Below, one piece after another: positions 1 to 64,000 of a stretch of DNA of 64,000 nt. Origin of the DNA: Pseudomonas sp. (GTDB lineage: Bacteria > Pseudomonadota > Gammaproteobacteria > Pseudomonadales > Pseudomonadaceae). Location of the stretch: positions 1-64,000 of the forward strand of contig VMRT01000010.1 in assembly GCA_007713455.1 (NCBI GenBank), given 5' to 3'. The notes beneath the pieces are model-generated. The model searched no databases. It was not told the origin of the DNA and saw only the letters and a list, made by a program, of their open reading frames with translations. A program made the position numbers and the translations under genes. Numbering within the stretch: position 1 is the first letter of the stretch; each line of letters opens with the position of its first letter.

Positions 1-66
1 GTCGTCAAGGCTTTCGGGGAGCAACGTACTTTGGCCTCGATGCTCACCTTGAATGAAGCGCTTCAT
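1..66 (-). CDS. IS1182-family transposase, N-terminal 22 codons (cut by window edge)
   Basis: Reading leftwards from an ATG at 66-64, the frame stays open to the window edge and encodes a peptide starting MKRFIQGEHRGQSTLLPESL. I recognise this as the conserved beginning of IS1182-family transposases, for example those common in Pseudomonas. The rest of the gene lies outside the window, so neither its integrity nor the far inverted repeat can be judged. The IS end should lie to the right of the start codon, perhaps around 110-150, where the sequence tttttacacactctgggcc resembles an IS terminus; this boundary is a guess. Confidence 0.65.
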   Translation of the reverse strand, partial: MKRFIQGEHRGQSTLLPESLDD

Positions 67-149
67 GGGTGACCCTTGCGATGGAATCGCCCGAAAGCAT
101 AGCAAGGGTTCGATCAGACGTTTTTACACACTCTGGGCCGATAGCCGCC

Positions 150-292
150 ACTCAGTGACTGCTTGACGTATACCCTAACCAGACACCCCGAACTCCCGCT
201 CCAACCTGTCTGGATAGGGTCGATTTTCCAGTAATTTGGCATCTGTCCGGCTGCCTTTAAAATCTCAGCCATACACATTTCGCTGGGAAGGC
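150..292. promoter_or_regulatory. res: res-like recombination site of a Tn3-family element
   Basis: The stretch just upstream of the resolvase contains ttgacgtataccctaacc (163-180), very close to the res subsite I sequence that I recall for Tn21/Tn501 (TTGAGGCATACCCTAACC). A second, inverted-looking motif, gtctggatagggtcgattt, lies at 208-226. Resolvases of this group bind three such subsites next to tnpR, recombine at subsite I and repress their own promoter there. The exact three-subsite layout is inferred; only the first match is strong. Confidence 0.6.
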
Positions 293-295
293 AAT

Positions 296-856
296 ATGCA
301 CGGACAACGGATCGGCTACATACGGGTCAGTACGCTCGACCAGAACCCTGATCGGCAACTCGAAGGCGTTCAGGTGAGCAAGGTGTTCATCGACAAAGCC
401 TCCGGCAAGGACACACAGCGACCGCAGCTCGAAGCGTTGCTCAGTTACGTGCGCGAGGGTGACACGCTGGTCGTGCACAGCATGGATCGTCTGGCTCGTA
501 ATCTCGATGACTTGAGGCGCATGGTGCAGCAGCTCACCGGGCGGGGAGTGCGTATTGAGTTCGTGAAGGAGTCGCTGGCCTTCACCGGGGAGGATTCGCC
601 GATGGCCAACCTACTGCTTTCAGTCATGGGGGCGTTCGCGGAGTTCGAGCGGGCTTTGATTCGTGAGCGGCAACGCGAGGGTATTTCCCTGGCGAAACAG
701 CGCGGTGTCTATCGAGGGAGGAAAAAAGCGCTGAGTGACAGCCGACTCGAAGAGCTACGGCGTCGTGTTGAAGCGCGCGAACCGAAAGCCGCGCTGGCTC
801 GCGAGTTCGGCATCAGCCGGGCCACACTCTATGAGTATCTGCGGGCTCCGGCATAG
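296..856 (+). CDS. tnpR: Tn3-family serine resolvase (TnpR)
   Basis: The 186-residue protein is a small serine recombinase that resolves cointegrates formed by Tn3-family transposition. The N-terminus RIGYIRVSTLDQNPDRQLEG carries the catalytic serine (S12) and the family motifs. The central block (HSMDRLARNLDDL, GAFAEFERALIRERQREG) is the catalytic and oligomerisation region, and the C-terminus (ALAREFGISRATLYEYLR) is the DNA-binding helix-turn-helix. It is complete and close to Tn21/Tn501 TnpR from memory. The ATG at 296 is chosen because the family starts there; an in-frame earlier start at 236 would add 20 unrelated residues. In the Tn21 group tnpA follows tnpR, but here the next gene is a convergent metallopeptidase, so the transposase has been lost or lies elsewhere. 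Confidence 0.9.
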   Translation: MHGQRIGYIRVSTLDQNPDRQLEGVQVSKVFIDKASGKDTQRPQLEALLSYVREGDTLVVHSMDRLARNLDDLRRMVQQLTGRGVRIEFVKESLAFTGEDSPMANLLLSVMGAFAEFERALIRERQREGISLAKQRGVYRGRKKALSDSRLEELRRRVEAREPKAALAREFGISRATLYEYLRAPA

Positions 857-871
857 CGAGTACAACCTTAT

Positions 872-902
872 CCCTGGTAGGGAAAAGCTTCCCATCCAGG
901 GG
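872..902. terminator. imperfect hairpin between convergent tnpR and metallopeptidase genes
   Basis: An inverted repeat (ccctggtagggaa ... ttcccatccaggg, two mismatches) lies in the 53-base gap between the two convergent stop codons. It lacks a clear T-run, so it may be a weak bidirectional terminator or a relic of the transposon junction. Confidence 0.35.
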
Positions 903-909
903 AAGAGCG

Positions 910-1611
910 TCAAACCCCCTCCACCTCAATGCCATGTTCGGCCAGCCAGCTCTTTCGCTGGGCGTAATCGGGCATGGCGCGCTCCAAGCGTAGCCAGAAC
1001 TCCGGGGTGTGGTGCGGCTCGTGCAGGTGCACCATCTCATGCACAACAACGTATTCGGCGATGTGCTTGGGCAGCAGGATGGTTTTCCAGTGGAAATACA
1101 ACACTGCGCCTTTTCCGCATGACCCCCAGCGATAGCCCAGGTCCTGCACGCGCACGCCGCCAGGTGTCACTTCCATACGCGCCTGGTGATTCTTGACGCG
1201 GACTGCCAGCCAGTTGCGGGCATGTTCGCTATACCAGCGGATAAAATGCTCGCGGGCGCGTGCCAGCTCGCTGCGCAGCAGGTGAAAACGCCCGGCGGTC
1301 AGCTTCAGGGGTACAGCCTGCTCGTCCACCAACTTCAGACGATAACTGCGCCCCAGATAGAGAAAGCCCTCACCATCCACATATTCCTTGGTAGGGATAG
1401 CCCGCTGCAGGCGCTCCTTCTCGGCCAGGCGCGAGTAAATCCAGAAGGTTTTTTCCGCCACAAATTCCCGCAGAGTTTGTTCATCCACGTCCGGCGGACT
1501 GGAGAGAGTCAGCGCCCCATCGCGCTCGACGGTGATCTGCAGGGTCTTGCGCCGCGTACTGCGGCGCAGCGACAACTGAAGGTCGCCGACGGTCAGTGTC
1601 TGACTGCTCAC
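910..1611 (-). CDS. YgjP/WLM-type zinc metallopeptidase domain protein (DUF45)
   Basis: The 233-residue protein carries a zinc-peptidase signature HEMVH at residues 191-195, followed by the family's third-ligand region HHTPEFW (H201), and the upstream GYRWGSCG motif typical of YgjP-like (DUF45) proteins. These are SprT-like metallopeptidase-fold proteins of uncertain substrate that are often found beside type I restriction genes. The start is a GTG at 1611 whose GTGA overlaps the hsdR stop codon, so translation is probably coupled to hsdR. This makes it the last gene of the restriction operon. The fold and zinc site are well supported; a role in restriction is inferred only from position. Confidence 0.8.
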   Translation of the reverse strand: MSSQTLTVGDLQLSLRRSTRRKTLQITVERDGALTLSSPPDVDEQTLREFVAEKTFWIYSRLAEKERLQRAIPTKEYVDGEGFLYLGRSYRLKLVDEQAVPLKLTAGRFHLLRSELARAREHFIRWYSEHARNWLAVRVKNHQARMEVTPGGVRVQDLGYRWGSCGKGAVLYFHWKTILLPKHIAEYVVVHEMVHLHEPHHTPEFWLRLERAMPDYAQRKSWLAEHGIEVEGV

Positions 1612-4600
1612 ACCCGCATCAACCTGTCATGGTTGGCGCGTGCCTGGTCGAGCATACGGTCGGCCAGCAGGCCCGCCGTGTCGGTATCCACTAACGGCGG
1701 GCGTAGGCGCATCAGGTGATCGAACAGCTGTCCGGCCAGTTCTTCCTGGGCGGCGCGTTTGCGCGGGCTCCAGATGTCACGGTGGCTTTGCAGTTCATCG
1801 ACCAGCAAATCCACCAGTTCTACCGTGACATCCTTGAGTCGCAGCAGCTCGGCAGGTTGCGCATCACGCTCAGCGCAGACGACATCCAGCAGCGTGCGCA
1901 GGAACGGTGCGTAATGCTCCGGCACGTCCAGCGGTGTGTTCTCCTCGCTCAACTGGCCGCTGCGCAGTTCGTCGATGATCTTCTGCATCTGCACCACCAA
2001 TTGATCCCACTGCTCACCCAGAGACTTGAGCAGCTCGTTCAGCCGCTCCGAGAGCTTGCGGTACAGCACTGGGTCTTCGTCGGCATGCTTGCGCACATGC
2101 GAGCGGATGGCGTGTTCCATTTCCGATGCCTTGGCGCGATCGTTGGCGCTGCGCGACAGCTCCTTCTCGAAATTGGCATCGGTCAGCTGGATCGGCGGAA
2201 TCTTTGGGTCGATACCCAACGAGATAACGTGATCGTCGATCAGCTTGCGGACCTTGACGCCGACGTCCTTGCCCAACTGCGGCAGGTCCTTGTAACGGCT
2301 GCGTGCACGGGCATGGATATAGGCCAGTCGCTTGGCATCCTTGACGAACGGCAGGCCTTCGGGACGCGGCAACACGGTATCCAGGGAGGCAAGAAACGCT
2401 TTGAGTTTTACCGTGAACTCAGCCCGTACTTTCTCCTCCGCCAGAGCGGCAATGCAGGCTTCAGCGTCTTCCAGGTTTTCGATGTCCTGACGACGTAGCA
2501 CATCGATGACGCGCAGATGCCGATCACGCAGCACCGGCACCTCATCCTTAATGCTGGTCAGCGCGCCCTCGATATCCTCGTCGGCATAGGCCGCCAAGGC
2601 TTCTCGCAGATGGTTGGCGACCCCGTAGTAATCCACCACGATGCCGCAACGCTTGCCGAAGCCGGTACGGTTGACCCGCGCAATGGCTTGCAACAGCTCG
2701 GCCTCTTTGATCGGACGGTCGAGGTACATCACGCCTTCAATGGGTGCATCGAAGCCGGTCAGCAGCATGGATTTGACGATCAGGAATGCCAGCGGATCGG
2801 CCTTGCCCGGCTGCTCGTGGTGCAGTGGCTTCTTAAAGCGCTTGATCAGCTGTTCGTGCTTGGCTCCGTCGGTCCACACCTTCCATTCGGAGGGATCGTT
2901 ATTGGTCCCGGAAATGATCGGCGCGAACTCCAGCGCTTGCAGCGTCTCGCGATAGCGCCAGGCCTGCACCCGCGCTTGCAGCTTGGGCGGGCGTTGGCAC
3001 AGGGCTTCGTCGTCGAGTGCCTTGTCAGTGGCTGGCAGGGCGTCGGCCTCTGCCAGCAATTCATCGCGGGCGGCCTGCAGCGCATGGTAATAACGCACCG
3101 CCGCTATCCGGCTGTAGGCCACCACCTGGGCCTTGTAGCCGTTGGGCAGGATGTTGGTGACATAGTGCCGGATGATGTCCCGCGCCTTGTCGGCAATCAG
3201 TGCCGGCGCGTCGAAGATATGGCCCTTGGTCGCGTACTTCTTCTTGATCAGTTCCAGTTCTTCTTGGGTGTGCTCGCGGAACAGATCCTCGAACAGCTCA
3301 TCGAGGCTGGCCCCATCCTTCACCGCACCCTGAGCCGTGCGCCCCTCGTACAGTACGGGCACCGTGGCGCCATCGGCCTCGGCTTCGCGGATGGTGTACT
3401 TATCGATAAATGCACCGAAAATCTCGTGGGTGCGTTTCTTATCGCCCATGATGATCGGCGTGCCGGTAAAACCAATACGCGCGCAGTTGGGCAGGCCGGC
3501 CAGCAGGTTCGCGTGCAGATCGCCCGCCTGGGTGCGGTGCGCCTCGTCCACCAGTACCAGAATGCTCTCGTCAGTGTTGAGTACTTCAAACGGCTTGTTC
3601 CCCTGGTAGGGAGCGCGTTTTTCAGCCGCCTTGGCAGCCGGATTTATCTCACTGATCTCAACACCGGAGGCTTCTTCTTCCAGCTCGGGGTTGCGGTACT
3701 TCTGGATGGTGGCGAATACCAGCCCCGGCCCTTTGCGCCGGGCCAGGGCTTTCACACCCGCGGTATTCGCGGCCACTTCCGGTGGCTCGCCGCTCAAGGT
3801 GGCGGTAGCGGCCAACTGGCTCTGCAGATCCTTACGGTCGGTGACCACGATCACCTTGAAGCGCCGCAGCTGTTCATCGGTACGCATCTTGCGCACCAGA
3901 AACACCATGGTCAGGCTCTTGCCCGAACCCTGGGTGTGCCAGACGATGCCGCCACGCTGGTCGCTCTCGCCATGCTGCGCGCGGGTTTGTCCGCGTTTCA
4001 GGCGACTGATGGCATGGTTCACCGCGCGATACTGCTGGTAACGGCATACCGTCTTGATGGTCTGCCCGCCCACCTGCATGAACAGCATGAAATGGCGAAT
4101 GAGATCGAGCAGATGCGCGGGCGACAACATGCCCGCAACCAAGCGCTCCTGCTCCGACAGCTTCGCCTTGCCCAGCGACTCGGCGACCACCTGCTCGCTG
4201 CAACTGCCATCCGGGCCGACTACCGTCTTCCACTGTGCGTAATGGGCAAAGCCGGCCCCGACACAGCCGACGCGAGCTTCGTCGAAGCTGCTGGCAATCA
4301 GCAGCTGCACGCTGGCGAATAGCGCCTCGTTGCCCTCGTTGTGCTCGACCTCGGCGTCCGCCTTGCGCTGGTTGCTGTAGCGGCGCAGCTGGTCCACTGC
4401 CTCGGTCAGTGGCTCGGGGATGGAAGGGCTCTTGCACTCCACCACCACCAGCGGGATACCGTTCACCAGCAACACCAGATCCGGGACGATGAACTTCTTG
4501 CCGCTGTCGTAGCCGGCGGGGCAGTTCACACGGTACTGGTTGACCACGCTGAAGCGGTTGTTGGCTGGAGTATCCCAGTCGATGTACTGGATGGTCTGCC

Positions 4601-4934
4601 CACGTCCACCATCCCAGCCCGGTAGGCCATCGACGGTGATGCCCTTGAGCAGCAGCTCGGTCGCTTTCTGGTTGGCTTCCATGAGTTTCGCCGTACCCAG
4701 GCGAGTGATGGCAGCGACCGCCTCGGACAGCCGCTCATCATCCAGCCAGGGCTGGCCGTTGCGAAGGTTTAGCGCGCGCAGCTGGTCACGCAGCAGCGCC
4801 TCCTGTATCACCTCGGAGAAACTGCCACGCCCGGTCAGTGCCGGGTCGTCGAGGCTGCCTTCTACTGGCGTCCAGCCCAGACCTTGCAGCTGCGTAACAA
4901 AGGGCTTCTCGACATCTTCCAATTCCCAACCCAC
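1608..4934 (-). CDS. hsdR: type I restriction endonuclease subunit R
   Basis: The 1108-residue motor and nuclease subunit translocates DNA by ATP hydrolysis and cleaves it far from the recognition site. The N-terminal nuclease domain shows a PD-(D/E)xK arrangement: PD at 151-152, then VVVECKSP with E166 and K168. The helicase domain has Walker A HTQGSGKS (333-340), DEAH (463-466) and GFTGTP shortly after. The C-terminus is the helical region that docks on the methylase complex. It starts at GTG 4934, preceded by a good AAGGAG eight bases upstream; no ATG fits as well. It is intact by length and motifs. It lies 178 bases downstream of darG and overlaps the metallopeptidase start by four bases. 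Confidence 0.95.
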   Translation of the reverse strand: MGWELEDVEKPFVTQLQGLGWTPVEGSLDDPALTGRGSFSEVIQEALLRDQLRALNLRNGQPWLDDERLSEAVAAITRLGTAKLMEANQKATELLLKGITVDGLPGWDGGRGQTIQYIDWDTPANNRFSVVNQYRVNCPAGYDSGKKFIVPDLVLLVNGIPLVVVECKSPSIPEPLTEAVDQLRRYSNQRKADAEVEHNEGNEALFASVQLLIASSFDEARVGCVGAGFAHYAQWKTVVGPDGSCSEQVVAESLGKAKLSEQERLVAGMLSPAHLLDLIRHFMLFMQVGGQTIKTVCRYQQYRAVNHAISRLKRGQTRAQHGESDQRGGIVWHTQGSGKSLTMVFLVRKMRTDEQLRRFKVIVVTDRKDLQSQLAATATLSGEPPEVAANTAGVKALARRKGPGLVFATIQKYRNPELEEEASGVEISEINPAAKAAEKRAPYQGNKPFEVLNTDESILVLVDEAHRTQAGDLHANLLAGLPNCARIGFTGTPIIMGDKKRTHEIFGAFIDKYTIREAEADGATVPVLYEGRTAQGAVKDGASLDELFEDLFREHTQEELELIKKKYATKGHIFDAPALIADKARDIIRHYVTNILPNGYKAQVVAYSRIAAVRYYHALQAARDELLAEADALPATDKALDDEALCQRPPKLQARVQAWRYRETLQALEFAPIISGTNNDPSEWKVWTDGAKHEQLIKRFKKPLHHEQPGKADPLAFLIVKSMLLTGFDAPIEGVMYLDRPIKEAELLQAIARVNRTGFGKRCGIVVDYYGVANHLREALAAYADEDIEGALTSIKDEVPVLRDRHLRVIDVLRRQDIENLEDAEACIAALAEEKVRAEFTVKLKAFLASLDTVLPRPEGLPFVKDAKRLAYIHARARSRYKDLPQLGKDVGVKVRKLIDDHVISLGIDPKIPPIQLTDANFEKELSRSANDRAKASEMEHAIRSHVRKHADEDPVLYRKLSERLNELLKSLGEQWDQLVVQMQKIIDELRSGQLSEENTPLDVPEHYAPFLRTLLDVVCAERDAQPAELLRLKDVTVELVDLLVDELQSHRDIWSPRKRAAQEELAGQLFDHLMRLRPPLVDTDTAGLLADRMLDQARANHDRLMRV

Positions 4935-5112
4935 AGGCCACTCCTTTTAACCCGGCCTTTATGGGAGCAACACCCCCATAACATCCATAACCCCTGCGCG
5001 GTCTCGAAGGGCGCAATTCCCAACCAGAGGGATGATCCATCCGATTCCATCCGATCAATGTACCCATGGAGCTCATAGCAGGCTCATAGAAAGCCCATAG
5101 CAGTCCATAGCG
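4935..5112. repeat. short repeats between darG and hsdR
   Basis: Immediately after the darG stop, four copies of an imperfect 10-11 base unit containing CATAG occur in tandem (CATAG at 5074, 5085, 5096 and 5106). Further on, ccataacat/ccataaccc repeats at 4975-4993. A 12-base block CAATTCCCAACC occurs at 5014-5025 and again at 4920-4931, where it covers the start of hsdR; flanking bases also partly match, which suggests a decayed duplicate of the hsdR 5' end. No gene is supported here. Confidence 0.6.
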
Positions 5113-6153
5113 TCAGGGTGCGGCAGGCTCCAGCCAGTTGCGCCGGGCCAGATGCGCCCAAGCCGTGCGGATATGCTCCGGGCGGAAGACCCGTGCTTTG
5201 CGGGGATTCCAGCTATGCACGGCGGCAATCGCCTGCTCGGCATCCGCACAATCATGGTGAGCAACCCAGTGCACTGTGGCTAGAAGCTCCATGCCATAAG
5301 GCGTTTCAAACCCCTCGATCAAATCAGCAACCATTTTCAGGCGGGGTTTGCTCGCTTCGTGACTGGCAAGGAAGGCATCAGCCTCGGCGATTGCCCCAGG
5401 CAGCAGTTCGATTTGCGCATCTGGTTTCTGGCTGTCGCCATAACCCCGGATGAAATGCCCCTCCATGACTTCCAACACCTTATTCAGGTTGTGGGCATAG
5501 GGGCCGTAGATGCCGGCCTGATATTTCAGGCGCAGTGGTTCACCGGCAGCCTGCAGGAAGTAAGCAAGTTTCTGCACCTCTAGTAGGGTCCGGCTGTAGT
5601 CCAGCGCGCCATAAGCGTCCATCAGCTTGATGAACAGTGCGCGCGCAGGCGTCATCTTCGGACGCGGTGTAGCCACCGGCATGCTACGGGCATCTGGAGC
5701 ACCGGACGGTTCGTAGAGCAGGACCCGCACCTCTGTCAGAGGGGCAAACGCCGCTTCGACCATTGGCCGGACTTCTTGCCAGTCCAGCCCTCCCAGGCCA
5801 CACCCGAGCGGCGGAATGGCAATGGAGCGAATGCCTAGACGCTGTACATCGGTGACCAGCGTATACAAGCCTGAGGAAATGTCCTCAATACGCGATTTGC
5901 CCTTCCAATGGCGTTTGGTGGGGAAATTGATGATGTAACGCGGATTTACCAGCGCACCATTGTCATGGATAAGCATCTGGCCAGGTGAAACGCGCCCAGC
6001 CTTGCAGGCGGCCTGGTATTGCGTGAAGTTGGCGGGGAAAGCCTGTTTGAACTGCAGGGCGATACCCTTGCCCATGTAACCCATGCAATTCACGGTGTTG
6101 ACCAGTGCTTCGGCATTGGCCGTCAGCAGGTTGCCCTCTGCGCTCTCGATCAT
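5113..6153 (-). CDS. darG: DarG: DNA ADP-ribosyl glycohydrolase antitoxin
   Basis: This 346-residue antitoxin reverses and blocks DarT. Residues 1 to about 155 form a macrodomain (AEGNLLTANAEALVNTVNC, then GKGIALQFK, and PPLGCGLGGLDW). The catalytic lysine of characterised DarG, in the motif NFPTKRHWK, is present at K80, the same position as in the Thermus protein from memory. Residues about 180-346 are the DarT-binding domain (LEVQKLAYFLQAAGE, YQAGIYGPYAHNLNKVLE). The start at ATG 6153 is preferred because GAGGTG lies six bases upstream; ATG 6159 and GTG 6162 are in frame but too close to that site. It begins 10 bases after the darT stop. It appears intact, so it should neutralise the upstream toxin. 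Confidence 0.92.
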   Translation of the reverse strand: MIESAEGNLLTANAEALVNTVNCMGYMGKGIALQFKQAFPANFTQYQAACKAGRVSPGQMLIHDNGALVNPRYIINFPTKRHWKGKSRIEDISSGLYTLVTDVQRLGIRSIAIPPLGCGLGGLDWQEVRPMVEAAFAPLTEVRVLLYEPSGAPDARSMPVATPRPKMTPARALFIKLMDAYGALDYSRTLLEVQKLAYFLQAAGEPLRLKYQAGIYGPYAHNLNKVLEVMEGHFIRGYGDSQKPDAQIELLPGAIAEADAFLASHEASKPRLKMVADLIEGFETPYGMELLATVHWVAHHDCADAEQAIAAVHSWNPRKARVFRPEHIRTAWAHLARRNWLEPAAP

Positions 6154-6163
6154 CGTCATCACC

Positions 6164-6814
6164 TCAGTAATACCACCGCCGCACGACTTTCACCGGAGGC
6201 TGCCAGCGTTGCGGAAAACGCTGCAGAATTTCTTCCACGCGCTGGCGCATGGCGTCGTCGTATACCGCTATCCCAGCAATCAGCGCCCAGTCCAGTTCCT
6301 GCCAGACCAGAAACTCAGCCTGTTTACGGCGCTGGCGGTCGTTGTCCTCAGGCTGGTCGGACCAGTAGCGTTCACCGACCAGCCCCCAGTCCACGGCGTC
6401 AAGTTGGGCCAGGTCATCATACCAGCCGGTGAAGCGGGCCAGCCCGTGACCGTCGGAAAACACGAAGCGGCATCCGGATTTATCTAGCGCTTCGGCTTTG
6501 GCGATCAGATAGACCAGCGGTCGCTGTCCTTCGTTATAGCCCTCGACCTGCCCCGACTTTAGCTTGAGCAGCATCACCGACAGCGGACCAAAATAGAACG
6601 GCACATAGTCATGCACCGTACCACCAGGGCCGCAGGGAATCGGATGAAGGTGACGATTAGCCTGCACGCCTATATCGTGAATGGTGCGATAAGGCAGGCC
6701 ATCATCCGGTGTCCAGTTGGGGGCGTGAATTGCGCCGCGTTGCAAAAGATGGGCAATGTTTTCGACATGTACCAGCCGATATAACAGCGTGGATTTACTA
6801 CCCGCGCTACTCAT
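6164..6814 (-). CDS. darT: DarT: DNA ADP-ribosyltransferase toxin
   Basis: The 216-residue toxin belongs to the DarT (DUF4433) family, which attaches ADP-ribose from NAD+ to thymidine or guanosine in single-stranded DNA and blocks replication. Visible family features are LLYRLVHVENI near the N-terminus (H16), VPFYFGPLSVML at 71-82, and KQAEFLVW with the likely catalytic glutamate E167. Its ATG overlaps the stop of the preceding 42-codon remnant (ATGA), and darG follows in the usual toxin-antitoxin order. DarTG systems act in phage defence. Sitting inside a type I restriction operon suggests joint expression; this coupling is inferred. Whether it modifies T or G cannot be told from sequence alone. 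Confidence 0.92.
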   Translation of the reverse strand: MSSAGSKSTLLYRLVHVENIAHLLQRGAIHAPNWTPDDGLPYRTIHDIGVQANRHLHPIPCGPGGTVHDYVPFYFGPLSVMLLKLKSGQVEGYNEGQRPLVYLIAKAEALDKSGCRFVFSDGHGLARFTGWYDDLAQLDAVDWGLVGERYWSDQPEDNDRQRRKQAEFLVWQELDWALIAGIAVYDDAMRQRVEEILQRFPQRWQPPVKVVRRWYY

Positions 6815-6939
6815 GCTTCACCAAGCTCGGCGTTGGCAAGTAGACCAGCGGCCTCGATCAGCTCGCGGTCGGGGAGCATCTTCAGGTCGCTCTTGAACTC
6901 GACGGTAAGGGTTTCGCGGGGCAGCAGGCGCTGGGTCAT
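6811..6939 (-). pseudogene. 42-codon N-terminal remnant of an AlbA_2-type ATP-binding protein
   Basis: From ATG 6939 the frame encodes 42 residues including PRETLTVEFKSDLKMLPD and ELIEAAGLLANAE, then stops at 6811. This matches the beginning of AlbA_2 (Schlafen-like) domain proteins often found between hsdS and hsdR, whose sequence normally continues from LANTEGG for several hundred residues. Here the gene ends right after LANAE, and the stop overlaps the darT start codon. It starts one base after the hsdS stop. The simplest reading is that darTG replaced the body of this gene, leaving the head as a translated leader. It could still serve to couple translation of hsdS to darT. Confidence 0.7.
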
Positions 6940-6940
6940 G

Positions 6941-8264
6941 TCAGGATCCCGTTTGTGTAGCAGCCTGCTGCACGGACTCCAGCAGCGGGGTGACGCGCAC
7001 GCGGCCGGTCAGCAGGTCGTCCAGCAGGCCGGCTTTTGCAAGCCGGAGCTTGGCGACACTCAAGCTTTCACTTTCCAGACGCCGCTCCTGGGACTGAATT
7101 TCATCGGCAATTGCCTTTGCCTCAAGCGCCGAGGGACGCGCGATGGGAATTCGTCGAACATCTCGAAGGTTTATCCCTTGCACCGCCACTCCAAGTGTAT
7201 GAGTAGCAATGAACCTGCTTGGTACCGCCATACCGAGATAGGCGCGTAGGAACCGGGCATCAGTGCCAGTAACTGCCAGCCGTGCGGTATCTTGCGTGAT
7301 GTTTGCTGAATCCAGAACGGGAGGCACAAAAGCTGTCCTGCCCACTGTTCCACGAATCGTGAACAAGAGGTCACCCGCCTTGAGGCGGGATCTGCTGTAC
7401 TCCCGATCAATCTGAGGACTGGTGAGCAACAGATCGTTGAGGTGAATCTTCCCATCGAAGATGTCCTTCACCTTTACAACCGGAACCCCGCCCGGATGCC
7501 CATAACCAGGCATCAGAATCCCGTAGACGACCGGGCGCTTCGGGTCAATCAACTGATTCAGCTCTACCGCCTCCCACTCATTCGGAATCCACCCCAGCGG
7601 TGACTCCTTGTAGAGCTGCGGCGCTTCGCTCTGTGGCGGGCGCAGTTGGCCGTCGGCGTCGATGCCACGGGTCAGCAGGTCGTGCAGCAGGCCCTGTTTG
7701 ACGGCCTTGAGCTTGTCGATCAGCGCCTCGGTTTCGCGGATGGCGGTGTCGAGGGTGTCGAGGAGTTGGGCGATGACACTTTGCTCAGCCAAGTCAGCCG
7801 GAACCTCGATAGTCGCATTGAGGTACTCCTCGAACTTGAGGTTGATGATGCCAGTGGTCTGCTGCTGGAAAGTCAGCAGCATTGGCTGACGGTAAAACCA
7901 CATCAGCTTCCGCCACAGGAATCTAGGCTCGGCCACGCGCCGGTCAGGGCGCAGGGTTTTGAAGAAGTTTGAGCAAACTGCGGGGCCTTGATGCTCGACA
8001 GCATCGAAAAATGCAACCCGCCCTACAGGTTTGTCAGGCCCGCCACCGGAGCCTTCCAACAAAATGTCGCCATCTTCCAGTTGCCGACTCGTCAGCTTGC
8101 CAATGGGGAGGCGTCGCAGAGCGCCAGAGCCAATGACGTGACCGTCATCGTCAATATCGGTAGCGCGCAGAACGTGAGCATTTCCTGGCAGAGGCTCCGC
8201 ACCCCACTCGCCTGCAAAGCTTTCTGCCAAGCACTCCCGGATGGATCGGGTAGACCAAGAAATC

Positions 8265-8272
<8 letters not shown>
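6941..8272 (-). CDS. hsdS: type I restriction-modification specificity subunit S
   Basis: The 443-residue protein determines the DNA sequence recognised by the HsdM methylase and HsdR nuclease. It has the standard two-repeat layout: a first target-recognition domain, a central conserved helix ([20 protein letters not shown] then [15 protein letters not shown] at about 165-200), a second target-recognition domain beginning around [10 protein letters not shown], and a distal helix near the C-terminus ([19 protein letters not shown]). Its ATG overlaps the hsdM stop by eight bases. It is full length. Recognition domains vary widely between strains, so the target sequence cannot be predicted here. 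Confidence 0.93.
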
Positions 8273-10763
<2,491 letters not shown>

Positions 10764-11157
10764 GCTGAATCCCTGATGAGCGCCGTCGCGGGCGCCTTTA
10801 TTGGTGGCATAAATGCCGGGGATTCTAACCCAAGCCAGGTGCTGGCCAGCGGCTGGTGAGTTTGATTTCGAGAATGGGGCTAGGCCGATGCAGCGCAAAC
10901 CAAGCCGGACACGATCACTGCTAATCTCTATTCTTTTTTGAAGTTTTCGGTGGTACAGGTGCGACAAGGGGGACAAGCAGGACTGGCATGGGCTGAAGTT
11001 GTATCTCGTAGCTCGGAGGCGGGTGGTACAGGCGGTACAAGAGGCTGGCGCTGTACCACCTGTATCCCGCTTCCTTCGGGAGGGCGGTACAGCCAAAAGC
11101 CCCATAACTTGGGACTGTACCCCTTGTATCACGAGTCCCGCGTGGAAATGCTTTGGT
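10764..11157. repeat. 394-base intergenic region with GGTACA-type paired repeats
   Basis: No gene is supported. The region holds several paired copies of a short motif: tggtacaggtgcgacaagg (10951-10969), tggtacaggcggtacaaga (11024-11042), and inverted forms ctgtaccacctgtatcccg (11051-11069) and ctgtaccccttgtatcacg (11115-11133), plus a single ggcggtacagcc at 11084-11095. Each pair places two GTACA/GATACA units about nine bases apart. The arrangement looks like binding sites for a DNA-binding protein or an iteron-like array next to the DUF927 gene. The part nearest hsdM should also contain the hsd operon promoter, but I see no convincing -35/-10 pair. Confidence 0.6.
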
Positions 11158-12942
11158 TCAGTCGGGACGCGAAAGGAGCTCGGGGTTGATCCAGTAGAAG
11201 CGGTCTTTACCTCCCTCTGGGAGCCGCTTTTGTGCCTGATTTTTACCAGGCTCACGCTTGGCAATAGCACCGACAGAATCTAGAGCGCGCACTACGCGCC
11301 CCAGATCGTAGCCCTTTGCGGCTTCTTCTAGCCCTGAGCGATTAAACAAGTACAAGCGGCTCCCATCAGCGGCCTCTTCCCACAGACCAGCCCGATCTCG
11401 AACAGCGGGGCTACCGACTGCGGCGCTTTGGAAGCGCGTTTCTGCGTGGCGGGCGATAAAGTTGCTGATGCTATCCAGGACCTTTCGGTTTTCGCTTGGG
11501 CCTTCTCCTCTGACAGCACGCCAAGAGGCAAACAGCTCTAGCATCGCTTCACGAGCTGCACCGGCCGGCAGGGGCAGGATGCCAAAGCTGATAGCCAGTT
11601 CGCCGGTCATTGCTACCAGCGCAAAGCGTTCAGCAGCTCGGCTTTCCTGGCCGCTGCAGCACGGGTACTGATCGCGAAATTTCTCCAGCAGATCAGACAA
11701 GTGGCAAAATTCCTCGCTTTCAATGAGCCTGCGAACGAACTCCGGGCCGGCGTGGCCATAATGGGTCATGCTGCCCTTCCTGATGGCATCCGAGAATCGT
11801 CTGCCGTCTTCCATTCCATGCAGGTTGTCCCATGCGCCATGAGTACGGTAAGCGGAAATATCCAACAGCCGAATCTCCTGTCCGGCACGGATGCGTTGAC
11901 CGCCTTCGGCCATAAAGGCACCAAGTCCCAGTTCGCCGGTAGAGAACAGCATGATCCGCCAGCGCTTTGTCTTCTTGGCTGACCCGCTGCGGGTGGCTCG
12001 CGTTTTTCCAGTCCCGTTAGCTAGTGCGTAAACAACTGCACCAACCTCGCGCGCGTCTGCTTCGCCTATTTCGTCGAGAGCCAAAATGGTGTCATTTCGC
12101 TCGTTGGCAATACCTTCCAACCCGTTCCCGGTAGCAAGCCAGGTTCGTAAGAATTTTTCTCCGTGCCCCCAAACGGAGGCACCGGCAATGGTGGCGATCG
12201 TTTTTCCGGTGCTCGAATCTCCGACTAGGTGAAAGCCACCACCTTTCATCTGAACATGAAAAAGAATGGGCCCGGCTAGAGATGTACATATGCTTAACAG
12301 CAGCAGAGGATTGCCAGCGCACATGCTGCCAATGCTGCTTTGCCAGCCATGCAGCGTCCCTCCGACACGGTAGTCGTCCTGCGTGGCGTCTTCACTCTGG
12401 TAAACCGCCTGGCCCTCACCGATATTCTGGCGCGGCATGATGAACAGCTTGTCGCCATGCCAGCCTGTCTCTGTTGCGGCAATCACGCGAGCTGAAGGGC
12501 GCTGACCAGCGATAAACGCGGTGACTTTCGTGCGGTGTTCGTATGAGACATCCAGGCCCATGGTGAGCAGGGTGCCGAGGATCGAGTCGCTTTTGCCCGC
12601 GAGCAGCAGGTTCGGCATGGCCCACTTTCGTTCCTGTCCGTCCAAATTAATGAAACTGATCAGGCGGCCGTAATCGGTGCTCTGCAAGCTGCGAGTGATG
12701 GCCTCCACCTCAAGAGGGCCGCAAATCCACTCGTGAGTGCTCTGCTCGCCGAGCTTAGAGTCCCAAGTGCTATGTAGCCAGACGCCAGGACGAAGCCTTT
12801 GACCATCGTGCCAGATCTCTTCGTACTGCACGCTGAAGCCGTTACTCGGGATAGTGGCGTGTTTCTTATCCATTGAGGGTATGGCGGTGACGTTCTTGGC
12901 CGGGCTGGGTAGCACGCTGGCCTGCTTTTCTGCAGTTGGCAT
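11158..12942 (-). CDS. DUF927 domain ATPase of a mobile element
   Basis: This 594-residue protein has a DUF927 (superfamily II helicase/primase-associated) layout: an N-terminal region with [15 protein letters not shown], a Walker A motif GDSSTGKT about one third of the way in, Walker [12 protein letters not shown], and the arginine-rich [19 protein letters not shown] block. DUF927 proteins are typical of integrated elements and phage satellites, where they probably act in replication. ATG 12942 is preferred because GAGGAG lies eight bases upstream; an in-frame start at 12987 has none. The AlpA-like gene lies upstream on the same strand. No primase or replication protein accompanies it, so it may be a leftover of a larger element. 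Confidence 0.85.
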
Positions 12943-13066
12943 AAAGCGCTCCTCATTTTTCGGGCGCAAGGGAGCCCGCAAAGCCATAAATGACTGGCTT
13001 CGATAGAAAAAAAGATTGGGATAGCCCTCTAGACGGCTGTGGCTCGATTAGAGGGCGAGGCGGGCG

Positions 13067-13240
13067 TCAGGCTTCGAGCGTGAGGAAGTGTTCAACGTCC
13101 CTGCGTACCCACAAAAGGCGCCGCCCAAAATGGCGTGGTTGCGGAAAACCGGGGTTTTGTCGCATACGCCAGAGGGTCGTGCTGCTGCAGCGCAGCAGCT
13201 GACAGAGCTCGGCGCTAGTCAGGAAGATTTCGTGTGGCAT
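13067..13240 (-). CDS. AlpA-family excisionase/transcriptional regulator
   Basis: The 57-residue protein is a winged helix-turn-helix DNA-binding protein of the AlpA/MerR-like excisionase group: LTSAELCQLLRCSSTTLWRM is the helix-turn-helix, followed by PGFPQPRHFGRRLLWVRRDV. These proteins activate integrase or excision genes in prophages and islands. The ATG at 13240 has AAGGAG nine bases upstream; the frame is open for 54 codons further upstream but without similarity. It lies 222 bases from the tRNA-Thr 3' end and upstream of the DUF927 gene. The integrase that normally sits here is absent. Confidence 0.8.
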   Translation of the reverse strand: MPHEIFLTSAELCQLLRCSSTTLWRMRQNPGFPQPRHFGRRLLWVRRDVEHFLTLEA

Positions 13241-13419
13241 GGCAGGTGCTCCTTGTGATGTGTAGAAACACTGTGCCGTTCTGTGAAAGCTTTTTGGGCT
13301 GGAATTCGACCACATTCTTGTAGGTTTAGGATTTCGCCACGATGGGTCAGGGAATCGCTTCAGTTGTCGACTGATGCACAGCTCCGACGATGTGTTGAGC
13401 AAAGTGTTGAGCAGAAACG

Positions 13420-13444
13420 AAAAAGGCCCACCTTGCGGTGAGCC
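13420..13444 (-). terminator. rho-independent terminator of tRNA-Thr
   Basis: On the minus strand the sequence GGCTCACC-gcaa-GGTGGGCC followed by TTTTT forms an eight-pair stem (one G-U pair) with a tetraloop 18 bases past the tRNA CCA end. Confidence 0.8.
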
Positions 13445-13461
13445 TAAGTCGTTGATTTCTA

Positions 13462-13537
<76 letters not shown>

Positions 13538-13551
13538 ATTTGAGGGTCGCC

Positions 13552-13579
13552 ATTATATCCATTGCGCGCGACGAGTAAA
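13552..13579 (-). promoter_or_regulatory. sigma70 promoter of tRNA-Thr
   Basis: On the minus strand a perfect -10 box TATAAT (13557-13552) is preceded after 16 bases by TTTACT (13579-13574), a fair -35 box. Transcription would start about eight bases before the tRNA. Confidence 0.65.
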
Positions 13580-13607
13580 CCGTTTGATTACGGTGACTTG
13601 CGGTCGC

Positions 13608-14840
13608 TTATTCAGGCCGCGTCACATTCTGCGCGGGCGCGTCGAGTTCGGCGAGCAACAGCAGGTTGCGTGGCGTCAGTTGGCTGGGGCAGAAGGTGCC
13701 CAGCCGAACGCGGTAGCCCTGTTCTTCCAGCAGTAATGCTCGGTCGAGCAACAGCCAGAGTTCGAGCGGGCGGCGGAACAAGCCGCGCACCAGTTCCAGG
13801 TTGCGAACTTCGGCCAGGCGCTGCCAGCCTGTGCGCTCCAGTGCCGGCCAGTCCTCGCCACCGGGCGCGGGTAGTTGCTTGAGCGTGGCGAGGTCGCGGC
13901 AGTAGTCGGCGAAGTCTTTCTTCAGCCAGGCGCTGGGCAGCGACGGGGTCGGCAGGTATTCGTCCTGCTGGCGCAGGCGGCGCTGCAGGGTGTCGAAGCC
14001 CAGGCGCCAGGCCATGGACTGGTCGCGGTTGCGCCGTTCGCGTGCGCCCGCGGTGACGGTTTCGCTCAAGGGCAAACCGAGGTCATCGCGCGTGAGCTGC
14101 AAGGACGAAGCCCCGGCTGCCTGTGACAGTGGGATGTACTGCTCATCGGTGATGCGGTTGTAGCAGCAGGGTGACACCGCAAGCTGGCGGCATTGTTTGG
14201 CGACGGCCAGTTGCAGCAGGCGAACATGCAGGTCGCCGCAGGCATGCAGGGCGACTGGCGTATGCGTGGCGTGCAGCTGGTCCCCTGCATCGGAAGCCAG
14301 CACATCCTGGCAGCGGTGCGTCGCCTCGACGCCGAGTCGTTCGCTCAGCTGGTCGCCGGCGTTGACCAGCGCTTCGTCCCACTCAAGGCAGGTCAGTGCC
14401 GCGCCGTTTCTGGCCAGATGCCGGCCGAGATGACCTTTACCGGAGCACCAGTCGAGCCAGTGTTGCGGCGTTTCGCGAAAGTGCAGGCGCGCGCCGAACG
14501 CCTGGATTTGCAGCGATTTGCGTCCCGGTATGTCGAGGTTCTGGCGATGAGCCATAGCCTGCGTCTCGCTTGCGGGCAGTTCGTCGATCTGGCTCAGCTT
14601 GCAGGCGATCGCAGCCAGCTGCGGGAAAGGTGCCGGTGCGGCGAGTTCGCCTGGCTGGTTGTGCGCAGCTTCGGCGTCGGCCAGTGAGCGTGCTCGCAGC
14701 CAGGCGGCGAGTTCCGGGTAGTCCTTTTCCCACGGCAGGCTTCGGCAAACGAATGGGCGTGGGCGCCAGAGAGCCTGGTGCTCGCTCAGGAAACGGTCGA
14801 GTGCCTGGAAGCGTTCGAGCAGATAAGGGGAGGCTGTCAT
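13608..14840 (-). CDS. SAM-dependent methyltransferase domain protein
   Basis: The 410-residue protein has a class I methyltransferase core of the Methyltransf_32/GSTCD-like type. The SAM-binding motif I is DWCSGKGHLGRHLA at about residues 150-165, followed by LEWDEALVNAGDQ, and later HACGDLHVRLLQLA and AVSPCCYNRI, which are characteristic of this group. The substrate is not known. ATG 14840 is preferred; the open frame continues 47 codons upstream without similarity and would run into the dctM terminator region. It stands alone next to the tRNA-Thr and is probably a chromosomal gene outside the island. Confidence 0.8.
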   Translation of the reverse strand: MTASPYLLERFQALDRFLSEHQALWRPRPFVCRSLPWEKDYPELAAWLRARSLADAEAAHNQPGELAAPAPFPQLAAIACKLSQIDELPASETQAMAHRQNLDIPGRKSLQIQAFGARLHFRETPQHWLDWCSGKGHLGRHLARNGAALTCLEWDEALVNAGDQLSERLGVEATHRCQDVLASDAGDQLHATHTPVALHACGDLHVRLLQLAVAKQCRQLAVSPCCYNRITDEQYIPLSQAAGASSLQLTRDDLGLPLSETVTAGARERRNRDQSMAWRLGFDTLQRRLRQQDEYLPTPSLPSAWLKKDFADYCRDLATLKQLPAPGGEDWPALERTGWQRLAEVRNLELVRGLFRRPLELWLLLDRALLLEEQGYRVRLGTFCPSQLTPRNLLLLAELDAPAQNVTRPE

Positions 14841-14897
14841 CGGCGGGCAGGCGTTCGGGCGGGAGCCGATTGTAGCGGGATGCTGCGGTAGGAAGCA

Positions 14898-14922
14898 CAA
14901 CGCCCGTCGAGGGACGGGCGTT
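14898..14922 (-). terminator. hairpin downstream of dctM
   Basis: A perfect 11-pair inverted repeat (CAACGCCCGTC, loop of three bases, GACGGGCGTTG) begins 11 bases after the dctM stop codon. No long T-run follows, so efficiency is uncertain. Confidence 0.6.
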
Positions 14923-14932
14923 GCAGTTGCAG

Positions 14933-16309
14933 TTACTGGCCGTAGACCTGTTCCGGCAGCCAGGTGATCAGGCCAGGCCACATGTAGGCCACCACCAGCA
15001 TGCCGATCTGGATCGCGATGAACGGCAGTACGCCCTTGTACATCACGCTGGTCGGTATGCTGCGGGGCGTTACGCCGCGCAGGTAGAACAGCGAGAAGCC
15101 GAAGGGCGGGGTGAGGAACGAGGTCTGCAGGTTGATGGCGAACATCACGCCGAGCCAGACCGGGTCCAGGCCCATGGCCAGCAGGATCGGGCCGACGATG
15201 GGCACCACCACGAAGATGATCTCGATGAAATCGAGAATGAAGCCCAGCAGGAAAATGACCAGCATCACCACCAGGAAGGCGCCGAGCACACCGCCAGGCA
15301 GCGAATGCAGGGCATCTTCGATCAGCGCTTCACCGCCAAAGCCGCGGAACACCAGGGAGAACAGCGACGCACCGATGAGGATGAGGAACACCATCGAGGT
15401 GATTTCGGTGGTGCCGAAAGCTACCTGCTTGAGCTGGGCGAAATTCAGCTGACCCTTGGCGATCGACAGCAAGGTCGCGCCCAGGGCGCCGATCGCCGCA
15501 GCCTCGGTCGGAGTCGCATAGCCCGCCAGAATCGAGCCAAGCACGGCAGTGATCAGCGCCAGCGGTGGCAGCAGCGCGCCGATCAGCTTGCCCCATTCGA
15601 TCGGCCCCAGTTCTTCCTGCGGCAAGGCGGGCAGCTTCTTCGGCTGGAAGATCGCTACCGCAATGAGGTAGAGGATGTACATGCCAACCAGCACGAGGCC
15701 CGGGATCAGCGCGCCGACGAACAGGTCGCCGACCGACACGGTCTTCGGCGAGAAGATGCCCATCTTCAGCTGTGCCTGCTGGAATGCGCTGGACATCACG
15801 TCGCCGAGCAGGACCAGGATGATCGAGGGTGGAATGATCTGACCGAGGGTGCCGGTGGCGGCGAGGGTGCCGGTAGCGATCGCCGGGTCGTAGCCGCGAC
15901 GCAGCATCGTCGGCAGTGCCAGCAGGCCCATGGTGACCACGGTGGCGCCGACGATACCGGTACTTGCCGCAAGCAGCGCGCCGACCACGCAGACCGAAAT
16001 CGCCAGGCCGCCACGCATGGTGCCGAACAGCCGCGACATCGATTCCAGAAGGTCTTCGGCGACGCGCGATTTCTCCAGCATCACCCCCATGAAGACGAAC
16101 AGCGGTACCGCCAGCATCGTCTGGTTGTTCATGATGCCGAAGATGCGGTTCGGCAACGCGTGCAGATAACCCACGTCGAACGAGCCGGTGACCACGCCGA
16201 TGCCGGCGAACAGGAGTGCCATGCCGCCAAGGGTAAAGGCGACCGGATAACCGGACATCAGAGCGAAGCAGATGCTGATGAACAGCAGGATGGCCATGAT
16301 CTCACCCAT
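14933..16309 (-). CDS. dctM: TRAP transporter large permease (DctM type)
   Basis: The 458-residue inner-membrane protein is the ion-coupled translocating subunit of a tripartite TRAP transporter. It shows about a dozen hydrophobic segments and family motifs such as FVFMGVMLEKS, GALLAASTGIVGATVV and GTLGQIIPPSI. It starts at ATG 16309 with a near-perfect GGAGGTGA upstream and overlaps the dctQ stop by eight bases, so the two permease genes are coupled. With DctP encoded divergently, the system should import a carboxylate (C4-dicarboxylate or keto acid) driven by a sodium or proton gradient. Confidence 0.93.
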   Translation of the reverse strand: MGEIMAILLFISICFALMSGYPVAFTLGGMALLFAGIGVVTGSFDVGYLHALPNRIFGIMNNQTMLAVPLFVFMGVMLEKSRVAEDLLESMSRLFGTMRGGLAISVCVVGALLAASTGIVGATVVTMGLLALPTMLRRGYDPAIATGTLAATGTLGQIIPPSIILVLLGDVMSSAFQQAQLKMGIFSPKTVSVGDLFVGALIPGLVLVGMYILYLIAVAIFQPKKLPALPQEELGPIEWGKLIGALLPPLALITAVLGSILAGYATPTEAAAIGALGATLLSIAKGQLNFAQLKQVAFGTTEITSMVFLILIGASLFSLVFRGFGGEALIEDALHSLPGGVLGAFLVVMLVIFLLGFILDFIEIIFVVVPIVGPILLAMGLDPVWLGVMFAINLQTSFLTPPFGFSLFYLRGVTPRSIPTSVMYKGVLPFIAIQIGMLVVAYMWPGLITWLPEQVYGQ

Positions 16310-16853
16310 GCTTCACCTCCTGCTCTGCTTCAGGCAAACGACCGGCCAGGCGGTAGCCGGCCTTGATCAGGTCGGAAAGGCCCTGCAGGGCTAGGCTCCC
16401 GACCAGCAGCAGGATGATGCTCTTCTGCAGGTAGACGAACTTCAGCCCGCCCGACTCGTTGGAACCTTCGTGCGTCGCCCAGGAACTGGTGACGTAGTCC
16501 CAGCTGTTCCAGCCGAGGAACAGGCAGACCGGTAGCAGAAAAAGCAGGTGGCCAAGACCGTCGACGACGGTCTGCCTGCGACTGCTGAACTTCTGATAGA
16601 AGATGTCGACGCGAACGTGGCCGTTGCGCTGCAGGGTCCAGGCGGCGGCGCCCATGAACACCAGTGCATGGCCGTACATCACTGCTTCCTGCAGGGCGAT
16701 GGCGCCGATGCCGAAACCGTAGCGCAGGACCACCACGATGGCGGTGCCGATGACGAGAAAAAGGGTGATCCAGGCACAAAGCTGGCCGAGGCGCATGTTG
16801 AACGCATCGATGAGACCAGCCACGCGCAGCAGGGGCGGGGGGCTCTGGGACAT
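16302..16853 (-). CDS. dctQ: TRAP transporter small permease (DctQ type)
   Basis: The 183-residue protein has the four-helix layout of DctQ subunits, which form a complex with DctM in the inner membrane. The first helix region is LCAWITLFLVIGTAIVVVL, followed by EAVMYGHALVFMGAAAWTL and the conserved NGHVRVDIFYQKFS motif. ATG 16853 has AAGGA seven bases upstream. It is the first gene of the dctQM pair and diverges from dctP across 294 bases. Confidence 0.92.
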   Translation of the reverse strand: MSQSPPPLLRVAGLIDAFNMRLGQLCAWITLFLVIGTAIVVVLRYGFGIGAIALQEAVMYGHALVFMGAAAWTLQRNGHVRVDIFYQKFSSRRQTVVDGLGHLLFLLPVCLFLGWNSWDYVTSSWATHEGSNESGGLKFVYLQKSIILLLVGSLALQGLSDLIKAGYRLAGRLPEAEQEVKHG

Positions 16854-17147
16854 TTGTAGTCCTTCTTAGGAGACGCAAGGTTGGCGGGAGAGGGCGATTC
16901 TTGCAGTACTGGCGTCTTGCAGCAATCGGCCTACGACTTTTAGCTTATGCGCTAGGCTTGAGGCGCCGGAGGCTCTAATGTTAGTCGAGCCCGGAGTGGC
17001 GGATGCATTTCCGGCGCAGGTTTCGCCGTACGAGCCAGCGGTCAGCCTGACTCAGGGGCTCGAAACGGAACGAAAGGCGCAAGGCGGTCCGGCAAAAAGC
17101 GTAGCCTTGCCGTTGCGCAATAAGAACAAATAACAAGGAGTAACCTC
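16854..17147. promoter_or_regulatory. divergent control region between dctQM and dctP
   Basis: The 294-base gap must hold promoters in both directions. It contains a direct repeat TCTTGCAG at 16899-16906 and 16915-16922, spaced 16 bases start to start, which could be a regulator site. I could not identify a convincing sigma54 (-24/-12) pair despite the known sigma54 control of dicarboxylate TRAP systems in other species. Confidence 0.4.
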
Positions 17148-18254
17148 ATGAAACGTCGTGACATTCTCACCGCCGCTGGCGTAGGCCTGGCGGCAACCGC
17201 TCTGGCTGGCTGCAATGACAAGAGCGAGAAGCCGGCAGCGGGCGAAAGCAAGCAGGCCAGCGAACAGCAGACATTCAACTGGAAGATGGTCACCTCCTGG
17301 CCGAAGAACTTCCCTGGCGTAGGCGTCGGTGCCGAGCGCTTCGCCAATCTGGTCAACGAAATGAGCGGTGGCCGGCTGAAGGTCAAGGTCTATGCCGCCG
17401 GCGAGCTGGTCCCGGCGCTGGAAGTGTTCGACGCGGTATCGCGCGGCACCGCCGAAATGGGTCATGGCGCACCTTACTACTGGAAAGGCAAGGTCCCGGC
17501 CGCGCAGTTTTTCTGCGCCCTGCCGTTCGGTCCCAACGCGCAGGAAATGAATGCCTGGCTGCATCGTGGCGGCGGCATGCAGCTGTGGGAAGAGGTCTAC
17601 AAGCCCTACGGCGTACTGCCGATGGCCTGTGGCGCCACCGGCGTACAGACCGCCGGCTGGTTCAACAAGGAAATCAACTCGGTCGACGACTTCAAGGGTC
17701 TGAAGATGCGTACCCCGGGCCTGGGCGGCGAAGTGCTGACCAAGATGGGCGGTACCGTGGTGAACATGCCGGCTGGCGAGATCTTCACCGCCCTGCAGAC
17801 CGGCGCGATCGACGCCACCGAGTGGATCGGCCCGTACAACGATCTGGCCCTGGGCCTGCACAAGGCTTCCAAGTACTACTACACCCCGGGCTGGCAGGAG
17901 CCGAACGTCACCTTCGAGCTGGACGTGAATCTCAAGGCCTGGGAAACCCTGCCGGATGATCTGAAGGCTATCGTTCGTGCCGCGGCGCGTGACGTCAACG
18001 GCGACATGCTCGATGACTACAACGCCAAGAACATGGAAGCGCTGGAGCAACTGCGCGAGCAGGGCGTCGAAGTACGCCGCCTGCCGGACGAAGTGCTGTC
18101 CCGCCTGAAGGAAGTGGCGGCTGAAGTGGTCGACGCCTCCGCCAACGCCGATCCGGTGGCGGCCAAGGTGTGGGAGCAGCAGAGTGCCTATCTCAAGCGG
18201 TTGTATGAATACGCCGAGCTGAACGAGAAGGACATCTACAACATCCGCGGCTGA
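17148..18254 (+). CDS. dctP: TRAP transporter substrate-binding protein (DctP/TakP type)
   Basis: The 368-residue periplasmic protein captures substrate for the DctQM permease. The N-terminus MKRRDILTAAGVGLAATAL carries a twin-arginine motif, and LAGC (residues 18-21) could be a lipobox, so it may be a Tat-exported lipoprotein. The mature part begins FNWKMVTSWPKNFPGVG and shows the TakP-like features GHGAPYYWKGK, MRTPGLGGEVL and DATEWIGPYND, which suggest a 2-oxo or hydroxy carboxylate rather than a C4-dicarboxylate. ATG 17148 has AAGGAG upstream. A strong terminator follows. Being divergent from the permease genes is less common than a single dctPQM operon. Confidence 0.92.
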   Translation: MKRRDILTAAGVGLAATALAGCNDKSEKPAAGESKQASEQQTFNWKMVTSWPKNFPGVGVGAERFANLVNEMSGGRLKVKVYAAGELVPALEVFDAVSRGTAEMGHGAPYYWKGKVPAAQFFCALPFGPNAQEMNAWLHRGGGMQLWEEVYKPYGVLPMACGATGVQTAGWFNKEINSVDDFKGLKMRTPGLGGEVLTKMGGTVVNMPAGEIFTALQTGAIDATEWIGPYNDLALGLHKASKYYYTPGWQEPNVTFELDVNLKAWETLPDDLKAIVRAAARDVNGDMLDDYNAKNMEALEQLREQGVEVRRLPDEVLSRLKEVAAEVVDASANADPVAAKVWEQQSAYLKRLYEYAELNEKDIYNIRG

Positions 18255-18270
18255 TAGCTACCCGGATGCG

Positions 18271-18306
18271 AAAACGCCACACCGGCAACGGTGTGGCGTT
18301 TTTTTT
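18271..18306. terminator. bidirectional rho-independent terminator
   Basis: A ten-pair stem CGCCACACCG-gcaa-CGGTGTGGCG flanked by AAAA on the left and eight T on the right lies between the convergent dctP and OsmC genes, so it can serve both strands. Confidence 0.9.
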
Positions 18307-18336
18307 GCGCCCGAGCTTGGCGCGATGAAGGCGCGG

Positions 18337-18762
18337 TCAGCCTTCCAGCGTCGCGTTCAGGCTGATGCGAGCGTTGAGTACCTTGGACACCGGGCAGCCT
18401 TCCTTCGCCTGATTGGCGATCTGCTGGAACTGCGCGTCATCCGCACCCGGAATCCGCGCCTTGAGGGTGAGATCGATCGCCGTGATGCTGAAGCCTTCGC
18501 CATCCTTGTCGAGTGTGACCTCGGCACGGGTGTCGATGCGTTCGGCGGTCAGCCCGGCCTGGCCCAGCATCATCGACAGGGCCATCGAGAAGCAGCCGGC
18601 ATGGGCGGCGCCGATCAGCTCTTCCGGATTGGTCCCCGGCGTGTCTTCGAAGCGAGTGTTGAAGCCGTAGGGGTTGTCCTTCAGTGCACCGCTCTGAGTG
18701 CTGATGGTGCCCTTGCCGTCTTTCAGGCCGCCTTGCCAGACGGCGGAAGCGCTCTTCTTCAT
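18337..18762 (-). CDS. osmC: OsmC-family peroxiredoxin
   Basis: The 141-residue protein matches OsmC, which reduces organic hydroperoxides with a pair of conserved cysteines. The first cysteine is in AAHAGCFSMALSMML (about residue 57) and the second in KEGCPVSKVLNA (about 122), as expected. It is full length, starts at ATG 18762, and is probably a single gene; the DUF2388 gene follows upstream on the same strand. OsmC proteins act in oxidative and osmotic stress. Confidence 0.93.
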   Translation of the reverse strand: MKKSASAVWQGGLKDGKGTISTQSGALKDNPYGFNTRFEDTPGTNPEELIGAAHAGCFSMALSMMLGQAGLTAERIDTRAEVTLDKDGEGFSITAIDLTLKARIPGADDAQFQQIANQAKEGCPVSKVLNARISLNATLEG

Positions 18763-18804
18763 GAACTGACCTCGAATGAATGCGTGAATGGGTTCAGCGT
18801 GCCG

Positions 18805-19113
18805 CTATTGAAGCTGTTCGGCCGCGAGGATCGCGCTGGCCAGCTCCATGTCGGTGGCTTCCAGCTGCGGCTGCTCGCTGCGCAGTTGCTGCAGCATGGC
18901 TTCCAGATACGGGCCGCGGATCTCGCCGTTGCTGGCCACGAAGCTGCCGGCATACTCGCGCGCCGGTATCACCAGCTTGTCGTCCTTGAAGGTCATGTAG
19001 GTGGATGCCGTGGTCGCACCCGAGGAGAGAATGTCGCGGACCAGGCCATCGGCCACCGCGCTGCCAACCGGCACCAGCGCCAGGGTGAACGCTGCGAAAA
19101 GTGTCTTGCGCAT
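18805..19113 (-). CDS. DUF2388 small secreted protein
   Basis: The 102-residue protein begins with a signal peptide (MRKTLFAAFTLALVPVGSAVA) and continues with SSGATTASTYMTFKDDKLV and ASNGEIRGPYLEAMLQQLR, the conserved core of the Pseudomonas DUF2388 family. Function is unknown; periplasmic location is inferred from the signal peptide. It starts at ATG 19113 with a purine-rich GGAGG upstream on the minus strand. It lies 42 bases upstream of osmC and might be cotranscribed with it. Confidence 0.85.
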   Translation of the reverse strand: MRKTLFAAFTLALVPVGSAVADGLVRDILSSGATTASTYMTFKDDKLVIPAREYAGSFVASNGEIRGPYLEAMLQQLRSEQPQLEATDMELASAILAAEQLQ

Positions 19114-19179
19114 GAGCGGAAACCTCCTTGCTATCGTTCTTCTGAGAGTGCGATGGGCGAAGGAGAGTTCCGGTTGCCG

Positions 19180-22100
19180 CTAGTCGCGACCGTCGATCAG
19201 GCGCCGGATGCGGGCGGCGAGAATGTCGATGCTGAACGGTTTGGCGAGGATATCCATGCCGGGTGCGAGGAAGTCGTTACGCATCTCGTCGTCCGGTACG
19301 TAGCCGGTGATGAACAGCACCTTCAGTTCGGGGCGGTGCTGTCGCGCGCTTTCCACCAGCTGCCGTCCGTTCAAGCCGGGCAGGCCGAAATCGGTGACCA
19401 GCAGATCGAGGCGCTGATCGCCGCGCAAGTAGGGCAGCGCGCCATTCGCATCGACTGCTTCCAGCACCTGGTAGCCCAGCTCCTGCAGCACCTCCACGAC
19501 GAGCATGCGCACGGCGGCCTCGTCCTCCACCACCAGCACGATCTCCCCGTTCGTCGCGCTGGGCACCTCCGTCGATTGCGACGCTGCAGGCGGTAGCTCG
19601 TCCTGGGCCTCGTTGCGCGGCAGGTAGAGGATGACCTGCGTGCCTTCGCCCAGCGTGCTGTCGATGCGCACGTGACCACCGGTCTGCTTGGCGAAGCCGT
19701 AGACCATCGACAGGCCTAGGCCGGTGCCCTGGCCGATCGGTTTGGTGGTGAAGAATGGATCGAATGCCTTGGCGATGGTCTGAGCCGACATGCCGGAGCC
19801 GTTGTCGGTGACGCTCAGCACCACGTAGTCGCCCGGTTCGGGGGCGTCCGGCTGGCGCTGTTGGATCCGTACATTGCGCGTGTTCACCCCGAGGCGTCCG
19901 CCATCGGGCATGGCATCCCGGGCATTGATCACCAGGTTGAGCAGGGCGTTTTCAAGTTGGTGGCCGTCGGTGTAAGCGAGCCAGGCATCTGCCTGCAGCT
20001 CGACTTCCAGACGGATGTGCTCGCCCATGGTGCGACGCAGCATGTCCTCCATCGACACCACCAATAGGTTCACGTCGACCGGTTTGGGGTCCAGCGACTG
20101 GCGACGGGCAAAGGCCAGCAGGCGATGGGTCAGCGCCGCGGCACGGTTGGCCGAGGTGGTCGCGGCGTCGATGTAGCGGTCGAGATCGCCGGTATTGCCG
20201 CCGGCGACACGCCGCTGGATCAGGTCGAGCGCGCCGAGCACGCCGGTCAGCATGTTGTTGAAGTCGTGCGCCAGGCCGCCGGTGAGTTGCCCGATGGCTT
20301 CCATCTTCTGCGCGTGGCGCAGCGCTTCTTCGGCGCGCTCGCGCTCGGCCATCTCGATGTGCAGCCGGCTGTTGATCGCCGCCAGCTCGCGGGTGCGTTC
20401 GGCGACCCGGCGCTCGAGGCTGTCGTTGAGTTCGCGCAGCGCCTCTTCGGCGGCAACCTGGGCAGTGACGTCAGTATTGGTGCCGAACCAGTGGGTAACC
20501 TGGCCGAAGTCGTCGCGAATCGGCAATGCGCGGGAGAGGAACCAGCGGTACTTGCCGTCCTTGCCGCGCAACGGAAAGGTTTCTTCCCAGATCGAGCCGA
20601 TGGCAAAGGCGCGCTTCATCGAGGCGCTGACCCGCTCATGGTGGTCCGGGTGGTTCACCGTGCGCCAGCCAAGGGCGCGCATGGCTTCGTCGGTGGTGCC
20701 GGTGTAGTCGTACCAGCGCTTGTTGTACCAGTAGATGTGGCCGCTGGGGTCGGCCATCCAGGCGAACTGGCTCATGTTGTCGGCGAGGGTGCGGAACTGC
20801 TCTTCGCTCTCCCGCAATGCGCGTTCGGCGCGCATGCGCTCATCGGCGGTCCAGGCGCGGTCGGCGACTTCGCGGATGAACGAGATGTCGTCGTCGAGCC
20901 AGCCGCGCGGCTGTTCTTCGAGCAGCATCATCACGGCGGAAATGCGGCCCTGCTCGAACAGCGGGACGCAGACGATGCTGCGGATCTGGCTTTCGGCAAA
21001 GTTCTCCGCATGGCTGGCGGTGCGGGCGTCGTGCAGCACGTCCTCGATCACGACCAGTTCGTTTTCCTGCAGGTCATAGAAGAAGTCGCCGTAATCGGCG
21101 AAATGCACCACTTCGCTGCTGCTGTCCGAACGGCCGTCGCTCCAGTAGCGCTCGATGGTGGCGCTCTGGCTCGGTGCATCGACACTGGCGAACAGCACTC
21201 GGGATACACCGATGGTGCGGCCGATCACGCTCACCGCGGCATGCGCGATGGTCTGGCTGTCGTGCTGCTCGCGCAGCAGGTCGCCCAGTTCGATCAGCGC
21301 GGTCTGACGCTGTTCGGCCTGCTGGCGATCCTTGATCTGCTCTTCGAGCATCTCGTTCATGCGCAGCATGCGTTCGGCAGCGTTGCGTTCGGCGGTGATG
21401 TTGCGCGCGGTACCGAGGATGCGCACCTTGCCGCTGGAATCGACGAGCCGGCGGCCACGATTGGCGAGCCAGACGAACTCGCCGATGCGGGTATCGAAGA
21501 TGCGGTAGTCGAGCTGGAACTCGCCGTCGCCACGTCCCGCCAGGGTCTCGCCCAGCGCCTTGAGCAGCACGCTGCGGTCGTCCGGATGGATCCGCGCAAG
21601 AATCTCGTGCACACCCAGCCCCGGCTCATCCGGCGCCAGCCCGGCCATGGCCTTGAGTTGTGCGTCCCAGTGCAGCGAATGATGGCTGTCGCGGTATTCC
21701 CAGACGCCGATCGAGGCGATCTCGTTGGCGAGGCTGATGCGCTGCTCGGCTTCGCGCAGGGCCTTGCTGGCCCGCATGCGCTCGGCCGCGGCACGGACGC
21801 GCTCCAGCACCTCGCGCGCCAGGCCGATGTCGTCCGGGCTCCACGGCAGTGGCTGGCTGCGGATGAACATGAGCACCGCGGGCTGGGTGCCGGACTCGAC
21901 ACCTGGCAACTCGGTGAACAGGACCGAGCGGGCGGCCAGATGTTGCAGCAGCGAGACACTGCCTGACGTGTCTTCCTCGAGTACGACCAGGTTTTCGTCT
22001 GGCAGGCGGTCGATGAAACCGGCGGCGTCCGCTTCCAGGCTATGACGCCCTACCCGGCTCGGAGCATCCGCAGCCAGCCATTCCTGTTTCACGGCCAGCG

Positions 22101-23916
22101 TGCCGTCCTTCACGGTCCCCCAGGCGATGCAGTCACAGTGCGTAAGCCGGGCCAGGCGCTCGTCAAGTACGCAGCAGACATCGACCTGCTCGCTGCAAGC
22201 CTGTAGGCAATCGCTCAGTTCGAGAAGAAAGGCCTGCAATGCCTGGTGCTGGGTGCGCTCACTGATGTCGCTGAAGGTGCAGATGGCGCCCTGCAGCTCG
22301 CCGTCGCGGTAGATCGGCGCCACCCGGTATTCCACCGGCAGGCTGCTGCCGTCGACGCGGAAGAACAGTTCGTGCTCGACGTGGCGTGGTTCGCCGGTCG
22401 TGGCGGTGTGCTGGATCGGGCAGTCCTGCACCGGGTAGGGGCTGCCGTCCGGATGGCTGTGATGGATCACATGGTGCAGCTGGCGGCCTAGCACTTCCTC
22501 GCGGCTGGCGAAGCCCAGCAGGTTGAGGAAGGCATCGTTGCACAGGGTGACCATGCCGCCGCGGTCGATGGAGTAGAAACCTTCGTTGGCCGAATCCAGC
22601 AACAGGCGGGTGAAGGCTTCGCTCTCCAGCCGCTGCATCTCCGAGCGCCGGCGGCTGTCGACGTCCTGGGCCACGCAGACCCAGTGCAGCAATTGTCCGT
22701 CGGCATCGTAGATCGGTGCAGCGCTGACCTGGAACCAGCGCGGCTGGCCATCGATGTCGCGCAGGGGCAGTTCGAGCTTGAACGGTAGTTGGCGTTGCAG
22801 CGCGGCCTGCCATTGTTCGGCCGTACGCTGGCGATCGTTCGCGGAGACCGCGACAAGCCAGCCGTCGCCACGTGATTGCTGCTCGTCCAGGCCGGTGAAT
22901 TCGCACCAGTAACTGTTGCAATAGCTCAGGCTGCCATCGGCATCGCATTGCCAGACCACCTGTGGACTGAGGTCGACCAGCGTGCGGTAACGCTCCTCCA
23001 TTTCCCAGGCGAAGCTCTGCTGCAGCCGCGCTTCGGTCAAATCGCGGAGAATTTTGACGAAGCCCTGCGTCTTGCCGTCGTGCAAAAGCGGGGTAAGCAC
23101 TCCACTGGCCCAGAAGCGGGAACCGTCCTTGCGCTGGTGCCAGCGTTCATCGATGGCGCTGCCTTTCTCACGTGCCGTGCGCATTTCCTGCTCAGGCGCG
23201 TGTTGTGCGCAATCCTCTTCGGTGAAGATGCGGGCGAGCGGCTGGCCAATCATCTCTTTGGCAGTCCAGCCGAGCATGCGCTGCGCACCGCTGTTCCAGC
23301 TGGTGATGCACCCGCGCGGGTCGCTGGCGAGAATGGCGTAGTCCTGGGCGCTGTCGATGATCTGGCGGCTGCGCGCGTCTTCGCCGCGTAAACGCCGCAG
23401 TTCCAGCAGCGCCATGACCTGGCGTGCCACTGCCAGCAGCTGCGCGCCCTGACGCGGTGAGAGCTCGCGTGGCTGGCGGTCGCAGACGCACAGCGTACCC
23501 AGCGGCAGGCCATCGTCGTCGCGCAGGATCGCCGCGGCATAGAAGCGTGCGGGCTCGCCTGCGGCGAGACGTGGCATTTCCACGGGCGCGCTGAGCTCGC
23601 CGCTTTGCCTGGTGATCAGCGGCTCGGATTGCAGGATCGCGCGGGCACAGAGCGAGCGCGTGAGCGGAACGGGCACGCGCTGGAGCGCGAAGGCGCCCTT
23701 GCAGTACTGGTATTGGTCATCGATGAAATGGATCGCCGCCGCCGGACAGGCACAGAGGTCCGCAGCCATGGCGGCAAGCTCATCCAGCTCCGCGTCGCAC
23801 GAGGCGTCGAGCGCGGCATAACGAGCCAATGCGATCAGCCGTTCAGCTTCATTCCAGGTCGCTGTGAGGGCGCTGTGTTCGGCGTTCAAGGTGTCCTGCT
23901 CGGCTATCCATGGCAC
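19180..23916 (-). CDS. multi-sensor hybrid histidine kinase with C-terminal receiver
   Basis: The 1578-residue protein is predicted to be cytoplasmic, as no clear membrane span is visible. Domain order by rough position is GAF (30-175), PAS (185-300), PAS (305-430), PAS (435-560), GAF (565-720), PAS (735-860), GAF (885-1040), PAS (1055-1180), a coiled linker, HisKA with GGLAHDFNN (H about 1230), HATPase with VINARDAMPDGG, DNGSGM and GQGTGLGLSM, and a receiver domain with LLVTDFGLPG. It would autophosphorylate and pass phosphate to its own receiver; the output partner is not encoded nearby. The start is uncertain: the frame opens at GTG 23916 with no good ribosome site. The first GAF resembles light- or redox-sensing GAFs but no chromophore residue can be assigned. 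Confidence 0.88.
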   Translation of the reverse strand: MPWIAEQDTLNAEHSALTATWNEAERLIALARYAALDASCDAELDELAAMAADLCACPAAAIHFIDDQYQYCKGAFALQRVPVPLTRSLCARAILQSEPLITRQSGELSAPVEMPRLAAGEPARFYAAAILRDDDGLPLGTLCVCDRQPRELSPRQGAQLLAVARQVMALLELRRLRGEDARSRQIIDSAQDYAILASDPRGCITSWNSGAQRMLGWTAKEMIGQPLARIFTEEDCAQHAPEQEMRTAREKGSAIDERWHQRKDGSRFWASGVLTPLLHDGKTQGFVKILRDLTEARLQQSFAWEMEERYRTLVDLSPQVVWQCDADGSLSYCNSYWCEFTGLDEQQSRGDGWLVAVSANDRQRTAEQWQAALQRQLPFKLELPLRDIDGQPRWFQVSAAPIYDADGQLLHWVCVAQDVDSRRRSEMQRLESEAFTRLLLDSANEGFYSIDRGGMVTLCNDAFLNLLGFASREEVLGRQLHHVIHHSHPDGSPYPVQDCPIQHTATTGEPRHVEHELFFRVDGSSLPVEYRVAPIYRDGELQGAICTFSDISERTQHQALQAFLLELSDCLQACSEQVDVCCVLDERLARLTHCDCIAWGTVKDGTLAVKQEWLAADAPSRVGRHSLEADAAGFIDRLPDENLVVLEEDTSGSVSLLQHLAARSVLFTELPGVESGTQPAVLMFIRSQPLPWSPDDIGLAREVLERVRAAAERMRASKALREAEQRISLANEIASIGVWEYRDSHHSLHWDAQLKAMAGLAPDEPGLGVHEILARIHPDDRSVLLKALGETLAGRGDGEFQLDYRIFDTRIGEFVWLANRGRRLVDSSGKVRILGTARNITAERNAAERMLRMNEMLEEQIKDRQQAEQRQTALIELGDLLREQHDSQTIAHAAVSVIGRTIGVSRVLFASVDAPSQSATIERYWSDGRSDSSSEVVHFADYGDFFYDLQENELVVIEDVLHDARTASHAENFAESQIRSIVCVPLFEQGRISAVMMLLEEQPRGWLDDDISFIREVADRAWTADERMRAERALRESEEQFRTLADNMSQFAWMADPSGHIYWYNKRWYDYTGTTDEAMRALGWRTVNHPDHHERVSASMKRAFAIGSIWEETFPLRGKDGKYRWFLSRALPIRDDFGQVTHWFGTNTDVTAQVAAEEALRELNDSLERRVAERTRELAAINSRLHIEMAERERAEEALRHAQKMEAIGQLTGGLAHDFNNMLTGVLGALDLIQRRVAGGNTGDLDRYIDAATTSANRAAALTHRLLAFARRQSLDPKPVDVNLLVVSMEDMLRRTMGEHIRLEVELQADAWLAYTDGHQLENALLNLVINARDAMPDGGRLGVNTRNVRIQQRQPDAPEPGDYVVLSVTDNGSGMSAQTIAKAFDPFFTTKPIGQGTGLGLSMVYGFAKQTGGHVRIDSTLGEGTQVILYLPRNEAQDELPPAASQSTEVPSATNGEIVLVVEDEAAVRMLVVEVLQELGYQVLEAVDANGALPYLRGDQRLDLLVTDFGLPGLNGRQLVESARQHRPELKVLFITGYVPDDEMRNDFLAPGMDILAKPFSIDILAARIRRLIDGRD

Positions 23917-24080
23917 TGAGTAATTCAGACGGGTCTGTCAGTCGACCACCCTTCAGCGGCGGGTGTGTCGAGCGGTCAGCAAAAGACTACGCCGAGCCTG
24001 CTTGGTTCAGGCAGCAGGCGACGAAACTCCCGACGAACGGAACGCCGCGCGGGTGCCCGCACCGGGTCGTCAGCGTTGCG

Positions 24081-25685
24081 CTAACGCGCCGCGTCCAGCG
24101 CCCTGAGGAGCGCGGCATCGCGCTGGTAAATGTCCGGGCGATAGCGCAGCTGGCCGGTGTCGTCGACGGCCGCGGTCCAGTAGGCCATCAGGATCGGCGT
24201 GCGGCGCGCCAGGCGGTACTCGTGGGTCTTGCCGGTCTGCAGCAGTCTGGCGACGGTCTCGCGCTCGTCTTCGTCGAGTAGCAGATCGACCAGCTGCAGC
24301 GCCCCTTCGACGCGCACGCAGCCGGAGCTGAGGGCACGCTGGCTGAGATCGAACAGCGGCTTGCTCGGCGTATCGTGCAGGTACACCGAGAACGGGTTGG
24401 CGAAGCGGATCGCCACCTGTCCGAGCGGATTGGCCGGACCTGCCTCCTGGCGCAGCATGATGTTGCGCGGTGCATGCCAGTCGATGCTGGCCGGGTCCAG
24501 GTCGTTGCCCTGGGCATCGAGCACGCGCATCCCGTGACGCGCGAGGTAGCCGGCGTCCTCGCGGATCAACGGCAGCTTGTCCTGCTGCAGGATGGTCGGA
24601 GGTACGGTCCAGGTGGGGTTGAGCGTGAGTCGGGTGATCTGCGATTTCAGCGGCGGCGTCTGCCGCGTCTGGCGGCCGACCTGGGTGCGCGTCTGCCAGA
24701 ACGGACAGCTGTCGCGGTAGTAGATCAGCCGTGCGCCGGCGATATCCACCAGCAGCGATTGCGGCTCGATGTCCCGGCTGATCCAGCGCAGGCGCTCCAG
24801 ATTGATACGCACCTGATCGAGACGGCTGGCCGGGCTGACGTTCAATGCAGCCAGAGTGCCGGCGCCGATCACGCCGTCGGCTTCCAAGCCATGTCGCGTC
24901 TGAAAGCGGCGCACCGCCTCGACCAGCTCGTCGTCGTAGTGCGGCTCCAGCGCCGCCGTACTGGTGGCGCCGGCGAGCAGCATTTCGCGCAGCAGCGGCA
25001 CACGTTCATCGCTCATTCCGGGTCGCAGCGTCGTGCCGTCCGGCAATGGCCGCCAGGCGGGCAGCGGCGCCAGGCGCAACCGCGCATAGGCGGCGCGCAA
25101 GTCGCGGTACAGCGCAAGGGCCGGGCGGGCGCGCTCGAAGGCCTGCGGCAGATCGGTAAGGCCCTGCACGGCGATCTGCAGCAATTGCTGGCTATCGTCG
25201 CGCTCCGCGGCGTCGGGGCTGCGCCAGATCGGCTCGACATCGGCCTGGTGCAGGCGACCACGGGCCAGATGGTGCAGCGCTTCCAGATAGGCGTGGCTGG
25301 TAAGGATGTCAGCGCATTCGCGATGCAGCGGCGCGGTCGACGACTGATAGAGCTGCTCGCGTATGCGCGCGGGCTGATATTGCGCCGGGTCCAGGCCGTC
25401 ATCGGCCAGTTGCGCGAGCTGCTGCAGCAAGCCGTCGAGCGTCGCATAGGAATTCCACACCGGCTGGTGATGCACGGCTGCATAGAATGCCGACAGGCGC
25501 TGCAGCGCCTCTGGTTCCAGCCTGTCCGGGATCGCCGTGCAGCGCTCTGGCAGGTTCGTCAGCGCGGTTTCGAGCGGCGTCGGCGGCGCGACGAGCGGCT
25601 CTGCCGAGACCGCGATCGGGGCGAGGCAGAGCCAGACGGCAAGACGAAATGCACATTTTTTGAACAATTTATCGCTCCAGGCCAT
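24081..25685 (-). CDS. YcbB/LdtD-type murein L,D-transpeptidase
   Basis: The 534-residue periplasmic protein cross-links peptidoglycan through 3-3 bonds. A signal peptide (CAFRLAVWLCLAPIAVSA) is followed by a scaffold domain, a peptidoglycan-binding repeat (VRRFQTRHGLEADGVIGAGTLAALN) and the YkuD catalytic domain with LNPTWTVPPTIL, HGMRVLD and the active-site motif SSGCVRVE. The start could be ATG 25685 or TTG 25667; the latter has TGGAG eight bases upstream and gives a shorter, cleaner signal peptide. Its upstream neighbour, divergently transcribed, is a second L,D-transpeptidase-fold gene, so the pair shares a 209-base control region. Confidence 0.9.
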   Translation of the reverse strand: MAWSDKLFKKCAFRLAVWLCLAPIAVSAEPLVAPPTPLETALTNLPERCTAIPDRLEPEALQRLSAFYAAVHHQPVWNSYATLDGLLQQLAQLADDGLDPAQYQPARIREQLYQSSTAPLHRECADILTSHAYLEALHHLARGRLHQADVEPIWRSPDAAERDDSQQLLQIAVQGLTDLPQAFERARPALALYRDLRAAYARLRLAPLPAWRPLPDGTTLRPGMSDERVPLLREMLLAGATSTAALEPHYDDELVEAVRRFQTRHGLEADGVIGAGTLAALNVSPASRLDQVRINLERLRWISRDIEPQSLLVDIAGARLIYYRDSCPFWQTRTQVGRQTRQTPPLKSQITRLTLNPTWTVPPTILQQDKLPLIREDAGYLARHGMRVLDAQGNDLDPASIDWHAPRNIMLRQEAGPANPLGQVAIRFANPFSVYLHDTPSKPLFDLSQRALSSGCVRVEGALQLVDLLLDEDERETVARLLQTGKTHEYRLARRTPILMAYWTAAVDDTGQLRYRPDIYQRDAALLRALDAAR

Positions 25686-25894
25686 TCCCGTGACTGCTAG
25701 ACTGCGCGCCTGTAGGGCCGCCGTTCCGGTGTCTGCCGGCATTCTTTCGGGCCCATAAAAACATATCCTGCCGGGCATTGGGCGCACGTTCGTCCCGCCC
25801 GGCTTCGTTGCGCTGCTGCTGTGTTCGGCAGCGAGTATGCGGCGCCGGCCAGACAGGAAGTCGTCAGGCCGGGCCCGACGAGGTTGCTTGCTCG

Positions 25895-26608
25895 ATGATG
25901 TCTATGCTTCGACGTGCCTGCCTGGCGGCGGGACTTTTCGTTCTCGCTTCGCCTGTCTGGGCGGCCGGTGCAACCTATCAGCCGATGGTCGACAGCCTGG
26001 CCCGACTGGCGCCCAAGCTCGACCGCCAGGTTCTGACCCACGCCGTCGCGGCCATGCGGTGCGCCGTCAACAACGGTGCAAGTGCTGCCCAGCGTCTGGC
26101 GGTGATCGATTTCTCGCTGCCCTCCAGCGAGCGACGGCTGTGGATCTTCGATCTGGAAAAGGAAGAGTTGCTGCTCGAGGACCTGGTCGCCCATGGCCAG
26201 AAGTCCGGCGACAATCACGCCACGCAGTTCTCCAATACGGTAGGCAGTCACCAGTCCAGCATCGGTCTGTTCCGCACCGCCGAAAGCTACAGCGGCAAGC
26301 ATGGCTACTCGCTGCGCATGGACGGATTGGAGCCGGGAATCAATGACCGCGCCCGCGAACGCGCCATCGTCATCCACCCGGCGGCTTACGTGAATCCTTC
26401 CTGGATTGCCACCCAGGGCCGCATCGGCCGCAGTCAGGGCTGCCCGGCGGTACGGCCTGAGGTGGCGCGGATGGTGGTCGATAGCCTCAAGGGCGGCCAG
26501 TTCATGTTCTCCTGGTACCCCGACCAGCAATGGCTGCAATCCTCGGCGTATCTCAACTGCAAGCCCAACCAGGTCGCGACCATTCTCGCTGCACGTTCGG
26601 GCGGCTGA
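25895..26608 (+). CDS. murein L,D-transpeptidase catalytic-domain protein (YkuD_2 type)
   Basis: The 237-residue protein has a signal peptide (MLRRACLAAGLFVLASPVWA) and the YkuD_2-type catalytic domain. Visible motifs are LWIFDLEKEELLLEDLVAHG, TVGSHQSSIGLFRTAESYSG and the active-site block GRSQGCPAVRPEVA with the catalytic cysteine. It lacks a peptidoglycan-binding repeat. Substrate use is not established for this subfamily. Three ATG codons (25895, 25898, 25904) are in frame; the first is given. It diverges from the larger YcbB-type gene, suggesting a shared envelope role. Confidence 0.87.
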   Translation: MMSMLRRACLAAGLFVLASPVWAAGATYQPMVDSLARLAPKLDRQVLTHAVAAMRCAVNNGASAAQRLAVIDFSLPSSERRLWIFDLEKEELLLEDLVAHGQKSGDNHATQFSNTVGSHQSSIGLFRTAESYSGKHGYSLRMDGLEPGINDRARERAIVIHPAAYVNPSWIATQGRIGRSQGCPAVRPEVARMVVDSLKGGQFMFSWYPDQQWLQSSAYLNCKPNQVATILAARSGG

Positions 26609-26685
26609 TGCAGCATTCGGATCGTCGCTAGGGTCGGCCTCATCGGCGCAAGTGCGGGCACTGACGCAGGTGCGGTCCGAGGTGG

Positions 26686-26763
26686 CGTAGGGTGGATCAC
26701 GCTTCACCGATCCACCGGACGGAGTTGTGGTGGATGTAAAAAGCGACACCCACCCTACAAACG
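26686..26763. repeat. MITE-like inverted-repeat element (GTAGGGTGG ends)
   Basis: A 71-base core from 26688 to 26758 begins GTAGGGTGG and ends CCACCCTAC, with an inner inverted pair ggtggatc/gatccacc on the left half and tggtggatg on the right. Short elements with GTAGGGTGG termini are scattered through many proteobacterial genomes from memory. It lies between convergent genes and could fold into a long hairpin and act as a terminator. Confidence 0.65.
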
Positions 26764-26777
26764 CCTCGAGCCTCCGG

Positions 26778-28562
26778 CTATTTCTGCTCGCTCTGCGGCG
26801 TCACCCGCAGCACTTCTTCCACGGTGGTGAGGCCGGCGGCGATCTTCTGGGCGCCTGAGAGGCGCAGGCTGCGCATGCCATCCTTGAAGGCCTGGCGGCG
26901 CAGGGCGACGATGTCGGTGTCGGCGGTGATCAGCGGCTTGATCGCGTCGTTCAGCAGCATGATCTCGTAGACCCCGGCGCGACCGCGGAAACCAGTGTCG
27001 CGGCATTCCAGGCAGCCTACCGCCCGTTGCGCGGTGGTCGGCAGCGGGGCGTTCCAAGGTTTGGTCAATGCGCTCCAGTCGTCTGCATCCAGCTGCATCG
27101 GCGCCTTGCAGTGCGGGCACAGCGTGCGCACCAGGCGCTGGGCCATGACGCCGAGCAGTGTGGCCTTGAGCAGGTAATGCGGCACGCCCAGTTCCAGCAG
27201 GCGGGTGATCGCGCTGGGCGCGTCGTTGGTGTGCAGGGTGGAGAGCACCAGGTGGCCGGTCAGTGCGGCCTGGATGGCCATCTCGGCGGTTTCCAGGTCG
27301 CGGATCTCGCCGACCATGATGATGTCTGGGTCCTGACGCATCAGCGCGCGCACGCCGCTGGCGAAGGTCAGATCGATGTTGTGCTGCACCTGCATCTGGT
27401 TGAAGGCGCCCTCAATCATCTCGATCGGGTCCTCGATGGTGCAGACGTTCACCTCGGGCGTCGCCAGCTGCTTGAGCGTGGTGTAGAGCGTGGTGGTCTT
27501 GCCCGAGCCGGTCGGCCCGGTAACCAGGATGATGCCGTTCGGCTGGCTCGTCATGCTCTGCCAGCGGCGCAGGTCGTCGGCGGAAAAGCCCAGCTGGTCG
27601 AAGCCCTTGAGCAGCACCTCGGGGTCGAAGATACGCATCACCATCTTCTCGCCGAACGCCGTGGGCAGCGTCGACAGACGCAGCTCGACCTCGCCGCCTT
27701 CCGGCGTCTTCGTCTTGACCCGACCATCCTGCGGCTTGCGCTTCTCGGCAACGTTCATGCGACCGAGGGATTTAAGGCGGCTGACCACCGCCATCGTCAC
27801 CTGCGGCGGGAACTGATAGACGTTGTGCAGCACGCCGTCGATGCGAAAGCGTACCGAGCCCTGCTCGCGACGCGGCTCGATGTGGATGTCGCTGGCGCGC
27901 TGCTGGAAGGCGTACTGGAACAGCCAGTCGACGATGTTGACGATGTGCGAGTCGTTGGCGTCCGGCTCCTGATCGCTGGCGCCGAGGTTGAGCAGTTGCT
28001 CGAAGTTGCCGACGCCGCTGATTTTCTGATCGGTACCACTGGCGCCGCTGACCGACTTGGCCAGGCGGTAGAACTCGACGGTGAAGCGCTGAATGTCGCT
28101 CGGGTTGGCCACCACGCGCTTGATTGGGCGCTTGAGCACGTGGGTCAGGTTGGCTTCCCAGCCGTGCACGAAGGGCTGGCTGCTGGCGATGGTGACGGCG
28201 CTGTTGTCCACCGCCACTGCGAGGATGCTGTGGCGCTGGGCGAAGGCGTAGGACATCAGTGGGGTGACGGCGGCGACGTCGATCTTCAGCGGGTCGATGC
28301 GCAGATACGGCTGACCGGCGCGTTCCGCCAGCCAGACGGTCAGCGTTTCCAGATCGAGCTTCTTGCCCGGCCGCTGCAGATCATCAAGCTGCTGCGCGGC
28401 GAGGAATTCCAGCGGATGCTGCTGGTTGGCCACCGCGCTGCGGCGGACCGTCAGGCATTGTTCGGCGCTGTCCTGCGCGACCCGCCCCTGGGCGACCAGC
28501 TCGCGCAACAGATCGGCGAGATCGAGAGGGCGGTCCTGGGAGGGCGAGTTCAGCACGGACAT
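26778..28562 (-). CDS. GspE/PilB-family secretion ATPase (PA5210-like)
   Basis: The 594-residue protein is a hexameric traffic ATPase like those driving type II secretion or type IV pilus assembly. An N-terminal MshE-like domain (1-170) precedes the RecA-like core with Walker A GPTGSGKTTTLYT, Asp box IEDPIE, Walker B IIMVGEIRDLETAE, His box ALTGHLVLSTLHTND, and the zinc-binding pair CPHC ... CLEC. ATG 28562 has AAGGAA upstream. No other pilus or secretion genes are near; in PAO1 the equivalent gene is also an orphan at the same place. Partner machinery is therefore unknown. Confidence 0.9.
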   Translation of the reverse strand: MSVLNSPSQDRPLDLADLLRELVAQGRVAQDSAEQCLTVRRSAVANQQHPLEFLAAQQLDDLQRPGKKLDLETLTVWLAERAGQPYLRIDPLKIDVAAVTPLMSYAFAQRHSILAVAVDNSAVTIASSQPFVHGWEANLTHVLKRPIKRVVANPSDIQRFTVEFYRLAKSVSGASGTDQKISGVGNFEQLLNLGASDQEPDANDSHIVNIVDWLFQYAFQQRASDIHIEPRREQGSVRFRIDGVLHNVYQFPPQVTMAVVSRLKSLGRMNVAEKRKPQDGRVKTKTPEGGEVELRLSTLPTAFGEKMVMRIFDPEVLLKGFDQLGFSADDLRRWQSMTSQPNGIILVTGPTGSGKTTTLYTTLKQLATPEVNVCTIEDPIEMIEGAFNQMQVQHNIDLTFASGVRALMRQDPDIIMVGEIRDLETAEMAIQAALTGHLVLSTLHTNDAPSAITRLLELGVPHYLLKATLLGVMAQRLVRTLCPHCKAPMQLDADDWSALTKPWNAPLPTTAQRAVGCLECRDTGFRGRAGVYEIMLLNDAIKPLITADTDIVALRRQAFKDGMRSLRLSGAQKIAAGLTTVEEVLRVTPQSEQK

Positions 28563-28610
28563 GGGATTCCTTCGACGCAGCGGCGGGAAAAGCCAAGCTT
28601 GCCGCTAAAG

Positions 28611-28634
28611 CCCCGGCGTTGTCTGCCGCCGGGG
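28611..28634. terminator. hairpin between CYTH/CHAD gene and the secretion ATPase gene
   Basis: A perfect eight-pair stem CCCCGGCG/CGCCGGGG with an eight-base loop lies between the two minus-strand genes. Downstream of it on the minus strand is only a short CTTT run, so it may attenuate rather than stop transcription. Confidence 0.55.
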
Positions 28635-28668
28635 TTCAACTTTGAGCAGCTTGCGCCGTCTTGGGGCG

Positions 28669-30033
28669 TTATTTCTCCAGCTGCTTCCAGGCCTTGAGCG
28701 TCCAGACCAGGTGCGCCTGCTCGACGCGCATTTCCAGCGCTTGCTCGTCGATGGGCTGGCGGGCCAGTTCATGCAGCTTGGCCAGCTCGCCGTACAGTCG
28801 ATCGACTTCCGGCAACTCCAGCACGCTGCGGGCCAGATGCAGCCAGACCAGCAGGCGCTCCATGCGCGGGCTCTGTTCGGCGAGGTCTTCGGGTTGTTGC
28901 TGGTAGCGCGGCAGTTGCAGGGCCTTGGCTTCTTCCGCCAGCAGATGCAGCAGCCACTTGCCCAGCTCGGCAGCGCCCTGGCGATCGCCGCGCGCATTGC
29001 GGCCTTCGGTCCAGCTGCGCTGCAGCAGCCAGAGCGAGGCTTTCAGCGACAGCAGGCCCCAGCGGGTCTGGCCCAGTTCCTCGGCGAACTGCACTGGTGC
29101 GGCCTTGCGCACGCCTTCATCGTCCTGGCCGGCTTCGACCCGTGGGCGCCAGTCCTGGATCAGTGCGTCGAGCAGCTCACGCAGCTCACGGCTGCTGGCG
29201 CGCGGGGCGGCCTGGCCGAGGCTGCCGAGCAGGGCGCGCAGCTCGATCAGCTGCTGCAGCCAGTCACTCAGCAGTTTCCAGCGGCCATTGAAGCGGTACT
29301 GCTCAGCCAGGCGCTGGCTGTTGCCCAGCAGCTGCCAGCCGAGGGCTACCACCGCGTCGTCCAGCGGCATCGTAGCGTCGAGTGCCGGCGCCGGCAGCTG
29401 CAGGTTGTAGCCATCGGCGTCATGCAGGCGATAGCCGCGCTCGGCCTTGCTGATGTCGCAGGGCATCAGCGGCAGGTCGGCGGCCAGCTCGGCCGCCAAT
29501 TCCAGCAGCGCTTCCGGATCGCCCTGGCGCAGCTCGAGCTCCAGTTCGCAGATTTCCTCGGACTGCTTGCCGGCCTTGACCTGGCCGAGATCCAGCGCCG
29601 CCTCGATCACCACCTTGGTCTTGCCGCGGCCCCAGGCAATTTCGGCTTTCTCGCGCACGAAGTCGGTGGTGAAGATCGGCTTGAGGCTTTTCTTGTCCAG
29701 CTCGGCGAGGCTGGCCGGCCAGCAGTCGTCGTCAAGCTTCTTGGTGTCGAGCTTGGCCTTGTCCAGATACCAGTCCCACTCGTTGCGCTCGGAAAGCCCG
29801 GCGACGCTCTGGCCGCGGCTTTTCAGGGTCTGGATAAACTGCTCGCCGTCGCGGCGCAGGCGCAGCGCGACGCGAGCCTGGGCGAGGTCGCGCTCGGCGG
29901 TGTCGTAATACTGGTTGAACAGCTCATGGCGCGACCAGCCACTCTTGTTACGCTTCTTCAGCAGCGGGTGATCGCGTAGGGCGAGCAGGGTTTCGCGGCT
30001 GGCGCGTAGCTTGATTTCGGTTTCTTTCTGCAT
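28669..30033 (-). CDS. CYTH-CHAD inorganic triphosphatase-like protein
   Basis: The 454-residue protein joins an N-terminal CYTH triphosphate-tunnel domain to a C-terminal CHAD helical domain. The CYTH signature ExExK is visible as ETEIK at residues 4-8, with later tunnel residues such as ALRLRRDGEQFIQTLKS and EWDWYL. The CHAD half (from about 230) is rich in conserved histidine/arginine helices such as LSDWLQQLIELRALLG and binds polyphosphate in other proteins. It is divergent from the DUF47-pit phosphate genes, which fits a polyphosphate or triphosphate role. ATG 30033 is chosen because the ExExK motif must lie at the N-terminus. Confidence 0.88.
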   Translation of the reverse strand: MQKETEIKLRASRETLLALRDHPLLKKRNKSGWSRHELFNQYYDTAERDLAQARVALRLRRDGEQFIQTLKSRGQSVAGLSERNEWDWYLDKAKLDTKKLDDDCWPASLAELDKKSLKPIFTTDFVREKAEIAWGRGKTKVVIEAALDLGQVKAGKQSEEICELELELRQGDPEALLELAAELAADLPLMPCDISKAERGYRLHDADGYNLQLPAPALDATMPLDDAVVALGWQLLGNSQRLAEQYRFNGRWKLLSDWLQQLIELRALLGSLGQAAPRASSRELRELLDALIQDWRPRVEAGQDDEGVRKAAPVQFAEELGQTRWGLLSLKASLWLLQRSWTEGRNARGDRQGAAELGKWLLHLLAEEAKALQLPRYQQQPEDLAEQSPRMERLLVWLHLARSVLELPEVDRLYGELAKLHELARQPIDEQALEMRVEQAHLVWTLKAWKQLEK

Positions 30034-30146
30034 GGTGCCGACTGGGTGCCTATGATGTGTGGATGTTGCAGCCTGATGACGCACGGTAGCAGGCGTGATG
30101 GCCTGTCCGTATACTTGCCGCCTCTTTCAAGCCGGGGCCATACCCT

Positions 30147-30824
30147 ATGCCAGTCAATCCTTTCGTCAGCTTGTTCGGACGTTCGCCAATCGGCCCGATG
30201 CAGCAGCATATGGCCAAGTCGCATGAGTGTGCAGCGAACCTGGTACCGCTGTTCCAGGCGGTCATGGCCGAAGACTGGGAGAAGGTCGAGCAGATCCAGC
30301 AGCAGATGGCGCAGCTGGAAAACGAGGCCGACAAGCTGAAGAAGAGCGTTCGCCAGCACCTGCCCAAGAGCCTGTTCTTGCCGGTGCCGCGTTCCGATCT
30401 GCTTGATCTGCTGAGTGTACAGGACAAGATCGCCAACCGCGCCAAGGACATCGCCGGCCTGATGCTGGGTCGCTGCATGACCATCCCGCAGGCACTGCAG
30501 CCGCAGATGTTGGCTTACGTGCAACGCACCGTCGATGCCAGCGCCCAGGCGCTGAAAGCGCTGAAGGAACTGGATTCGCTGCTGGAAACCGGCTTCAGCG
30601 GCCGCGAAGCCACTCTCGTCGAGAAGATGGTCGAAGAGCTCGAGGAAATCGAGCGGGAAACCGACCGCATGCAGATCACGGTTCGCCGTGCGCTGTTCCA
30701 CCTGGAAAAGGATTTGCCAGCAGTCGACGTGATCTTTCTCTACAAGATCATCGAATGGATCGGTGATGTAGCCGACCGCGCAGAGCGCGTCGGCAACCGT
30801 CTGGAACAACTGCTGGCGCGCTGA
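30147..30824 (+). CDS. DUF47 (PhoU-like) phosphate transport accessory protein
   Basis: The 225-residue, all-helical protein belongs to the TIGR00153/DUF47 family, PhoU-like regulators that pair with Pit phosphate carriers. Typical sequence is NPFVSLFGRSPIGPMQQHM at the N-terminus, LPVPRSDLLDLLSVQDKIANRAKD in the middle and IEWIGDVADRAERVGNRLE at the C-terminus. It lies 39 bases upstream of pit on the same strand and is surely cotranscribed. Its likely role is to tune Pit activity. Confidence 0.92.
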   Translation: MPVNPFVSLFGRSPIGPMQQHMAKSHECAANLVPLFQAVMAEDWEKVEQIQQQMAQLENEADKLKKSVRQHLPKSLFLPVPRSDLLDLLSVQDKIANRAKDIAGLMLGRCMTIPQALQPQMLAYVQRTVDASAQALKALKELDSLLETGFSGREATLVEKMVEELEEIERETDRMQITVRRALFHLEKDLPAVDVIFLYKIIEWIGDVADRAERVGNRLEQLLAR

Positions 30825-30863
30825 GGCGCCGGCATCCTTTCTGGGTTCAACAGGTAATTCCTT

Positions 30864-32129
30864 ATGTCTCTTATTGCGGATTACGGCTTCGTACTCCTGA
30901 TCCTTGCCTGCGCATTCGGTTTCTTCATGGCCTGGGGCGTGGGCGCCAACGACGTGGCCAATGCCATGGGTACTTCGGTCGGTTCTCGGGCGCTGACCAT
31001 CAAGCAGGCCATCATCGTGGCCATGATCTTCGAGTTCTGCGGCGCCTATCTGGCCGGCGGCGAAGTCACCGAGACGATCAAGAACGGCATCGTCGACGCG
31101 GAGGTTATTTCTCCTGACCTGATGGTGCTGGGGATGATGTCGGCGCTATTGGCCGCCGGCACCTGGCTGCTGATCGCCACCATGAAAGGCTGGCCGGTTT
31201 CCACCACGCATTCGATTATCGGCGCGGTGATTGGCTTCGCCGCGGTGGGTGTGTCTACCGATGCGGTGCACTGGGACGCCATCGGCCCGATCGTCGCCAG
31301 CTGGGTGGTCACGCCGATGCTGTCCGGCATCGTCGCCTTCGGCCTGTTCATGAGCGTGCAGAAGCTGATCATCAATACCGATCATCCGTTCGAGAACGCC
31401 AAGCGCTTCGTGCCGCTGTACATGTTCCTGACCGGTTTCATGGTCGCGCTGATGACGGTCACCAAGGGCCTCAAGCATGTCGGTCTGACCCTCAGCAGCG
31501 GCCAGGGCATCCTGCTGGCCTTCGGCATCGGCCTGCTGGTGATGCTCGCGGGTATCGCGCTGCTTTCGCGGATCAAGGTCGACGTCGAAGCCGACAAGAC
31601 CTTCCACTTCGCCAGCGTGGAGAAGGTGTTCGCCGTGCTGATGATCTTCACCGCCTGCTCGATGGCCTTCGCCCATGGCGCCAACGATGTCGCCAACGCG
31701 GTTGGTCCGCTGGCCGCCATCGTCGGTGTGATCGAGTCCGGCGGCGCCGCCGACATCGCGGCCAAGTCCGCCGTGCCGGGCTGGGTGTTGCTGCTCGGTG
31801 CGATAGGTATCGTCATCGGTCTGGCCACCTACGGCTACAAGGTGATCGCCACCATCGGCAAGGAAATCACCGAGCTGACGCCAAGCCGCGGTTTTGCCGC
31901 CGAACTGGCTACCGCGACAACCGTGGTCGGCGCATCGGCCATCGGCCTGCCGGTCTCCACGACTCACACGCTGGTCGGAGCGGTTCTCGGGATCGGTATC
32001 GCGCGCGGTATCGGTGCGCTGAACCTGGGTGTCGTGGGCTCGATCTTCATGTCCTGGTTGATCACCCTGCCGGCCGGTGCATTCCTGGCGATCGTCTTCT
32101 TCACCGTGCTCAAATTCATCTTCACGTAA
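30864..32129 (+). CDS. pitA: Pit-family low-affinity inorganic phosphate transporter
   Basis: The 421-residue inner-membrane protein imports phosphate with protons, usually as a metal-phosphate complex. It contains the two inverted PiT signature copies, MAWGVGANDVANAMGTSVGS near the N-terminus and FAHGANDVANAVGPLAA near residue 270, plus the paired VSTTHSIIGAV and VSTTHTLVGAV motifs. Ten or more hydrophobic segments are evident. It follows the DUF47 gene and ends in a strong terminator. Confidence 0.94.
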   Translation: MSLIADYGFVLLILACAFGFFMAWGVGANDVANAMGTSVGSRALTIKQAIIVAMIFEFCGAYLAGGEVTETIKNGIVDAEVISPDLMVLGMMSALLAAGTWLLIATMKGWPVSTTHSIIGAVIGFAAVGVSTDAVHWDAIGPIVASWVVTPMLSGIVAFGLFMSVQKLIINTDHPFENAKRFVPLYMFLTGFMVALMTVTKGLKHVGLTLSSGQGILLAFGIGLLVMLAGIALLSRIKVDVEADKTFHFASVEKVFAVLMIFTACSMAFAHGANDVANAVGPLAAIVGVIESGGAADIAAKSAVPGWVLLLGAIGIVIGLATYGYKVIATIGKEITELTPSRGFAAELATATTVVGASAIGLPVSTTHTLVGAVLGIGIARGIGALNLGVVGSIFMSWLITLPAGAFLAIVFFTVLKFIFT

Positions 32130-32148
32130 CTCCGGCCGATGCCGTCTG

Positions 32149-32174
32149 CGCCCCGCTTCGGCGGGGCGTTTTCG
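32149..32174 (+). terminator. rho-independent terminator after pit
   Basis: CGCCCCGC-ttcg-GCGGGGCG followed by TTTTCGTTT lies 20 bases after the pit stop codon: an eight-pair stem with the very stable TTCG tetraloop. Confidence 0.9.
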
Positions 32175-32246
32175 TTTGTGGGTCCCGCCGTGGCGCGTTT
32201 CATGCTTCACTGCAGGCTCGTTCCGATTGCATCACGGAGGTAGCCG

Positions 32247-33407
32247 GTGCCCATTCCATCATTCAAGGAGCAGTTCGCTGCGCTCCTCGCGGCACCCTCG
32301 GTCAGTTGTACGCAGCCGGGCTGGGATCAGAGCAATCGTCCTGTGATCGAGTTGCTCGCGGCCTGGCTCGGTGAGCTGGGCTTCACCTGCGAAACGCCGG
32401 AAGTCGCGCCGGGGAAATTCAACCTGCTCGCCAGCTATGGCAGTGGTCCCGGCGGGCTGGTGCTGGCCGGGCACAGCGATACCGTGCCGTTCGATGCCGC
32501 GCTGTGGCAGTCCGATCCACTGAAGCTGCGCGAGGCCGATGACCGCTGGTACGGCCTCGGCAGCTGCGACATGAAAGGCTTCTTCGCGCTGATCATCGAG
32601 GCGGTTCGGCCGCTGCTGGGGCAGCCGTTCCGCCGCCCATTGCTGATTCTCGCCACCTGCGATGAAGAGAGTTCGATGTCTGGCGCCCGTGCCCTGGCCG
32701 AAGCCGGCCGGCCGCTCGGGCGCGCGGCGCTGATCGGCGAGCCCACCGGCCTGCGCCCGGTACGCCTGCACAAGGGCATCATGATGGAGCGCATCGATAT
32801 CCTCGGACAGAGCGGGCATTCGTCGAACCCGACCTATGGTCATAGCGCGCTGGAAGCCATGCACGGCGTGATCGGCGAGATGATGACGCTGCGCCGCCAG
32901 TGGCAGGGCGAATACGACAACCCGCTGTTCGACGTGCCCAAGCCGACGCTCAACTTCGGCTGCATCCATGGCGGCGACAACCCCAACCGCATCTGCGGGC
33001 AATGTTCGCTGGAGTTCGATCTGCGCCCGCTGCCGGGCATGGACCCGCAGCAGCTGCGAACGATCATCCGCCAGCGCCTGCAGCCGCTGGCCGAGCAGCA
33101 CCAGGTGCAAATCGACCTGGCGCCGCTGTTCCCCGCGGTGCCAGCCTTCGAGCAGGCGGCGGAAAGCGAATTGGTACGGCTGGCCGAGCGCCTCACCGGG
33201 CACCAGGCCGAGGCGGTGGCGTTTGCCACCGAAGCGCCTTATCTTCAGCAGCTCGGCTGCGAAACGCTGGTGCTGGGGCCCGGCGACATCGCCTGCGCGC
33301 ACCAGCCCGACGAATACCTGCAGCTCGATCGCATCGAACCGACCGTGCAGCTGCTGCGTCGGATGATCGAGCACTACTGCCTGCAGCCGCAGACCGCCGC
33401 GAACTGA
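32247..33407 (+). CDS. argE: acetylornithine deacetylase
   Basis: The 386-residue M20-family zinc enzyme removes the acetyl group from N-acetylornithine. Metal and catalytic motifs are visible: VLAGHSDTVPFDA (first zinc histidine), GLGSCDMKGFFAL (bridging aspartate), ATCDEESSMSG (catalytic and metal glutamates), LIGEPTGL and the C-terminal histidine in DIACAHQPDEYL. It starts at GTG 32247 with GGAGG seven bases upstream. argA follows 40 bases later, so both arginine genes are likely one transcript. Pseudomonads also carry argJ, which makes this step partly redundant. Confidence 0.93.
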   Translation: MPIPSFKEQFAALLAAPSVSCTQPGWDQSNRPVIELLAAWLGELGFTCETPEVAPGKFNLLASYGSGPGGLVLAGHSDTVPFDAALWQSDPLKLREADDRWYGLGSCDMKGFFALIIEAVRPLLGQPFRRPLLILATCDEESSMSGARALAEAGRPLGRAALIGEPTGLRPVRLHKGIMMERIDILGQSGHSSNPTYGHSALEAMHGVIGEMMTLRRQWQGEYDNPLFDVPKPTLNFGCIHGGDNPNRICGQCSLEFDLRPLPGMDPQQLRTIIRQRLQPLAEQHQVQIDLAPLFPAVPAFEQAAESELVRLAERLTGHQAEAVAFATEAPYLQQLGCETLVLGPGDIACAHQPDEYLQLDRIEPTVQLLRRMIEHYCLQPQTAAN

Positions 33408-33447
33408 CTCCAATACAGACGAACAGAACCGCCACGAAGGCTTTTAC

Positions 33448-34746
33448 ATGCACGACTACGTCACCTGGCTTCGCGACTCCTCGCCCTATATCAACTCGCA
33501 CCGTGACCGCACCTTCGTCGTCATGCTGCCGGGCGACGGCCTGGAGCACGCCAACTTCGCCAACATCGTCCACGACCTGGTGCTGCTGCACAGCCTCGGC
33601 GTACGCCTGGTGCTGGTATTCGGCTCGCGTCCGCAGATCGAGGCGCGCCTGGCCGCCCGTGGCATCGAACCGCGCTTCCATCGCGATCTGCGCGTCACCG
33701 ACGCGCCGACCATGGAGTGCGTGATCGACGCGGTTGGCCAGTTGCGCATCGCCCTCGAGGCACGGCTGTCGATGGATATGGCGGCGTCGCCGATGCAGGG
33801 CGCGCGACTGCGTGTGGCCGGTGGCAACTTCGTCACCGCGCGGCCGATCGGCGTGCTCGATGGCGTCGATCTGCATCACACCGGCGAAGTACGCCGTATC
33901 GACCGCAAGGGCATCGGCCGGCTGCTGGACGAGCGCACCATCGTGCTGCTGTCGCCGCTGGGATATTCGCCGACTGGCGAGATATTCAACCTGGCCTGCG
34001 AGGATGTCGCCACGCGCGCGGCCATCGATCTGCAGGCCGACAAGCTGGTGCTCTACGGCGCCGAGCCGGGCTTGCTCGACGAAAGCGGCAAGCTGGTGCG
34101 CGAGCTGCGTCCGCAGCAGATTCCGGCCTATGTCGAACGCCTCGGCAGCCAGTACCAGGCCGAGCTGCTCGACGCCGCCGCGCAGGCCTGCCGCGGCGGC
34201 GTGCGGCGCAGTCATGTGGTCAGCTACGCCGACGACGGTGCGCTGCTCAACGAGCTGTTCACCCGCGATGGCGGCGGCACGCTGGTAACCCAGGAGCAGT
34301 TCGAACAGTTGCGCGAGGCGACCATCGAGGATGTTGGCGGGCTGATCGATCTGATCACGCCGCTGGAGGAGCAGGGCATCCTGGTGCGGCGCTCGCGCGA
34401 GGTGCTGGAGCGCGAGGTCGAGCAGTTCAGCATCGTCGAGCGAGACGGCCTGATCATTGCCTGCGCGGCGCTCTACCCGATTGCCGAATCGGATGCCGGC
34501 GAGCTTGCCTGCCTGGCGGTCAATCCGGAATACCGCCACGGCGGTCGCGGCGATGAGCTGCTCGAACGCATCGAGGAGCGTGCCCGGGCGCTGGGGCTGA
34601 AGAAGTTGATCGTGCTCACCACACGCACCGCGCACTGGTTCCAGGAGCGCGGCTTCGAGCCGATCAGCGTCGACCGTCTGCCGGCCGCGCGGGCTTCGTT
34701 GTACAACTTTCAGCGTAATTCGAAGATCTTCGAGAAACCGCTCTGA
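33448..34746 (+). CDS. argA: N-acetylglutamate synthase
   Basis: The 432-residue enzyme makes N-acetylglutamate, the first step of arginine synthesis. An amino-acid-kinase-like domain (1 to about 280, with VLVFGSRPQIEARLA) that binds arginine for feedback control is followed by a GNAT domain (about 290-432, with LAVNPEYRHGGRGDELL for acetyl-CoA). Length equals the PAO1 enzyme from memory. ATG 33448 has GAAGG upstream. It is convergent with gshA. Confidence 0.95.
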   Translation: MHDYVTWLRDSSPYINSHRDRTFVVMLPGDGLEHANFANIVHDLVLLHSLGVRLVLVFGSRPQIEARLAARGIEPRFHRDLRVTDAPTMECVIDAVGQLRIALEARLSMDMAASPMQGARLRVAGGNFVTARPIGVLDGVDLHHTGEVRRIDRKGIGRLLDERTIVLLSPLGYSPTGEIFNLACEDVATRAAIDLQADKLVLYGAEPGLLDESGKLVRELRPQQIPAYVERLGSQYQAELLDAAAQACRGGVRRSHVVSYADDGALLNELFTRDGGGTLVTQEQFEQLREATIEDVGGLIDLITPLEEQGILVRRSREVLEREVEQFSIVERDGLIIACAALYPIAESDAGELACLAVNPEYRHGGRGDELLERIEERARALGLKKLIVLTTRTAHWFQERGFEPISVDRLPAARASLYNFQRNSKIFEKPL

Positions 34747-34753
34747 AGTGTGC

Positions 34754-34781
34754 CGGCGGGCGTTGCGCCCGCCGTTTGTTT
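34754..34781 (+). terminator. terminator between convergent argA and gshA
   Basis: Stem CGGCGGGC-gttgc-GCCCGCCG (eight pairs) followed by TTTGTTT directly precedes the end of gshA on the other strand. Confidence 0.85.
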
Positions 34782-36357
34782 AGAGACTAAGACCGCGCTG
34801 GTACTCGACGACGAAGCTGTCGAAATCCAGCTCGTCCGTCGCTTCCATCTCCGCCTGGCGCTCCAGCGACTGATGCGCGGCGGATTCGAACTGGTCCAGC
34901 TCGCTTGCACTCGGTGCCTGGCTGCGGAAGTAGTCGGCGTGGACCAGGGTCTGGCGCATGGCGAACTGGCTGAAGCTCTCACCGCTGCGGCGCAGCTCGT
35001 CAAGTACGCGGGCGGACGGCGTCAGGCTGCTGTCGGCGACCTTGGCGCGCTGCTCGGCGAGCGCCTCGGCGTGCCGGGAGTCAGCATGGCTGCGGTCGAG
35101 GAGGGCGGCAACCTGGCCGATCTCGTCGAGCAACTGGTTGGCCCAGTCACTGAGCATGACGTTCTCGCCACAACGCTGCAGCTCGAATCCCGGACGCCGG
35201 CCTTCCTTGACCACCCTGAGGAAGTTGTCGGTTGCCGCGCTGCATTCGCCGTCGGCCAGGCAGGGGCTGTCGTCCAGCGCACAGAACAGCAGGAAGGCGT
35301 CGAGGAAGCGCGCTTCGTTGAGGTCGATCCCCAGCGGCAGGAAGGGGTTGATGTCCAGGCAGCGCACTTCGATGTACTGGATGCCACGCGCGCGCAGCGC
35401 CTGCAACGGTCGTTCGCCGGTCGCGGTGACGCGCTTCGGGCGAATATTCGAGTAGTACTCGTTCTCGATCTGCAGCACGTTGGTGTTGAGCTGCTGCCAG
35501 TTGCCGGCGGCATCCTTGATGCCCATCGCCTCATAGGGGGCATACGGCGTGGAGACGGCGCGGAACAGGCTCTCGGTGTAGCTCGCCAGGTCGTCGTAGC
35601 AGGGCGTCAACCCGGCCTGGGCATTGTTCTGGTAGCCCAGATCGCTCATGCGCAGGCTGGTGGCGTACGGAAGGTACAGGGTGTCAGCGTCGAGCGTCTC
35701 GAGCTGATGCTGACGTCCGCGCAGGAAGCCGGCGTCCAGCGCCGGCGAGGCACCGAACAGGTACATCAGCAGCCAGCTGTAGCGACGGAAGTTGCGGATC
35801 ACGCCGATGTAGCGCGTCGAGCGATAGTCCTGGGCCGAGCGGGTATCGCCATCATCGGCCTGCAGTACCGGCCACAGCGCCTCGGGCAGCGAGAAGTTGT
35901 AGTGGATGCCGGCGATGCACTGCATGGTCTTGCCGTAGCGCAGGGCCAGGCCCTGGCGATAGACGTGCTTGAGCCGGCCGATGTTGGAGCTGCCGTATTC
36001 GGCGATCGGGATGTCCGCCTCGCTCGGCAGCGGACAGGGCATCGACGGGCTCCAGAGGAATTCTTCGCCGAGCTTGGCATAGGTGAAGCGGTGGATCGCT
36101 TCGAGCTCGGCGAGAGTGTTCTGCGGGTCGCTGTCGGTGCCGGTGATGAACTCCAGCAGCGCCTCGGAATAATCCGTGGTGATCTGCGGGTGAGTCAACG
36201 CCGAACCCAATGCAACGGGGTGCGGAGTCATCGCCAGCTGACCGCGAGTGTCGACGCGCAGGCATTCGCGTTCGATCCCGTGCAGGCATTGACTGAGCAG
36301 CGGCAGGTGGGACGGCTCGGCCAGCAATGCCAGGCGGTGGGTGAGAAGAGCGCTCAA
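34780..36357 (-). CDS. gshA: glutamate-cysteine ligase
   Basis: The 525-residue ATP-dependent enzyme joins glutamate and cysteine in the first step of glutathione synthesis. Class 1 GshA motifs are present: [57 protein letters not shown] and [16 protein letters not shown]. The best start is TTG 36357: AAGGA lies ten bases before it and the protein then begins [12 protein letters not shown], aligned with the known PAO1 start (MSDLLSRRLALL). No nearby ATG fits. A rare TTG start can lower expression. Confidence 0.94.
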
Positions 36358-36497
36358 CTTGTGGATTCCTTCACGCGACAGTCGGCCCAATATGGGGATG
36401 GAAACGCCGCTTCACAAGAGGCAGCGTTGCTTCGATCGCTGTCGACGCATGCTAACTCCGCGGACGGCTGGTGGCCTGTGCGGTGAGTTGGTTGAGA

Positions 36498-36615
36498 CAA
36501 GTTCGGATGAACATGACTCCGAGACAAGGCGCTGCGACGAGTCATAGCGGGTTATGGCAAGGAGCAGCAACGCAGTATCGGGGCCATTGGCGCCGAAATT
36601 GACCAACCGAACTTG
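36498..36615. repeat. element bounded by CAAGTTCGG inverted repeats upstream of gshA
   Basis: The 270-base gap between the gshA start and the thioesterase stop contains a 118-base stretch bounded by CAAGTTCGG (36498-36506) and CCGAACTTG (36607-36615). Its inside (gagacaaggcgctgcgacga ... ggcaaggagcagcaacgcag) resembles a sequence I have seen repeated in intergenic regions of pseudomonads. No open frame is supported. It may be a short dispersed repeat or a structured RNA. Confidence 0.4.
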
Positions 36616-36627
36616 CTAAACAGGCCA

Positions 36628-37017
36628 CTAGAGGCAGGCGAAGGTCGCCTGGGCCTTGGCGATCAGCTTGTCGCCCTGATGCACCTCGGCTTCCAGCACC
36701 TGGGTCCGCCGGCCGCCGTGCACCACCCAGGCGCGGCAACGCAGCTCGCCATCGGTCACCGGACGGATGTAGTTGACCTTGCATTCCAGCGTCACGCTGT
36801 TCGGCGAGCCATCGCCGAGGCTGTGGCTGGCCTGGCCCATGGCGGTGTCGATCAGCGAAAACAGCGCGCCGCCATGCAGCTTGCCGTGCAGGTTGCGCAG
36901 GCCGTCGTGCATGGTCAGGCCGAGCACCGCCTCGCCGTTGCCAACCTGATGGATTTCCAGGCCGAGCAGGCGGCCGAACGCGCTGGAGCTGCCGACGGCC
37001 TCGACTTGCATGCTCAT
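36628..37017 (-). CDS. PaaI-type hotdog thioesterase
   Basis: The 129-residue protein has the single hotdog fold of PaaI/YdiI acyl-CoA thioesterases. The motif NLHGKLHGGALFSLIDTAMG holds the conserved glycine and aspartate of the active site, followed by VTLECKVNYIRPV. The substrate is probably an acyl- or aryl-CoA but cannot be named. Its ATG is at 37017, two bases before the tex stop on the same strand, so it is likely cotranscribed with tex. Confidence 0.88.
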   Translation of the reverse strand: MSMQVEAVGSSSAFGRLLGLEIHQVGNGEAVLGLTMHDGLRNLHGKLHGGALFSLIDTAMGQASHSLGDGSPNSVTLECKVNYIRPVTDGELRCRAWVVHGGRRTQVLEAEVHQGDKLIAKAQATFACL

Positions 37018-37019
37018 GC

Positions 37020-39338
37020 CTACTTCCTCAACTGCTTGGCGTTGGCGAACAGCGCGGCCATGGCCGCGTTGGCCGGTGCCGGCTTGTCTTCCTTGGCATG
37101 ACGCTCGCTGCGCGGCGCGTTGCCGCGTGGCTTGCCGGCGCCGCCACGCGGGCCGTCGGTCTTGGCGCCGGGCGTATCGCTCATGCGCATGGACAGGCCG
37201 ACGCGCTGGCGCGGGATGTCCACTTCCATGACCTTGACCTTGACGATGTCACCGGCCTTGACCACTTCGTACGGGTCCTTGACGAACTTCTCCGACAGCG
37301 CGCTGATGTGCACCAGGCCGTCCTGATGCACGCCGATGTCGACGAAGGCGCCGAAGTTGGTCACGTTGGTCACCACACCCTCGAGCACCATGCCCGGCTC
37401 CAGGTCGCTGAGCTTCTCGACGCCTTCCTGGAACTCGGCGGTCTTGAACTCCGGGCGCGGATCGCGGCCGGGCTTGTCCAGTTCGCTGAGGATGTCGGTG
37501 ACAGTCGGCAAGCCGAAGGTCTCGTCGGTGAACTGCTTGGGGTCCAGGCGCTTGAGAAACGCCGAGTCGCCGATCAGCGAGCGGATGTCGCGGCCGGTAT
37601 CGGCGGCGATGCGCTTGACCAGCGGGTAGGTTTCCGGGTGCACCGCGGAGGCGTCCAGCGGGTTGTCGCCGTTCATCACGCGGAGGAAGCCGGCCGCCTG
37701 TTCGAAGGTCTTGTCGCCCAGGCGCGGCACCTTCTTCAGCTCGCTGCGGGACTTGAACGCACCATTGGCATCGCGGAACTGCACGATGTTCTGCGCGAGC
37801 GTCGCGTTGAGGCCGGAGATGCGCGCCAGCAGGGCGGCGGAGGCGGTATTCACGTCGACGCCGACGGCGTTCACGCAGTCCTCGACCACCGCGTCCAGCG
37901 AGCGCGCCAGCTTGAGCTGGGACACGTCGTGCTGATACTGGCCGACACCGATGGATTTCGGATCGATCTTCACCAGCTCGGCCAGCGGGTCCTGCAGACG
38001 GCGGGCGATGGACACGGCGCCGCGCAGGGAGACGTCCAGATCCGGGAATTCCTTGGCGGCCAGCTCGGAGGCCGAGTACACCGAGGCGCCGGCTTCGCTG
38101 ACCATGATCTTGGTGAGCTTGAGGCCGGGCACCTTCTTGATCAGCTCGCCGGCCAGCTTGTCCGACTCGCGGCTGGCAGTGCCGTTGCCGACGGCGATCA
38201 GGTCGACGGCGTGCTTGGCGCACAGCTTGGCGAGGATCGCCAGGGTGCCGTCCCAGTCGTTGCGCGGTGCGTGCGGGTAGACGGTGGCGGTTTCCAGCAG
38301 CTTGCCGGTGGCGTCGACCACCGCGACCTTGCAGCCGGTGCGCAGGCCCGGGTCCAGCGCCAGGGTCGCGCGCGGGCCGGCCGGCGCGGCGAGCAGCAGG
38401 TCGTGCAGGTTGCGGGCGAATACGGAGATGGCTTCGTCTTCGGCCTTGTCACGCAGCTCGCCGAGCAGGTCGGTTTCCAGATGGGTATAGAGCTTGACCT
38501 TCCAGGTCCAGCGCACCACTTCGCCCAGCCACTTGTCGGCGGCACGGCCGCGGTTGGCGATGCCGAAGCGCTCGCCGATCATGCCTTCGCCGGGGTGCAT
38601 GCTGCCCGGTGTCTCATCGCCGACCTTGAGGCTGACGCTGAGGATGCCTTCGTTGCGCCCGCGGAAGATCGCCAGCGCGCGGTGCGAAGGGGTGTTCTTC
38701 AGCACTTCGTCATGCTCGAAGTAGTCGCTGAACTTGGCGCCTTCGCTTTCCTTGCCCGGCACTACACGGGCGCTGAGGGTGGCGTTGTGCTTGAGAAACT
38801 CGCGCAGCTTGGCCAGCAGGTCGGCGTCCTCGGCGAAGCGCTCCATGAGGATGTACTTGGCGCCTTCGAGCACGGCCTTCACATCGGCGAAGCCCTTCTC
38901 GGCGTCGATGAAGCGCTCGGCTTCCTGCTCTGGCGCAAGGTCCGGGTTGCCGAACAGCGCATCGGCCAACTCGCCGAGACCGGCTTCCAGGGCGATCTGA
39001 CCCTTGGTGCGGCGCTTCTGCTTATAGGGCAGGTAGAGGTCTTCGAGGCGGGTCTTGGTGTCGGCGAGGTCGATCTCGCGCTTGAGCTCGGGGGTCAGCT
39101 TGCCCTGTTCCTCGATGCTGGCGAGGATCGAGACGCGCCGCTCGTCCAGCTCGCGCAGGTAACGCAGGCGCTCTTCCAGGTTACGCAGCTGGGTATCGTC
39201 GAGGCTGCCGGTGACTTCCTTGCGGTAGCGGGCGATGAAGGGAACGGTGGAGCCTTCGTCGAGCAGCGCCACGGCGGCGGCGACCTGTTGCGGGCGCACG
39301 CCCAGCTCGTTGGCGATACGGGAATTGATGCTGTCCAT
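37020..39338 (-). CDS. tex: Tex-family RNA-binding transcription accessory protein
   Basis: The 772-residue protein is a close Tex homologue, a conserved nucleic-acid-binding factor that associates with transcription. Domains in order are an N-terminal HTH region ([20 protein letters not shown]), a YqgF/RNase H-like domain ([20 protein letters not shown]), a helix-hairpin-helix domain ([20 protein letters not shown]), and a C-terminal S1 RNA-binding domain ([20 protein letters not shown]) with a basic tail. The ATG at 39338 gives the family N-terminus; an in-frame start 21 bases upstream adds seven unrelated residues. Confidence 0.95.
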
Positions 39339-39563
39339 GAACCTACCTGGGTCAGTCAAACCATGCAGGCCGGGCCTGCGCGAAAGCCGGCGATTATAGG
39401 GGAACTGCGGCGGCCGGCCTCAACCGATTGCCGGTGAGCGGTCGCCGGTCTGGGTCGAATGCTGCGGGAATCGGCCGTGCGACGAAAAATCTGCTAACAA
39501 TGGCTGTCAGTAGGGCCGATCCACACTGCGCAATAATGCGCCGTCGACCATCTGGGAGTTTCC

Positions 39564-40298
39564 ATGAGCAGCACTGCGCCAGCCAGCGAAGGCGAAAAAA
39601 TCCTCATCGTCGATGACGATGCCCGTCTGCGACGTCTGCTCGAGCGTTTTCTCGACGAGCAGGGCTACCGCGTCCGTACCGTGGAAAACACCGAGCAGAT
39701 GGATCGTTTGCTCAGCCGCGAGCTGTTCCAGCTGGTGGTGCTCGACCTGATGATGCCGGGTGAGGATGGTCTGTCTGCGTGCCGCCGGCTGCGCGAGGGC
39801 AACAATCAGATTCCGATCATCATGCTCACCGCCAAGGGCGACGAGGCCAGTCGCATCCAGGGTCTGGAGCAGGGTGCCGATGATTACCTGGCCAAGCCGT
39901 TCAATCCTCGCGAGCTGCTCGCGCGCATTCGTGCGGTGCTGCGTCGGCAGGCGCCGCAGGTTCCGGGCGCGCCGGCCAGCGAGGACGAGACCGTCACCTT
40001 CGGCGAGTACGAGCTGTCCCTGGCGACCCGTGAGCTGAAGAAGGGCAACGAGGTGCACATGCTCACCACCGGTGAGTTCGCCGTGCTCAAGGCGCTGGTC
40101 CAGCACGCACGCGAGCCGCTGACCCGCGACAAGCTGATGAACCTCGCCCGCGGGCGCGAGTGGGATGCACTGGAGCGCTCCATCGACGTGCAGATATCCC
40201 GCCTGCGCCGGCTGATCGAGCCGGACCCGTCCAAGCCGCGCTATATCCAGACCGTCTGGGGTGTGGGTTACGTATTCGTGCCGGACGGCAACAAGTGA
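39564..40298 (+). CDS. amgR: OmpR/AmgR response regulator
   Basis: The 244-residue regulator has a receiver domain (ILIVDDDARLRRLLERFL, phosphoacceptor in VVLDLMMPGEDGL, K in DYLAKPFNPREL) and an OmpR winged helix (LTTGEFAVLKALVQHAREPL, SIDVQISRLRRLIEPD). The partner kinase lies 77 bases downstream. In P. aeruginosa the same pair next to tex is AmgRS, which controls envelope stress and aminoglycoside tolerance; the enteric name is OmpR/EnvZ. Assignment to AmgR rests on gene order. Confidence 0.92.
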   Translation: MSSTAPASEGEKILIVDDDARLRRLLERFLDEQGYRVRTVENTEQMDRLLSRELFQLVVLDLMMPGEDGLSACRRLREGNNQIPIIMLTAKGDEASRIQGLEQGADDYLAKPFNPRELLARIRAVLRRQAPQVPGAPASEDETVTFGEYELSLATRELKKGNEVHMLTTGEFAVLKALVQHAREPLTRDKLMNLARGREWDALERSIDVQISRLRRLIEPDPSKPRYIQTVWGVGYVFVPDGNK

Positions 40299-40374
40299 GT
40301 TGGCTGCGGCCTGCTGCAGGCTGCGAGCGCGTTAAGCTCGCGGCCTGTCGTCCTGGGCCTGCCGCCGGGACTTC

Positions 40375-41706
40375 ATGAAAACTCCGCTCTGGTTCCCGCA
40401 AAGCTTCTTCGCCCGCACCCTGTGGATGGTGCTGATCGTGGTGCTGTTCTCCAAGGTCCTGACGCTGGTCTATCTGATGACCAACGAGGACGTGCTGGTT
40501 GACCGCCAGTACAGCCACGGCGCGGCACTGACGCTTCGTGCCTACTGGGCCGCCGATCTCGAAGACCGCGACCGTATCGGTCGCGCCGCCGGCCTGCAAC
40601 TGGTGGCCGAGCAGAACGTGCCGCGCAGCGAATACCACTGGCCCTACACCGAGATCTTCCAGCGGCAGATGCGCGACGAGCTGGGCGACGATACCGAGGT
40701 GCGCGTGCGTATCCAGCCGTCCACGGCGATCTGGGTGCGCGCGCCTGCGTTGGGGCCGGACTGGGTGCAGGTGCCGCTGTACGCCTATCCGCTGCGTGGC
40801 CAGCGCATCTGGAGCGTGCTCGGCTGGTTCCTCGGTATCGGCCTGCTGTCTACCGGGGCGGCGTGGATCTTCGTCAGCCAGCTCAATCTGCCGCTCAAGC
40901 GGCTGGTCTTCGCCGCGCGGCAGATCGGCAAGGGCCGGCGCGTGCGTCTGCCGATCAGCGATACGCCGAGCGAGATGACCGAGGTGTATCGCGCCTTCAA
41001 CCAGATGGCCGAGGACGTCGAGCAGGCTGGCCGGGAGCGCGAACTGATGCTGGCCGGGGTTTCCCACGATCTGCGCACGCCATTGACGCGCCTGCGCCTG
41101 TCGCTGGAGCTGATGAGCAGCGATGACGAGCTGACCGACGACATGATTCGTGATGTCGAGGACATGAATGCGATCCTCGATCAGTTCCTCGCCTTCGTCC
41201 GCGACGGCAGCGATGAACCGGTGGAAACCACCGATCTCGGTGAGCTGATCCGCGAAGTGGTGGCGCCCTACAACCAGCAACAGGAGATCGTGCGCCTGTG
41301 TGTCGAGCCGATGCCGCCGTTCGCCCTGCGTCGGGTTTCGGTCAAGCGGCTGCTGGTGAATCTCATCGAGAACGCCTTGCGCTACGGCGGCGGCGGGGTG
41401 GAGGTGGCGGCTTATGTGTCGGGCGACCAGCACGCGCCCTACGTGGTGCTGAGCGTGCTCGACCGCGGCCCGGGGATCGATCCCGCCGAGCTGGAATGCA
41501 TCTTCAATCCGTTCATCCGCGGTGATCGCGCTCGTGGCGGGCAGGGCGCCGGGCTGGGTCTGGCGATCGTCAAACGCATCGCTTCACAGCACGGCGGCAT
41601 CGTCGAGTTGCGCAACCGTGAGGGCGGTGGTTTGGAGGCGCGCGTCAGCCTGCCGCTGGGATTGCTGCTGCCGCGCGATGCGGTGCAGGGCAAACCGGCC
41701 GAGTAG
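40375..41706 (+). CDS. amgS: EnvZ/AmgS sensor histidine kinase
   Basis: The 443-residue inner-membrane kinase has two transmembrane segments (about residues 13-35 and 145-170) around a periplasmic loop, a HAMP region (RLVFAARQIGKGRRVRLPIS), the phosphoacceptor in GVSHDLRTPLTRL, and an ATPase domain with NLIENALRYGGGG, DRGPGIDP and GAGLGLAIVKRI. It pairs with the OmpR-type regulator just upstream. Length and architecture match EnvZ/AmgS. Confidence 0.93.
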   Translation: MKTPLWFPQSFFARTLWMVLIVVLFSKVLTLVYLMTNEDVLVDRQYSHGAALTLRAYWAADLEDRDRIGRAAGLQLVAEQNVPRSEYHWPYTEIFQRQMRDELGDDTEVRVRIQPSTAIWVRAPALGPDWVQVPLYAYPLRGQRIWSVLGWFLGIGLLSTGAAWIFVSQLNLPLKRLVFAARQIGKGRRVRLPISDTPSEMTEVYRAFNQMAEDVEQAGRERELMLAGVSHDLRTPLTRLRLSLELMSSDDELTDDMIRDVEDMNAILDQFLAFVRDGSDEPVETTDLGELIREVVAPYNQQQEIVRLCVEPMPPFALRRVSVKRLLVNLIENALRYGGGGVEVAAYVSGDQHAPYVVLSVLDRGPGIDPAELECIFNPFIRGDRARGGQGAGLGLAIVKRIASQHGGIVELRNREGGGLEARVSLPLGLLLPRDAVQGKPAE

Positions 41707-41727
41707 CCGGTTCGCCACGAGGCGGAA

Positions 41728-42633
41728 TCAGCCCTTGCCTTTGGTGCGGGTCAGGTGCGGCCCGCCGTTCTTCTCCAGGTACTGGATGATCAGCCCGGCG
41801 ACGTCCTTGCCGGTGGTCTCTTCGATGCCGGCCAGACCCGGCGAGGAGTTGACCTCCATCACCAGCGGGCCATGGTTTGAACGCAGGATGTCGACGCCGG
41901 CGACGTTCAGGCCCATCACCTTCGCCGCACGGATGGCGGTCATGCGTTCTTCCGGGGTGATCTTGATCAGGCTGGCGGAGCCGCCACGGTGCAGGTTGGA
42001 GCGGAACTCGCCGGGCTTGGCCTGGCGCTTCATCGCCGCGATGACCTTGTCGCCGACCACGAAGCAGCGGATGTCGGCGCCGCCGGCTTCCTTGATGTAC
42101 TCCTGCACCATGATGTCCTGCTTGAGACCCATGAAGGCCTCGATCACCGATTCGGCCGCCTTCTCGGTTTCGCAGAGCACCACGCCGATGCCCTGGGTGC
42201 CTTCCAGTACCTTGATCACCAGTGGTGCGCCGTTGACCATCTGGATCAGGTCGGGAATGTCGTCCGGCGAGTGGGCGAAGCCGGTCACGGGCAGGCCGAC
42301 GCCGCGGCGCGACAGCAGTTGCAGCGCACGCAGCTTGTCCCGCGAGCGGGCGATGGCGACCGATTCGTTGAGCGGAAACACGCCCTGCATCTCGAACTGG
42401 CGCAGCACCGCACAACCATAGAAGGTCACCGAGGCGCCGATGCGCGGGATCACCGCATCGAAGCCGTCCAGCGGCTTGCCGCGGTAATGGATCTGCGGCT
42501 TGTGGCTGGCAATGTTCATGTACGCGCGTAGCGTATCGATCACCACCACCTCATGGCCCCGCTGCTGGCCGGCTTCGACCAGGCGTCGGGTGGAATACAG
42601 GCGCGGATTGCGCGACAGCACGGCGATTTTCAT
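41728..42633 (-). CDS. rimK: ribosomal protein S6 glutamate ligase RimK
   Basis: The 301-residue ATP-grasp enzyme adds glutamates to the C-terminus of ribosomal protein S6. It begins [18 protein letters not shown], contains the RimK motif [19 protein letters not shown], the ATP-grasp core [20 protein letters not shown] and the Mg-binding [15 protein letters not shown]. The ATG at 42633 overlaps the rimB stop (ATGA). In pseudomonads rimA, rimB and rimK adjust translation during surface colonisation; rimA is not seen here. Confidence 0.95.
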
Positions 42634-43097
42634 GGAGCACCGGAGGAAGTGAGGATCTGGGGTTTGTCCTGGATATAGGTTCGCGACGGATCGATCAGCC
42701 ATTGCCCTTCGACCAGTGCCTTTGAACCGAGCAGCAGGCGATAACGCATGGTCTTGCGGCAGGTCAGGGTGAACTCCACCGGCCAGACATGACTGCCGAG
42801 TGCAAGCAATGTTCGCACCACGTAGCGCGTCTGCACCTGCCCGTTGGAGCTCTTGATCAGCTTGCGCGTGACCAGCGGTGCCTCGCAGCGGTGGCGGCGC
42901 TGTACCAGCGTGCCCAGGTGGGCGGTGAATCGGACCCAGCGCTGACCGTCGCGTTCGAACTCGCTGATCTCGGTAGCATGCAGCGCCGATGTGCTGGCCC
43001 CGGTATCGACCTTCGCGCGCAGGCCCACCACGCCGAGATCCGGCAGGGCGATCCACTCACGCAGACCGATCACGGTATGGGGGTCGAGTCTCTTCAA
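42630..43097 (-). CDS. rimB: RimB-type retropepsin-like protease
   Basis: The 155-residue protein belongs to the ATP-dependent zinc protease/retropepsin-like family (DUF785), with [16 protein letters not shown] holding the aspartic-protease DTG motif. In P. fluorescens RimB trims the poly-glutamate tail added by RimK. The best start is TTG 43097, giving [15 protein letters not shown], which aligns with the family; no ATG lies further upstream. It overlaps rimK by four bases. Confidence 0.88.
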
Positions 43098-43198
43098 TGG
43101 GAGCGTCCGAAGAATTTGCCGGCATTCTAGTCGGGGTGCATGACAACTGCATCCGTCTGTAACACCCTAGAACGACGTGTAGAGGATAGAGCTGGACG

Positions 43199-43591
43199 AT
43201 GGCCGAAAAAGACGACGACAAGGTGCGCCTGGACAAGTGGCTGTGGGCTGCGCGCTTCTTCAAGACCCGCGCGCTGGCCAAGGCAGCCATCGAAGGTGGC
43301 AAGGTGCACTGTCGTGGCGAGCGTTGCAAGCCGAGCAAGGAACCGAAGGTGGGCGACGAGCTGCTGATCCGCATCGGTTTCGATGAGCGCACGGTGGTCG
43401 TCCGCGCTTTGTCGGCGGTGCGCCGCGGAGCGCCCGAGGCGCAAACACTCTATGAGGAAACGCCGCAAAGCCTGGCCGCACGTGAGGAAGCGGCGGCCCA
43501 GCGCAAGGCCGGTGCGCTGGGGTTGCAGACCTATGGGCGACCGAGCAAGAAGCAGCGCCGAGCGTTGCAGCGCTTTCACACCGAGGGCTAA
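43199..43591 (+). CDS. hslR: Hsp15 ribosome-associated heat shock protein
   Basis: The 130-residue protein has an N-terminal S4 RNA-binding domain (VRLDKWLWAARFFKTRALAK, IEGGKVHCRGERCKPS) and a basic C-terminal tail (RPSKKQRRALQRF). Hsp15 binds stalled 50S subunits that still carry a nascent chain. Its stop codon abuts the stop of the convergent exopolysaccharide operon. In PAO1 its close neighbour is hslO, which here is 18 kb away. Confidence 0.94.
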   Translation: MAEKDDDKVRLDKWLWAARFFKTRALAKAAIEGGKVHCRGERCKPSKEPKVGDELLIRIGFDERTVVVRALSAVRRGAPEAQTLYEETPQSLAAREEAAAQRKAGALGLQTYGRPSKKQRRALQRFHTEG

Positions 43592-44347
43592 TCAGAGCTC
43601 GCTATATGCGATGCGTTGGATATCCGGAAAGCTGCGCCTCAGCAACTCGTCCAGGCGCACATCAGCGGCCAAATATTCGTCACCGAAGCCATCGGGCAGT
43701 TGGGTTGGGTGCGCTATGACTTCGAGGGTGCCGCAGCCGGGCAGCCGGGTATTGGTCAGATCGTAGGGCGTACAGGCAAAGTCGGCCGTTCGACCTGCCA
43801 GTTGGCGCAATCGGCCATTGAGCAGCCGCTTGAAAAGACGCTTGGGTAGGCTGATGTTGTGTCCGAGATTGCGCGCCGGACGCAGAGGCACTCCGCGCTC
43901 GGCGGCGAATCGAGCCAGCTCTTCGCCGACCGGCCACAGATTGTGCACGTGCTGGTGCGAGTCCAGATGGCTCGGCCGTATGCCCTGTTCCAGACAGCGC
44001 TGCCATTGGGCCTGAATCTCTTGGCGTACCGCTTGGCGCGCCTGTTGCGATAGCGAAAAACGGTAGCGTGAAATGCTCAAGTCGAACTCGCCGACGGGTG
44101 AGCAGAATTCCCGCTGCCGGGCGATGGGCTGAGATAGCGGTCGGCCATGGGTCAGGTTGAGGTGCAGGCCGACCCGCCCGTGCAGGCGCTCCGCATGGAT
44201 CAGCTGACAGGCTTGGTCAAAACCCAGGGTGTTGGCCATCAAAGTCGCGGAGCTGATAAGGCCTTGGCTGAAGGCGGCCACGATCACTCGATTGTTCGAG
44301 CTCGACAAACCGAAGTCGTCCGCGTTGATGATCACTCTGGATGGCAT
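43592..44347 (-). CDS. YdjC/ChbG-type carbohydrate deacetylase
   Basis: The 251-residue protein belongs to the YdjC family of metal-dependent deacetylases that act on N-acetylated sugars. Metal-binding motifs INADDFGLS (near the N-terminus), GLHLNLTHGRPLS and SHLDSHQHVHNL are all present. It is the last gene of the exopolysaccharide operon. ATG 44347 follows a GAGAG site; two earlier in-frame ATGs (44392, 44386) overlap the preceding gene and cannot be excluded. It has no signal peptide, so it probably acts on a cytoplasmic lipid-linked intermediate. Confidence 0.85.
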   Translation of the reverse strand: MPSRVIINADDFGLSSSNNRVIVAAFSQGLISSATLMANTLGFDQACQLIHAERLHGRVGLHLNLTHGRPLSQPIARQREFCSPVGEFDLSISRYRFSLSQQARQAVRQEIQAQWQRCLEQGIRPSHLDSHQHVHNLWPVGEELARFAAERGVPLRPARNLGHNISLPKRLFKRLLNGRLRQLAGRTADFACTPYDLTNTRLPGCGTLEVIAHPTQLPDGFGDEYLAADVRLDELLRRSFPDIQRIAYSEL

Positions 44348-44363
44348 ACCTGCTCTCAATGAA

Positions 44364-45515
44364 TCAGCTGGACGGTTGCTTGACATCGCCATGCGCTGCA
44401 CCCCTGGCCGCACGTCGAGTGCGCCAGGTTTGCAGCTGCGGTTTGATACGCAGCCACATCCTGTAGGCCAGGCCCAGTACGATGCCGCTAGGCCTGCGTG
44501 AATAAAAACTCCACCGCAGATGCTCAATTCGATCCGTCATGCGCTCTTGGAGTTGGTGGCTTGATTGGTGCAGGCTTACCCGGGATGCGTCAATGTAATC
44601 CCAGCCCTCGTCTAGCCCCCAGTGGAACCACTCGTCCAGCAACAAGCGACCGCTACCCAGCGAGGCAAACTCGGGCAGAAAGGCGAGGTTGTAGTCGTAT
44701 AGCCGCCCTTGATCGAGCAGACCGAGGCGATAGCTGATGCAGCGGCCCGCAAGCACCAATTGCACCACGCGTACCCGGCCTTCGGCCGCAAGGGCGGTGA
44801 ATCCGTTGATGACCCAGTCCCGATGAGCGCCAGGGCTGAATATCCCGACCCCGTCGTCGCCTTTCCAGCTTGCCTCCTCGACCATGGCAAGTTGTTCTAG
44901 GCACGGGATGATGGTCGTTGAGTCCGGTGTGATTCGCTCCACCACAGCACCGCAGGCCTGCGCCCGTTTGCGAGCACGTCGCAGCTTGTAGCGCGTATCG
45001 CCGCTTACCTCCTGACGATCCTCTTCGCTCAGTCGATGCTCCGGTACGTGGCAGCTGGTCCGTGCTTCCGATTGCCAACTACGCCGGGCCCATGGTGTAA
45101 GCAGGTTGCGATGCTCAAGGCTTGCCGGAATTTCGCTGAGTTGCAACCGCGCATGGGGGATTCGTCCGCGAATGGCCGCCAGTGCAGGCTCAAACAGATG
45201 AACCGCATCCGCATCTAGCATCAGACCGATCCGGTCGCTCAGCGGATGGCCAAGGTGCCTGACTTCCGTCATCGTTACGCCAAGCATGCGAAGTGGGCAG
45301 CGAATCAGCGGTATGCAACCGACCAATCGCTCGCTCTGCCATAGCAGTAGCACATGCAGCTTGCATGCAGGCGAGAGTGTCTGCTCAGCAGCCCGCAGCC
45401 AGGCTAGGCGATTGAACGGTGTGGTTTGTACCAGACGCTCGCATAGTGCTTCATAAGCTGCGGCAGGGAATGCCGCTGTGCATAGGCTCGTTTGCCATTC
45501 CAGACGTTCAGTCAT
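44364..45515 (-). CDS. GNAT/FemAB-like acyltransferase (CelD-type)
   Basis: The 383-residue protein matches the BioF2/CelD-like GNAT acyltransferase group found in polysaccharide clusters. The C-terminal GNAT part includes LVLAGRCISYRLGLLDQGRL, YDYNLAFLPEFASLGSGRLL and DEGWDYIDASR. The N-terminal half holds the diverged first GNAT copy (FNRLAWLRAAEQ, LLWQSERLVGCIPLIR). Its probable task is to add an acyl or aminoacyl group to the polymer unit; the substrate is unknown. Its ATG overlaps the preceding gene by eight bases. Confidence 0.75.
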   Translation of the reverse strand: MTERLEWQTSLCTAAFPAAAYEALCERLVQTTPFNRLAWLRAAEQTLSPACKLHVLLLWQSERLVGCIPLIRCPLRMLGVTMTEVRHLGHPLSDRIGLMLDADAVHLFEPALAAIRGRIPHARLQLSEIPASLEHRNLLTPWARRSWQSEARTSCHVPEHRLSEEDRQEVSGDTRYKLRRARKRAQACGAVVERITPDSTTIIPCLEQLAMVEEASWKGDDGVGIFSPGAHRDWVINGFTALAAEGRVRVVQLVLAGRCISYRLGLLDQGRLYDYNLAFLPEFASLGSGRLLLDEWFHWGLDEGWDYIDASRVSLHQSSHQLQERMTDRIEHLRWSFYSRRPSGIVLGLAYRMWLRIKPQLQTWRTRRAARGAAHGDVKQPSS

Positions 45516-46215
45516 CGTGTAAACGCTCCGCCGCGGCCGACTGGGGGGCTTGAGCACTGAGTCGGGACTTGCGCAGGTGCTGAAGGCGTTTGCCCTTGTA
45601 ACGGCTATACCTGTGAAAATGTATGCAATTGAGTAAGCAGTAGATGTGAATGCTCTCGCCGGTCTCGTCGAATCCGAGTTTTACGTGCATTTTCAGCGCC
45701 GGCTGATTACTCATATTGACTACCGACCGCGTATGACTGAATCCCTCGGCCAGGAAGTTTTTCCACGGCTCGCGCTGCAATAGCACAGCCATGCCGGTGC
45801 CTCGATACGGCAGCGCCACTTCCCCAGCAAACTGATAAATGCGTCCTGGCGGCAGGCGTAGCCAACAGTGATAGGCTCGGTCATCGTAATAATCATTTCG
45901 ACGAAACCACGCCATTCCTATTACCTGGCCGTCGGCGTCGAGATAGGCTTCACCAACACTGTCTGAGCGGATGAGCGACAGAAGCCCTGGCTTATATCGT
46001 GAGAAATGCCGATCGAACGCGGGCAACAACGCTTCGGTGATGGATGCCTTGCGCCAGGGACTCTGGCGAGGAAAGTGTGGTGCGGGCAGGTCCAATGCCC
46101 GCTCCATCCAGATCAGTTCGTCGTGGCGGTAGACATAGCGTGCCCACAGCAGCCTAGCGGTACCGAACAGGCCTTTGCGCCTGATTTTGTCGAGCAGCGA
46201 GGGTGATTCCATCAT
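45508..46215 (-). CDS. GNAT-family acetyltransferase-like protein
   Basis: The 235-residue protein has a GNAT-like region with EAYLDADGQVIGMAWFRRND, LPPGRIYQFAGEVALPYRGTG (acetyl-CoA loop region) and VVNMSNQPALKMHVKLGFDE. It likely decorates the exopolysaccharide repeat together with the next gene. The ATG at 46215 overlaps the preceding stop (ATGA). Identification as GNAT is fairly clear; the acceptor is not known. Confidence 0.75.
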   Translation of the reverse strand: MMESPSLLDKIRRKGLFGTARLLWARYVYRHDELIWMERALDLPAPHFPRQSPWRKASITEALLPAFDRHFSRYKPGLLSLIRSDSVGEAYLDADGQVIGMAWFRRNDYYDDRAYHCWLRLPPGRIYQFAGEVALPYRGTGMAVLLQREPWKNFLAEGFSHTRSVVNMSNQPALKMHVKLGFDETGESIHIYCLLNCIHFHRYSRYKGKRLQHLRKSRLSAQAPQSAAAERLHDD

Positions 46216-48137
46216 GGCCGCTCCCACTCGATAGAGAACAGTGTTTCTCCTGGCAGGCTGAAACTGACGATGTTTTGCTCACAGCGCCAATGCCCTTCGC
46301 GTGGGGTGCTGTCCGGGCCAAATAGCGTCAACCGGATTGCTCCAGCGCAGCCGACCGGTTCGACGCGGATGTTTTGCTTCCGAGGTGTCTTGTTCACCCC
46401 CAGCACGCGCCTCCGTTCCTCACTCTCGGTAGACGCATCCAGTGCCAGAGCGTCGACCTCGAACGCATCGTTATCCATCTTCATGACGCGGGGACCCCAG
46501 TGCCTGGCGATGAACGCCTGTGCCAGTCCGACCGGCTTGAGCGAGTATTCGTCTTGACCGTCTGCGTGCAGTAAACCTTTTGGATAGTCCGGCTCATCGG
46601 CGGCCTGGAAGTAATTGATCATGTCTAGTAGGCCGTCCTGTGATGCGTTGATAACAACGGATGCCCACCACAGCGATGCGAAGTGCGTGTTCTGCTCGTA
46701 GGGGCTCAGGCTCGATCCGCTGGAAATGTTGGTCTGATCCAGAAGCAACGCCTTGCGCGGCCGAGCATTTTCATCCAGCCCGACCAGTTTCGCTGCCGCG
46801 AGAACGTTGTCTCGATAGACGCGCGTGGCGAGCAGATCGCGCACCATCCACTCGTGCCAGGCCAGTGCGTCGATGTAAGTGTCGTGGCGCGCCAGTAGTC
46901 GCTCGGCCCAGTCAGCACCAAGGCGCCGTGCGGCACCATCGCGCGTCGGTCCGTTGGTCAGGCGCGAACTGGCCGGCATCGCGATGCGAACACCGGCGGC
47001 ATGGGCGGCAGCGTCGGCGCGGATGTGCCGACTGAGCGTGGCGAAATAGCGTTCGTAACTGTCGAAGTCCGGGTAGTTGAGATTCGGCTCGTCCGCAACG
47101 GATAGGTAATGCAGGCCGCCGTCGAGTGCACGGCTGTCATTCAGCCAGGCGGTCAGGCCGGCGAGGGTGGCTGTGTCGGCCTTAAGGACCGCTCTACGGC
47201 CGCTGCCGGCGAGCAAGGTGATGCTGCGCTCGATGCCGAAGCGTTGCTGGTATAGCTGGCGAAATGGTCGCTCCCGGTCGGGCTGCCGGCTCAATACATC
47301 GACGAAACTGTAGTATCCGCCAGCGTGGGGGTTGAGTATATCCAGCGCAGCAAAGGCCGATTCCGGCGGTAGGGCGTAGGGCAACGCGATGCCGATGGCT
47401 GGGGTGGGGCCGAGGACGACATCATGCAGCTTGAGGCGAACCTCGCCTGGGTTCCAGCGTGGTGCGTGCAAATGTTCGGAGCGCTGAGCGAATAGATTGG
47501 AGGCCCCGTCCAGCCAGAAAGCTGCTTTGCCACTGCCCTCCAGCTTCAGTTGCCAGACCTGGTTCTGCTCCGACACAGGAAGTGCGACTTGGTCGAACTC
47601 TGAGTAGGTGTCGTAGGCTCTCAGGGGCAGCTCGACTCGCTGGCCATCCGTGAGCCGTCGGGCCTGCAGCGCTTTCACACCACCATGATATTTACCAGCT
47701 AGCACGGCACGCTCGCCGGCGCGGGTCATGAAGTACAGGATCACCCCATGGCTTACGTCAGCACTGAAGTGCAGTTTCACCGGCTCGAGCATGGCAGCGA
47801 CGTTGTCGGAATGGCGGATCCGGTAGTCGCGAAAACTGTATCCAGGTACCTCCAAGCGATACGGAGCGGCAGCTTCTGATAACGTCCATTGCTGCTGCCC
47901 GCTTGTTTCGCTGGCCATGATCACACGGTCAGCCTGCAACCGACCTTTGCCGTCGACCAGATAAAGCTGCTCAGCGTTAGCTTCCGCTTGCCAGGCCGGA
48001 ACCCAGCTGACGTGCACCTGTTGGGTGTTCTGCGGATACAGATACAGAGCGCCATCGCGCAGGGCCTGCCAGCTAAGGTCGGCAGCAGCGGCGGATTCTG
48101 CCAGCAGGACGGCCAAGAACATGATGATTCGCTTCAT
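46212..48137 (-). CDS. secreted glycoside-hydrolase-like protein of the EPS cluster
   Basis: The 641-residue protein has a signal peptide (MKRIIMFLAVLLAESAAAA) and no membrane anchor. The N-terminal 250 residues look like a beta-rich carbohydrate-binding module. From about 270 a TIM-barrel-like domain follows, with YLSVADEPNLNYPDFDSY (candidate acid/base E), DALAWHEWMVRDLL and KALLLDQTNISSGSSL. This layout resembles clan GH-A/GH39 enzymes such as PslG, which sit in Psl-type clusters and trim the polymer. I did not recognise a named family. Its ATG overlaps the flippase stop (ATGA). Confidence 0.65.
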   Translation of the reverse strand: MKRIIMFLAVLLAESAAAADLSWQALRDGALYLYPQNTQQVHVSWVPAWQAEANAEQLYLVDGKGRLQADRVIMASETSGQQQWTLSEAAAPYRLEVPGYSFRDYRIRHSDNVAAMLEPVKLHFSADVSHGVILYFMTRAGERAVLAGKYHGGVKALQARRLTDGQRVELPLRAYDTYSEFDQVALPVSEQNQVWQLKLEGSGKAAFWLDGASNLFAQRSEHLHAPRWNPGEVRLKLHDVVLGPTPAIGIALPYALPPESAFAALDILNPHAGGYYSFVDVLSRQPDRERPFRQLYQQRFGIERSITLLAGSGRRAVLKADTATLAGLTAWLNDSRALDGGLHYLSVADEPNLNYPDFDSYERYFATLSRHIRADAAAHAAGVRIAMPASSRLTNGPTRDGAARRLGADWAERLLARHDTYIDALAWHEWMVRDLLATRVYRDNVLAAAKLVGLDENARPRKALLLDQTNISSGSSLSPYEQNTHFASLWWASVVINASQDGLLDMINYFQAADEPDYPKGLLHADGQDEYSLKPVGLAQAFIARHWGPRVMKMDNDAFEVDALALDASTESEERRRVLGVNKTPRKQNIRVEPVGCAGAIRLTLFGPDSTPREGHWRCEQNIVSFSLPGETLFSIEWERP

Positions 48138-49444
48138 GGGCTGATATCTCCACGCTTTAGAATCGGGCGCAGCCGCGCCAAATCGCTTGGCAGGATAAAG
48201 AGCGTATGAGCCAGAGATACCTGGCTGATCTGGCGATAAAGCAGCAGCATTGCCAGGCTGACCAGCAAGTAGGCTGTCGACGATGCAATGCCAGCGCCCA
48301 CGATGCCTATCGACGGGATCAGCAGTAGGTTGAGCAGCAGGTTGATTGCGGCACCGGCGCCCATCATCAGCGATACGCTTCCCGGTCGATTCTTGCCAAG
48401 CAGATCCAGGCGCAGGATGCTGGCATAGCACAGCCCGAACAGGCCCGGCAGCAGCGTTAGCAACGCCGGGTAGGCCGGTGCGTAGCTTTCGCCGAACAGG
48501 CTCACGATCAGCCAGTTGCCCACGAGCGCCATGCTCAGGCAGGCGGCAAGCATCACGGTGGCTGTGATACGCAGCGCGAACGGAGTGAGTTGTTCGATGC
48601 CGTCACCCTGCCTGAGCAGACGCTTCATCAATGGGGTGGTCACGGCCTCAGGTACGATCAACAGCAGTTCTGCCGCCGCTGTGGCCATCGCGTAATAGCC
48701 CAGCGCTTCGCTACCCATGAAGGCACCGATAAACAGATAGTCGGAGCGCAGCAGCACCTGCTGGAACAGCACGTCGGGATGACTCTTGCCGCTGTAACGC
48801 AGCAGTTCCCTATGGCTGCTCGTGTTCCAGCGCAGCCGCAATTGATGGAAGCGTCCAAGCCAGCACCAGCCCGCTATTGTCACGAGACCTATGCCCACCA
48901 GCCAACTGATCACCGCAGCCTGTAATGCAGCGGTTTGCCACATCCAGAAAAGGGCCAGGAACAACACCAGTGGTGCCAGCGATTCCAGCAGACGCAGGGC
49001 GTTGAAAGAGGTAACCCGGCCGTCGCCATTGTGTAGCGTCAACAGCCCACTCTTGAGAATGGTCAACGGCACGGCCAGCAGCAGGATCCAAATCAGCGGC
49101 CCCAGCTGTTGGGATGCGTCCAGCGCCGAACCGAACTGATCGACGATCAGCACACCGCACAGTGTCAGTAGCCCGGCAGCAAGGCAGCCAAATACCAGCA
49201 CCTGAGTGAGCAGCAGGTCCATGGGGCGCTGTTGGGCGGCTTGGTAGCCCAGCGCCGTATTGAGGCCCCCGCTGGTGAGCGCTGCAAGCAGGTCCGGCAA
49301 GGCACTCAGCAGTGCGAACAAACCGCGCTCGGCAGGGCCCAGGACTCTTGCCAGCAGCACATTGCGCAGCAGTCGCAGCCCGATCATGGCCAGGCGCGTT
49401 GCCACGCTCAGCGCCAGGTGGCGCAGATACTGGTTGCGGCTCAT
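48134..49444 (-). CDS. wzx: Wzx-type polysaccharide flippase
   Basis: The 436-residue protein is a polytopic MATE-fold transporter of the O-antigen/teichoic acid exporter family, with about 12 hydrophobic helices and the typical N-terminus LLRNVLLARVLGPAERGLFALL. It should flip the undecaprenyl-linked repeat unit to the periplasm. It overlaps the deacetylase and glycosidase-like genes by four bases each. Confidence 0.88.
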   Translation of the reverse strand: MSRNQYLRHLALSVATRLAMIGLRLLRNVLLARVLGPAERGLFALLSALPDLLAALTSGGLNTALGYQAAQQRPMDLLLTQVLVFGCLAAGLLTLCGVLIVDQFGSALDASQQLGPLIWILLLAVPLTILKSGLLTLHNGDGRVTSFNALRLLESLAPLVLFLALFWMWQTAALQAAVISWLVGIGLVTIAGWCWLGRFHQLRLRWNTSSHRELLRYSGKSHPDVLFQQVLLRSDYLFIGAFMGSEALGYYAMATAAAELLLIVPEAVTTPLMKRLLRQGDGIEQLTPFALRITATVMLAACLSMALVGNWLIVSLFGESYAPAYPALLTLLPGLFGLCYASILRLDLLGKNRPGSVSLMMGAGAAINLLLNLLLIPSIGIVGAGIASSTAYLLVSLAMLLLYRQISQVSLAHTLFILPSDLARLRPILKRGDISP

Positions 49445-50436
49445 TGCGCCAGGCTCCGCATCAACCGCCAGGCAAATAGTCCAGGGTGTCGAGCCATTTG
49501 ATGACTGACGCCGATGCGGGCCAGCGCTAGCGGATCATCGTTGTCGCGACAGGGCCCAGGACGAGTGCTAAGGGCGTGGCGATATCCGAGCTGCGCGACC
49601 GCTTGTCGGACACGAGCGTCGTGATCTCCATTGGGGTAGCAGTAGATCGGTAGCGGCGCTAGACAATGGGTCGCGAGATCCCGATGGCTACGCTGCAGAT
49701 CTTCGGCCAAGGTTGCGTCGTCCATTTGCGTGAGAATCCCGTGACGCGATCCGTGCGGGCCGAAGCGTACCCAGCCAGAGCGTTCCAGCTCGGCAACCTG
49801 TTCCCAGTCCATCGCGTGTTGCGTTTCTTGTGGGCACACGTCGGCCAAACCTTGCAGCGTGGCGGCCGGCAGGGCCTTGAGTGATTGCAGATAGTGCGCC
49901 AGGAATCGGCTGCGGCGTCGCTCAGACAAGTTGTCAAAGCCGGCCGGTAAAGGCGCCGCGCCGGTTTCGGCTAACCGCGCCTGCAATAGCCGACGGTCCG
50001 GCGCGCCAGGATTGGCCCAAAGCGTCTCGCCGATGCTTTCCCACCAGAAGCCTCGAGTACTACCGATGAAGTCTGTCGAGAGGAAAATGCTCGCGGGTAC
50101 GCGATAACGCGCAAGTAACGGGTGGGCCACTTCTGCGTTATCGCGCCAGCCGTCATCGAAGGTCAGCGTGACCCGAGCGCGGCCGTCGCAAGGCGCGGCG
50201 AGCAGCTCTTCGAGCGGAACGCATGCGAAATGTTGCTGCAACCAGGCGAGCAAGCGGCCGAATGCGGATTGACCGATGCAAAGCTCAGCACGGTGAGGCA
50301 GGGCGGCTGCATTATCGTCGGCGAGTACTCGGTGCAGCATCAGAATCAGCCTTACACCACGGAGCTGGCGCCGCCCGCCGGGGCTGTTGAACTGAAGCCA
50401 GCCGATTGTGGCTTTGCACGCCTTAGAAGGGGTCAT
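49441..50436 (-). CDS. NodB-type polysaccharide deacetylase
   Basis: The 331-residue protein has a NodB homology domain with VTLTFDDGWRDNAEVAHPLL (metal and catalytic aspartates), YRVPASIFLSTDFIGSTRGF, and HGSRHGILTQ (metal histidines). Such enzymes remove N-acetyl groups from sugars. No clear signal peptide is seen, so it may act in the cytoplasm. Its ATG directly follows the stop of the upstream glycosyltransferase. Confidence 0.87.
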   Translation of the reverse strand: MTPSKACKATIGWLQFNSPGGRRQLRGVRLILMLHRVLADDNAAALPHRAELCIGQSAFGRLLAWLQQHFACVPLEELLAAPCDGRARVTLTFDDGWRDNAEVAHPLLARYRVPASIFLSTDFIGSTRGFWWESIGETLWANPGAPDRRLLQARLAETGAAPLPAGFDNLSERRRSRFLAHYLQSLKALPAATLQGLADVCPQETQHAMDWEQVAELERSGWVRFGPHGSRHGILTQMDDATLAEDLQRSHRDLATHCLAPLPIYCYPNGDHDARVRQAVAQLGYRHALSTRPGPCRDNDDPLALARIGVSHQMARHPGLFAWRLMRSLAQ

Positions 50437-51573
50437 TTAGCGATTCTGCTGGGGATTCCACTGCTGATAGCTGTGTCCCCTGAGGAATTGCCAGAGGCCA
50501 CCGCACATCCCGGCCATCGTGATGAGCAGGAAAGCCGCCAACCGGAATGGCTTAGGCAGAATGCCTCGCGTGTCCAACAATCCAAGCAGGCCGACTGCAT
50601 AGCCAGCAAGCTGTGCGATCAGGAAGAACCGATAGAACGGCCCGCTCCCCTGCAGCCATAAGCTGCTGAGCAGCAGGGGAACGAGCAGGGTCGGGGCTAG
50701 TCGACGAATCAGTTTATGGCTCACAAGTGCTATTGAATAGAAACCATGGCGTAACGGATTCATCAGCGTGCGGCGACAGGCCAGACTCTGCAGCCCGCCG
50801 ACGGTGACGCGCAGCCTCCGTCGGAACTGTTTGCCAGCCTCGTCCACACCTTGGTCGAGCACGACTGCGTCGTCGGCATAGACGATACGTTTCCCGGCCA
50901 TTGGCGCACAGGTACTGAGGAAAAAATCATCGTTGACCTGTCCTGGCACTGGCTGGAATAGCTCGCTGCGCAACGCAAGCAGCGCGCCGTCGGCGGATAC
51001 CATGCAGCCGGTGCGGTTTTCGGCGTGGCGCAGCCACGCTTCGTAGTGACGGTACAGGCTGTCGCCCAAGCTCAGCGAATGCCCCGGATCGAGAATTATC
51101 ATCTGGCCGCCGACGCAGCCTACGTCTGGGGCCGCCAGCGGAGCCAGTAACCGACCGAGGGTATGTTCGTTCCACTGGTTGTCGGCATCGGTGAACACCA
51201 GAACCTCACCGTCTGCCAGTGCGACGGCGGCATTAATCGCGGCGGCCTTACCGCCGCGCGGCAGATCCAGCACTTGGATGCGCGGGTCCTCCAGCGCACG
51301 GGCACGGCTGACGGTGTCATCGCTCGAGCCATCACTGGCAACGATGATTTGCATACGAGCGGCCTGATGGGCCTGGGTCAGCAGCGTCTTTAGCTTCTGC
51401 TCGATGTGAGCCTCTTCGTTGTGCGCTGCGATGATCACGCTTACTGACAGTGGCTCGCTCGCTGGTACCGGTTTGGTCGGGGTGAGCCGCGCGAGCAGAG
51501 CTAGGGTCAGCGGGTAACCCAGATAGGCATAGGCCGGTAGTAACAGGCATAGCCAGAATACGAAATCAGCCAC
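50437..51573 (-). CDS. family 2 glycosyltransferase, membrane-bound
   Basis: The 378-residue protein is an inverting GT2 enzyme. An N-terminal helix (FVFWLCLLLPAYAYLGYPL) is followed by the GT-A domain with VSVIIAAHNEEAHIE, SDGSSDDT, VFTDADNQW (DxD) and an RRRLRVTVGG motif, then C-terminal helices. The start is GTG 51573 with GGAGA nine bases upstream, overlapping the previous gene by eight bases; no ATG suits. The sugar transferred is unknown. Confidence 0.87.
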   Translation of the reverse strand: MADFVFWLCLLLPAYAYLGYPLTLALLARLTPTKPVPASEPLSVSVIIAAHNEEAHIEQKLKTLLTQAHQAARMQIIVASDGSSDDTVSRARALEDPRIQVLDLPRGGKAAAINAAVALADGEVLVFTDADNQWNEHTLGRLLAPLAAPDVGCVGGQMIILDPGHSLSLGDSLYRHYEAWLRHAENRTGCMVSADGALLALRSELFQPVPGQVNDDFFLSTCAPMAGKRIVYADDAVVLDQGVDEAGKQFRRRLRVTVGGLQSLACRRTLMNPLRHGFYSIALVSHKLIRRLAPTLLVPLLLSSLWLQGSGPFYRFFLIAQLAGYAVGLLGLLDTRGILPKPFRLAAFLLITMAGMCGGLWQFLRGHSYQQWNPQQNR

Positions 51574-52531
51574 GGGCAGGTCTCCTGGCGGTCCAGTTGA
51601 ACAGGCTGAGCAGGAATGCCCCGCCAGCAAGATGCAGGCGCAACCAATGCAGAATCCACAGTTGCAGCGGCAGAGAAAGGTCGCGCTGACGGGCGCTTTG
51701 GCGAAGGCTAAGCAGCAATGCCGGTACTGTACTGAGCGACCCGCTGATCAATGCGAGAGGGAGCAGACCACCAAGGGCGGCGGAGAGCGCGAGCAATGTC
51801 GGCAGCCAGTTGCTCAGCGCAAGCAATGGAAAACGCAGCAGGCGCCAACGGGGGTGCCCCTGATTGTTCATTAACTGCAAATGGCTGCCCTGGCGCCAGA
51901 GTTCCTTGCCGAACCACTCGTGCCAGCTGCCTTCGTAGCCCCAATGCAATACGGTTGGCGATTTCAGCATCAGCTGACGCACGCCCAAATGATGTAGGCG
52001 CAGCCCGAGGTCTTTATCCTCTCCTGTGCGCAACTGCTCGTCGAAGCCGCCGGTGGCCTCGAATGCCTCGCGGGTCAGGCAAAGGTTGGCGCTGGGTAGC
52101 CAGTTAGGACGAAGCTCAGCAGTGGCTGGCAGGCTGCGGCGCTGCCAGGCGCAGGCATACCAAGGTGCCTGCGCCGGCGTATCGCAGGCCAGGGCGAGCA
52201 CGTCGGCATCCCCACGTTCATTGCGCGATATCCACTGCTTTAGCCAATCGAGCGGAACTTCGATGTCTGCGTCGAGGAAGGCCAGGCCTTCATATCGGGC
52301 AGCAGCAGCGCCGCGGTTGCGGAGCGCGCCGATATGAAGGCCTGGGTGGTGCAATACACGTGCTCCTGCCGCCTCGGCGAGCGCAGGCCCTCCGTCGTGC
52401 GAGCCGTTGTCTACCACGATGAGCTCGCAGGCAACTCCTGCGGCATCGGCCGCGGCCCGTGCAGCTTGCAGGGTCCGAATTATGTGCCGGGCCTCGTCGA
52501 ACATGGGAATGACGACGCTGACACCGTTCAT
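51566..52531 (-). CDS. family 2 glycosyltransferase
   Basis: The 321-residue GT2 enzyme starts MNGVSVVIPMFDEARHI, with VVDNGSHDGG, FLDADIEVP (DxD) and GGFDEQLRTGEDKDLGLR. Two or three hydrophobic helices follow at the C-terminus, so it is membrane-attached. The donor sugar cannot be told; UDP-GlcA or UDP-GalA made by the operon's first genes are possible. Its ATG overlaps the polymerase stop (ATGA). Confidence 0.87.
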   Translation of the reverse strand: MNGVSVVIPMFDEARHIIRTLQAARAAADAAGVACELIVVDNGSHDGGPALAEAAGARVLHHPGLHIGALRNRGAAAARYEGLAFLDADIEVPLDWLKQWISRNERGDADVLALACDTPAQAPWYACAWQRRSLPATAELRPNWLPSANLCLTREAFEATGGFDEQLRTGEDKDLGLRLHHLGVRQLMLKSPTVLHWGYEGSWHEWFGKELWRQGSHLQLMNNQGHPRWRLLRFPLLALSNWLPTLLALSAALGGLLPLALISGSLSTVPALLLSLRQSARQRDLSLPLQLWILHWLRLHLAGGAFLLSLFNWTARRPARG

Positions 52532-53901
52532 ACCAGCTGCCTCATGCGGGCGAGCCGAGCTTCAGCCTCGAGCCGCAAGTAGCCGGAAAGGCCCAGCATG
52601 ATCCATAGGTATTTGTGGTTGGGGGCACTGAGGAACATCAGGAACAATGCCATCGCCAGAAAACTTAGGGCCAAGTGGGTGGCTAGGTCGGCTCGCTCGG
52701 CATCTCCGCAGGCTTGCGACGCCTGTCGTGCTCGTTCGAAGTTGCGAAGGCCGAACAAGATCAGCGCAGCGAACAGCAAACCGCCGGGGATGCCGACCTC
52801 GCTGAAAATCTCCAGATAGGTGTTGTGTGCGCGACGGTAGAGATCGGCGGTGCCGGCCTCTTCAGAAAATGCCTTTGCGAAGCCGGTCGCGGCATAGTGC
52901 ACTGGGAAGGTCCCAGGACCGCTGCCGGCCAGCGGATTATCACGGATCATCTGGCTGCCAACGACCAGGTACGAGGCACGACGCCCGAGCGAAGCATCCT
53001 GATGAGCGTTAATGCCAGATTTGAGTTCGACAAGGGATTTGATACGCGCCACGTAGTCGGCCGGCAGGGACATCAGACCCAGCGGTATCACAATGGCCGC
53101 TCCCAAGAGGACGAAGCCCAGATGCTGCGAGCGGATTTGGCGCAGCTCGGCGCGATGATGCCAGAGCCCGATCAACAAGCAGCCGACCAGCACCACCAGT
53201 CCGGAGCGGGAGTCGGTCTTGGTCATTCCAGCCAGCAGCAATAGGGTGACACCCAGCCAAGCCACCCTTGCCAGCAGGTGGGGCGCGCGCAACGCGAGCC
53301 AAGCGGACATCGGCGCGGCGAAGGCGATCAGCAATGCAAAATAATTGGCATCTTCGAGCAGGCCGATTGCCCGACCGCCGATCTGGTGCTTGGCCGATAT
53401 CAGCGCCAAGGCGCAGGTCGCAGCCACGCTCAACGATACCAGCCTGAATAGCATCTTAATGTTCAGTTCAGCGGCGACCAGCACGGTAATGACGAACAAC
53501 GCAAGGCCCACGGCCAGCTCACGCAGGTGGCCTAGAGAAAGGTCGTATCGCTCGCTGAACATCAGGCTGATCAGATAGGCGAGCAGGAACAGGGCGAGCG
53601 GCCGCCAGAGATTGTTTCGCAGGCGCTCGTCAGGCAACTGTCGCAACAGCAGCTGCAGTGCAAGGATGACGATCATTGAGGCGCCAAGCAGCTTGGCCCC
53701 GGTGAAGTCGCTGCCCTTGAACAGACCTTCGAACGGCACCAGCGCAGCGATACCGAGTAACCCCCAGGCGGGGCGGCGATAGAGCCCCGCCAGCCCCGCC
53801 AGTCCGACTATCACTACAGGCGAGAGGAAGGGCCACGGGCTCGCCAGTAGTCCTAGACAAACCAGTGCCAGCGCGCCGCCCACGGCTACGGTTGCGATCA
53901 T
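52528..53901 (-). CDS. Wzy/O-antigen-ligase-like polysaccharide polymerase
   Basis: The 457-residue polytopic protein has about 12 helices and a Wzy_C-type domain: the large periplasmic loop includes NPLAGSGPGTFPVHYAATGF and RRAHNTYLEIFSEVGIPGG. In this cluster it should polymerise flipped repeat units. A WaaL-type ligase function is the alternative, but the other genes point to an EPS. ATGA overlap with the GT4 gene. Confidence 0.85.
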   Translation of the reverse strand: MIATVAVGGALALVCLGLLASPWPFLSPVVIVGLAGLAGLYRRPAWGLLGIAALVPFEGLFKGSDFTGAKLLGASMIVILALQLLLRQLPDERLRNNLWRPLALFLLAYLISLMFSERYDLSLGHLRELAVGLALFVITVLVAAELNIKMLFRLVSLSVAATCALALISAKHQIGGRAIGLLEDANYFALLIAFAAPMSAWLALRAPHLLARVAWLGVTLLLLAGMTKTDSRSGLVVLVGCLLIGLWHHRAELRQIRSQHLGFVLLGAAIVIPLGLMSLPADYVARIKSLVELKSGINAHQDASLGRRASYLVVGSQMIRDNPLAGSGPGTFPVHYAATGFAKAFSEEAGTADLYRRAHNTYLEIFSEVGIPGGLLFAALILFGLRNFERARQASQACGDAERADLATHLALSFLAMALFLMFLSAPNHKYLWIMLGLSGYLRLEAEARLARMRQLV

Positions 53902-54983
53902 CCTGTCAGCCCTCTGGCGCGGTAGTACAGCTGCGACCAGCGCTCCGCGAGCACGGGAAGATGGTAGCGGCTGCGCTGCGTCGCTTGTGCCTGGGCGGAA
54001 AGGCGCCCGGCAAGCCCGGGCTCACAGACCAGACGTTCGATTTGCCTGGCAAGGGATGCGACATCGCCAGGTATCGCCAGCAGTCCGTCGTGCTCGTCGC
54101 TAAGCATGTCCGGTATGCCACCGACCCCAAACGCGGCAACCGGCGTCCCGGCCTGCATGGCCTCGAGCAGAATCATTGGTGTGCCTTCGGTACGCGAGCT
54201 AATCACCAGCACCGACAGACGAGATAGCCATGCCGGCATGTCCTGCTGATAGCCGAGCAGGCGGATACGCTCTGCCAGGCCGGCATCGTCAATCCGAGCC
54301 TGTAGAGTTTCGCGTTCCTCGCCATCGCCCAATACAACGGCATGCCAGTCTGGATGGCTCAGGCACAGGGGAATCAGCGCATCGAGAAACAGGTCGGGTC
54401 CTTTCTCGGCGCTAAGACGACCGGCATAGCCGATCAGTGGCGTGTCTGCGTTTGTTCCGGCCGGTATCGAGGCTGTCTCGGGGAGGCCATTGGGAATTAC
54501 GTGTAGCTTGTCCCTGTGAACGCCAGCTGCACGATGTATGCGCTCAATGCTGTCAGCCACGCAGACGATCTGGCGTACTTGGGGAAGACGGCACAGCTGC
54601 AAGCTGGCCCAGGTGTAGAACCGTTGCTTGCGACTGCGTGGGGTAAAGCCGTGCTGCGTGGTCACCAGCGGCAGGCTGTACAGAGCGGCAGCGATCGAGC
54701 CGAAAATCATCCCCTTGAAGTTATGGGTGTTGATTAAGGGCTGCTCGGTGCGGCGCTGACGCACGTGGCGCAGTAGCTCCGTCAGGTTTCGGCAGGCGAG
54801 GCTGTCTACACCTGCCAGGCGGAAGCGCTCGATTAACGCGACGGGTGCGTCGAGAAACACAACCTGATGCTGGCCAGGCGTACCCTGACAATGATCCAGC
54901 AGCATACGTTCCGCGCCGTAGAAGCCGCTGCTGCTGATCAAATGAATGACCGGCAGCGTCGCTGGCTGTTCCACTTTGGTCAC
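53898..54983 (-). CDS. family 4 glycosyltransferase
   Basis: The 361-residue GT-B enzyme has an N-terminal domain beginning IHLISSSGFYGAERMLLDHC and a nucleotide-sugar-binding C-terminal domain with GYAGRLSAEKGPDLFLDAL, LGDGEERETLQ and SRTEGTPMILLEAMQAGTPV (E-x7-E). The GTG at 54983 is preferred because its GTGA overlaps the upstream stop exactly as in most junctions of this operon; an ATG at 55007 is also in frame. Confidence 0.86.
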   Translation of the reverse strand: MTKVEQPATLPVIHLISSSGFYGAERMLLDHCQGTPGQHQVVFLDAPVALIERFRLAGVDSLACRNLTELLRHVRQRRTEQPLINTHNFKGMIFGSIAAALYSLPLVTTQHGFTPRSRKQRFYTWASLQLCRLPQVRQIVCVADSIERIHRAAGVHRDKLHVIPNGLPETASIPAGTNADTPLIGYAGRLSAEKGPDLFLDALIPLCLSHPDWHAVVLGDGEERETLQARIDDAGLAERIRLLGYQQDMPAWLSRLSVLVISSRTEGTPMILLEAMQAGTPVAAFGVGGIPDMLSDEHDGLLAIPGDVASLARQIERLVCEPGLAGRLSAQAQATQRSRYHLPVLAERWSQLYYRARGLTG

Positions 54984-56572
54984 TGCCGTATCCAGTACCA
55001 GACCCATGGCCAACTCCAGGCTTTCGGTGCGGTAGGCTGAGGAACCTCTTTCTCGTTGATCACGATCAGGACCGGAAGGCCCAGATGCTCCGTCAGCTGT
55101 GCCGGATGCTTGAAGCGATGGTCGAAGAACTCGCGCAGGTATCCGAGCGACACGGCGAGCATCAGCCCGGTCAACAGGCCTAGCGGCAGGATCAGCATAG
55201 GCTTGGGAAAAGCCGGCTCTGACGGTTCGTACGGCCAGCTGAGCACTCGGGCATTGGACGCACTGCCATCGAGCAGTCCTTGCGAGCGGCTCTCCTCATA
55301 GCGCTGTGTATAGGTGAAGAACGCCTTATGCAGCGCATCGATCTCAGTATCAAACAGGCGAAGTTGCGCCTGGACGTTCTGCAGGTCGCTTACGCGAGCC
55401 TTGTATTCGTCGATGCGTTCAGTTTTCTGTGCAATGACCTTTTGCAACGTCGCGAGCTCGCTGTTGCGCTCGAGGATGCGGTTCTCCACGACGTTCAGGA
55501 ATTGGTCGCGTGTGCGAGCAATGCGCTCGCGTTGTTGTTGCACCGGCAGGCTGTTTTCCTGGAACGAGGCGGTAGCATTGCCATAGTTGCTGACCTGGTC
55601 GATCAGCTTTTCGCCGAGCTGTTTGATTTCGCGGTCTTCGTAGGCGGCATTGTCCACCGTGTGGGTGAAGGTGAACGGAAAGGTGGCGTCATTGAAGCTG
55701 GCCTTGCGGGCCGCCCTGAGATTGCTGTTGAGGTAGTCGAGCCAGCGCTGATTTTCAAGGAAACGGTCACGGTAAAGATTCAACGCCTGCTCTTCTGTAT
55801 TGATTGCGTTCAGGCGAAAGGTGATCTCTTCCTTGGGGTCAGACGCGCCGATGCTTTCTAGCAGACTTCTGCGGCGCTGTTCGAGCTCGCCAATGCGGAC
55901 CTGGTACTGGCTCTTTTTCTGCTCGAAAAAGGACTCGGGCAAGTCGCTGGACTGCAGGTTCTGACGACTCTTGAGGTAGTTTTCCAATAAGCGGGTGACC
56001 AGCCTGGTGCCCAGCTCGGGATCGGCAAAGCTGTAGCTCACCGAGATGACGTTGGATCCGGGCAGGGTCTCGACGGTCAGTGCGGCGCGCGCCCGCTCGG
56101 TCAAGGCGTCGACGGTACCGTCGCGCACTGGATCGATCTCAAGCCCTACGGCGCTTCGCAAGGGGTTAATGACATGCTCGCGCAGTGGATTGGCGACGTA
56201 GGTGCGCAGCGGATTTAGCGCCAACGTATGAAGGATGCCTTGGCTCGGGCTGTACACACCTTCCTGATGCAGCTGGCGAACAGTTTCGCGCATCAACGAG
56301 GGCGAACGAAGAATGTTGCTTTCCGTTTCCATATCGGCCAGCGACGGCGGTAGGAACTTGTCCGTCTCCTGGCTAAGCGCGGTGTTGGCATCGCTCTGGG
56401 GCAGCTTCTTGGATTGCACCAGGACTTCGGCAGTGATGTCGAAGGTCTGCTTGAGTAGCAGCGGCATCATTAGCGTGATAACAGCGAATACCAAGAAGAC
56501 CCGTTTGATGACCTGCCGGTTGGCAAAGAAAATGCGCAGAAACTCATGCAGATAATTTTCTTTCGGGGACAT
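54980..56572 (-). CDS. GumC/Wzz-type polysaccharide co-polymerase
   Basis: The 530-residue inner-membrane protein has two transmembrane helices (about 25-45 and 465-485) around a long coiled-coil periplasmic domain, as in chain-length determinants. The N-terminal Wzz region and the C-terminal GNVR-like segment (PSEPAFPKPMLILPLGLLTG) are visible. It has no kinase domain of its own; the separate ATPase gene upstream of wza is its probable partner. ATG 56572 is used; a TTG at 56590 overlapping the wza stop is an alternative. Confidence 0.88.
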   Translation of the reverse strand: MSPKENYLHEFLRIFFANRQVIKRVFLVFAVITLMMPLLLKQTFDITAEVLVQSKKLPQSDANTALSQETDKFLPPSLADMETESNILRSPSLMRETVRQLHQEGVYSPSQGILHTLALNPLRTYVANPLREHVINPLRSAVGLEIDPVRDGTVDALTERARAALTVETLPGSNVISVSYSFADPELGTRLVTRLLENYLKSRQNLQSSDLPESFFEQKKSQYQVRIGELEQRRRSLLESIGASDPKEEITFRLNAINTEEQALNLYRDRFLENQRWLDYLNSNLRAARKASFNDATFPFTFTHTVDNAAYEDREIKQLGEKLIDQVSNYGNATASFQENSLPVQQQRERIARTRDQFLNVVENRILERNSELATLQKVIAQKTERIDEYKARVSDLQNVQAQLRLFDTEIDALHKAFFTYTQRYEESRSQGLLDGSASNARVLSWPYEPSEPAFPKPMLILPLGLLTGLMLAVSLGYLREFFDHRFKHPAQLTEHLGLPVLIVINEKEVPQPTAPKAWSWPWVWYWIRQ

Positions 56573-56586
56573 GACCTGCAACCTGT

Positions 56587-57588
56587 TCAATTGTCGTCAT
56601 CCTTATTGTCGACCCGGTAAGAGAAGCCGAAGCCGACTCCGTTGAACAGCAGCACATCAGCAACCTGTCGGCTGATCTCCCCCGCCCGCGCAAGCTTGGT
56701 CTTGGGTACGTAGAGCAAATCGTCCGGTTGCAGGTAGGCAAAGGTATCGGCCGAGGCGTCAAGTGCTTTGCCAACGTCATACAGCTGCGCTTCCATCTGG
56801 TCGCCTTTGCGCCGCATGATCACTACCGAGTCCAGGCGAGCCAGCGGGTTGGCGCCATGTGCCAGGGTCAGCGCCTCAAGCACCGAGACCGGCCGACGGA
56901 TCGGATACACGCCAGGCTGGGTCACTTCACCGAGTACAAATATCTCGTTTGCGCTGGTGCTCTTGAGTAACGCGTCCACTTGCACGTTGGCTGCATGTGC
57001 GGCGTAGCGCTCGTTGAGCGTGGTGTTGAGTTGGGCGAGGGTCATGCCATGGAGCGCAACAGCTCCGATGAGCGGAAACATGGCGCGGCCGTCCGAGCCC
57101 ACGGTGATTTCTCGGCTCAGTCCGGTAGCGGGATGGTTCAGCGTCAGACGGAGGTTTTCTTCCGCAGTAAGCGGACGGGGTACCGACAGCGATACAACGG
57201 GGCGTTTGAGAATCGCCTGATAGCTACCGATGACCTTGTCCTGGGCCTGCAAAGCTGTCATGCCGGCGATTGCCAGCGTACCGACATAAGGCAGCTCGAT
57301 GGTGCCGTCGGGCATGACCAGTTTGGTGCCGCTGAGCTCCGGTGCGGTGAGGAAGTTGATCTCCACCTGATCACCAGGCTGGATGCGGTAGGGCCGCACG
57401 CTGGTATGGTCGATGTAGAAGATCAAGTCCAGAACGTCCTGAGGGCGCAGCGTCTTTTCAATTGTGAACACCTCAGTGCGCAGTGCGTCGGAGGGGGCTG
57501 CCGTCACAATTTCCGCGGGCATGTGCTGGACTGCTGGGCTGGAACAGCCGGCTAAAGCCAGAAGCAGGGGTACCGATTTGAAATTCAT
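56587..57588 (-). CDS. Wza-like outer-membrane polysaccharide export lipoprotein
   Basis: The 333-residue protein begins MNFKSVPLLLALAGCSSPAV, with a lipobox LAGC, so it is an exported lipoprotein. A polysaccharide-export domain follows (YRIQPGDQVEINFLTAPELS, MPDGTIELPYVGTLAIAGMT) with a second repeat (VGSDGRAMFPLIGAVALHGM) and SLBB-like regions (EIFVLGEVTQPGVYPI). It would form the outer-membrane channel. ATG 57588 has GAGG upstream. Confidence 0.9.
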   Translation of the reverse strand: MNFKSVPLLLALAGCSSPAVQHMPAEIVTAAPSDALRTEVFTIEKTLRPQDVLDLIFYIDHTSVRPYRIQPGDQVEINFLTAPELSGTKLVMPDGTIELPYVGTLAIAGMTALQAQDKVIGSYQAILKRPVVSLSVPRPLTAEENLRLTLNHPATGLSREITVGSDGRAMFPLIGAVALHGMTLAQLNTTLNERYAAHAANVQVDALLKSTSANEIFVLGEVTQPGVYPIRRPVSVLEALTLAHGANPLARLDSVVIMRRKGDQMEAQLYDVGKALDASADTFAYLQPDDLLYVPKTKLARAGEISRQVADVLLFNGVGFGFSYRVDNKDDDN

Positions 57589-57597
57589 GATGGCGCC

Positions 57598-58242
57598 TCA
57601 GAGGTGGTCATAGACCCATTTGGGCATGTAGTACTTGCGTGCGTTGAACACGCTCCCCATCAATTTGGCACCAGCCAGCGCCAGGCGCTGCGCGGCGGCC
57701 TGGGCGACTTCCCAGCGGGTTTCTTCGGCGCGCACCACCAGGATGACGCCGTCGACCAGTGAACCTATGGTCAGTGTGTCGCCGCCGGTGTAGACAGCTT
57801 CACCATCAATCACCACGAAGCGGTAGCGCTCGCTGAGCTGTGCAAGAAGCTGCCGCAACTGCTCAGTCGACAGCCCCCGGCTGTCACTGCTGCGCTGCCC
57901 TAGAGGCAGCAGGTCGAACGAATTGGCGGGCAGCTCCGTCAGGCAGTCATCCAGCGCAGTTATGTGACCCGCCGCTAGGTCCAAGAAGCCCGGACGCTCT
58001 TGCAGACCGAGCTGACATGTGACGTTGTTGGCCGAGAGGCTCGCATCAATCAGTAGCACCTTTCCGGTACAGGCAGAAGCAAGCTGGTGAGCCATGGTGA
58101 TGGCACTGGTCGTCACACCGCAGCCTTTATTGGCGCTGGTCAATAGCAATACCTGCTGCTGTTGATCGAGCACGGTGGAGGCGATGTTGATTTCGCTCGG
58201 AGTGGTGACGTCCAGACGGATGGTTGGAAGTGAACCGTCCAT
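57598..58242 (-). CDS. BY-kinase/CpsD-like P-loop protein with altered Walker A
   Basis: The 214-residue protein has the ParA/MinD-type fold of the cytoplasmic tyrosine autokinases that pair with Wzz proteins. The P-loop region reads SANKGCGVTTSA at 36-47: the usual GK(S/T) lysine is replaced by valine (V43), though the signature lysine of deviant P-loops (K39) is kept. Walker A' is KVLLIDASL (D66) and Walker B RFVVIDGEAVYTGG. The C-terminus lacks a long tyrosine cluster, ending YYMPKWVYDHL. It may bind nucleotide without kinase activity and regulate assembly. Confidence 0.8.
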   Translation of the reverse strand: MDGSLPTIRLDVTTPSEINIASTVLDQQQQVLLLTSANKGCGVTTSAITMAHQLASACTGKVLLIDASLSANNVTCQLGLQERPGFLDLAAGHITALDDCLTELPANSFDLLPLGQRSSDSRGLSTEQLRQLLAQLSERYRFVVIDGEAVYTGGDTLTIGSLVDGVILVVRAEETRWEVAQAAAQRLALAGAKLMGSVFNARKYYMPKWVYDHL

Positions 58243-59009
58243 TAGCTTGCTCCATGGCCGCTGACGACCTTGAAAGGGGTTTTGAGCAGGATCTTTAGAT
58301 CGAGCCAGGGGCTTTGTTGGGAGATATAGGCCAGATCAAGCGCAACTCGGTCATCGAAGTCGATTTCACTGCGGCCGGATATCTGCCAGAGCCCAGTGAT
58401 GCCGGGATAGATGCTTAGCCGTCCCAGGTGATGGTTGTGATAGCGATGTGCGTCGAATGAGGTTGGCCGTGGCCCCACCAGGCGCATGTCCCCGCGTACT
58501 ACGTTGAGTAGGTTGGGTAGTTCATCGAGACTGGAGCGCCGAAGCCATTGCCCTATGGCGGTCACCCGAGGGTCGCGGTCAATCTTGAAGTCGACCGAGC
58601 CTGCACCATGCTTGTTCAGGTGCCGTAGGCTCTCTTTCAGCTCTTCGGCGTTCACGACCATGGTCCGGAACTTGACCATGCCGAAACGGCGGCCGCGAAA
58701 GCCGGTGCGTTGCTGAATAAAAAAAACTGGTCCCTGGCTCGTAAGCTTGATGCTCGCCGCAACCATTACCAGCAGCGGCGACAACACGATTAACATCACG
58801 ACAGCACATAGGGCTTCGGTCACGCGCTTGGTGCGCGAAAGGCTCCAAGGGGTCCCTCCAGGCCGACCTAGAAGCCAGCCGCGTTGCTGGAGCAGGACGG
58901 CAGCGTCGATTTTATCGCGCAGCGCCGGGCTACGGCGCTTTTCCCAGCTCGGCAGCTCCTCTCGGGCGCTCGGGGCAGGCACCAATGTCTCCGCAGGCGT
59001 CTCCATCAT
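58242..59009 (-). CDS. undecaprenyl-phosphate sugar phosphotransferase
   Basis: The 255-residue membrane enzyme starts the repeat unit by moving a sugar-1-phosphate to undecaprenyl phosphate. It has one membrane helix (LCAVVMLIVLSPLLVMVAAS) and the bacterial sugar transferase core: SQGPVFFIQQRTGFRGR, MVKFRTMV, SSLDELPNLLNVVRGDM and LVGPRPTS. Unlike WcaJ it lacks the four extra N-terminal helices. Its ATG overlaps the epimerase stop (ATGA). The sugar (glucose or galactose most often) is not certain. Confidence 0.9.
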   Translation of the reverse strand: MMETPAETLVPAPSAREELPSWEKRRSPALRDKIDAAVLLQQRGWLLGRPGGTPWSLSRTKRVTEALCAVVMLIVLSPLLVMVAASIKLTSQGPVFFIQQRTGFRGRRFGMVKFRTMVVNAEELKESLRHLNKHGAGSVDFKIDRDPRVTAIGQWLRRSSLDELPNLLNVVRGDMRLVGPRPTSFDAHRYHNHHLGRLSIYPGITGLWQISGRSEIDFDDRVALDLAYISQQSPWLDLKILLKTPFKVVSGHGAS

Positions 59010-60079
59010 GCTATCGCTCCTTTAAGTTCGAGCGAGCAGGCTTGTTCGTTGACTACCGGTATGTTGAGCGGACGAAGGTAGTAGCTACGGAACCATGCGA
59101 CGAAGTGTGCGAGCCCTTCATTCAGGGAGGTTTGCGGTGTGAAGCCGATAGCTTCTTCCAATGCACTGGCGTCCGCACAGGTATTGATCACGTCACCTGG
59201 TTGCAACGGCAGCAACTGCAGCTGGGCCTGCAGGCCCAGCAAACGGGCCAGGGTGTCGACGTAGACGCGCAGATGAACAGGGCGGTTGCCGCCAATGTTG
59301 TAGAGGCGCCAAGGCGCCGCGCTGGTCGAAGGGTCAGGGTCCCCGTGATTCCAGTATTGATTGGCACTAGGTGGTTGCGGCAGCAGGCGCGCCAGGCTTT
59401 CGACGATGTCGTCGATGTACGTAAAGTCCCGCTGATGTTCGCCGTGGTTGAAAAGCTTCAATGGCTGTCCATGGCTGATAGCACTGGCGAACAGCATGGG
59501 TGACATGTCTGGCCGGCCCCAGGGGCCATATACCGTGAAGAAGCGCAGGCCGGTTGCGGGGATGCCGAACAGGTGGCTGTAGCTGTGCGCCATCGCTTCG
59601 TTGGCCTTCTTGCTGGCGGCATACAGCGACAAAGGATGGTCGGTATTGTGCCGCTCGGAGTAAGGCGTGCAGTGGTTGGCGCCGTATACCGAGCTGGACG
59701 ATGCGAAGATCAGATGTTGCACTGGATGGCGGCGGCAGGCCTCCAACAGGTTTAGGAACCCTGCAAGGTTGCTATCCAGATAAGCGCGCGGGTTGTCCAG
59801 CGAATAGCGCACGCCCGCCTGGGCAGCGAGGTGGATGACTGCGTCCGGACGATGCTTGGCAAAAAGCCGTTCGAGTTCGTCGTAGTCTTCGACATTGATA
59901 CGGTACAGCGGGAAGTCGCCAGCTGCTTCCTGCACCCACCGCACCCGTGCTTCCTTTAGCTGCGGGTCATAATAATCGTTGAAGTTATCCAGGCCGATAA
60001 CCTCATGGCCCTCTCGCAGCAGGCGCAGAGTGGTATGCGCGCCTATGAACCCGGCCGCTCCAGTAACTAACGTCTTCAT
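59006..60079 (-). CDS. UDP-glucuronate 4-epimerase
   Basis: The 357-residue extended short-chain dehydrogenase/reductase has the NAD-binding motif TGAAGFIGAHTTL (7-19), the AAQAGVRYSLDNPRAYLDSN region specific for UDP-glucuronate epimerases, and the YxxxK motif in YAASKKANE. It should convert UDP-glucuronate to UDP-galacturonate. It follows UDP-glucose dehydrogenase, whose product is its substrate, and overlaps it by four bases. Confidence 0.88.
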   Translation of the reverse strand: MKTLVTGAAGFIGAHTTLRLLREGHEVIGLDNFNDYYDPQLKEARVRWVQEAAGDFPLYRINVEDYDELERLFAKHRPDAVIHLAAQAGVRYSLDNPRAYLDSNLAGFLNLLEACRRHPVQHLIFASSSSVYGANHCTPYSERHNTDHPLSLYAASKKANEAMAHSYSHLFGIPATGLRFFTVYGPWGRPDMSPMLFASAISHGQPLKLFNHGEHQRDFTYIDDIVESLARLLPQPPSANQYWNHGDPDPSTSAAPWRLYNIGGNRPVHLRVYVDTLARLLGLQAQLQLLPLQPGDVINTCADASALEEAIGFTPQTSLNEGLAHFVAWFRSYYLRPLNIPVVNEQACSLELKGAIA

Positions 60080-61434
60080 GCTGGGACCGATGCGCTCGAA
60101 GGGCGGATATAGGGTAAGCCAATGCCGATGTAGTGCAGCCCGGCGCGTGCCAGCTGCTGTGGGTTGAACAGGTTGCGGCCGTCGATAACCAGTCGCGCGC
60201 GAAGCTTTTTCCTCAGCTCGTCAAAATCGACTACACGAAACGCCTTCCACTCGGTGCAGATCACGAGAGCATCGGCATCCTGCAAGGTGTCATCCCGGGT
60301 CGCGCAAAGTTCGAGGTCATTCCTGTAGCCGTAGATGCGGCGGCACTCAGTCATGGCCTCCGGATCGAAGGCGCGCACGCGGGCGCCTTCTGCCCAGAGC
60401 GCTTCCATGAGATAGCGACTCGGTGCTTCGCGCATATCGTCGGTATTGGGTTTGAACGCCAGACCCCAGACCGCGATAGATTTACCAGCCAGCCCTTCTG
60501 GGAATTGGGCCTTTAGTTTGCGCAGAAGGAGCTGCCGCTGATCGTCATTGATCCGCGTGACAGTCTTGAGCAGACGCGGCTCGATTCCGTTCTCTTCGGC
60601 GGTATGGATCAGCGCCTTCAGGTCCTTCGGGAAGCACGATCCTCCGAAGCCACAGCCGGGATAGATGAAGTGATAACCGATCCTTGGATCCGAGCCGATA
60701 CCCTTGCGTACCGCCTCGATGTCCACACCGAGGCTCTCCGCCAGGCCGGCCAGCTCGTTCATGAAGCTGATGCGGGTAGCGAGCATCGCGTTGGCCGCGT
60801 ACTTGACCAGCTCAGCGCTGCGGTTGTCCATGTACGTCGTGCGATCGTGGTTGCGGTTGAACGGAGCGTACAACTCGGCCATCTGCGCTTGAGCGATCGG
60901 ATCCTGGCTGCCGATGATGATGCGGTCGGGCCGGCTGCAGTCGGCGACGGCGCTGCCTTCCTTCAGGAATTCAGGGTTGGACACGACATATGTGTTCAGA
61001 TGAGTTTTATCGCGTGCATCGAGCGTCGCGCGTGTTTCCGTTCTGACCTTGTCGGCAGTGCCAACCGGTACGGTGGACTTGATGACCAGCGTGCGGTCTT
61101 GCTCCATCAGGCCTGCGATCTGGCGGGCGACACTTAGGACATGCTGGAGATCAGCAGAGCCGTCTTCATTTGGTGGAGTACCCACTGCGATGAAGATTAC
61201 TTTTCCGTGAGCTACCGCATCGCTTGCTTGGGTAGTGAAATGCAAGCGCCCGGCCTTGATATTCTCCTCGAGCAAGCCGGCCAGGCCTGGCTCATGGATG
61301 CAGGGGATGCCCTGCCGTAACTGAACTACTTTTCGGTCGTCGATGTCTACGCATATGACGTGATGACCTACATCGGCCAAAACGGCGGCTTGAACCAAGC
61401 CGACATAACCCGACCCAAAGACGCTAACTTCCAT
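60076..61434 (-). CDS. UDP-glucose 6-dehydrogenase
   Basis: The 452-residue enzyme oxidises UDP-glucose to UDP-glucuronate with two NAD+. It has the N-terminal Rossmann motif FGSGYVGLVQAAVLADVGH, the catalytic cysteine motif GCGFGGSCFPKDLKAL and the C-terminal domain VWGLAFKPNTDDMREAPS. It is the first gene of the exopolysaccharide operon, with AAGG upstream of ATG 61434, and supplies the uronic acid precursor. Confidence 0.94.
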   Translation of the reverse strand: MEVSVFGSGYVGLVQAAVLADVGHHVICVDIDDRKVVQLRQGIPCIHEPGLAGLLEENIKAGRLHFTTQASDAVAHGKVIFIAVGTPPNEDGSADLQHVLSVARQIAGLMEQDRTLVIKSTVPVGTADKVRTETRATLDARDKTHLNTYVVSNPEFLKEGSAVADCSRPDRIIIGSQDPIAQAQMAELYAPFNRNHDRTTYMDNRSAELVKYAANAMLATRISFMNELAGLAESLGVDIEAVRKGIGSDPRIGYHFIYPGCGFGGSCFPKDLKALIHTAEENGIEPRLLKTVTRINDDQRQLLLRKLKAQFPEGLAGKSIAVWGLAFKPNTDDMREAPSRYLMEALWAEGARVRAFDPEAMTECRRIYGYRNDLELCATRDDTLQDADALVICTEWKAFRVVDFDELRKKLRARLVIDGRNLFNPQQLARAGLHYIGIGLPYIRPSSASVPA

Positions 61435-61488
61435 GATGCACCTTGGACGCCAATTTTTGACATAAAAACAATATCACTGGCCAGAAGC

Positions 61489-61524
61489 CATGTTGATTGT
61501 ATTTTGTGCGCTAGTAGTCTTTAA
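61489..61524 (-). promoter_or_regulatory. candidate sigma70 promoter of the exopolysaccharide operon
   Basis: On the minus strand TTAAAG (61524-61519) and TACAAT (61501-61496) are separated by exactly 17 bases, giving a plausible -35/-10 pair about 55 bases upstream of the first gene. The 265-base gap 61435-61699 is clearly richer in A/T than its surroundings. I see no ops or JUMPstart element. Promoter activity is inferred from consensus only. Confidence 0.45.
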
Positions 61525-61699
61525 GTGACGCACTTGTGGCGCCTTTTTGTTGACAAGGCTGGTGAGTTCTGGGTCGCTTGGTGTCGGGTCGTCCTATAAG
61601 AGATAAGGGTCCATATCGGTGCAGGGTGGGCTTGACCTTGGAGGTGATCGAAGCTGGCTCTAGAATGCGGTCCATTAATTCTAGGTTCGAGCGTTCAGC

Positions 61700-62587
61700 A
61701 TGTCCGACCAAACTCAGCGCTTTATCTTCGACGATTCCGACGTTCGCGGCGAAATCGCCACGCTGGACGAAAGCTTCCAGCACGTGCTGGCCAAGCACAC
61801 CTACCCCGAGCCCGTCGCCCAGCTGCTTGGCGAGCTGCTCGCCGCTGCTGCGCTGCTGGTCGGCACGCTCAAGTTCGACGGGCTGCTGATTCTCCAGGCG
61901 CGTTCCAGCGGAGCCGTCCCGCTGCTGATGGTCGAGTGCTCCAGTGCCCGGGAGGTGCGCGGCATCGCGCGCTACCACGCCGAGCAGATCGAGACGGGCG
62001 CAACGCTGGCCGAGTTGATGCCCGAGGGCATGCTGGCGATCACCGTCGACCCGGCCAACGGCCAGCGCTACCAGGGCATCGTCGGCCTGGACGGGGTCAA
62101 CCTGGCGGAATGCCTGACCAACTATTTCGCTGCGTCCGAGCAGCTGCCGACGCGCTTCTGGCTCAATGCCGACAGCCGCCGGGCCTGCGGCCTGCTGTTG
62201 CAGCAGCTGCCGGCCGATCGAATCAAGGATGCCGACGAGCGTGACGCCAGCTGGGAGCACCTGCGCACCCTGGCCGACACCCTGACGGCCGAGGAACTTC
62301 TCGGGCTGGATGCCGAGACGCTGTTGCACCGGCTCTACCATCAGGAGCAGCTGCGCCTGTTCGACGCGCTGCCGATCCGCTTTCGCTGCAGCTGCTCGCG
62401 GGAGCGCTCGGCCCGTGCGCTGATCAGCCTGGGCGAGGAAGACGCCCAGCAACTGGTGGTCGAGCAGGGCGGTGCGGTGAGCATCGATTGCCAGTTCTGC
62501 AACGAGAAGTACACCTATGATGCCGCGGACGTGGCCCAGCTTTTCGCCGGTGGCGGCAGCGACGCGCCCTCGGGCACCCGTCATTGA
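61700..62587 (+). CDS. hslO: Hsp33 redox-regulated chaperone
   Basis: The 295-residue chaperone is switched on by oxidative unfolding. Its C-terminal zinc site is intact: CSCSRE (two cysteines) and CQFCNEKY (two cysteines), the four-cysteine CxC/CxxC pattern. The N-terminal domain begins [20 protein letters not shown] as in the family. It lies divergent from the exopolysaccharide operon and upstream of pckA, as in PAO1. Confidence 0.95.
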
Positions 62588-62808
62588 GCGGCGCCTGGCG
62601 CTCGGCGGCCATCCGCTTAGTGCCAGTACGCTAAGGAATGAGACAGGGATGGACCTGCAGCCAGCCAGTGAACTATTTGGCCATCACGGCCTCATACCCA
62701 GCGCGGTGCATTATCTGGCATAATCGCGCGCACTTTTTTCGATGTAGTTCGTCGCTCGGCGGGCTACAACAGCATGGAGGAATCGGCCCAAGGCCGACGG
62801 GAACACTC

Positions 62809-64000
62809 ATGACGCAAGCCACCAACGCCGTGTACACCGACATCAGCACCGCTCAACTGATTGAAGAAGCCGTCAAGCGCGGAGAGGGCGAACTGTCCGC
62901 CAATGGCTCTCTGGTGGTGAAGACCGGGCACCGCACGGGTCGTTCTCCGGCTGACCGCTTCATCGTCGAAGAGCCGAGCACCCAGCACAAGATCGCTTGG
63001 GGCCCGATCAACCGTCCGTTCCCGGCCGGCAACTTCGAAGCACTGTGGAACCGCGTCGAAGCCTACCTCGCCGAGCGCGATAGCTTCGTCTCCTACGTCC
63101 ATGTCGGTGCCGATCCCGAGCACTACCTGCCGGTCAAGATGACCACCGAGACCGCCTGGCACAACCTGTTCGGCCGTTGCCTGTTCATCACCCCGGAACA
63201 GTTCAACCAGGCCAGCCTGAGCGAGTGGCGCATCCTCAACGCACCGTTCTTCCAGTGCGTACCCGAGCGTGACGGCACCAATTCCGATGGCTGCGTGATC
63301 ATCAACTTCGCCGAGAAGAAGGTGCTGATCGCCGGCATGCAGTACGCCGGTGAAATGAAGAAAGCCATGTTCTCCGTGCAGAACTTCCTGCTGCCGGACG
63401 TCGACGTGCTGCCGATGCACTGTGCCGCCAACATCGGCGAAGACGGCGACACCACCCTGTTCTTCGGTCTGTCCGGCACCGGCAAGACCACCCTGTCGGC
63501 CGACGAGAGCCGCTACCTGATCGGCGATGACGAGCACGGCTGGGGCGTTGGCCGCGTGTTCAACATCGAGGGTGGCTGCTACGCCAAGTGCATCGACCTG
63601 TCCGAGAAGAACGAGCCGGTGATCTGGAAGGCTATCAAGTTCGGCGCCGTGCTGGAGAATGTGGTGCTCGACGAGCGCACCCGTCTGCCCGACTACGCCG
63701 ACGCCAGCCTGACCCAGAACAGCCGCGCCGCGTACCCGCTGCAGCATGTCGAGAAGCGCTCCGAGAAGAACCTCGGCGGTGAGCCGAACGCGGTGATCTT
63801 CCTGACCTGCGACCTGACCGGCGTACTGCCGCCCGTGTCGATCCTGAACAACGAGCAGGCTGCCTACCACTTCCTGTCCGGCTACACCGCGCTGGTCGGT
63901 TCCACCGAAATGGGTTCGGGCAGCGGCATCAAGTCGACCTTCTCCACCTGCTTCGGCGCGCCGTTCTTCCCGCGTCCGGCTGGCGAGTACGCCGAGTTGC
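62809..64000 (+). CDS. pckA: phosphoenolpyruvate carboxykinase (ATP), 5' part
   Basis: The first 397 codons lie in the window and the frame is open to the edge. The enzyme makes phosphoenolpyruvate from oxaloacetate for gluconeogenesis. Visible motifs are [40 protein letters not shown], the P-loop [14 protein letters not shown], and [23 protein letters not shown] 62809 is the family start. The preceding 221 bases contain no gene. Confidence 0.96.

Follow-up and report, generated by a model that had tools for sequence, protein, structure and literature searches.

A gene encoding a DUF927 protein in a Pseudomonas genome is followed by a dense series of short repeats, and the question raised by this locus is what these repeats do and which protein reads them. 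In an earlier note on the window, i.e. the whole 64,000-nucleotide stretch that was analyzed (contig VMRT01000010.1, positions 1 to 64,000), at least four paired sites in both orientations had been described next to this gene. All four pairs were present at a 9-bp pitch (10952-10966 and 11025-11039 on the plus strand, 11052-11066 and 11116-11130 on the minus strand), but the pattern that had been given for them, GGTACAGG(C/T)GGTACAAG, occurred in one exact copy (11025-11041), the other three pairs being degenerate (GGTACAGGTGCGACA, GATACAGGTGGTACA and GATACAAGGGGTACA). Closer examination revealed four sites that had been overlooked (sites 1, 4, 9 and 10 in Table 1), and their addition to the pairs completed a layout of 12 sites at 9-bp pitch with six sites per mirrored half, ten of the 12 carrying no more than one mismatch. 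The first of these sites lies 18 bp beyond the DUF927 stop codon.

Six exact copies of the word GGTACA were located inside 170 bp (10952 to 11121 of the window). In the 320 bp beyond the stop codon of DUF927, the most frequent 6-mer likewise occurred six times, whereas over 200 dinucleotide shuffles the maximum averaged 2.7 (p=0.005), and the 64-kb window contained 22 copies of GGTACA versus 9.9 expected, a number that none of 100 shuffles reached. When the paired pattern was searched in the window's own genome with up to one mismatch, seven matches were obtained, three of them at the array, versus nine for a backwards control pattern, so that the clustering alone is special and not the genome-wide count. 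Since the words are clustered, oriented and held at a fixed pitch, an origin of the array in base composition or simple repeats was considered and dropped. In the window, the GC content of 30-bp segments from 10940 to 11149 (the array itself) was 0.50-0.67, and the AT-rich stretch that may serve as unwinding site lies outside the array.

Table 1. Features of the DUF927 locus, of the island around it and of loci with serial arrays (positions refer to the window unless a locus is named)
Feature	Position	Strand	Remark
Iteron site 1	11134..11139	-	GGGACT, degenerate, 2 mismatches; template position 0
Iteron site 2	11125..11130	-	GATACA
Iteron site 3	11116..11121	-	GGTACA
Iteron site 4, single inverted	11086..11091	+	GGTACA
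Iteron site 5	11061..11066	-	GATACA
Iteron site 6	11052..11057	-	GGTACA
Iteron site 7	11034..11039	+	GGTACA
Iteron site 8	11025..11030	+	GGTACA
Iteron site 9, single inverted	11000..11005	-	GATACA
Iteron site 10	10970..10975	+	GGGACA
Iteron site 11	10961..10966	+	GCGACA, 2 mismatches
Iteron site 12	10952..10957	+	GGTACA
AT-rich stretch, candidate unwinding site	10920..10949	.	GC 0.30; just beyond last iteron
DUF927 gene, predicted replication-initiator helicase	11158..12987	-	PF06048 E 2.4e-79; fold of Cch, SaPIbov1 Rep
Wing and preceding loop, codons 573-603	11179..11271	-	patch tracking the iteron word
AlpA/excisionase-like gene	13067..13240	-	HTH_17 in longer frame 13067-13402; phrog_66
Attachment repeat (tRNA-Thr 3' end)	13462..13508	-	repeated exactly (47 bp) on contig C36
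Integrase of the window's island	L260:12163-13563		PHROGs match, E 2.9e-26
Type I restriction-modification genes, DarTG pair between hsdR and hsdS	1608-10763		island cargo
Resolvase gene	236-856		at contig end (start of contig C24)
Kushneria avicenniae	L268:16424-18358		three serial arrays (GGT, GCA, GGA) downstream of one DUF927 gene
Kushneria avicenniae	L270:17592-18226		GCA and GGA arrays after another DUF927 gene
Salinicola MAG	L100:4404-6198		GCA and GGA arrays

DUF927 loci for comparison were collected by alignment-based contig scans, from which the best 80 of 223 in genome contigs and the best 80 of 180 in viral contigs were taken, so that the sample leans to near relatives; a query with the single protein returned no locus in genome contigs and one in viral contigs. 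Out of 237 loci, 233 had a match, 223 included the C-terminus as well as 320 bp downstream, and 173 remained once copies were removed. With the best 80 of 223 and 80 of 180 included in this sample, a significant array of an NNNACA word was present within 320 bp downstream in 137 of the 173 distinct loci. One such word was present four times or more downstream in 139 of 173 loci, compared to three of 171 at 480-800 bp downstream and none of 165 upstream. Twelve words were called, eight of them in at least two loci. Among the 137 loci the letters preceding ACA were GGA (63), GCA (30), GTA (15), GGG (13), GTT (5) and GCC (3), followed by GGT and GTG with two loci each and AAG, ATG, GTC and CCG with one each; the nearly self-complementary TGTAACA renders the strand and the GTA/GTT call ambiguous (L208, L228 and L231). 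The word call was restricted to ACA tails and arrays of other kinds, e.g. GGGAACCG, were missed; another significant 6-mer was present in nine of the 36 loci uncalled for NNNACA. A strict criterion of at least five exact copies with two pitch pairs recorded an array in 95 of 173 loci and did not pick up the one in the window. Within 320 bp, 27 of the 173 loci lacked any significantly repeated word; ten of these carried an array further out and 17 had none in the stretch examined, the latter including six fused DUF927 proteins as well as pHS87b and its copy L167. The word GGTACA was absent beside relatives with 68% identity, which carried an array of the same design built from another word. The absence of the motif beside close homologues, which the earlier note had put forward as refuting evidence, is thus misleading, because the word differs while the array layout persists.

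The DUF927 protein of the window (609 aa) matched PF06048 with 267.4 bits against a cut-off of 22.6, and scored 68.9 bits with NCBIfam NF047345 (SCCmec Cch1 equivalog), below the 700-bit cut-off of this model. DUF927 was its only domain, and the D5_N and DUF5906 domains of P4 alpha-type proteins were not detected. SaPIbov1 Rep and SCCmec Cch are its solved relatives. The AlphaFold model (pLDDT 87.0) had Cch (5dgk, E 3.0e-24) and SaPIbov1 Rep (8tch, E 1.2e-22) as top Foldseek matches, with MCM helicases among the next structural matches, and the fold shared with the two top matches takes in the modeled C-terminal winged helix. The model of the C-terminal domain (pLDDT 84.6) resembled 8tch with a Z score of 10.3 and 5dgk with 8.8. 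By these models the DUF927 protein is a predicted replication helicase of the Cch/SaPIbov1 Rep type. Among DNA-bound folds, that of TcpK (Z 9.5 without and 9.3 with DNA) came nearest to the C-terminal domain; TcpK is described as inserting its beta-wing into the major groove to read the 9-nt boxes of the pCW3 oriT (5vfx; PMC6137059). This resemblance could make the array a transfer origin or relaxosome site for a TcpK-like winged helix, a reading that we consider extremely unlikely, since the winged helix of the window belongs to a Rep/Cch-type helicase and general annotation placed no relaxase among the genes annotated here. As described, TcpK is a free-standing dimer involved in conjugative transfer, unlike the DUF927 protein, and the likeness is one of fold.

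Among close relatives, the word tracks the beta-wing residues of the C-terminal winged helix. A quick tree calculated for 100 rows from residues 66-540, i.e. with the wing excluded, implied at least 32 word changes. In pairs with a helicase identity of at least 97%, the patch formed by residues 573-603 was 0.95 identical if the word was the same (219 pairs) and 0.72 if it differed (24 pairs), with corresponding values of 0.96 versus 0.92 for region 441-571. In the model this patch corresponds to the wing (strands 585-588 and 594-600) with its preceding loop. In pairs below 50% helicase identity, patches were no closer with the same word than with different words (0.23 versus 0.26 and 0.35 versus 0.33). 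Within clusters, columns 586 (0.74-0.76) and 594 (0.62-0.79) explained most of the word entropy, and columns outside the wing also explained 0.4-0.5. Column 586 contained N with GCA and K with GGA in five of five independent pairs, too few for p 0.05 to be attainable. Of the 14 best columns, 13 were situated within 542-596. Five wing positions, chosen on the same data, gave the right word in 86 of 95 rows and, if neighbours were limited to those below 75% helicase identity, in 67 of 95, compared to at most 70 and 46 of 95, respectively, for 300 random five-column sets and 41 for a majority-word guess. The correlation could be a mere reflection of relatedness without recognition, considering that the independent GCA/GGA pairs, all on well-supported branches, number only five and that the column-entropy shuffles ignore kinship inside clusters. 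We regard this as quite unlikely, as below 75% identity neighbours in the helicase domain predicted the word in 21 of 95 rows versus 63-67 for wing neighbours, and mosaic pairs switch both patch and word on near-identical backbones.

In a later test, 13 loci were scanned further out, the wings of the loci without a nearby array having been listed beforehand. L025 and L026 had no array and L100 already possessed a nearby one, and in the ten others, which are related and therefore not independent, the nearest outer cluster (approximately 1.0-1.8 kb downstream) was composed of the wing-predicted word in nine cases. KN-Y wings were accompanied by GCA outer arrays (L075, L099, L101 and L126) and KKYRLPGGGM wings by GGA outer arrays (L095, L097, L107, L109 and L122). 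L099 is a weak case, its seven copies being scattered and the strict criterion recording no array in its longer stretch, and L118 is the exception, its nearest array consisting of GGT against the wing prediction.

Some near-identical elements differ mainly in a stretch of approximately 350 bp that holds the wing and the array. L011 (GGGG) and L012 (GGTG) are 99.7% identical in the helicase region; in 50-bp bins their identity was 0.92-1.00 up to 100 bp before the stop codon, fell to 0.60-0.67 between that point and +149, rose to 0.79-0.80 as far as +249 and was back at 0.94-1.00 over +250 to +549, past which L011 diverges, from L013 as well. The dip was repeated between L013 and L012, it was followed by partial recovery in L049/L055, was broader in L140/L141 and took the form of divergence without recovery in L214/L228. 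L032, which has the word of L012, was 0.74-0.90 identical to L012 and 0.59-0.73 to L011 between -100 and +199, its gene body being about equally distant from both. A survey of the 416 pairs with 95% helicase identity (289 same-word and 127 different-word), from which 60 of each kind were drawn, found an identity drop of at least 0.15 in 41 of 55 usable different-word pairs, 28 of them with recovery, and in six of 60 same-word pairs.

These exchanges also bear on a regulatory role for the repeats. The array has DUF927 on one side and hsdM on the other, and DUF927 in turn adjoins an AlpA-like gene, an arrangement that would suit an operator through which AlpA or another element regulator controls DUF927 or the restriction genes beyond. 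Such an operator is very unlikely, considering that the array was 3' of DUF927 in 137 of 173 loci with differing genes beyond it, and that word changes accompany the DUF927 wing even in near-identical pairs. The AlpA-like protein, which had been suggested as one of two proteins that might bind the array, is not supported as reader, as tblastn with the 57-aa AlpA of the window identified no homologue around two such arrays (best E 0.17 in two stretches of approximately 30 kb, G032 and G003). On sequence grounds, the suggestion that the repeats are sites for a replication protein encoded by the element has the best support, the likely reader being the DUF927 protein.

The surroundings of the array resemble an integrative island, with the AlpA/excisionase-like gene and tRNA-Thr upstream of the DUF927 gene. 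The last 47 bp of tRNA-Thr are repeated exactly at C36:123957-124003, on a contig that is not joined to that of the window in the assembly. An integrase, recognized by PHROGs and by neither Pfam nor NCBIfam, is encoded approximately 160 bp inside the C36 repeat; the combination of a direct repeat of a tRNA 3' end with an integrase that defines tRNA islands is thus present. The resolvase gene at the contig end is probably part of a Tn3-like transposon that would have caused the assembly break inside the island. From the C36 repeat with its integrase and the contig break at the resolvase, we propose that the island extends from the integrase to the tRNA, probably in the order integrase end ... 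hsdR, darTG, hsdS, hsdM, array, DUF927, AlpA, tRNA. In a circular form the attachment site would be flanked by the integrase and AlpA-DUF927.

It is very probable, as judged from comparison of the sequences, that the array represents the replication origin of this integrative island and that, read by the DUF927 protein, it forms with this initiator a specificity cassette that can be exchanged. The features computed here, namely the array, its conservation, the layout in a subset of loci, the association of word and wing in close relatives and the mosaic pairs, would fit a mechanism in which the island is excised at tRNA-Thr and the C-terminal winged helix of DUF927 binds the iterons, chiefly via its beta-wing. 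The iteron word, GGTACA in the window, would be composed of variable letters ahead of a fixed ACA, the six sites per mirrored half could seat two head-to-head hexamers, and these would melt the DNA for replication to start. If roughly the final 100 bp of the gene were swapped along with the array, wing and word would then be altered at once. Only tentatively do we extend this to a beta-wing code in which swaps of wing and array create mutually blind replicons, complete foreign-word arrays collected by some elements (GGT, GCA and GGA in Kushneria) titrate rival initiators or let several fire, and two opposed hexamers find in the dyad a site for each subunit.

The 12-site layout was formulated as a template (+ + + at 0, 9 and 18, - at 48, + + at 73 and 82, then the mirror image) with a tolerance of 1 bp shift and one mismatch. 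All 12 positions were matched by 14 loci, comprising Pseudomonas-type arrays with the words GTG (2), GGA (1) and GCC (1) as well as ten represented by the Salmonella-record locus L029 and its IMG/VR relatives with the words GTA and GTT. The window matched at ten of the 12 positions, the remaining two being occupied by GGGACT and GCGACA. Using 300 templates with shuffled gaps and strands, the best fits for eight loci were 7 to 9, with 7 for the window. A fit of at least eight positions was confined to 26 of 137 loci. Exact sites were significantly mirror-symmetric in 24 of 114 loci, and those of the window had no such symmetry (p 1.0); as a rule for all arrays, mirror symmetry was rejected at 24 of 114. 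Where the dyad is present, its six sites per half may correspond to the subunits of a hexamer, with two hexamers seated on it.

Phage P4 provides a reason to place the start of replication elsewhere. Its type 1 iterons, some at 9-bp pitch and with an ACA end on one strand, likewise lie just past the initiator gene, but its alpha protein contains D5_N and DUF5906 and no DUF927, and P4 has a second iteron region, ori. The array of the window might accordingly be a second replication region required in cis, with the true start at another position in the island, in the way that P4 has a separate ori1 in addition to crr, the 9-bp-pitch iterons just 3' of alpha. We consider this unlikely, given that only one cluster of the own word was present in the stretches examined of the window, whose island is incomplete, and of L027, L028, L029, L063, L261 and L263, whereas P4 has two.

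An origin at the array agrees with what is known of related initiators. SaPIbov1 Rep and SCCmec Cch have the same fold and belong to the same family, and the SaPI origin is also made up of short iterons 3' of the initiator gene; they differ from the window in their hosts and share approximately 17% identity with its protein in the structural alignment. SaPI Rep is described as recognizing iterons directly downstream of its own gene via its C-terminal domain (PMC7581432). Gram-negative PICIs are reported to have iterons immediately 3' of the replication gene, with the sequences given element by element and one replicon tested in E. coli (PMC6092414). The window shares this position of the iteron region, but in PICIs, as described, two iteron sets flank an AT-rich region, whereas the AT-rich stretch of the window is outside the array. 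For PLEs, the DNA-binding domain of the initiator and the origin are reported to covary in the RepA-ori pair and to be swapped as a module, only cognate pairs replicating, and a phage nuclease that mimics the initiator may select for such swaps (PMC8263062). The PLE initiator as described is an unrelated RepA_N protein with semi-palindromic iterons of approximately 30 bp, unlike the helicase beta-wing and the 6-7-bp words, twelve of them called, of the DUF927 loci. According to these sources, origins 3' of such initiators (SaPIs and PICIs) and swapped initiator-origin modules (PLEs) are already in print. For the wing code, the 12-site dyad and the multi-word elements no report was found in the open-licence literature, where PMC7581432 was the one paper listed that combined DUF927 with iterons; subscription journals and preprints were outside this search, and their novelty is therefore provisional.

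How an initiator can change its DNA specificity without killing the replicon is an old question, for which near-isogenic elements such as L011 and L012 offer a ready-made test. A working code, if true, would allow satellites and islands to be sorted by compatibility group with nothing but their sequence, and it would show what a defence factor targeting the origin must recognize. The six-plus-six dyad directly predicts the way in which an origin would seat two hexameric helicases.

Not every DUF927 element follows this arrangement. No array was found within 320 bp for pHS87b (L025), L167, L026, L163 and six fused proteins. The latter (L019, L021, L022, L023, L067 and L068) are DUF927 proteins of 950-990 aa in genomes of the window's family. 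Over its whole length of 11.2 kb pHS87b had no NNNACA cluster, nor did its copy L167. The circular form of pHS87b is reported to outnumber the integrated form about twofold, and its replication genes are called unknown in the same source (PMC4739549); the DUF927 gene is a candidate for this role. Being abundant as a circle yet devoid of an NNNACA cluster, pHS87b would possess an origin of another kind.

No claim is made that co-resident elements avoid the same word, as differing words in six of eight grouped genomes are about what is expected from the word frequencies by estimate. Three of the 173 loci, from Kushneria and Salinicola, carried two or three arrays with different words in series (Table 1), and three small ORFs tried from between serial arrays had no Pfam match. 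These foreign-word arrays may be decoys, relics or spare origins. The five Kushneria arrays share one backbone, with 72-79% identity between arrays of different words and 98% and 88% within a word, and over twelve aligned iterons a GGA array and the GGT array differed at 12 of 72 bases.
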